Assembly (NCBI GenBank): GCA_947629955.1
Contig: CANRFT010000024.1
Coordinates: 1-33,810, forward strand
Origin: an uncultured Oscillospiraceae bacterium
GTDB lineage: Bacteria; Bacillota; Clostridia; Oscillospirales; Oscillospiraceae
Direction of reading: 5' to 3'
Length of the DNA stretch: 33,810 nt
Shown here: piece by piece, positions 1 to 33,810 of the stretch
How positions within the stretch are numbered: the stretch's first letter is position 1
Layout of the letters: each line of letters starts with the position of its first letter
Made by a program: the position numbers and the translations under genes
The notes under the pieces: generated by a model
What the model was told of the DNA's origin: nothing
Database searches by the model: none
The model's input: the letters and a program-made list of their open reading frames with translations, nothing else

Positions 1-116
1 GGAAAGGAAGAGACCCTGCTTTCCTGCGCTCGATCTCTCTGCTCTTTTGCTGTATCTTCTCCGTAAATCAAAACCTAGCCTATGCAAGCGCTTAGACTCG
101 GTTTTTCGACAGACTG

Positions 117-150
117 AGCCTCCGAACATCCTGTTCGGAGGCTTTCTTTT
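117..150 (+). terminator. Rho-independent terminator of an off-window rightward gene
   Basis: A perfect 12-bp stem (117-128 with 132-143) closes a 3-base loop and is followed by TTCTTTT, so it works on the plus strand. It probably ends a transcript that enters from beyond the left edge. Bases 1-116 show no convincing gene: frame 1 is open only to a stop at 64-66, which could be the last 21 codons of an upstream gene, but nothing in it is recognisable. Confidence 0.75.
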
Positions 151-164
151 ATGCCGCTTTCGGC

Positions 165-1571
165 TCAAAAGCGGAAATAGATGAACGGGTCATACGCGGA
201 ACTGATGATGGCGCAGACGCAGACGCCCGCCAGCGCCAGGCAGGCCAGATCCGTCACCGCCCGGGACAGCCCGTTGTCGGGCAGCTTTACCCATTTGGCA
301 ACGGGCAGCATGCACACCATACCAAGGGGCAGGCAGTAGACCGCGCGAAGCAGTTCTGAGTTGGCCGCCACCGCGCCCAGCCAGTCGGTGGGACGGTAGA
401 GGAACATGGAGGACAAAGCGATCCCCAACTGGTGAAGGTCACTCAGATTGAAGATGCACACGGTCACTGTGATCATAAAGAACGCGTACAGCCACCGGAT
501 AACGCCGGGGAGCTTCTCCAGCCGCCGGCGCAGGAACAGCTTTTCTAGGATCAGCAGGACAGCGGAGCACAGCCCCCAGAGAAGATAGTTCCAGCTGGCT
601 CCGTGCCACAGGCCGGTGAGGCTCCACACCAGCAGCATATTGAGGATCCAGCGCCCCCGGCTGACCCGGCTCCCCCCAAGAGGGATGTATACATAATCCT
701 TGAACCAGGAGGACAGGGAGATATGCCATCTCTGCCAGTATTCGGTGACGGATCTGGCGATATACGGGTAATTGAAGTTCTCCAGGAAGTGGAACCCGAA
801 GATACGGCCCAGACCGATAGCCATATCGGAGTAACCGGAGAAATCGAAATACAGCTGGAGCGTGTAGGCCACGGCCGCCAACCAGTACAGCGCGGTGCCG
901 CAGACCTGTGGAGAGCCGCCGTATACGGCCTCTGCGATGGGGGCAAGGGCATTTGCCAGCAGCACCTTTTTCCCCAGTCCCACGATGAAACGCCGGGCGC
1001 CCGCCGCCGCGTCCTCAAGGTTCTCCTTCCGGTCCGTGATCTCATGTTCCACCGTCTCATAGCGGACGATAGGACCGGCGATCAGCTGTGGGAAGAAGGA
1101 GACATACAGCGCCAGACGGAAGAAGCTGCGCTGGACCCCCACCTTGCCCCGGTAGAGGTCAATGACGTAGGACAGGATCTGGAAGGTATAGAAGCTGATG
1201 CCGATGGGCAGCGTGATTTCCGGCACCGATAACTCTGTGCCCAGCAGAAACTCCAGGTTTTCCACCGCAAAATTCAGGTATTTGAAGACGAAAAGGTTGC
1301 CGACCAGCAGGATCACCGTGACGGCGCAGGCCGCCTTTTTCAGTCCGGCGCGGCCGGAGCGGGCGGCCCGGTCCATCACCAGCCCGCCGAGATAAGCCGC
1401 AAGCGCGGCGGCCAGCATGAGCACCACCAGTTTGGGCTCTCCCCAGGAGTAGAAGACCAGGGAGAACACCAGCAGGACGCCGTTGCGCCACGGCCGGAAG
1501 GGGAGAATGAAATAGGCGATAAAGATCAGCGGGAACAGGAGGTACAGGAAGGGCATACTGCTGAATACCAT
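165..1571 (-). CDS. MBOAT family membrane-bound O-acyltransferase (AlgI/DltB-like)
   Basis: A 468-residue polytopic membrane protein of the MBOAT family, which transfers acyl groups (usually acetyl) across the membrane onto surface polymers such as exopolysaccharide or cell-wall glycans. Family hallmarks are visible: the N-terminal FSSMPFLYLLFPL segment, SFYTFQILSYVID, the YWQRWHISLSSWFKDYVYIPLGGSR region, and LTGLWHGASWNYLLWGL, which holds the invariant histidine near residue 323. Length matches AlgI-type proteins. The ATG lies 3 bases past the stop of the upstream DHHW gene, and its ribosome binding site (GGAGGG) is inside that gene, so the two are translationally linked. The acceptor polymer cannot be told from the sequence, and no glycosyltransferases lie nearby. 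Confidence 0.93.
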   Translation of the reverse strand: MVFSSMPFLYLLFPLIFIAYFILPFRPWRNGVLLVFSLVFYSWGEPKLVVLMLAAALAAYLGGLVMDRAARSGRAGLKKAACAVTVILLVGNLFVFKYLNFAVENLEFLLGTELSVPEITLPIGISFYTFQILSYVIDLYRGKVGVQRSFFRLALYVSFFPQLIAGPIVRYETVEHEITDRKENLEDAAAGARRFIVGLGKKVLLANALAPIAEAVYGGSPQVCGTALYWLAAVAYTLQLYFDFSGYSDMAIGLGRIFGFHFLENFNYPYIARSVTEYWQRWHISLSSWFKDYVYIPLGGSRVSRGRWILNMLLVWSLTGLWHGASWNYLLWGLCSAVLLILEKLFLRRRLEKLPGVIRWLYAFFMITVTVCIFNLSDLHQLGIALSSMFLYRPTDWLGAVAANSELLRAVYCLPLGMVCMLPVAKWVKLPDNGLSRAVTDLACLALAGVCVCAIISSAYDPFIYFRF

Positions 1572-1574
1572 GGC

Positions 1575-2744
1575 TCAGCCCTCCAGACGAAACTCGTCCA
1601 TGGCCAGATAGCTGGCGGCTCCGATGAGCAGCACCTTGTCGATACCGTGCTCCTCCAGGTATTCAGACAGCCGGAAGTCCTCCCCCATGTAGTGGGAATA
1701 GTTGCGCAGATCCACCGCGTACAGCGTGTCAAAATGGCTGGCCAGCAGCTTCAGCAGCGCATTGTCATTGGACTCGCCGATGAGAAGGATCTTCCCGCCG
1801 CCCGGATCGCCGCCGGAGAGGATGACCTCACCCTCATCTCCGCCATAGATACCGCCGTAGGAGGGCTGGCCGCCCTGGCCGGACCAGAACAGCTCCTGGC
1901 TGCCGTAGTTGTCCGCCGGCCTGCCGTTGATGACGGCCGTCAGGGCGGGAAAATCGAACCGGTACATGGAGACCGACTCATACAGCCCATCCGACCCGGT
2001 GGACACCGCCCGCGAGCCGACAAAGCGGCCCGGCACCGGGACCTCCTCCAGAGGGACCAGCGGCTGGTCCTCCACACCCAAAAGATCCAGAACGTCCAGA
2101 TAGCCCTGATAGGAGCCCAGATGGTTCCAGTGGTGGTCGGTGTGGTAGAACAGGCGATAGAGGGTATCGAAGCTGTCCACCTCCAGCCGGCCGACGCGCT
2201 CACGGGGAAGGTCCAGTTCATCCAGGATGCGCTCGTAGATGGGCGGTTTCTCCCCCGTCTCGAAATTCATGCTGGTGTCTCCCTCGATGTAGTAGAGGTA
2301 AAACGATACATCGGGCAGCCGGGCAAAGGTCTCATTGTAGTTGGCGATCTTGGCGTCCAGATCGTCCGCGATGCTCTCCATGGTACGGGGATCGGGGAGG
2401 ATGCGGTCCCCGCCGAACAGCCACATCCCCTGATAGCTGATGTACCGGTCAGGATGCTCTTCGGAGAGGCGCAGCACCGCGGGCAGCAGAGTGGCCGTCC
2501 TGGCATAGTTGAATGCCCGCTTATAGGTCGTGGACAAATTGACCTGATCGCTCAGCGCGGCGTCCACTTCCTCCTGAAAGCTGCCGTCCAGGTAGCCTTC
2601 CAGCGTGAAAGAGGGCATTTGATTGGCTTTGCGGTTTTCATAGGTGTTGATCTCTTTCGGAAACAGCAGGGCTGTTGTCAGCCCTGCTGTCAGGATCAAC
2701 AGAATGGCGCCCAGAAACAACAGGTCGGGCAGCTTTTTTTCCAT
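1575..2744 (-). CDS. DHHW family protein, probable O-acetylation partner of the MBOAT protein
   Basis: A 389-residue protein with one N-terminal membrane anchor (about residues 7-28, LLFLGAILLILTAGLTTALL) and an extracellular SGNH-like domain. The family-naming motif D-H-H-W is present at residues 203-206, inside TDHHWNHLG, and GESNDNALLKLL near the C-terminus resembles the nucleophile-type block of AlgX/AlgJ-like SGNH proteins. Proteins of this family are commonly found next to MBOAT acyltransferases and are thought to complete acyl transfer to the polymer outside the membrane. The gene starts with ATG behind a GGGGG-type site and ends 3 bases before the MBOAT start. The function of the pair is inferred from family and context; the exact acceptor is unknown. 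Confidence 0.88.
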   Translation of the reverse strand: MEKKLPDLLFLGAILLILTAGLTTALLFPKEINTYENRKANQMPSFTLEGYLDGSFQEEVDAALSDQVNLSTTYKRAFNYARTATLLPAVLRLSEEHPDRYISYQGMWLFGGDRILPDPRTMESIADDLDAKIANYNETFARLPDVSFYLYYIEGDTSMNFETGEKPPIYERILDELDLPRERVGRLEVDSFDTLYRLFYHTDHHWNHLGSYQGYLDVLDLLGVEDQPLVPLEEVPVPGRFVGSRAVSTGSDGLYESVSMYRFDFPALTAVINGRPADNYGSQELFWSGQGGQPSYGGIYGGDEGEVILSGGDPGGGKILLIGESNDNALLKLLASHFDTLYAVDLRNYSHYMGEDFRLSEYLEEHGIDKVLLIGAASYLAMDEFRLEG

Positions 2745-2778
2745 GCGGGTTCCCCCGTTCTGTCTGTGGGATCGGCTT

Positions 2779-3186
2779 TCAGCAGTCCACGGTGATGTTG
2801 TCGGTGCCGTGGGCCTCGAACTCGTCGATGTAGGCGTCGATGCGCTGGGTCAACTCGTCGTAGTTGCTCTCGTCGATGGGCACGTCGTCCATGTCCCGGC
2901 GGGCCAGGTCCTCCGCCAGGATCTCGAAGAACACGTTGTTCTCGTAGTCCATGATGGCCTCGTGGATGCCCCCCTCGGCAAAGGCGCGGGAGGGGATGAT
3001 CTCCCCCTGGTACTCCTCCGCCAGGGTGGTCATGCCCTCCTGAGCGGCCTTGGCGAACAGGAGGCTCTCCACCTCGTCGTAGTCTTTGAAGCGGTCCTCG
3101 CCCCGTGTGGAGTTGAGGATCCAGTTCCCGATATATACCATGTCCAGCAGGCGCCGCAGCTGCTTGCGGGTGAGTTCCAGTTCCAT
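2779..3186 (-). CDS. Conserved-looking acidic protein of unknown function
   Basis: A 135-residue soluble, acidic protein without a signal peptide or membrane segment. I do not recognise a family with confidence. It starts MELELTRKQLRRLLDMVYIG and is mainly helical in character, with several acidic clusters (for example residues 103-128). A strong ribosome binding site (AAGGAGG) precedes the ATG by about 7 bases, and a sigma-A type promoter lies just upstream at 3240-3267. It sits 34 bases before the DHHW gene and is probably cotranscribed with it. The codon pattern (GC-rich third positions) matches its neighbours, which supports a real gene. Confidence 0.72.
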   Translation of the reverse strand: MELELTRKQLRRLLDMVYIGNWILNSTRGEDRFKDYDEVESLLFAKAAQEGMTTLAEEYQGEIIPSRAFAEGGIHEAIMDYENNVFFEILAEDLARRDMDDVPIDESNYDELTQRIDAYIDEFEAHGTDNITVDC

Positions 3187-3239
3187 AGGTCAGACCTCCT
3201 TTGCCGGGAGAGAGAAAGGCCTCTCCGATACATCTCTAT

Positions 3240-3267
3240 TTTATACACCTTTTTCGGCGGTTGTCAA
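3240..3267 (-). promoter_or_regulatory. Sigma-A type promoter for the leftward acyltransferase cluster
   Basis: Read on the minus strand, TTGACA (3267-3262) and TATAAA (3245-3240) are separated by 16 bases. The position, about 50 bases upstream of the 135-residue protein's start, fits. No operator-like repeat is seen around it. Confidence 0.7.
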
Positions 3268-3332
3268 TGGGCATACTTGCCTCCCATCCCGCATATAGTC
3301 AGGGCAGATGCCGTTTGACGTGATGGAGCGTG

Positions 3333-3956
3333 ATGCTTATGGAGGAGTACAGAGGGGAAAACAGGATCGTTCTGCGGGGACAGGTGGCGGGGGCGCCGGC
3401 GCCCTCCCACCGGAACCACGGGACCGACTACTACATCGCGTCCTTCCGGGTGCCGCGGCTGTCCGGGACGGACGATGTGCTGAATCTCATCGCGGCGGAC
3501 CCGGACCCGTCCCTGTGGACAGTCGGGCGATGGCTCACCGTCCAGGGGGAGGTGCGCTCCTATAACAACCGCTCCGGCCAGGGGAGCAAACTGGTGGTCA
3601 CCGTGCTGGTGCGGTCCGCCGCCCCGGCGGAGGAGGAGTCCGGCGAAAACCGGCTGATCCTGGCGGGGGTCCTCTGCCGCAGGCCGGTGGTCCGGCGGAC
3701 CCCCCTGGGCCGGGAGATCTGCGACCTGCTGCTGGCTGTCAACCGACCTTACGGGCGGGCGGACTACCTGCCCTGCATCGCCTGGGGCTCCCTGGCCGCC
3801 CACTGCGGAGAGCTGAGCGTGGGCAGCGGCCTGCGGCTGGAGGGCCGCCTCCAGAGCCGGCAGTACCACAAGATCATCGACGGGGAGCAGATCACCCGCA
3901 CCGCCTTTGAGGTGTCGGTGATGAACCTGCTGCCCGGGGAGGAGGACCCTCAGTAG
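3333..3956 (+). CDS. Single-stranded DNA-binding protein-like, two tandem OB-folds
   Basis: About 207 residues, made of two similar halves. Residues ~5-95 and ~104-200 each look like an OB-fold of the SSB/PriB kind: RIVLRGQVAGAP...YYIASFRVPRLSG and then RLILAGVLCRRPVVRRTPLGREICDLLLAVNR, followed by a YLPCIAWGSLAAHC strand and LEGRLQSRQY. A family of this kind, of unclear role, is widespread in Clostridia and is annotated as SSB-like. The acidic C-terminal tip of canonical SSB (DDDIPF) is absent, so it is unlikely to be the housekeeping SSB. Start choice is uncertain: ATG at 3333 or 3339, or GTG at 3330; GGAG at 3325-3328 serves all three. Its 3' end overlaps the convergent glycosylase gene by 7 bases. 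Confidence 0.8.
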   Translation: MLMEEYRGENRIVLRGQVAGAPAPSHRNHGTDYYIASFRVPRLSGTDDVLNLIAADPDPSLWTVGRWLTVQGEVRSYNNRSGQGSKLVVTVLVRSAAPAEEESGENRLILAGVLCRRPVVRRTPLGREICDLLLAVNRPYGRADYLPCIAWGSLAAHCGELSVGSGLRLEGRLQSRQYHKIIDGEQITRTAFEVSVMNLLPGEEDPQ

Positions 3957-4522
3957 GTGCGGGTACATACCTCCCGGATCTTCTGCCGGATGGCCCGCAG
4001 GTCGGCAAAGGTGTCGGGCCGTTTGTCCGGGTCCCGGAGGAGAGCGGCGGGGTGGTAGATGGCGGTGCGCCAGATGCCGTCGTCCAGTTGGAACCACTGG
4101 CCGTGCTCCCGGGTGATCTTGAAGTCGGGCTTGATGAGCCGCATGGCGGCGATCCGCCCCAAACACACCATGATCTTGGGCCGCACCAGGTCGATCTGTT
4201 CCTCCAGGAAGCCGATGCAGGCGTCCTGCTCGGTGTTCAGGGGGTCCCGGTTTTTGGGCGGGCGGCACTTCACGATGTTGGTGATATAGAAGTTCTTTTT
4301 GCGGTCCAGTCCGATGAGGGACAGCATCTCGTCCAGCAGCTGGCCCCCCTTTCCCACGAAGGGCTCCCCCTGGAGGTCCTCGTTTTCGCCGGGACCCTCC
4401 CCCACGAACATGACCTCCGCGTCCCGCTTTCCTACGCCGAACACCACATTGGTGCGGGTGTCCGCCAGAGCGCAGCGCTGGCAGGCCATGCAGCGGCGGT
4501 GTAAGTCTTCCCAGTTTGTCAC
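3950..4522 (-). CDS. Uracil-DNA glycosylase, family 4 (iron-sulphur type)
   Basis: A 190-residue enzyme that removes uracil from DNA in base excision repair. Family-4 marks are all visible: iron-sulphur ligands C14-X2-C17 and, further on, a C-X15-C pair in the KCRPPKNRDPL region; motif A as GEGPGENEDLQGEPFVG; and motif B as HPAALLRDP. Length is usual for the family. Translation probably starts at GTG (4522) behind AAGGGGG. It converges on the SSB-like gene with a 7-base overlap of the two 3' ends and no terminator between them, so read-through would produce antisense RNA. A minus-strand TATAAT lies at 4557-4552 without a clear -35 box. Confidence 0.93.
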   Translation of the reverse strand: MTNWEDLHRRCMACQRCALADTRTNVVFGVGKRDAEVMFVGEGPGENEDLQGEPFVGKGGQLLDEMLSLIGLDRKKNFYITNIVKCRPPKNRDPLNTEQDACIGFLEEQIDLVRPKIMVCLGRIAAMRLIKPDFKITREHGQWFQLDDGIWRTAIYHPAALLRDPDKRPDTFADLRAIRQKIREVCTRTY

Positions 4523-4616
4523 GGTCTGAGCCCCCTTTGAGGTTTTTTAGATATTATAACACAACGAGCCTCCTGTGGCTACCGAAAGTTTGGAGATTTG
4601 ATTTGCAAGTCCCGCC

Positions 4617-4645
4617 TTGACAAAATGCAAGGCCGGCGTTATAAT
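4617..4645 (+). promoter_or_regulatory. Consensus promoter of the aspS-gatCAB operon
   Basis: TTGACA (4617-4622), a 17-base spacer and TATAAT (4640-4645) form an exact consensus sigma-A promoter. Transcription should start near 4652, directly ahead of the T-box leader. Such a strong promoter fits control by termination rather than by initiation. Confidence 0.9.
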
Positions 4646-4651
4646 TCCAGA

Positions 4652-4935
4652 TAGAAATACGCGAAAAGCTGCGACGAAGACCGCCCCTCACGGCGTCCGA
4701 CAGAGAACGCGGGCCACCGACTGAGAGCCCGCCCCGGAAAGACGAGAAGGCGCAACGCTTCCGAGCTGATGGTCCGAGCCCCCGAAGGCGGGGAGGTAGG
4801 GCCGTCCGTCCTCCCCACGTTACCGGGGCTCGAGAGAGGTCCCTTGCTGGAGGGGCAACGCGGGTGGTACCGCGGAATTGTAGTTGATTCCGTCCCGGAC
4901 TGTACATTTGCTGTACAGCCCGGGCGTTTTATTTT
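4652..4935 (+). ncRNA. T-box riboswitch leader, specifier best read as AAC (Asn)
   Basis: The T-box core GGGTGGTACCGCGG is at 4862-4875, with the UGGU tRNA-end-binding bulge at 4865-4868. It is followed by a terminator at 4894-4935. Stem I can be traced: basal AGCT (4667-4670) with AGCT (4764-4767), a kink-turn-like GCGAC/CGA, GAAG (4676-4679) with CTTC (4758-4761), and an apical AGAGA loop element (4702-4706) beside a hairpin 4709-4714/4727-4732. The triplet just 5' of the CTTC strand, with one base between, is AAC (4754-4756), and six bases later comes GAG, the same spacing as in the Bacillus glyQS leader. This gives asparagine as the sensed amino acid. Uncharged tRNA would favour antitermination and expression of aspS-gatCAB. 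The AGUA/GAA loop motif is not canonical, so the specifier is less certain than the T-box itself. Confidence 0.88.
4894..4935 (+). terminator. Regulatory terminator of the T-box leader
   Basis: CCCGG-A-CTGTAC (4894-4905) pairs with GTACAG-C-CCGGG (4913-4924), one mismatch in the stem, followed by CGTTTTATTTT. Its 5' side lies just after the T-box, as needed for the choice between antiterminator and terminator. Confidence 0.85.
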
Positions 4936-4956
4936 ATAATCGAGGAGTGAACAGGT

Positions 4957-6276
4957 ATGAAGTTCGTCACCGGCGAATGCAGACAGACGACAACTTATGA
5001 AGAACTGGCGGGTGGCGGCCTGAACAACGCCTCGGTCACCCTCCACGGGGCGGTGCTGGCCCTGCGGGACATGGGCGGGCTGGTCTTTCTGTCCCTCCGT
5101 CTGGCGGACGGGGCGGTGCAGTGCGTGTGCGACCCCGCCGTCCTGCCGGAGAGCCTCACCGAGGAGTGCGCTGTGGAGCTGAGCGGCGTCCTCCGCGCCG
5201 AGCCCCGGGCCCCCGGCGGATTCGAGGTGGGGGTGGAGCGGATCGCGGTGCTGTCAAGCCCCGCGGAGCCCATGCCGGTGTCCCTGGCCAAGAAGGGGCT
5301 GGACCTCCACCTGGACACCGAGCTGGCCCTGCGGCCGGTGGTGCTGCGGCATGAGAAGCGTCGGGCGGTGTTCAAGCTCCAGGAGGGGCTGTGCCGGGCC
5401 TTCCGGGAGTATCTGACCGCCCAGCGGTTCACCGAGGTCCACACCCCCAAGATCGTTCACGCCGGCGCCGAGGGGGGCTCCAACATCTTCAAGCTGGACT
5501 ATTTCGGCAAAAAGGCGTATCTGGCCCAGTCCCCCCAGTTCTACAAGCAGACCATGGTGGGGGTGTACGAGCGGGTGTTCGAGATCGGCCCCGTGTTCCG
5601 GGCGGAGAAGCACTCCACCACCCGGCATCTCAACGAGTACACCGGATTGGACTTCGAGATGGGCTACATCACCTCCTTCTACGACGTGATGGAGACGGAG
5701 ACCGGCTTTTTGCAATATACGATGACGCTTCTTGCAAAAGACTACGCCTATGAGCTGGCCCTGCTGGGGGTGGCGCTGCCGGACGCCTCAAATATCCCCT
5801 GTCTGCGGTTCGACGAGGCCAAACGGCTGGCCGCCGAGAAGTACGGCTACAAGATCCGGGATCCCTACGACCTGGAGCCGGAGGAGGAGGCCCACATCGG
5901 GCAATACGCCAAAGAGGTGCTGTGCAGCGACTTCGTGTTCGTCACCCACTACCCCTCCAAAAAGCGGCCCTTCTACGCCATGGACGACCCGGAGGACCCG
6001 AAGTACACCCTGTCCTTCGACCTGCTGTTCCGGGGCATGGAGGTTACCACCGGCGGCCAGCGCATCCACGACTGGGCGGCCCAGGTGGCCAAGATGGAGA
6101 GCCGGGGCATGGACCCGGCGGGGTTCGAGAGCTATCTGATGATCCACAAGCACGGCATGCCGCCCCACGGGGGTCTGGGCATCGGCCTGGAGCGGCTGAC
6201 CATGAAGCTGTGCGGCCTGGAAAACGTGCGGCAGGCCTGCCTGTTCCCCCGGGACCGGAGCCGGCTGGAGCCGTGA
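4957..6276 (+). CDS. aspS: Aspartate--tRNA(Asp/Asn) ligase, archaeal type (non-discriminating)
   Basis: A 439-residue class II synthetase that attaches Asp to tRNA(Asp) and, most likely, also to tRNA(Asn). It has an N-terminal OB-fold (residues ~25-105) and the class II core: motif 2 in FRAEKHSTTRHLNEYTGLDFE and motif 3 in GIGLERLTMKLCGLENVRQA. It lacks the roughly 100-residue GAD insertion of the standard bacterial AspRS (about 590 residues), so it belongs to the archaeal-type AspRS2 group. Direct linkage to gatCAB and the Asn-type T-box argue that it supplies Asp-tRNA(Asn) for amidation. The ATG has GAGGAG nine bases upstream. Discriminating specificity cannot be excluded from sequence alone. 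Confidence 0.95.
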   Translation: MKFVTGECRQTTTYEELAGGGLNNASVTLHGAVLALRDMGGLVFLSLRLADGAVQCVCDPAVLPESLTEECAVELSGVLRAEPRAPGGFEVGVERIAVLSSPAEPMPVSLAKKGLDLHLDTELALRPVVLRHEKRRAVFKLQEGLCRAFREYLTAQRFTEVHTPKIVHAGAEGGSNIFKLDYFGKKAYLAQSPQFYKQTMVGVYERVFEIGPVFRAEKHSTTRHLNEYTGLDFEMGYITSFYDVMETETGFLQYTMTLLAKDYAYELALLGVALPDASNIPCLRFDEAKRLAAEKYGYKIRDPYDLEPEEEAHIGQYAKEVLCSDFVFVTHYPSKKRPFYAMDDPEDPKYTLSFDLLFRGMEVTTGGQRIHDWAAQVAKMESRGMDPAGFESYLMIHKHGMPPHGGLGIGLERLTMKLCGLENVRQACLFPRDRSRLEP

Positions 6277-6283
6277 CCTGACC

Positions 6284-6360
6284 GTAGGGGCCGCCCCCCT
6301 GGGCGGCCCGTCAACATACCGAAAACGATCCGGCGGGCCGCCGAAGGCGGCGGCCCCTAC
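6284..6360. repeat. Palindromic intergenic repeat between aspS and gatC
   Basis: A perfect 12-base inverted repeat (6284-6295 and 6349-6360, GTAGGGGCCGCC and its complement) flanks inner GC-rich palindromes (around 6291-6310 and 6334-6352). It fills most of the aspS-gatC gap. It looks like a REP- or MITE-type intergenic element. No T-tract follows, so it is not an obvious terminator of the operon. Confidence 0.75.
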
Positions 6361-6389
6361 AGTTGTCCCGACGAAAGGAGTCCCAAATC

Positions 6390-6677
6390 ATGAAGATCAC
6401 AACGGAACTGGTGGACTATATCTCCGAACTGTCCCGGCTGTCCCTGCCAGAGGAGGAGAAGGCGGCCATGACCGCCCAGTTGGAGCAGATCGTGGGCTAC
6501 ATGGACGTGCTGAACCGGCTGGACACCGCCGGCGTGGAGCCCATGAGCCACGTGTTTCCCCTGAAAAATGTGTTGCGGGAGGACGAGGTGGTCCCCTCCC
6601 AGGACCGGACGGAGCTGCTGGCGGGCGCCCCTGCCCCCGATCCTGAGGCCTTCCTGGTCCCCAAGGCCGTGGAATAA
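6390..6677 (+). CDS. gatC: Asp-tRNA(Asn)/Glu-tRNA(Gln) amidotransferase subunit C
   Basis: A 95-residue small subunit that stabilises the GatA-GatB complex. It shows the typical GatC pattern: VDYISELSRLSLPEEEKAAM, a helix ending QIVGYMDVLNRLDT, then GVEPMSHVFPLKNVLREDEV and a C-terminal FLVPKAVE. The ATG at 6390 has AAAGGAG nine bases upstream; an upstream in-frame TTG at 6363 would add residues with no GatC similarity and is rejected. It lies 12 bases ahead of gatA. Together with gatA and gatB it amidates Asp-tRNA(Asn), and perhaps Glu-tRNA(Gln), with glutamine as the nitrogen donor. Confidence 0.96.
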   Translation: MKITTELVDYISELSRLSLPEEEKAAMTAQLEQIVGYMDVLNRLDTAGVEPMSHVFPLKNVLREDEVVPSQDRTELLAGAPAPDPEAFLVPKAVE

Positions 6678-6689
6678 GGAGGGACGGAC

Positions 6690-8210
6690 ATGAATGAATT
6701 GCTGGACCTCACCGCCCTGGAGCTGGGGGCGGCCATCAAGAAGGGGGATGTATCTATCCCCGAGGCGACTGTGCTGGCGCTGAACGCCGCCCAGTGCGCC
6801 CCTCACAACGCCTTTATCACCTTCACCGCCGAGGGGGCCATCAAGCGGGCGGAGGAGCTGCAAAAGGGCCTCAAGGACGCCAGATCCCCCCTCTACGGAG
6901 TACCCATGGGAATCAAGGATAACATTTGTACTCGGGGTATCAAGACCTCCTGCGCCTCTAAGATACTGGGGGACTTCGAGCCCCCCTATGAGGCCACCGC
7001 GTCCGCCCGGCTGACGGAGGCCGGGGCGGTGTCCATCGGCAAGACCAACATGGACGAGTTCGCCATGGGCTCCACCACCGAGACCTCCTTCTACGGCCCG
7101 GTAAAGAACCCCTGGGACCTGTCCCGTGTGCCCGGCGGGTCCTCCGGGGGCTCCGCCGCCGCCGTAGCCGCCCGGTGCTGCTGGTACGCCATCGGCTCCG
7201 ACACCGGCGGCTCCATCCGGCAGCCCGCCTCCTACTGCGGCGTCACCGGGGTGAAGCCCACTTACGGTACCGTGTCCCGGTACGGGCTCATCGCCTACGC
7301 CTCCTCCCTGGATCAGATCGGCCCGCTGGCGCGTGACGCCGCTGACTGCGCCGCCATTCTGGACGTCCTCCAGGGCAGGGACCACCGCGACGGCACCTCC
7401 CTGGACGGTCAGTACGGCCATCTGCTGGAGGGTCTCACCGGGGACGTGCGGGGTTTGAAGATCGGTATTCCCACTGACTGCTTTGGGGACGGCCTGAATG
7501 CTGAAGTTCGCCGCGCCGTGCTGGCCGTGGCCGACGTGCTGAAAAGCCGGGGTACGGAGGTGGTGGAGCTGTCCTTCCCGGTGATGGAGTATGTGGTGCC
7601 CACCTACTACATCATCGCCGCCGCCGAGGCGTCCTCCAACCTCTCCCGGTTCGACGGGGTCAAGTACGGCTGGCGGGCCGAAGGGTACGACGGCCTCACC
7701 GACCTCTACAACAAGACTCGCACCGAGGGCTTCGGCATGGAGGTCAAGCGCCGCATCCTGCTGGGCACCTTCGTGCTGTCCTCCGGGTACTACGACGCCT
7801 ACTACCGCAAGGCGTTGCAGGTCAAAGCCGTCATCAAGGAGGCGTTCGACCGCGCCTTTGAGTCTTGCGATTTGCTGCTGCCCCCCGTGGCCCCCACCAC
7901 CGCGCCAAAGCTGGGGGAGAGCCTCTCCGACCCGCTGCAGATGTACCTGTCCGACGTCTACACCGTGTCGGTGAACCTGGCGGGACTGCCGGGGCTGTCC
8001 ATGCCCTGCGGGTTCGATTCCCACGGCCTGCCCATCGGGGCCCAGCTCATCGGCCCCCACTTCGGGGAGGGCAGGCTGCTGAACGCCGCCCATGCATTTC
8101 AGCTGGATACCGACTGGCACAGGCGGAGACCGGGCGGCCCCCTCAGTCAGCCTGCGGCTGACAGCTCCCCCAGCGGGGGCGCCAAAGCGGAAGGAGGGAT
8201 CACCGCATGA
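6690..8210 (+). CDS. gatA: Asp-tRNA(Asn)/Glu-tRNA(Gln) amidotransferase subunit A
   Basis: A 506-residue amidase that releases ammonia from glutamine for the transamidation step. The amidase signature is complete: the catalytic Lys near residue 76 in GVPMGIKDNI, PGGSSGGSAAAVAA, and GSDTGGSIRQPASYCGVTG, which supply the Ser-cisSer-Lys triad. The usual GatA ends near DWHRRRP; here about 18 further residues follow, encoded by a palindromic repeat of the kind found elsewhere in this window (8141-8183). Its stop overlaps the gatB start (ATGA), implying translational coupling, and GGAAGGAGGG near the end of gatA serves as the gatB ribosome binding site. Confidence 0.97.
   Translation: MNELLDLTALELGAAIKKGDVSIPEATVLALNAAQCAPHNAFITFTAEGAIKRAEELQKGLKDARSPLYGVPMGIKDNICTRGIKTSCASKILGDFEPPYEATASARLTEAGAVSIGKTNMDEFAMGSTTETSFYGPVKNPWDLSRVPGGSSGGSAAAVAARCCWYAIGSDTGGSIRQPASYCGVTGVKPTYGTVSRYGLIAYASSLDQIGPLARDAADCAAILDVLQGRDHRDGTSLDGQYGHLLEGLTGDVRGLKIGIPTDCFGDGLNAEVRRAVLAVADVLKSRGTEVVELSFPVMEYVVPTYYIIAAAEASSNLSRFDGVKYGWRAEGYDGLTDLYNKTRTEGFGMEVKRRILLGTFVLSSGYYDAYYRKALQVKAVIKEAFDRAFESCDLLLPPVAPTTAPKLGESLSDPLQMYLSDVYTVSVNLAGLPGLSMPCGFDSHGLPIGAQLIGPHFGEGRLLNAAHAFQLDTDWHRRRPGGPLSQPAADSSPSGGAKAEGGITA
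8141..8183 (+). repeat. REP-like palindrome embedded in the 3' end of gatA
   Basis: CCTCAGTCAGCC-TGC-GGCTGAC followed by an AGCTCCCCC/CGGGGG hairpin has the same layout as the plus-strand-inverted block at 9914-9962 (AGCTCCC palindrome next to GCCGCC...GGCGGTGACTGAGG). The copy here is read through as coding sequence and makes the extra C-terminal tail of GatA. Confidence 0.65.
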
Positions 8211-9625
8211 CCTGGGAGACCGTCATCGGCCTGGAGACCCATGTGGAGCTGGCCACCAGGACCAAGATATTCTGCTCCTGCACCACCGCCTTCGGCGGCG
8301 ACCCCAACACCCACTGCTGCCCCGTCTGCACCGGTATGCCGGGGACCCTCCCCGTGCTGAACAAAAAGGTGCTGGAGTTCGCCGTCAAGGCCGGACTGGC
8401 CCTGAACTGCGCCATCACCCGCCGCACCAAGTTCGACCGGAAGAACTACTTCTACCCCGACCTGCCCAAGGCCTATCAAATCAGCCAGCTCTACCTGCCC
8501 ATCTGCCGGGACGGACGTGTGGACGTCGGCGGCGGCAAAACCGTCCGCATCCACGAGCTGCACATGGAGGAGGACGCCGGCAAGCTGGTCCACGACCCCT
8601 GGATCGACCAGACCCGCGCCGACTACAACCGCTGCGGCGTCCCCCTCATCGAGATCGTCACCGAGCCCGACTTCCGCTCCGCCGACCAGGTCATCGCCTA
8701 CCTGGAAAAGCTGAAGGAGACCCTCACCTACCTGGGCGTGTCCGACTGCAAGATGCAGGAGGGCTCCCTCCGGTGCGACGTGAACCTGTCCGTCCGGCCC
8801 GCCGGCTCCGAGGAACTGGGCACCCGCACCGAGATGAAAAACCTCAGCTCCTTCAAGGCCATCGCCCGGGCCATCGACTACGAGGCCCAGCGCCAGATCG
8901 AGCTCATCACCGAGGGAAAGCGGGTGATCCAGGAGACCCGCCGCTGGGATGAGAACAAGGACGCCACCTACGCCATGCGCTCCAAGGAGAACGCCCAGGA
9001 CTACCGCTACTTCCCCGAGCCCGACATCCCCCCCGTGGAGCTGTCCCAGGACTACCTGGACGCCCTCCGGGCCGCCCAGCCCGAGTTGGCCCCCGCCAAG
9101 CGCGCCCGCTATCAGGCCGACTACGCCCTCCCGGAGTACGACTGCCAGATGCTCACCTCCGACCCCGCCCTGGCCGCCTTTTTCGAGGCCACCGTCGCCC
9201 TGGGGACGCCTCCCAAGCAGGCCGCCAACTGGATCATGGGCGAGGTCCTCGCCGCCCTCTCCGCCCGGGCCATGGAGCCCAAGCAGATGCCCCTCACCCC
9301 GCCCACGCTGGCCCGCCTCATCGCTTTGGTGGCCGAGGGCAAGCTTAACCGCAACACCGCCGTCAAGGTGTTCGAGGCCGTCTTCGACACCGACGGCGAC
9401 GTGGACGCCTACGTCAAAGCCCACGGCCTGGAGCAGATCGACGACGACGCCCTGGTGGAGGACGTCGTGGACCGCGTCCTCGCCGCCAACCCCAAGTCCG
9501 TGGAGGACTACCGCTCCGGCAAGGACAAGGCCTTCGGCTTCCTGGTGGGCCAGGTCATGCGGGAGCTGAAAGGCAAAGCCGACCCCAGGACCGTCAACGA
9601 GCTGCTGCGAAGCAAGCTGAAATAA
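8207..9625 (+). CDS. gatB: Asp-tRNA(Asn)/Glu-tRNA(Gln) amidotransferase subunit B
   Basis: A 472-residue subunit with the kinase-like cradle domain that activates and amidates the misacylated tRNA, followed by helical and YqeY-like tail domains (from about residue 325). Diagnostic stretches include GLETHVEL at the N-terminus, FCSCTTAFGGDPNTHCCPVC, KFDRKNYFYPDLPKAYQISQ, LHMEEDAGKLVHD and DYNRCGVPLIEIVTEPD. The cysteines in the CSC and CCPVC stretch match the zinc site of GatB. The start overlaps gatA by four bases. It is the last gene of the operon, and a terminator-like repeat follows at 9702-9728. Confidence 0.97.
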   Translation: MTWETVIGLETHVELATRTKIFCSCTTAFGGDPNTHCCPVCTGMPGTLPVLNKKVLEFAVKAGLALNCAITRRTKFDRKNYFYPDLPKAYQISQLYLPICRDGRVDVGGGKTVRIHELHMEEDAGKLVHDPWIDQTRADYNRCGVPLIEIVTEPDFRSADQVIAYLEKLKETLTYLGVSDCKMQEGSLRCDVNLSVRPAGSEELGTRTEMKNLSSFKAIARAIDYEAQRQIELITEGKRVIQETRRWDENKDATYAMRSKENAQDYRYFPEPDIPPVELSQDYLDALRAAQPELAPAKRARYQADYALPEYDCQMLTSDPALAAFFEATVALGTPPKQAANWIMGEVLAALSARAMEPKQMPLTPPTLARLIALVAEGKLNRNTAVKVFEAVFDTDGDVDAYVKAHGLEQIDDDALVEDVVDRVLAANPKSVEDYRSGKDKAFGFLVGQVMRELKGKADPRTVNELLRSKLK

Positions 9626-9679
9626 ACGGAGCCCCCCACTCAACCTCACCCGCCCCCTTCGGGGGCACCCTCCCCAGAA

Positions 9680-9724
9680 CCTCATCCGGCCCTTCGGGCC
9701 ACCTTCCCCATAAATGGGGAAGGC
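9680..9724 (+). repeat. Intergenic repeat A, copy 1
   Basis: Starts CCTCATCC, has a small GGCCC-TTC-GGGCC hairpin, then ACCTTCCCCAT/ATGGGGAAGGC. The same arrangement returns at 10207-10257 on the same strand and at 10133-10180 on the other strand. A related, less complete block precedes it at 9643-9676. Confidence 0.8.
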
Positions 9725-9728
9725 TTTT
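9702..9728 (+). terminator. Probable terminator of the aspS-gatCAB operon (inside repeat A)
   Basis: CCTTCCCCAT (9702-9711) pairs with ATGGGGAAGG (9714-9723) across a two-base loop, followed by CTTTT. Among the three repeat A copies only this one carries a T-run after the stem, so the repeat may have been co-opted as a terminator. Confidence 0.6.
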
Positions 9729-9844
9729 CAAGGATGATGATTGGATCTGGGGGAGGGCTTTTAGTGGATGATGGTTGGATTGGGGGGCTTTGCCGTGCAA
9801 CGTTGACTTTTGGGCTTTAAGGGCGGAGAAAATCCCCCGCCTCG

Positions 9845-9963
9845 CTGCGCTCGGCACCCCCTTTTGCGAAAGGGGGCTGGTACTCCTACCGCAACGTGGC
9901 AATAGGAGTACCAAGCTCCCTTCGCAAAGGGAGCTGTCGCCGCCGCCAGGCGGTGACTGAGGG
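9845..9963. repeat. Compound palindromic repeat
   Basis: Three nested or adjacent palindromes: CCCCCTTTTGCGAAAGGGGG (9857-9876), an 11-base inverted repeat TGGTACTCCTA/TAGGAGTACCA (9878-9888 with 9903-9913), and AGCTCCC...GGGAGCT (9914-9935), followed by a GCC-rich hairpin and GGTGACTGAGG. Transcribed RNA would fold into a multi-stem structure. No transposase is present, so it is a non-autonomous intergenic element. Confidence 0.75.
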
Positions 9964-9971
9964 TTTTCCCC

Positions 9972-10007
9972 AAAAAGAAACCGCCACTCTGGCAAGTGAC
10001 GGTTTCT
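9972..10007 (-). terminator. Terminator of the candidate small RNA
   Basis: Read leftward, AGAAACCGTCACT pairs with AGTGGCGGTTTCT (one G-T mismatch position, six-base loop) and is followed by TTTTT. On the plus strand no T-run follows, so it acts on the minus strand. Confidence 0.82.
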
Positions 10008-10076
10008 AAGACCCATTTAGAAACTTGACCTTAAAGAGCTAACCGCTGTTGGGGCGTTTCCACGGCGGCCCTCTCT
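9972..10076 (-). ncRNA. Candidate small RNA of about 105 nt (type I antitoxin-like)
   Basis: On the minus strand a consensus promoter (10111-10083) would start RNA near 10076, and a strong Rho-independent terminator (10007-9972) would end it. No start codon with a ribosome binding site or a sensible reading frame lies between them, so a short untranslated RNA is the simplest reading. The layout resembles the antisense RNAs of TxpA/RatA-type (holin-like toxin) loci, in which the antitoxin RNA terminates at the 3' end of the toxin gene. Here the place where the toxin would lie on the plus strand (upstream of 9972) is occupied by a palindromic repeat, and no toxin frame remains. The antitoxin reading is inference; the transcription unit itself is well supported. 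Confidence 0.68.
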
Positions 10077-10082
10077 ATGCTC

Positions 10083-10111
10083 ATTATAGCCCCGTTGAGG
10101 TCGTTTGTCAA
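10083..10111 (-). promoter_or_regulatory. Consensus promoter of the candidate small RNA
   Basis: TTGACA (10111-10106), a 17-base spacer and TATAAT (10088-10083) on the minus strand match the sigma-A consensus at all twelve positions. No protein gene lies downstream. Confidence 0.88.
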
Positions 10112-10132
10112 CCTCGTTTTCGTCGCCCTTAA

Positions 10133-10180
10133 GCCTTCCACCCGCAGGGGGGAAGGTGCCCCCGAAGGGGGCGGATGAGG
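10133..10180 (-). repeat. Intergenic repeat A, inverted copy
   Basis: On the minus strand it reads CCTCATCCGCC...GGCACCTTCCCC...GGAAGGC, the same order of blocks as repeat A at 9680-9724 and 10207-10257, with a diverged centre. Confidence 0.75.
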
Positions 10181-10206
10181 GGGCGCATAGGGTTACCACC
10201 CCATGG

Positions 10207-10257
10207 CCTCATCCGTCAGCCCTTCGGGCTGCCACCTTCCCCATAAATGGGGAAGGC
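10207..10257 (+). repeat. Intergenic repeat A, copy 2
   Basis: CCTCATCC, a CAGCCC-TTC-GGGCTG hairpin, then ACCTTCCCCATAAATGGGG and AAGGC, nearly identical to copy 1. A short CTCCCCC/GGGGGAG hairpin follows at 10263-10279; bases 10280-10355 show nothing further that I can name. Confidence 0.8.
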
Positions 10258-10355
10258 AAAAGGCTCCCCCTCCGGGGGAGCTGGCGCGCTACGCGCACCT
10301 GAAGGGGCCTAAACGGGCCCTACGCCTTGCACAAACCCATACAACCCCACCCCCC

Positions 10356-10380
10356 TTATCCCTCCCCATGGGAGGGATAA
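10356..10380 (+). promoter_or_regulatory. Hairpin that encloses the ribosome binding site of the next gene
   Basis: TTATCCCTCCC (10356-10366) pairs perfectly with GGGAGGGATAA (10370-10380) across a 3-base loop. The GGAGGG needed for translation of the gene starting at 10385 is inside the stem, so this gene's translation should be repressed unless the stem is opened. No T-run follows, so it is not a terminator. Confidence 0.6.
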
Positions 10381-10384
10381 AAAC

Positions 10385-10774
10385 ATGCACCAAACAACCA
10401 AATATGCGCTCAACCTGATCGACCCGTCCGACGACCTCAGCCCGGACCCGCTGAACGAGAACATGAACAAGATCGAGACCGAGCTGGACGGCTGCTCCCG
10501 CCTGGTGTTCGGCACCTACAAGGGCGACGGCGAGAGGACCCAGAAGATCGACCTGGGCTTCACCCCCAAGGCCCTCATGATCGTGGACGACACGGGTACG
10601 ATGGGCAATGCCAACCGCATCTACGGCGGTCTCGTGTTCAGCGACACGGTCCTGCGGTCCGACATACCGCCCGCTACCATCGAGGAGAATGGGTTCACGG
10701 TGTACCAGGGGGGCAACTCCTGGCAGTGCACCAACGAGTCCAACCGCGGTTACTATTATATCGCGTTCTGCTGA
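10385..10774 (+). CDS. Small orphan protein resembling phage tail/fibre end domains
   Basis: A 129-residue protein without signal peptide. The N-terminal part (TKYALNLIDPSDDLSPDPLNENMNKIETEL) resembles the start of phage tail or baseplate proteins, and the C-terminal part (DLGFTPKALMIVDDTG ... RGYYYIAFC) follows the pattern of beta-rich domains common in tail fibres and receptor-binding proteins, where a line like LGF.P..L.I.. is followed by a final YY.IAF strand. No other phage genes are nearby, so it is either a remnant or a domesticated gene. The ATG follows GGAGGG by eight bases, but the site is in a hairpin. Assignment rests on pattern only. Confidence 0.65.
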   Translation: MHQTTKYALNLIDPSDDLSPDPLNENMNKIETELDGCSRLVFGTYKGDGERTQKIDLGFTPKALMIVDDTGTMGNANRIYGGLVFSDTVLRSDIPPATIEENGFTVYQGGNSWQCTNESNRGYYYIAFC

Positions 10775-10785
10775 GCGGATACAGA

Positions 10786-10817
10786 ACAGGCCCCCGGGCG
10801 TATGCCCGGGGGCCTGT
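10786..10817. terminator. Bidirectional terminator-like hairpin between convergent genes
   Basis: A perfect 14-bp stem (10786-10799 with 10804-10817, ACAGGCCCCCGGGC and complement) with a four-base loop lies between the ends of the orphan gene and the SLH protein gene. The T-run is weak on both sides, but position and stability suggest termination in both directions. Confidence 0.65.
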
Positions 10818-10849
10818 CGTCGCATGGTTACCGATTCAGATACGTAACA

Positions 10850-13402
10850 TCAAATCACGGGAGCGGTGGCCAGAGAGGCGCCCACGCCGATGATGATGAG
10901 GTCGACCCGCTTATCGGTGTTGCTGTGATAGATTACGTTGGCCGCATTGTCAGCCTTGACGCCCGCGACGGTGCCGGCGGTCACGGCGCCGTTGGCGACG
11001 GTGTACACCTGGCAGCCCTCGGCCACAGGCAGCCAAGTGGCGGCGGCCTCGCTGGCGCCGAAGCCGATCAGATCCTGCTTCACGGCCTGGATGCCGGTGG
11101 CAGAGACGTAATCGGTGCTGGGCGTGGCGATCGTAGCGGTGGTGATGATGCCGTTCTTCACGGTCACGGCCTTGAGGATCGCGTTCTTAGCAGTGGTGTT
11201 GTCCACCAGGTCCTTCAACGTGCCGGTGCTGTTGTCGAGCAGAGCCTCGGCCACCTTGACGGTGCCGATCTGGCCGTTGGAGACCGCCACGAACTCACGG
11301 TAAGCGCCGTCGGCGGAAACCGTCTTCGCGGCGTCCTTGTTCGCGACGATGAACATCATCTCGTCGGAGGGAGTGCCGGAGTCGGTATCAAGCGCGAGAT
11401 GAGAGCTCTTCAACTGTACGAACACGGCCACAGCGATCTTGGTGCTGCTGTCGTACACCGCGACCACGTCGTTCGCCTCAGCGGTGCCGCTGATGGAGGG
11501 AACGTTGGCATAGCCCACATAGGGCGTCACGTTGCCGGTGGCGTCCTTCACCAGGAACACGGTGTTGGCGCTGGCGTACAGGGTGGCGGGGTCAGTGTCG
11601 CCCACATCGATAGAGGTCGAGCCCTTGTTGATGTCCACGGTATCGGCGTCGCTCGCCGCGTTAGCGTAGCCGCTGGGGAGCGCGTTCAGATCCCACACAC
11701 TGGTCTCGTCGTCGATATCATAGGAGACGAACATGTTGCCGGCTGCATATGCTCCCCCGTCCGTGCCGTCGATCTTGACGGTCTCGGTCTTGCCGTCGAG
11801 GGTCAGGACCTGGGCCAGGTACGTACCGCCGAACGCGTCGGAGGGATCAGCCTTGGCCTGGATCACATAGACGAACTGAGCGGGAGTGTCGGAACCTGTG
11901 GCGTCGGCCTTCACGATCACGTCGCCGTTCACATACGCGGTCACGTCCGTCTTGTTAGTGATGTAGGTGGACGAAATGGCGGTGGTGGGCTGAGCGCCGC
12001 CCACGCAGTTGGCGGCGGGGGCCACCTGATAGACCGTTCCGCCCACGGTGGCGGACACCAGCGCGCCGCCAGTGGCGGCGGACGTCATACCGCTCACAAC
12101 GCCGCTCACCTTGGTGGCCAGTTTGTGGGTGACCACGGTGTAAGTGGAGTTGCCGTAGCTGTCCCCGGCCTTGGTGTAGAGGATCACGTCGTCCACGGCG
12201 TAAGCCTCGGTCTCAATGCCCTTGGTGTTGACCGTGGTATCGGCCAGGGTGGTCTTGGCCTTGCCGTCGGCGGCGTCAGCGGCCTTGGTCACAGAGGCAA
12301 CCGTACTGGCAAAGGTGTTCACCACAACGACGGTGTCGATGGCGCCCTTGGTGCCGTACAGCTCAACGGTGTTGGAGTTGTTGGCCAGGGCCACGATGTC
12401 GTCCAGGCCGTCCAGGCTGCTGCGCGCGGTGTCATTCTTGTAGCCGTCCACGTAGTACGCGCCGTTAGTGGTGAAGTCGCTCTTGAGGGCATAGCCGGCA
12501 GCGGTCAGGGCAGCGTCGGTGTCAGTGGTCTTCACGGTCAGCACCAGGCCCTTGGGCGCGTCATAGACGACCTCGGTGGCCTCGATGGTGTCGTCGCTGG
12601 AGAGGGCCCACTCGCTGGCGTTGGGACGGCCGAACGCGTCAGCGGCCTTGGCGGCGGTGAGTGCGGAGCCACCGGAAGTCTTGTCCAGCGCGGTGTTCTT
12701 CAGAGTGGGATAGTTGATGGAGCGATAGGAAGCTTCGTCGCTCCTTGTCGCGTTCACCACGATGGTGGTGCCGTCGGACAGGGTGACGTTGGTGCCGCCC
12801 TCGTAGGTGACGGTGTTGGCCTTGATGGCGTTGAAGGCCATCTGGGCGGCCTGCTCGCGGGTCAGGTTGCCGCTGAGCACGATGTCGGAGTCGGCGGTCA
12901 GGTTGGCCTTCTTGAGCGCCAGAGCGGCCACGTTGATCTCCCAGCCGGAGCCGGTGAACTTCTCGATGGTGCTGTCATAGCCCAGCACGCCCAGCAGCAG
13001 GGCGGCGAACTGATGGCCGGTGATCGTCTGCTCGGGGTAGAAGTTGACGCCGTCGCCGTGCAGGATGTCCTTGGCGGCGCAGTAGGCGATGGAGCCGGCG
13101 GACCATCTGTCAGCGGCCACGTCCTCGAAGGGGTCGGTGGGGGTGGCCAGCTTGTCGGCGGCGTCCTTGCCCAGCAGGATGTAGGTGACCAGCTTGGCAG
13201 CCTGCTCACGGGTCAGGGGGCCCGCGGGGTTGAAGTTGCCGTTCTGATCGCCCTCGATGACGCCCACGGCGGTCATCACGGCCACGGCCTCATCATAGTT
13301 GATGTCGGCCTGGTCGGGGTACGCGGCGTTGACGGTGACCATCACGGAGACGACCATCATCAGGGCCAGGACCAGCGCGAGGAACTTTTTCAAGTTTCTC
13401 AT
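10850..13402 (-). CDS. S-layer homology (SLH) domain surface protein
   Basis: An 850-residue secreted protein. A signal peptide (MRNLKKFLALVLALMMVVSV, cleavage near VNA-AYP at about residue 26) is followed by three SLH repeats at roughly 28-80, 91-145 and 150-195; PLTREQAAKLV, ITGHQFAALL and NLTREQAAQMA are their TREQA-type helices. SLH repeats bind pyruvylated secondary cell-wall polymers. The rest (200-850) is Thr/Ala/Val/Asp-rich and beta-type with few Cys residues, as in S-layer and large surface proteins. The ATG has GAGGAGG behind it in an AT-rich leader (13403-13527) that contains small hairpins but no clear promoter. Strongly biased codon use (no TTA, CTA or TCA codon) suggests high expression, so it may be the main S-layer protein, though this is not proven. 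Confidence 0.9.
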   Translation of the reverse strand: MRNLKKFLALVLALMMVVSVMVTVNAAYPDQADINYDEAVAVMTAVGVIEGDQNGNFNPAGPLTREQAAKLVTYILLGKDAADKLATPTDPFEDVAADRWSAGSIAYCAAKDILHGDGVNFYPEQTITGHQFAALLLGVLGYDSTIEKFTGSGWEINVAALALKKANLTADSDIVLSGNLTREQAAQMAFNAIKANTVTYEGGTNVTLSDGTTIVVNATRSDEASYRSINYPTLKNTALDKTSGGSALTAAKAADAFGRPNASEWALSSDDTIEATEVVYDAPKGLVLTVKTTDTDAALTAAGYALKSDFTTNGAYYVDGYKNDTARSSLDGLDDIVALANNSNTVELYGTKGAIDTVVVVNTFASTVASVTKAADAADGKAKTTLADTTVNTKGIETEAYAVDDVILYTKAGDSYGNSTYTVVTHKLATKVSGVVSGMTSAATGGALVSATVGGTVYQVAPAANCVGGAQPTTAISSTYITNKTDVTAYVNGDVIVKADATGSDTPAQFVYVIQAKADPSDAFGGTYLAQVLTLDGKTETVKIDGTDGGAYAAGNMFVSYDIDDETSVWDLNALPSGYANAASDADTVDINKGSTSIDVGDTDPATLYASANTVFLVKDATGNVTPYVGYANVPSISGTAEANDVVAVYDSSTKIAVAVFVQLKSSHLALDTDSGTPSDEMMFIVANKDAAKTVSADGAYREFVAVSNGQIGTVKVAEALLDNSTGTLKDLVDNTTAKNAILKAVTVKNGIITTATIATPSTDYVSATGIQAVKQDLIGFGASEAAATWLPVAEGCQVYTVANGAVTAGTVAGVKADNAANVIYHSNTDKRVDLIIIGVGASLATAPVI

Positions 13403-13527
13403 AGGATTTTTTCCTCCTCAAATTAAATTTGCCGATTTTGCGAACTTTTTCGCCGTAAAGGATGGGATAAGCCATCCTCTCAAGGAAAATCGCTTACAAA
13501 AATTAGCAAAAACAGGGAGAAGAAAGC

Positions 13528-13564
13528 AAAAAAGGGAAGCCCTCCCACGGCGGGAGAGCTTCCT
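13528..13564 (-). terminator. Terminator after the Pfs-LuxS gene
   Basis: On the minus strand, AGGAAGCTCTCCC pairs with GGGAGGGCTTCCC (13564-13552 with 13546-13534, one mismatch) across a five-base loop, followed by TTTTTT. It separates pfs-luxS from the SLH gene, so the SLH gene needs its own promoter between 13527 and 13403. Confidence 0.88.
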
Positions 13565-13580
13565 GTTATTGGGGGATATT

Positions 13581-14738
13581 TCAATATTTTAGGCGATTTT
13601 CGGTCCAATCAGAAATGACGTTTAAATAACAAAAAATCGCGTTTTTTGCGTCAAAAAGGCTCAAATTTGCGTAATTACCGCACTCGCGTGCACTGTTGCC
13701 CGGCATGGGTCCGTCGTAGTCCAGGGCCTCCCGGCAGGCGTTTTTGACAAGTTGTACCACATCGGCGTCATTCAAGATTTTGGAATTTGAGAGGAGGTAA
13801 AAACCCGTCTGACAACCCATTGGACCGAAGTAAACGATCCCGTCACTTTTTGGGCCGTTTCGCAAGATAGTGGCCAGCAGATGCTCAACGGAGTGCATTT
13901 CGGAATTAGTGAGCAAATCGCCGGTATTTGGCCGTTTGAACCGCAAATCATAGGTGGAAACGTCCCCATCTCGGCGGGAGAGGTACAGGCCGGGCAGGAG
14001 GGTGGTGTGGTCGACTTCGAAACTTTTTATGGTTTTTGAGAGGAGATTCAACTCCTCTTTTTTGCCTCGGAGGGCCCGCGCGGCGGCCAAAACGACCCGA
14101 TTGAGGGCCTCCATGGCGGATGCGAAGTTGAAGAACTCCTCGCTGTTTTTTTCGCTGGTGAGCCGGTCGGAGACGGTCTTCAGCGCGGTAAAGTTGACTT
14201 TGCTGCGCAGGCACACCTGGGCGACGGCGCCGCCCTCCATCTCGCAAAGCGTGGGGTCAAAGGTGGATTTGATCCAGTCTGCGCGGCTGCCGGGGGTCAT
14301 GAAGACGTCCCCCGTGGCGACGGTCCCGGTAATAAATGGGACGTCCAAACTCCGCAAAATGTTCTGGATCTTCTCGAAATCCGAGGTTTTGAACTGGATT
14401 TGGTTGACGGTAGAGACGAACCCCACGGGGTCGCCCATAGGGGAGGTATCCACGTCGTGTTGGACGAAGGACTCCACCGCGACGACGGTGCCGATGGGCA
14501 GATCGAGGAAGCTTCCGGCGACGCCGGCGTTGACGATCCAGTCTGGGTGGTAGAGGTCGATGAAACGTTGTGCGCTCATGGCGGCATTCACCTTGCCGAC
14601 GCCGCCGGCGTAGGCGAGGATGCCGGGCTCGATCTGATAGATTTGCATGCCGGAGCGGTCGTCCAGCATACGGCCGCCGCAGGATTTGAGCAGGCTGTCG
14701 ATCTCGCCCTCCATGGCGTAGGCCAGTCCGATAAGCAT
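13581..14738 (-). CDS. Fused 5'-methylthioadenosine/SAH nucleosidase and S-ribosylhomocysteine lyase (Pfs-LuxS)
   Basis: A 385-residue protein that joins two consecutive enzymes of S-adenosylhomocysteine recycling. Residues 1-~228 match MTA/SAH nucleosidase: IGLAYAMEGE with Glu12, the AGGVGKVNAA and NAGVAGS loops, EMEGGAVAQVC and the catalytic Asp at 191 in TVSDRL. Residues ~235-385 match LuxS: FEVDHTTLLPGLYLSRRD, zinc ligands H282 and H286 in MHSVEH (with Glu285), catalytic Cys309 in GPMGCQTGF and the third ligand Cys353 in ARECGNYANL. All key residues are kept, so both halves should be active: SAH to SRH plus adenine, then SRH to homocysteine plus DPD, the AI-2 precursor. The two genes are normally separate. 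The 3' half is visibly less GC-rich than its neighbours. It lies 56 bases after bioY and may share its promoter. Confidence 0.93.
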   Translation of the reverse strand: MLIGLAYAMEGEIDSLLKSCGGRMLDDRSGMQIYQIEPGILAYAGGVGKVNAAMSAQRFIDLYHPDWIVNAGVAGSFLDLPIGTVVAVESFVQHDVDTSPMGDPVGFVSTVNQIQFKTSDFEKIQNILRSLDVPFITGTVATGDVFMTPGSRADWIKSTFDPTLCEMEGGAVAQVCLRSKVNFTALKTVSDRLTSEKNSEEFFNFASAMEALNRVVLAAARALRGKKEELNLLSKTIKSFEVDHTTLLPGLYLSRRDGDVSTYDLRFKRPNTGDLLTNSEMHSVEHLLATILRNGPKSDGIVYFGPMGCQTGFYLLSNSKILNDADVVQLVKNACREALDYDGPMPGNSARECGNYANLSLFDAKNAIFCYLNVISDWTENRLKY

Positions 14739-14794
14739 AGAGAACGCCTCCTAAAAATGATGAAAAGTAGAGAGATCGCCGGGGAAACGCGTTG

Positions 14795-15367
14795 TCATGG
14801 GATGAAATGTGCCTGGCGGAGCCTTCGCCTCACCGGCGCGCCGATGGAGACGGCGGCGGCCATTTTGACCAGGTCAAAGGGCACGAACGGGGCGACGCAG
14901 ACGGCCAAAGCGGTGTGCAAAGGATTACCGCTGAGGGCGCAGAACCAGGCGGTCCCCAGGGAGTAGAGGGCGGCGGTGCCCAGGATCATCCCGCCCAGAC
15001 GGATGGCGGCGGATGCAACCGGGGAGCGGCCCTGGGCGGCCAGGGCGCACCATCCCGCGATGATGGCCATAGGGAGATAGCCCACGAGGTAGCCGCCGGT
15101 GGGGCCGAACAGGGGCCCTGCGCCACCCTGATACCCTGAAAACACCGGGAGACCGGCCAATCCCAGCAGCAGGTAGGCGGCAACGGAGGCGGCGCCCCAC
15201 TTCCAGCCCAGCAGCTCCACGGACAGGTAGATGAGCAGCGTTGCCAGGGTCACCGGCACCGGCCCCACGGGGATGGCGAAGGGGGCCAGGACGCACAGGA
15301 GCGCCGTCATCACGGCGCAGGCCGCCAGGGGATAGACACGGCCTCTCGTTTGTTCAGACGTAGACAT
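14795..15367 (-). CDS. bioY: BioY biotin transporter substrate-binding subunit
   Basis: A 190-residue membrane protein of the BioY family, the S-component of ECF-type biotin transporters. Visible marks are VPVTLATLLIYLSVELLG, the GLAGLPVFSGYQGGAGPLFGPTGGYLVGYL segment (the GP.GG-L motif of BioY) and five to six hydrophobic helices. The genes for the energising EcfAA'T module are not in the window, so a shared module is assumed. The ATG follows AGGAGG by about seven bases. No BirA-type operator (TTGTAAACC...GGTTAACAA type) is seen near the promoter. Confidence 0.93.
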   Translation of the reverse strand: MSTSEQTRGRVYPLAACAVMTALLCVLAPFAIPVGPVPVTLATLLIYLSVELLGWKWGAASVAAYLLLGLAGLPVFSGYQGGAGPLFGPTGGYLVGYLPMAIIAGWCALAAQGRSPVASAAIRLGGMILGTAALYSLGTAWFCALSGNPLHTALAVCVAPFVPFDLVKMAAAVSIGAPVRRRLRQAHFIP

Positions 15368-15404
15368 TTGGGAAACCTCCTGACAGGATGGATTTGACAG
15401 CCTT

Positions 15405-15434
15405 AGTATACAACCGGGGGGGACAAAAAGTCAA
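15405..15434 (-). promoter_or_regulatory. Promoter of bioY (and probably pfs-luxS)
   Basis: On the minus strand TTGACT (15434-15429), an 18-base spacer with a run of C, and TATACT (15410-15405). The start is about 35 bases upstream of the bioY ATG. It is back to back with the rightward promoter at 15450-15478. Confidence 0.75.
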
Positions 15435-15449
15435 TCGGCGGCCTGACCA

Positions 15450-15478
15450 TTGCGTTTTATCGCGGGATGTGGTATCAT
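15450..15478 (+). promoter_or_regulatory. Promoter of the ATP-grasp gene
   Basis: TTGCGT (15450-15455), 17-base spacer, TATCAT (15473-15478). It is divergent from, and almost touches, the bioY promoter, so the two transcription units may compete for polymerase. Confidence 0.6.
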
Positions 15479-15535
15479 ATCCAAAATGTACGAAAGTGTC
15501 CGGAGAACTTCTTGCCGGGCGGAAAGGTGACGTTT

Positions 15536-16567
15536 ATGGGAAGGCTGAAATACCTGGTCCAGAGGCTGATGGATATGAATTACAGGGCCATGCTGGATAA
15601 GATCAACTCCATCCACCAAAAGACGGGGAAGGGGAGGCTGGCCATCTTCTGGGACATGAAGGACTGCGCGGTGAAGTACGGCGCGGGCTACATGGACTAC
15701 GATCTGTTCGAGATGTACGATCTCACGCCGGAGCAGCGGGATACCTATCTGACCCGGGGCCGCAACAACGAGCTGGTAAAAAAGTATAACGATCCCGCCC
15801 ACATGGATGACTTCGGCGACAAGATCAAGTTCAACAGCAAGTTCGGCCCCTTCCTCCGCCGGGAGTGGCTTCCCGTCACCGGGGAGAACCGGGAGGAGGT
15901 GCTCTCCTTTGTGGAGCGGCACCCCACCTTTATGGCCAAGCCCGCCAAGGGCAGCTGCGGCTGGGGCATCGAGAAGCTGAACGTCTCCGATTTTGAGAGC
16001 ACGGACGCCCTCTACGCCCACCTGCTGGAGAAGGCCCCGCTGCTGGAGCTGGAGCAGGTCATCGTCCAGCATCCCGCGGTGTCGGCCATCTATCCCGGCG
16101 CCATCAACACCGTGCGGATGGTGACCATCCGGGGCAGGAGCGGGAAGGTCTATCTGGTCACCGCCATGTTCCGCATCGGCAACGGCAAGTTCGTGGACAA
16201 CTTCAACTCCGGCGGCATGGTGGCCCCTATGGACCCGGAGACGGGCACCGTCATCGACCGGGCGCTGGACAAGAAGAAGAACCTGTACGTCGATCACCCT
16301 GCCACCGGCACCCCCATCAAGGGCTTCATGTTCCCCGACTGGGAGAAAGCCCGGAAGCTGGTGGAGGAGGCCGCCCAGGTGGTGCCCGAGCTGGGCTACG
16401 TGGGCTGGGACGTGTGCTTTACCCCCGACGGTCCCTGCATCGTGGAGGGCAACCAGTTCCCCGGCCATGACATCTACCAGCTGCCCGTCCATACCCCGGA
16501 CAAGATCGGCATCATGCCCCGGTTCCGGGCCATCGAGGAGGCGGAGCGGAAGCTGGCCGGCGGATGA
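15536..16567 (+). CDS. Sugar-transfer associated ATP-grasp family protein
   Basis: A 343-residue cytoplasmic protein of the ATP-grasp fold, similar to the 'sugar-transfer associated' group found in capsule and exopolysaccharide loci. The ATP-binding strands appear in FMAKPAKGSCGWGIEKLNV, the PGAINTVRMVTIRG and MFRIGNGKFVDNFNSGGM segments follow, and the metal-binding end is in GYVGWDVCFTPDGPCIVEGN. A carboxylate-amine or -thiol ligase activity is expected from the fold, but the substrate is unknown. I take ATG 15536, preceded by GGAAAGG; an upstream in-frame start at 15467 falls inside the promoter region and is rejected. The gene stands alone and ends at a clear terminator. Confidence 0.85.
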   Translation: MGRLKYLVQRLMDMNYRAMLDKINSIHQKTGKGRLAIFWDMKDCAVKYGAGYMDYDLFEMYDLTPEQRDTYLTRGRNNELVKKYNDPAHMDDFGDKIKFNSKFGPFLRREWLPVTGENREEVLSFVERHPTFMAKPAKGSCGWGIEKLNVSDFESTDALYAHLLEKAPLLELEQVIVQHPAVSAIYPGAINTVRMVTIRGRSGKVYLVTAMFRIGNGKFVDNFNSGGMVAPMDPETGTVIDRALDKKKNLYVDHPATGTPIKGFMFPDWEKARKLVEEAAQVVPELGYVGWDVCFTPDGPCIVEGNQFPGHDIYQLPVHTPDKIGIMPRFRAIEEAERKLAGG

Positions 16568-16579
16568 ACTGAAAGTGGG

Positions 16580-16615
16580 ATATCTCCCATCCCGGTCGGG
16601 GTGGGAGATATTTTT
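16580..16615 (+). terminator. Terminator of the ATP-grasp gene
   Basis: ATATCTCCCATCCC (16580-16593) pairs with GGGGTGGGAGATAT (16598-16611) across GGTC, followed by TTTT. It isolates the sigma factor operon that follows. Confidence 0.88.
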
Positions 16616-16658
16616 GCGCTTTTTGAAACCATTTCGCCCCATTCGGTGTTATATAAAG

Positions 16659-16672
16659 TGAAACGCGTTTCA
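16659..16672. promoter_or_regulatory. Perfect palindrome upstream of the sigma factor gene
   Basis: TGAAACGCGTTTCA is an exact 14-base palindrome 24 bases before the sigma gene's ATG, just after an AT-rich stretch (TATATAAAG, 16650-16658). GAAAC is the usual -35 word of ECF sigma factors, so the site may be an autoregulatory promoter element or an operator. Confidence 0.5.
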
Positions 16673-16695
16673 GACTGAGCGAGCGAGGTGACATC

Positions 16696-17237
16696 ATGGA
16701 CGAGACCGCGCTGGCCGCCGCCCTCCGCCGGGGGGAGACGGCGGCTTTGGAGGGCTGATCGGGCGCTATACCCCCTGCGTCACGGCAGTGCTGGCCCGGG
16801 TCCTGCCCCAGCGGCGGGAGGACTGGGAGGAACTGGCCGCCGACGTGTTTCTGGCCGCCTGGGACCACCGGGACCGGCTGGAGCCGGGGCACATTCGGGG
16901 CTGGCTGTGCCGGGCGGCCCGGAACCGGGCCTTCAACCTGCTGCGGGCGGACCGGGCGGCGCTGCCACTGGAGGACGATATCCTGATTTTAGACGAAGGC
17001 GGCCCCCAGCGGGCGCTGGAGGAGCGGGAGCTGGCGGACCTGCTCCGCCGGGCTCTGGACACTCTGGGAGAGCGGCCCCGGGAGCTGTTCGTGCGGCACT
17101 ACTACTACGGCCAGACGGTGGCGGAGGCCGCCGGGGAGATGGACCTGAACCTGTCCACCGCTAAGACCTGGCTGCGGCGGGGCAGGGAGGTCCTGAAGGA
17201 CTATCTGACCAGGGAGGGATACTTCTATGGAGAATAA
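16696..17237 (+). CDS. ECF-type RNA polymerase sigma factor with an apparent one-base frameshift
   Basis: The protein has a sigma region 2 (LIGRYTPCVTAVLARVLP ... WEELAADVFLAAWDH ... IRGWLCRAARNRAFNLL) and a region 4 helix-turn-helix (ALDTLGERPRELFVRHYYYG ... GEMDLNLSTAKTWL), as in small ECF sigma factors. The natural start, ATG 16696 behind GAGGTG, gives MDETALAAALRRGETAALEG and then hits TGA at 16756-16758. The homologous continuation LIGRYTP is in another frame, as if one base were lost in the GGG run at 16752-16754. If this is real, only a shortened form from GTG 16788 (149 residues) could be made. If it is a sequencing error, the full protein has about 180 residues. The gene overlaps the following anti-sigma-like gene by 11 bases. 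Confidence 0.82.
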
Positions 17238-18039
17238 GATTTCCAAACTGATGGATCACTACACCGATGACGAATTTACCCCCGCCGGAGAGGCCGGTGT
17301 GGACCCGGAAGCGGTGCGGGAAAAAGTGCTGGCACGGCTGGATGCCAGGAGCCAGGCCGGGAAGACGCAGAAGAAACCGGCGAAGCGAAGGGTGTTCACC
17401 CTGACGCGGGCGGCGGCTGTGGCCGCGGCGCTGGCCCTGTGCCTTGCCAGCATGACCGTGGGGGCCCTGGCCTTCTCCACCGAACGCATCGTAGAGAAAG
17501 AGGTCCCTGTGGAGGTCCCCGTGGAGCCCGAGGCCATCGACATGGACGCCATCGGCATCTCCCTGATCCTGCCGGACGAGTGGAAGGACAAATACACCGT
17601 CGTCCGCGACGACTGGACCGGGGGCTATACTGTCTATTTGACGTCTCTTTACGAGTACTGCATCGCCCGGGAGGACTATACCGAGGAAATCGGGCCCTGG
17701 ATGGGCCGCCTGTTCTCCGTGTCCTGGGCGGCCGACGGCGAAAACTGGTGGCATGACATCTGCTCTTACGAGCTGGCACACACCGAGGGCGGCACCTATG
17801 TGATGGTCCTTCCCAGCGACGTACAGAATCCCTATGTCGTTGACCCGGAAAACATTGACGCCGACCCGTCGTTCGATGCCAATGATATCAAATTTCTCCA
17901 GCAGGAATACCCCGGCGCCACACTCGAGGAATTGATTGCCATGGACAGGGACTATTTCACCCTGGCCCGCTCCATCAGGGACATCCGGCTGGTGCTGAAC
18001 GGCGTCGTGGCCGACGCACTGGGCAGCACGAACGGGTAA
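17227..18039 (+). CDS. Membrane protein, probable anti-sigma factor partner
   Basis: A 270-residue protein with a short cytoplasmic N-terminal region (residues 1-60, helical), one membrane segment at about 62-84 (RAAAVAAALALCLASMTVGA) and an extracytoplasmic domain. This is the architecture of anti-sigma factors that hold an ECF sigma at the membrane. Its ATG lies inside the end of the sigma gene (11-base overlap), which implies coupled synthesis in matched amounts. No zinc-binding HxxxCxxC motif is visible, so it is not a ZAS-type anti-sigma. The outer domain (WTGGYTVYLTSLYEYC ... GGTYVMVLPSDVQNP) has no family I can name. The role is inferred from position and topology. Confidence 0.78.
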   Translation: MENKISKLMDHYTDDEFTPAGEAGVDPEAVREKVLARLDARSQAGKTQKKPAKRRVFTLTRAAAVAAALALCLASMTVGALAFSTERIVEKEVPVEVPVEPEAIDMDAIGISLILPDEWKDKYTVVRDDWTGGYTVYLTSLYEYCIAREDYTEEIGPWMGRLFSVSWAADGENWWHDICSYELAHTEGGTYVMVLPSDVQNPYVVDPENIDADPSFDANDIKFLQQEYPGATLEELIAMDRDYFTLARSIRDIRLVLNGVVADALGSTNG

Positions 18040-18062
18040 CAGATCCGCTCCCATCGCAGAAA

Positions 18063-18091
18063 GAGCCCGGCGCTCGATGCGCCGGGCTCTG
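18063..18091. terminator. Terminator-like hairpin between convergent genes
   Basis: AGAGCCCGGCGC (18063-18074) and GCGCCGGGCTCT (18080-18091) form a perfect 12-bp stem with a five-base loop. No long T-run follows on either strand. It separates the anti-sigma-like gene from the ABC permease gene. Confidence 0.7.
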
Positions 18092-18097
18092 TTGCGT

Positions 18098-21000
18098 CTA
18101 TTCCACGGTTTTCAGGCTCTCCACCATGTCCACTTTCTTCAGCTTGAAGTGGGCGGCGATGTTCACGATCACCGAGAACACCACCGTGAGGGCGGCGGCC
18201 AGGATGTAGGCATAGGGGGGCGCGGTGCGGCCGAACATGACGATCTCCACCTCCACGGTGCGGACCATCCAGGCGTGGAAGAACCGGCCCAGCACCAGCC
18301 CCAGGATGATGCCGAACAGGGTGAGGAAGATGTTCTCCCGGTAGACGTAGGCGGTGGTCTCCATGTCGTAGAAGCCCAGCACTTTCAGGGTGGCCAGCTC
18401 CCGGGTGCGCTCGGTGATGTTGATGTTGGTCAGGTTGTAGAGCACCACGAAGGCCAGGGCCGCCGCCGACAGGATGATGATGACCACCGCGTAGTCGATG
18501 GCCTCCATGCTGTTGGTGAAGGTGTCCCGCAGGGTGGCGATGTAGGAGTAGGACTCCACCGCGTCCATGGCCATGAGGGCGGCGGACACCGCGTCGGACT
18601 GCTCCGACCCGGCGGAGTCCACATACCGCAGGAACAGGGAGTTCTCCTCCGGGGCCTCGCCGAACAGCTCCTCGTAGAACCCGTCGGACAGGTAGAGGCT
18701 GTGGCGGACGTACTGCTCCACGATGTCCACCACCTCCGCCGTCACCCGCTCGTCGCCCTTTTCCAGGGTGACGGTGTCTCCCACCGACACGTCCAGCAGC
18801 TCGGACAGCTTTTCCGAGATGAGCACGCCCCGCTCCGGCACGGAGACGGCCTGGCCGTCCAGCCGGTGGCGGAGGGTGACGAACCGGGCGAACCGCTCCC
18901 CATCCCCCACGGCGGACAGGGAGGCGGAGTAGGCGGGCCCGCCGGAGGAGGCCTCCACCGTGGTCTGGCTGGTGACCTCGTAGTCCTCCACGTCGGGGGC
19001 CCCGTCCAGATACCGCTCCACCGCCGCCAGATCCTCCGGCGGGGCGTCGGGATCCAGGCCCACGGTGGCGTCGTACAGGGAGATCTCGTCGAACTGCTTG
19101 TTCAGAATGGAGAAGATGGACTCGTGGAGGCCGAAGCCGGTGACGATGAGGGCGGTGCACCCGCCGATGCCGATGACCGTCATCCAGAACCGCCGCTGAT
19201 AGCGGAACAGGTTCCGCATAGTCACCTTCCAGGTGAAGGACAGCCGGCTCCAGATGGGCTTGACGTACTCCAGGAACACCCGCTTGCCCGCCTTGGGGGC
19301 CTTGGGCCGCATGAGGTTGGCGGGGGTGTCCACCAGGGTGGAGAGGCAGGCCCACAGGGCCGCGCCGGTGGTACACAGCACCGCGGCCAGCACGGCCAGG
19401 GCGTACATCCCCGCCTGGTTCTTGAACTGGAGGGGCGGGATGTTGTACATGATGTTGAAGGCGTTGGCGATGACCCAGGGGAACAGGGTGGCGCCGATGG
19501 CCAGGCCCAGCAGCCCGCCGATGAGGCTGGCGGCGAAGGCGTAGCCGATGTATTTTTTGGAGATGGCCAGCCGGGAGAAGCCCATGGCCTTCAGCGCGCC
19601 GATCTGGGTGCGCTGCTCCTCCACCATGCGTGTCATGGTGGTCAGGCAGGCCAAGGCGGCCACTAAAAAGAAGATGATGGGGAAGATGGTGGCCAGATTG
19701 CCCACCCGCTCCGCGTCCTGGGCATAGCCCTCGAAGCCCATATTGGTGTTCCGGCCCAGCACATACCATTCGCAGTCCTTCACGTCGGCCAGCTCGGCCC
19801 GGGCGTCGTCCAGCTTCTCCTGGGCGTCGGCGATCTTCTCGTCCGCCTCGGCCTTTCCGTCCTCGTACTCCTTCAGGCCGTCGGCGTACTCCCGCTCGCC
19901 GTCCTCCAGCTCCGCCCGAGCGTCGTCCAGCTCCTTCTGTCCGTCGGCCCTGGCCTTGTCCAGCTCGGCCACGCCGCTGTTATAGTCCGCCCAGCCGTCG
20001 TCGATCTCCTTCTGCCCGTCGTCGATCTCCGTCTGGGCGCTCTGGAGCTGGGCCAGGGCGTCGTTGAGCTGGGCCTTGGCGGCGTCCAGTTCGGCCTTGC
20101 CCTCGTCCAAAGTGGCCCGCGTGGCGTCCAGCTGGGCTTTGGCCTCGTCTAACTGCGCTTTCGTCTCGTCCAGCGTGGCCTTGGCGGCATCCAGCTGCTC
20201 CTTCATCGGGGCGAGCTGGGCGTAGGCGGCGTCCAGCTGCTCCCTTGTGGAGGCGAGCTGCTCCCGGGCGGCGTCCAGCTGGGCCTGGGCGGCGTCCAGC
20301 TGAGCTTTCTGCTCTGCGGCGGCGGCCACGGCCTGATCGTAGTAGGGGGTGCCCTCGTAGGGCTCCAGCGCCGCCCAGTACTGGGCGTAGCCCGCGTCCA
20401 CCTGGGCCTGCTGGGCATCCAGCTGGGCGGAGGCCTCGTTATACTGGGCCAGCCCCGCCTGGTACTGATCCCAACCGGGCTGGAACTGAGCCAGCCCCGC
20501 CTCATATTCCGCGAGCCCCGCCTCGTACTGGGCCAGGCCGTCCTCATACAGGGCTTTCCCGTCCTCGTACTGGGCCAGCCCGTCCTGATATGCCGCCAGG
20601 TTGTCCTGATAGAGGGTCAATCCGTCGTTATACTCGCGCACGCCGGAGGCGTACTGCTGTCTGGCGTCAGCCAGGGCCCTTTCGGCGTCCCTCAGCTGCC
20701 GGCGGGCGTCGTCCAGTTCCTTCTGGGCGTCGGCGATCTCCCGGTCATAGGTCTCCTTGCCGTCCTCGTACTCCACCCAGCCGTCGTCCAGCTCTTTGCG
20801 GGCGTCATCCAGCTCCTGCCTGGCGTCGGAAAGCTCCTGGTCCGCGTCGGCCTTGGCGTCATCCAGCTCCGCCTGGGCATCGTCGATCTCAGTCTGTGCG
20901 TCCCCAATGACGGAGTCGGTGCGGAGGGCGGCCCGTTCGTCCGCGAAGTCCTCCAGCCCGTCCAGAAAGGCGTCCAGCCGGTCGTCGTACTCGTCCGAGT

Positions 21001-21667
21001 AGCTGTCCATGGCGGCAAAGCCGTCCAGGGTGAAGTAGGCGGCGGTGTAGTAATCGTAGTGGAAGTTCTCGCCGGGGATGTACATAAAGCCGTCCACCGA
21101 GCCCCGCCCCAGAGAGGAGGTGCCCCGGTCGGTGCCCACGTACAGGGGGCTGGTCACCACGCCCACCACGGTGAAGGAGGTGTTCTCCAGGTCGTCCTCA
21201 TTGTCCGGCTCCATGGTCAGCTGGATGGTGTCGCCCACCTCCAGCCCCAGTTCGGTCAGCAGCAGGGACTCGGCCACGCACTCGTCCGCCTTTTCGGGCA
21301 GGCGGCCCTCGGTGACCCGGGGCAGGTTCAGCTTTTGGGGCAGGGAGCCTACGTTGACGATGGCGTCCACCGCGGTGGCGTCCACAGTCCAGACTCCCTC
21401 CACGTCGGCCACGCCCTCCGTTCCGGACAGGGCCTCCAGGTCTTCGTCAGTGAGCCCCAGGGTGGACAGCACATAGGCGTCCATGAAGTGGGAGTCGTCG
21501 AAATAGTTGTCGGCGGTGTACTCCATGTCGGGCGCCGTGGCCCGCAGGCCGGCCAGAAAGGCCACGGCCAGCCCGGACAGCACCAGGATGGACAAAAACC
21601 GGCTGAAGGTGTTTTTGACCTCGCGGAGGGCGTCGGTGGTCAAACGGTTCTTTTTCCGCCTTACCAT
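18098..21667 (-). CDS. ABC transporter permease with FtsX domains and a long coiled-coil extracellular insert
   Basis: A 1189-residue permease. An N-terminal helix (residues ~20-45), a MacB-like periplasmic domain (to ~225), a coiled coil from ~225 to 625, then two FtsX-type membrane blocks (IFPIIFFLVAALACLTTMTRMVEEQ...IGALKAMGFS and a C-terminal copy with ITERTRELATLKVLGF). The coiled coil is made of near-exact seven-residue units, first of the type AQYEDGL, then QLDAAKA/TLDETKA, ending with DDARAELEDG. ATG 21667 overlaps the ATPase gene's end by seven bases; the longer upstream reading is a shadow of the ATPase gene. The complex probably exports or senses an unknown substrate, or performs a mechanical job at the envelope as FtsEX does. 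Substrate unknown. Confidence 0.9.
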   Translation of the reverse strand: MVRRKKNRLTTDALREVKNTFSRFLSILVLSGLAVAFLAGLRATAPDMEYTADNYFDDSHFMDAYVLSTLGLTDEDLEALSGTEGVADVEGVWTVDATAVDAIVNVGSLPQKLNLPRVTEGRLPEKADECVAESLLLTELGLEVGDTIQLTMEPDNEDDLENTSFTVVGVVTSPLYVGTDRGTSSLGRGSVDGFMYIPGENFHYDYYTAAYFTLDGFAAMDSYSDEYDDRLDAFLDGLEDFADERAALRTDSVIGDAQTEIDDAQAELDDAKADADQELSDARQELDDARKELDDGWVEYEDGKETYDREIADAQKELDDARRQLRDAERALADARQQYASGVREYNDGLTLYQDNLAAYQDGLAQYEDGKALYEDGLAQYEAGLAEYEAGLAQFQPGWDQYQAGLAQYNEASAQLDAQQAQVDAGYAQYWAALEPYEGTPYYDQAVAAAAEQKAQLDAAQAQLDAAREQLASTREQLDAAYAQLAPMKEQLDAAKATLDETKAQLDEAKAQLDATRATLDEGKAELDAAKAQLNDALAQLQSAQTEIDDGQKEIDDGWADYNSGVAELDKARADGQKELDDARAELEDGEREYADGLKEYEDGKAEADEKIADAQEKLDDARAELADVKDCEWYVLGRNTNMGFEGYAQDAERVGNLATIFPIIFFLVAALACLTTMTRMVEEQRTQIGALKAMGFSRLAISKKYIGYAFAASLIGGLLGLAIGATLFPWVIANAFNIMYNIPPLQFKNQAGMYALAVLAAVLCTTGAALWACLSTLVDTPANLMRPKAPKAGKRVFLEYVKPIWSRLSFTWKVTMRNLFRYQRRFWMTVIGIGGCTALIVTGFGLHESIFSILNKQFDEISLYDATVGLDPDAPPEDLAAVERYLDGAPDVEDYEVTSQTTVEASSGGPAYSASLSAVGDGERFARFVTLRHRLDGQAVSVPERGVLISEKLSELLDVSVGDTVTLEKGDERVTAEVVDIVEQYVRHSLYLSDGFYEELFGEAPEENSLFLRYVDSAGSEQSDAVSAALMAMDAVESYSYIATLRDTFTNSMEAIDYAVVIIILSAAALAFVVLYNLTNINITERTRELATLKVLGFYDMETTAYVYRENIFLTLFGIILGLVLGRFFHAWMVRTVEVEIVMFGRTAPPYAYILAAALTVVFSVIVNIAAHFKLKKVDMVESLKTVE

Positions 21668-22362
21668 TCTATCTCCTCCACCGGGGTGGGCCGATCGTTC
21701 AGCTCCGTGGCGGCCACTTTCCCGTTCTTGATGTGGATGACCCGGTCGGCCATGGGGGTGATGGCGGTGTTGTGGGTGATGACCACCACCGTCATGCCGC
21801 GCTGGCGGCAGGTGTCCTGGAGCAGCTTCAGAATGGCCTTGCCGGTGATGTAGTCCAGGGCGCCGGTGGGCTCGTCGCACAGGAGCAGCTTGGGGTTTTT
21901 GGCGAGAGCCCTTGCGATGGCCACCCGCTGCTGCTCGCCGCCGGAGAGCTGGGCGGGGAAGTTGCCCAGCCGGTCCCCGAGCCCCACGTGCTCCAAGACC
22001 TCTTTGGCGTCCAGGGGATGCTCGCAGATCTGAGCGGCCAACTCCACGTTCTCCAGGGCGGTCAGGTTCTGGACCAGATTGTAGAATTGGAACACGAAGC
22101 CGATGTCCTGCCGCCGGTAGGTGGTGAGCTGCCGGGAATTGTAGCCGTCCACCCTGGCCCCGTCCACGGTGATGGTGCCGCCGGAGCAGGCGTCCATGCC
22201 GCCCAGCATGTTCAGCACTGTGGTCTTGCCCGCGCCGGAGGGGCCCACGATGACGGCGAACTCGCCCTTCTCGATGTCGAAGTCCACCCCGTCCACGGCG
22301 TTGATGGTGACCTCGCCCATCTGATAGATCTTTTTCACGTCTTTGAAGGAGATGTAGCTCAT
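21661..22362 (-). CDS. ABC transporter ATP-binding protein (MacB/LolD type)
   Basis: A 233-residue ATPase that drives the FtsX-type permease encoded directly downstream. Walker A is GPSGAGKT, the Q-loop lies in [18 protein letters not shown], the ABC signature is [15 protein letters not shown], Walker B is [12 protein letters not shown], and the switch His is in VVVITHN. These are typical for the LolD/MacB/FtsE branch. I choose ATG 22362 (MSYISFKDV); an in-frame GTG at 22371 is possible. It overlaps the permease start by seven bases (ATGGTAA). A weak promoter may lie at 22425-22396. Confidence 0.95.
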
Positions 22363-22395
22363 ACAGATCACCGTCTCAAAAAATATGTATTTTAT

Positions 22396-22425
22396 ATCTT
22401 ACACCGTGCAGTCGGTCCCGCGCAA
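22396..22425 (-). promoter_or_regulatory. Possible promoter of the ABC transporter operon
   Basis: On the minus strand TTGCGC (22425-22420), 18 bases, TAAGAT (22401-22396), in an AT-rich region 30-40 bases ahead of the ATPase start. The match is weak and is offered only because no better one is seen. Confidence 0.35.
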
Positions 22426-22471
22426 GTGGTTCGGGCCATAATTCAAAGATTGTTTACCAAAGGCTTTACCG

Positions 22472-22500
22472 TTGACTAACCGGCGGAGAAGTCATAATAT
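22472..22500 (+). promoter_or_regulatory. Promoter of mntP
   Basis: TTGACT (22472-22477), 17-base spacer, TAATAT (22495-22500). The leader to the mntP start is only about 50 bases, too short for a yybP-ykoY manganese riboswitch, and none of its conserved sequence is seen. Confidence 0.75.
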
Positions 22501-22558
22501 AGTCTTTGATCCGCATAGGTTGAAAAACGGACCTGCACGGGAGAGGAGGAACGCCGCC

Positions 22559-23128
22559 ATGGGACTGCTGGATCTGTTTATCCTGGCCGTGGGCCTGTCC
22601 ATGGACGCGCTGGCGGTGGCCATCTGCAAGGGGCTGTCTCAGCCGAAGCTGGAGCTGCGCCACTGCCTCATCGTGGGGGCCTGGTTCGGGGCCTTCCAGG
22701 CGCTGATGCCGCTGATCGGCTGGCTGCTGGGCTCCGCCTTCGCCGATATGATCACCTCCATCGACCACTGGATCGCCTTCGTGCTGCTGCTCATCATCGG
22801 CGGCAACATGATCCGGGAGTCCTTCGGCCAGGAGGACGAAGACTGCGATCCCTCTCTGGCCCCCCTGGGGATGCTGCTGCTGGCGGTGGCCACCTCCATC
22901 GACGCGCTGGCGGTGGGGGTCACCTTCGCCTTCCTCCGGGTGGATATCGTCCCGGCGGTGGCGTTCATCGGGGTGTGTACCTTCGTCATCTCCGCCGCGG
23001 GGGTGAAGATCGGCAGCGTGTTCGGGATGCGCTACCGCGCCAGAGCGGAGCTGGCCGGTGGCGTGGTGCTGATTTTGATCGGGCTGAAAATACTGCTGGA
23101 GCACCTGGGGCTGGCGCCCTGGCTGTGA
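22559..23128 (+). CDS. mntP: Manganese efflux pump MntP
   Basis: A 189-residue six-helix membrane protein that exports Mn(II). The two conserved acidic motifs are visible: [14 protein letters not shown] in the first helix and [15 protein letters not shown] in the fourth, with the Asp residues that bind metal. It also contains [10 protein letters not shown] and a C-terminal [11 protein letters not shown] helix. The length is standard. A very strong ribosome binding site (GAGAGGAGGA) precedes the ATG. The gene stands alone between divergent and convergent neighbours and ends at a strong hairpin. Confidence 0.95.
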
Positions 23129-23140
23129 CGGGACAACGAA

Positions 23141-23176
23141 AGAGGGTCCCCACCGTGTACGCGGTGGGGACCCTCT
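23141..23176. terminator. Bidirectional terminator hairpin between mntP and rpoC
   Basis: A perfect 15-bp stem: AGAGGGTCCCCACCG (23141-23155) and CGGTGGGGACCCTCT (23162-23176) with a six-base loop. It lies between the ends of two convergent genes. Leftward it is followed by TTCGTTG, a weak T-run. Confidence 0.75.
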
Positions 23177-23194
23177 CTGCGTATTTAGATGGGA

Positions 23195-27085
<3,891 letters not shown>

Positions 27086-27103
27086 AGTTTCGTCCTCCCT
27101 TTC

Positions 27104-30853
<3,750 letters not shown>

Positions 30854-31005
30854 TTCATCACGCTCCAGTCGTCAAATTTCGGCCGGGTGAAACGCCCGGC
30901 GCAGTTGTCAGTTAGTTGCAACCCGCTCTTGCGTTTTGTTCCGGCTTCTGTTATACTGCGCTTAGATTGGAGGGGGAGGCCCCTCTTTTCTGTTGCACAA
31001 AAAAG
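30854..31005 (-). promoter_or_regulatory. Untranslated leader of rpoBC
   Basis: About 150 bases between the predicted start (near 31005) and the rpoB ATG. It holds two hairpins: GAGGGG/CCCCTC (around 30970-30985) and GCCGGG/CCCGGC (about 30885-30903). No known riboswitch or ribosomal-protein binding site is recognised. Autogenous control of rpoBC is possible but not shown. Confidence 0.45.
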
Positions 31006-31011
31006 CACTTT

Positions 31012-31040
31012 ATCATAACATGAGTCGGCGTCCCCGTCAA
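31012..31040 (-). promoter_or_regulatory. Promoter of rpoBC
   Basis: On the minus strand TTGACG (31040-31035), 17 bases, TATGAT (31017-31012). It is back to back with the str operon promoter at 31154-31182, about 115 bases away. Confidence 0.85.
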
Positions 31041-31153
31041 GAGAAAATTTGCCGTTCCGCTGATTTTGTGCAGATTACGCCGAATGACCATCCCACGCCC
31101 GGAAACATCTGATAATTTTGTGCGAAAACCCCGCCAAATCAGGCAAAAAATGC

Positions 31154-31182
31154 TTGACTGGCGGGGTTTGCTATGCTATAAT
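31154..31182 (+). promoter_or_regulatory. Promoter of the L7Ae-rpsL-rpsG-fusA operon
   Basis: TTGACT (31154-31159), a 17-base spacer and TATAAT (31177-31182) on the plus strand. The transcript would start near 31189, about 43 bases before the L7Ae-like gene. Confidence 0.88.
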
Positions 31183-31231
31183 CCTAACTTGCGCTGGTGC
31201 GCGATTTGCCCGAATTGAGGAGGTGCCCCCG

Positions 31232-31471
31232 ATGCTGACCGAGCTGGAACACGCCGCCAGGGTGGCGGGCGTCAAGCAGGTTCGCCGGGCGCTGACCGAG
31301 GGAAGAGCCAAAAAGCTGTTCCTGGCCGGGGACGCCGATCCCCACCTCACCGCGCCCCTGGAGGAGGCGGCGAAAGCCGCCGGCGTCCCCGTGGAGCGGG
31401 CGGAGAGCATGAAGGCCCTGGGCCGGGCCTGCGGCATCGCCGTGGGGGCCGCCGTGGCCGCCACCGTATGA
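31232..31471 (+). CDS. L7Ae/YbxF-family ribosome-associated protein
   Basis: A 79-residue protein of the L7Ae/L30e/S12e fold, which binds kink-turn RNA. Recognisable stretches are VKQVRRALTEGRAKKLFLAGDADPHL, APLEEAAKAAGVPVERAESMKALGRACGI and the final Gly/Ala-rich AVGAAVAATV. In Firmicutes this gene normally lies between rpoC and rpsL, so its place before rpsL is typical although rpoC is not upstream. ATG 31232 has GAGGAGGTG nine bases upstream; the longer reading from 31118 would run through the promoter and is rejected. The exact role of this family in Clostridia is unclear. Confidence 0.88.
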   Translation: MLTELEHAARVAGVKQVRRALTEGRAKKLFLAGDADPHLTAPLEEAAKAAGVPVERAESMKALGRACGIAVGAAVAATV

Positions 31472-31499
31472 GAAGCGCGGAAAACTTTGGTTTTAGCGA

Positions 31500-31516
31500 A
31501 TAATCCCCGGGATTAT
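31500..31516. promoter_or_regulatory. Palindrome in the L7Ae-rpsL gap
   Basis: ATAATCCC-C-GGGATTAT is a perfect inverted repeat around one base, with an imperfect extension outward (TTAGCGA/TCGTTAA). It lies 35 bases ahead of rpsL; a TATAAT word follows at 31525-31530 without a -35 box. It may be an mRNA hairpin or an operator. Confidence 0.4.
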
Positions 31517-31551
31517 CGTTAAAATATAATTTCACGGAAAGGAGGAAAATC

Positions 31552-31977
31552 ATGCCTACTTTTAACCAACTGGTGCGGAAGGGCCGCGAGCGGGTGACCT
31601 ACAAGTCCACCTCTCCCGCCATGCAGCACGGCCTGAACACCCTGCGGAACAAGGAGACCGACCTGCCCTCTCCCCAGAAGCGCGGCGTCTGCACGGCGGT
31701 GCGTACCACCACCCCCAAGAAGCCCAACTCCGCTCTGCGGAAGATCGCCCGTGTGCGTCTGACCAACGGCTACGAGGTCACCGCCTATATCCCCGGCGTC
31801 GGCCACAACCTGCAGGAGCACTCTGTGGTGATGATCCGCGGCGGCCGTGTCAGGGATCTGCCCGGCGTGCGTTACCACATCATCCGCGGCACTCTGGATA
31901 CCCAGGGCGTCAACGGCCGTATGCAGGCCCGTTCCAAGTACGGCGCCAAGCGCCCCAAGGCCGGCAAGAAGAAGTAA
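31552..31977 (+). CDS. rpsL: 30S ribosomal protein S12
   Basis: A 141-residue decoding-centre protein. The conserved loops [13 protein letters not shown] and [13 protein letters not shown] are wild type, including the lysines whose mutation gives streptomycin resistance, so the organism is predicted to be sensitive at this site. It also has [13 protein letters not shown] and a basic C-terminal tail ([15 protein letters not shown]). The ATG follows AAGGAGG by six bases. It is followed by a 175-base gap to rpsG that contains hairpins. Confidence 0.99.
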
Positions 31978-32014
31978 TTCTTCGCACACCACAAAGCAAG
32001 TTTTGCGCTGACGC

Positions 32015-32104
32015 GCAAGGCGCCCCGCCTTGCCGAGCGTTTACCTATATCATATGGGCGAACCTCGGACAGGCATTACACGGACTCGGCCGGTCACACC
32101 GGCC
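32015..32104 (+). promoter_or_regulatory. Structured rpsL-rpsG intercistronic region
   Basis: Two tight hairpins: GCAAGGCG-CCC-CGCCTTGC (32015-32033) and GGCCGGT-CAC-ACCGGCC (32088-32104). Neither is followed by T's, so they are not terminators. In E. coli the rpsL-rpsG gap binds S7 for feedback control; a similar role here is a guess. Confidence 0.45.
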
Positions 32105-32152
32105 AGCTTCGAGTACCTATGAACATCATTTTATATGAAGGAGGGAAGCGAA

Positions 32153-32623
32153 GTGCCCAGAAGAGGAAACGTACCCAAGCGGGAAGTTTTGCCCGACCCG
32201 CTGTATAATTCCGTCTTAGTCACTAAGCTCGTCAACAGCATCATGCTGGACGGCAAGAAGGGCGTTGCCCAGAAGGTCGTCTACGGTGCCTTTGACATCA
32301 TCAAGGATAAGACCGGCAAGGAGCCCCTTGAGGTCTTTACCGCCGCCATGGAGAACATCATGCCGTCCCTGGAGACCAAGTCCCGCCGTGTGGGCGGCTC
32401 CACCTATCAGGTGCCCATGGAGGTCCGTCCCGAGCGCCGGCAGACCCTCGGTCTGCGCTGGCTCACCAGCTATGCCCGCAACCGCGGCGAGAAGACCATG
32501 AAGGAGCGTCTGGCCGGCGAGGTCATGGACGCCGCCAACAACACCGGCTCCGCCGTGAAAAAGCGCGAGGACGTCCACAAGATGGCCGAGGCCAACAAGG
32601 CGTTCGCCCATTACCGCTGGTGA
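32153..32623 (+). CDS. rpsG: 30S ribosomal protein S7
   Basis: A 156-residue protein that organises the head of the small subunit. It has [41 protein letters not shown], the [26 protein letters not shown] loop and the C-terminal [22 protein letters not shown]. Start is GTG at 32153 behind AAGGAGGG; an upstream in-frame ATG at 32135 would add six residues (MKEGSE) that are not part of S7 and cover the ribosome binding site. Length equals the family norm. It precedes fusA by 24 bases. Confidence 0.99.
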
Positions 32624-32647
32624 TCCTGCGAAACAGGAGAAGACCCT

Positions 32648-33810
32648 ATGGCAAGAAAAGTTTCTCTGGAGAATACGCGCAATATCGGCATCATGGCCCA
32701 CATCGACGCCGGTAAGACCACCACCACCGAGCGTATCCTCTACTATACCGGCGTGAATTACAAGATCGGCGAAACTCACGACGGCACCGCCACCATGGAC
32801 TGGATGGCTCAGGAGCAGGAGCGCGGCATCACCATCACGTCCGCCGCCACCACCTGCTACTGGAAGGGGACCGCCAACCAGTTCCCCCAGACCCGCATCA
32901 ACATCATCGACACCCCGGGCCACGTGGACTTCACCGTGGAGGTGGAGCGCTCCCTGCGCGTGCTGGACGGCTCTGTGACCGTCATGTGCGCCAAGGGCGG
33001 CGTGGAGCCCCAGTCGGAGACGGTGTGGCGTCAGGCGGACCACTACAAGGTCCCCCGCATGATCTACGTCAACAAGATGGACATCATGGGCGCGGACTTC
33101 TACCACGTGCTGGATATGATCCACGACCGGCTCAAGGCCAACGCGGTGCCCGTCCAGCTGCCCATCGGCAAGGAGTCCGAGTTCAAGGGCATCATCGACC
33201 TGGTGGAGATGGACGCCGACATCTATTACGACGAGATGGGCAAGGACATGCGTGTCGAGCCCATCCCCGAGGATATGCTGGAGCTGGCCCAGGAGTACCG
33301 GACCAAGCTCATCGACGCCTGCGCCGACATCGACGACGAGATCATGGAGCTGGCCCTGGAGGAGAAGCCCATCCCCACGGCCATGATCCGCAAGGCCCTG
33401 CGGAAGGGCACCATTGAGAACCTGCTGGTCCCCGTGACCTGCGGCACTTCATACCGCAACAAGGGAGTCCAGAAGCTGCTGGACGCCATCGTGGACTATA
33501 TGCCCTCTCCCGTGGACATCCCCGCCATCCAGGGTGTCAACCCCGACACCGACGAGGAGGACGAGCGCCCCGCCTCTGACGAGGCCCCCTTCTCCGCCCT
33601 GGCCTTCAAGATCGCCACCGACCCCTTCGTGGGCCGTCTGTCCTACGTCCGGGTCTACTCCGGCACGCTGAACACCGGCTCCACCGTGCTCAACTCCACC
33701 AAGAAGCAGAAGGAGCGCATCGGCCGCATTTTGCAGATGCACGCCAACCACCGGGAGGACATCGAGACCGTCTACTCCGGCGACATCGCCGCCGTCATCG
33801 GCCTGAAGAA
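32648..33810 (+). CDS. fusA: Elongation factor G (5' part; cut by the window edge)
   Basis: The first 387 codons of the translocation GTPase. G1 [15 protein letters not shown], switch and G3 [16 protein letters not shown], and G4 NKMD are intact, and the G5 region reads [11 protein letters not shown] where CGSAFKNKGVQ is usual. Domain II begins near [22 protein letters not shown]. The ATG follows AGGAGA by seven bases. The usual next gene is tuf, beyond the edge. A normal bacterial fusA product has close to 700 residues, so a little over half the gene is in view. Confidence 0.99.

Follow-up and report, generated by a model that had tools for sequence, protein, structure and literature searches.

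An MTA/SAH nucleosidase and LuxS joined in one reading frame in a clade of Oscillospiraceae

The stretch of DNA analysed here (33,810 nucleotides of contig CANRFT010000024.1 from an uncultured Oscillospiraceae bacterium of the gut, hereafter the window) carries a gene in which an MTA/SAH nucleosidase (Pfs, or MTAN) is followed by LuxS (13581..14738, minus strand). It is a single ATG-started frame of 385 codons, which runs on the minus strand from 14738 down to 13581 without internal stop, and the same fusion is found at three further loci (L002, L003, and L004). The Pfs half (residues 1–222; 14073..14738, minus strand) and the LuxS half (residues 237–385 and the stop codon; 13581..14030, minus strand) are connected by a linker of 14 residues (223–236; 14031..14072, minus strand). 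A ribosome-binding site, AGGAGG, precedes the ATG (14739..14760, minus strand; pairing energy of −10.2, with the 8-mer ending 7 nt before the start). Both Pfam families are recognized over their cut-offs, i.e., PNP_UDP_1 (PF01048) at residues 40–219 (E 3.9e-27, 95.6 bits versus 25.1) and LuxS (PF02664) at residues 237–375 (E 5.7e-44, 150 bits versus 27). The original prediction, which had read Pfs and LuxS in one polypeptide, is thus borne out. Matching against solved structures gave MTA/SAH nucleosidases for the Pfs half (best E 8.6e-22) and LuxS for the other (best E 2.4e-18). The TIGR01704 profile is passed by the protein of the window (75.7 bits for a cut-off of 73.8), while that of L004 falls 0.7 below. 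Two NCBIfam equivalog cut-offs are missed: PRK05584 (131.5 versus 169), which is also missed by both unfused relatives scanned (L021 and L058), and, just barely, PRK02260.1-4 (156.8 versus 158), for which one of the two unfused pairs is likewise below the cut-off (L058, 156.4; L021, 160.6). No Rfam element was found in the window at or above the gathering score.

Upstream of the fused gene, at a distance of 56 nt, lies bioY (14795..15367, minus strand; Pfam BioY), which codes for a biotin transporter component. By synteny, L002 and L003 also have bioY next to their fused gene; in L004, it was not found within 6 kb upstream. In L031 and L033, two loci of the same genus (genomes G027 and G030), an ATP-grasp gene and bioY stand further upstream of an unfused pair, with an extra stretch between. 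MTAN also clears the 5'-deoxyadenosine left by radical-SAM enzymes such as biotin synthase. Nevertheless, we set bioY aside as a functional partner: among the 80 loci of the scan described below, it is directly adjacent in L002 and L003 only. Elsewhere in the window, a plus-strand frame of 2609 codons (23189–31018) lies over two minus-strand frames (23195–27085, 1296 codons; 27104–30853, 1249 codons); since no Pfam match was found in the plus frame, the real genes there may be on the minus strand. Frames of 874 codons (10802–13426, plus strand) and 850 codons (10850–13402, minus strand) also overlap almost fully, the second one carrying S-layer homology domains (Pfam), and a similar double frame is located downstream of the fused gene in L003.

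The catalytic residues of both enzymes are conserved. In an alignment of 26 rows, E12, E168, D191, S239, H244, R266, H282, E285, H286, C309, and C353 are invariant, including all those that the original prediction had singled out (E12, D191, H282, E285, H286, C309, and C353). This alignment (A2) replaced a first one of 99 rows (A1), mixing fused and single-domain proteins, in which LuxS rows had been misplaced over the Pfs half. We take E12, D191, and E168 to be the catalytic Glu12 and Asp197 and the ribose-binding Glu174 of MTAN (E. coli numbers), and H282, H286, and C353 to be the His-His-Cys metal ligands of LuxS (in the HxxEH and ECGNY motifs), with E285 and C309 presumably its catalytic Glu and Cys. 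Mutants of E. coli Glu12 and Asp197 occur among the titles of the structures matched by our model (see below). On a broader set of 81 unfused rows, 70 LuxS columns and 45 Pfs columns hold one letter in at least 95% of the rows, and the four fused proteins all keep 62 and 43 of them, respectively. None of the catalytic residues named above is among the conserved columns that changed.

How far does the fusion extend among relatives? A scan of a collection holding one genome per species (84,980 species), which favors loci with pfs and luxS side by side, gave 529 relatives, of which the best 80 were retained. Three of these 80 loci are fused, and the other 77 have separate neighboring pfs and luxS genes. 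Within the genus of the window, LuxS is present in 23 of 42 genomes and is fused in four of them, i.e., that of the window and three others (G026, G028, and G032, the same records as L002, L003, and L004). Hence, the search for chains with both domains in this order, which the original prediction had proposed, yields three further carriers in the same genus, and its view that the two consecutive enzymes are normally separate is true for most relatives examined. In 18 of the 19 unfused LuxS-bearing genomes of the genus, a separate pfs directly precedes luxS; in the last one (G031), the surroundings of luxS showed no pfs.

All four fused proteins are 385 residues long, with no indel among them and a linker of equal length, and the Pfs halves of the other carriers are 74–85% identical to that of the window. 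These observations bear on the trivial explanation that a stop codon or an indel between two genes was lost by assembly or sequencing error. The carrier assemblies are indeed all fragmentary (about 60–280 contigs each), which leaves some room for such a slip. However, the fusion is shared by four species with the same linker length and lost LuxS start signals; a stop between the domains, which according to the original prediction would refute the fusion if the locus were re-sequenced, is absent from the sequences of all four; and both halves are under purifying selection (see below). We therefore give an artifact a practically negligible probability, and the natural fusion can be taken as real.

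The organization of the unfused relatives suggests how the two genes could have been brought together. Among the 77 unfused loci, drawn from the best 80 of 529 relatives in a scan that favors such pairs, pfs lies directly before luxS in every case. The two genes overlap in 5 loci and are separated by 0–30 nt in 59, by 31–120 nt in 8, and by more in 5; altogether, 64 of 77 pairs overlap or stand no more than 30 nt apart. These gaps were counted from the nearest in-frame start codon, which leaves individual values uncertain by a few codons. In 28 of the 77 loci, pfs and luxS are already in the same frame. Outside the genus, the order is more varied: luxS comes first in some other genera of the family and class (L101, L128, L129, L131, and the pairs of genera g215 and g294), and no pfs was found beside luxS in L084/L109, L106, L127, and L130. 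In the unfused L031 and L033, the stop of pfs overlaps the start of luxS as TAATG. Reading the junctions by eye, we found in the linker of L003 a GAGGA like that of L031, placed 16 nt from the old ATG, versus 9 in L031; seven extra bases at the junction would bring pfs and luxS into one frame. A small change in length where the two genes meet may thus have turned a tightly packed pfs-luxS operon into a single frame.

The signals from which a separate LuxS would be translated have decayed in the fused genes. Separate luxS genes start with ATG in 76 of 77 loci, and 74 of 77 show an anti-Shine-Dalgarno pairing of −5 kcal/mol or stronger at 4–10 nt before the start (median −10.3). None of the four fused genes does so at this distance (−3.2, −0.4, 0, and 0). 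A pairing is found at 14 nt upstream in the window (−8.3), L002 (−5.7), and L003 (−5.8), and these three would pass the count by energy alone if no spacing limit were set. In the window, the linker DNA holds an AGAGGAG, the apparent remnant of the old luxS ribosome-binding site. At the old start codon (residue 235), the window reads AAA and L004 reads AAG, while L002 and L003 retain the ATG, now coding for an internal Met; the in-frame TTG codons of the window close to this site are codons 217 and 230. With the start codon lost and no ribosome-binding site in place, LuxS lacks an ordinary start in the window and L004; in L002 and L003, where the old ATG is kept, some weak internal initiation may still occur. 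Having lost the ribosome-binding site in all four species and the start codon in two, LuxS would be made mainly or only within the fused chain. Also within the linker DNA (14031–14072) lies an inverted repeat, AGAGGAG-TTGAAT-CTCCTCT, whose pairing in the mRNA could mask what is left of the ribosome-binding site.

We then considered where the LuxS half comes from. The original prediction had remarked that it is less GC-rich than its surroundings, and this is right for the genome of the window, where the LuxS part has 49.1% GC (57.3% at third positions) against 61.3% for the Pfs part (83.8% at third positions). The prediction took this as a hint that luxS was acquired and joined later, which would mean an import from elsewhere to a resident pfs. 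In the other three carriers, on the contrary, the LuxS halves (63.3, 55.5, and 65.3%) are only 1.7–3.5 points below their Pfs halves (65.0, 58.6, and 68.8%). The LuxS halves of the other carriers being at 55.5–65.3%, the drop postdates the fusion and took place in the window's own line. Trees were built on 90 rows, after dropping duplicates (L029, L119, L120, and L122) and entering L053, which has a stop inside the matched region, with an X. In the Pfs and the LuxS tree alike, a branch separates the four fused rows from all others (SH-aLRT of 100 each), as expected if one fusion event took place in an ancestor of four species of this genus. In a free quick LuxS tree, L068 and L016 are the neighbors of the fused rows (supports of 87 and 93), a placement that differs from the Pfs tree and could again speak for an acquisition. 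However, a LuxS tree constraining the fused rows with their 24 Pfs sisters reached a log-likelihood 33.9 above that of the free search, with an AU p of 0.90 (a test run on 81 rows, nine long or odd ones being left out). Common descent of the two halves is therefore not rejected, and it is favored by the gene order: pfs precedes luxS throughout the 77 unfused scan loci (from the best 80 of 529) and, within the genus, in 18 of the 19 LuxS-bearing genomes without the fusion. The proposal of a later acquisition does not hold up well against these results, and we regard it as very unlikely.

Both halves have been maintained since the fusion. In the six pairwise comparisons of the four fused genes (Nei-Gojobori), dN/dS is 0.22–0.37 for Pfs and 0.05–0.19 for LuxS, i.e., below 0.4 for both halves in all six pairs, and 0.46–1.77 for the linker. 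Hence, both enzymes are held by selection, and the letters of the linker, of constant length, are nearly free to change. The LuxS half went through a period of faster evolution. Without fusion, LuxS is the better conserved of the two enzymes, the 19 unfused sisters being 70.4% (LuxS) and 54.7% (Pfs) identical to seven far relatives; for the fused proteins, the values are 56.7% (LuxS) and 52.1% (Pfs). On the stem of the fused clade, LuxS accumulated 1.11 changes per site versus 0.32 for Pfs, and the outgroup distance relative to the sisters is 1.65 (1.34–1.99) for LuxS and 1.10 (1.01–1.17) for Pfs. Ten LuxS positions and three Pfs positions are fixed in the four fused proteins for a letter found in fewer than 5% of 34 unfused relatives. 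Within the clade, beyond the stem, LuxS is once more under the stronger constraint. The fast stem may reflect either a refitting of LuxS or a passing relaxation around the fusion, and it could also mean an altered activity.

These data bear on the idea that the fusion is simply tolerated, two genes being read together with no gain over the operon. This idea is compatible with a bifunctional enzyme of single origin from the operon, as it concerns the advantage and not the activities. It fits the near-neutral linker and the close spacing or overlap in 64 of 77 unfused loci (again from the best 80 of 529 relatives), as well as the in-frame reading of LuxS with an unrelated neighbor, TadA, in three genomes of another genus (see below). 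It fits less well with the retention of the fusion in four species that have diverged as far as their Pfs halves indicate, with the loss of the ribosome-binding site and start codon, and with the LuxS rate shift on the same branch, although relaxed constraint could give that too. We give this neutral reading somewhat less than an even chance.

In the carriers, the fused gene seems to be the whole route for clearing S-adenosylhomocysteine (SAH), a toxic by-product. Each of the four has one copy of LuxS. Apart from the fused protein, the genome of the window has a single PNP_UDP_1 protein, a uridine phosphorylase (333.8 bits versus 280.3); the other three carriers each have a uridine phosphorylase, and G028 has in addition a DeoD-type purine phosphorylase. 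No SAH hydrolase was found in the eight genomes with a fusion of either order, in a search that was positive in 9 of 14 control genomes. All four carriers have a member of the S-methyl_trans family (the homocysteine methyltransferase family). The genomes are 98.5% (window), 98% (G026), 78% (G028), and 98% (G032) complete, so absences in G028 weigh little. No second Pfs or LuxS was found in any of the four carriers, nor any SAH hydrolase, so that the fused protein is probably a working bifunctional enzyme. Its N-terminal half would take adenine off SAH, and its C-terminal half would cleave the product, S-ribosylhomocysteine, to give homocysteine and DPD, the precursor of AI-2.

A structure model of the fused monomer (mean pLDDT of 90.1, pTM of 0.59) predicts two well-formed domains on a loose, disordered tether, residues 227–239 having a pLDDT below 50. 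Its best PDB match is an MTAN (5cce, E 4.8e-23), and the 50 structure matches shown are all MTAN, some of them titled futalosine hydrolase of H. pylori. The LuxS half does not appear among these 50, and its identity comes from the Pfam, NCBIfam, and sequence-to-structure matches. MTAN and LuxS are both obligate dimers, and the LuxS homodimer has its active sites at the interface; the fused protein would presumably be dimeric as well, if both dimers can form in one chain. Substrate channelling, which the original prediction had raised, is possible for such a protein. Since the halves are predicted to sit on a flexible 14-residue tether, any aid to the transfer of the intermediate would come from closeness and not from a built tunnel.

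The search for other fused chains covered the LuxS-positive genomes of the genus (23/42), family (104/400), class (156/391), and phylum (72/398), and those in the families or order of two matches (33/38, 15/16, and 25/31), these sets overlapping. The two domains together require some 330 codons at least, and all listed frames of that length were fetched. Among the matches listed, the reverse order, with LuxS ahead of Pfs in a single frame, occurs in at least four genomes outside the window's clade. These genomes belong to genus g287 (G721 and G1205, both of its genomes searched; L132, 2894–4051 on the minus strand, and L145) and to genus g309 (G773 and G1230, both of its genomes searched; L133, 2898–4028 on the minus strand, and L146). 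In these reverse-order fusions, hardly any linker separates the domains, and Pfs does not begin with a Met. In g309, an Asn replaces the catalytic Asp of Pfs (L133 and L146), and the fused Pfs is the only PNP_UDP_1 match in the two genomes (85 and 79% complete), which makes its activity doubtful. As g287 and g309 belong to families other than that of the window and show the opposite order, Pfs/LuxS fusion probably has at least three origins. In three of seven g215 genomes (G559, G1232, and G1233; L134, L147 at 2846–3850, and L148), LuxS is in frame behind TadA, and pfs follows as a separate gene; an ATG (two cases) or a GTG (one case) still stands ahead of LuxS, and a separate initiation is therefore possible. 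With reverse-order fusions in two genera and TadA-LuxS in another, LuxS appears to fuse with its neighbors repeatedly. The long frames of G174, G245, G414, and G022 were rejected as chance or out-of-phase extensions, and shorter long frames (G117, G114, G196, G077, G036, G337, G137, G234, and others) held no fusion. Neither did the four plasmid or phage records matching at least 80% of the query, where H1 is annotated as two genes and H2, H11, and H12 have two frames each; matches to a further 105 plasmid and 21 phage records were shorter.

Recurrence raises the question of a selected machine for channelling, in which the active sites are held together and the fast LuxS changes built a contact surface. 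The fusion of these consecutive steps in three genera and in both orders, the very short linker of the reverse-order genera, and the acceleration of LuxS and not Pfs at the fusion, followed by renewed constraint, would all suit such a machine. However, the tether of the window's fusion is near-neutral and disordered in the model, the monomer model (pTM of 0.59) does not place the halves in a fixed arrangement, TadA, which catalyzes an unrelated step, shares a frame with LuxS as well, and one reverse-order genus has an Asn at the catalytic Asp of its Pfs half. We consider this machine quite unlikely. A broader proposal is that MTAN-LuxS fusion is recurrent and selected, having arisen at least three times in one class and in both orders, with the dimers gathered in one assembly, LuxS refitted to MTAN in the window's clade by its ten fixed changes, and proximity transfer added to a fixed coupling of SAH clearance to AI-2; as a whole, it too seems to us improbable.

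Genus g215 also holds a second, divergent LuxS-like domain, detected in six genomes (L149 at 208–1395, and L150–L154; PF02664, E 1.3e-10 to 1.2e-6). In the four that were translated (L149–L152, L151 being cut at the contig start), this domain ends the protein, and the N-terminal part has repeated GRPRKNP-like motifs, which to our eyes resemble AT-hooks. In L149, HxxEH has become HxxQH; the metal-binding His, His, and Cys are seemingly kept, and the active-site Ser, His, and Arg are lost. In two of the six genomes (G791 and G809), no true LuxS was found. This protein looks like a LuxS-derived, perhaps DNA-binding, pseudo-enzyme, and no paper treating LuxS together with an AT-hook was found in the open-access literature.

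The fused gene can be compared with several other arrangements. With the separate mtnN/pfs and luxS genes, it shares the families, the catalytic residues, and the gene order of the operon of its Oscillospiraceae relatives; it differs from them by the single polypeptide, by a LuxS without start site of its own, by the 14-residue linker, and by the ten fixed LuxS letters rare among unfused relatives. The proteins of g287 and g309 likewise have both domains in one frame, but with LuxS first, a very short linker, and, in g309, an Asn for the catalytic Asp, and they occur in other families of the class. In the TadA-LuxS frames of g215, LuxS likewise continues the frame of the operon gene upstream of it, but the partner is a tRNA adenosine deaminase and the LuxS start codon is still present. 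Engineered LuxS-Pfs fusion proteins, made from E. coli genes, have been used to produce AI-2; they hold the same two enzymes in one chain but are man-made, and we found no match for them in the open-access literature. Nor did we find there any natural Pfs-LuxS fusion, for which subscription papers and web domain databases may well have entries. As far as their main texts go, four surveys (PMC5029033, PMC524169, PMC2561040, and PMC6022435) use neither "fusion" nor "fused". In PMC5900771 and PMC5940823, E. coli Pfs and LuxS, or MTAN and LuxS, are expressed as separate tagged proteins, and the former reports that the growth of a yeast sah1 mutant is restored by the two-step pathway.

Taken together, our results make it very probable that the gene codes for a bifunctional one-chain enzyme which arose once, from a tight pfs-luxS operon, and in which the loss of the LuxS start signals made co-production obligatory. 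In this scenario, the luxS ribosome-binding site would have been lost after the joining, together with the start codon in two species. The main consequence would be an obligatory 1:1 co-production of the two activities in one place. The original prediction that a fusion would fix their ratio is sound in this respect, a 1:1 output following by construction. Most likely, this is a genuine case, ordinary in its parts and unusual in their joining.

In a long-standing debate, AI-2 is seen either as chiefly the by-product of clearing SAH or as a separately tuned signal, and the carriers would offer a natural experiment on this point, as the two steps can hardly be tuned apart by gene expression in these bacteria. 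The protein would also provide a ready-made one-chain enzyme leading from SAH to homocysteine and the AI-2 precursor. Finally, the genus may give a stepwise example of how a bifunctional enzyme originates, from operon to overlap, fusion, loss of start signals, and rate shift.
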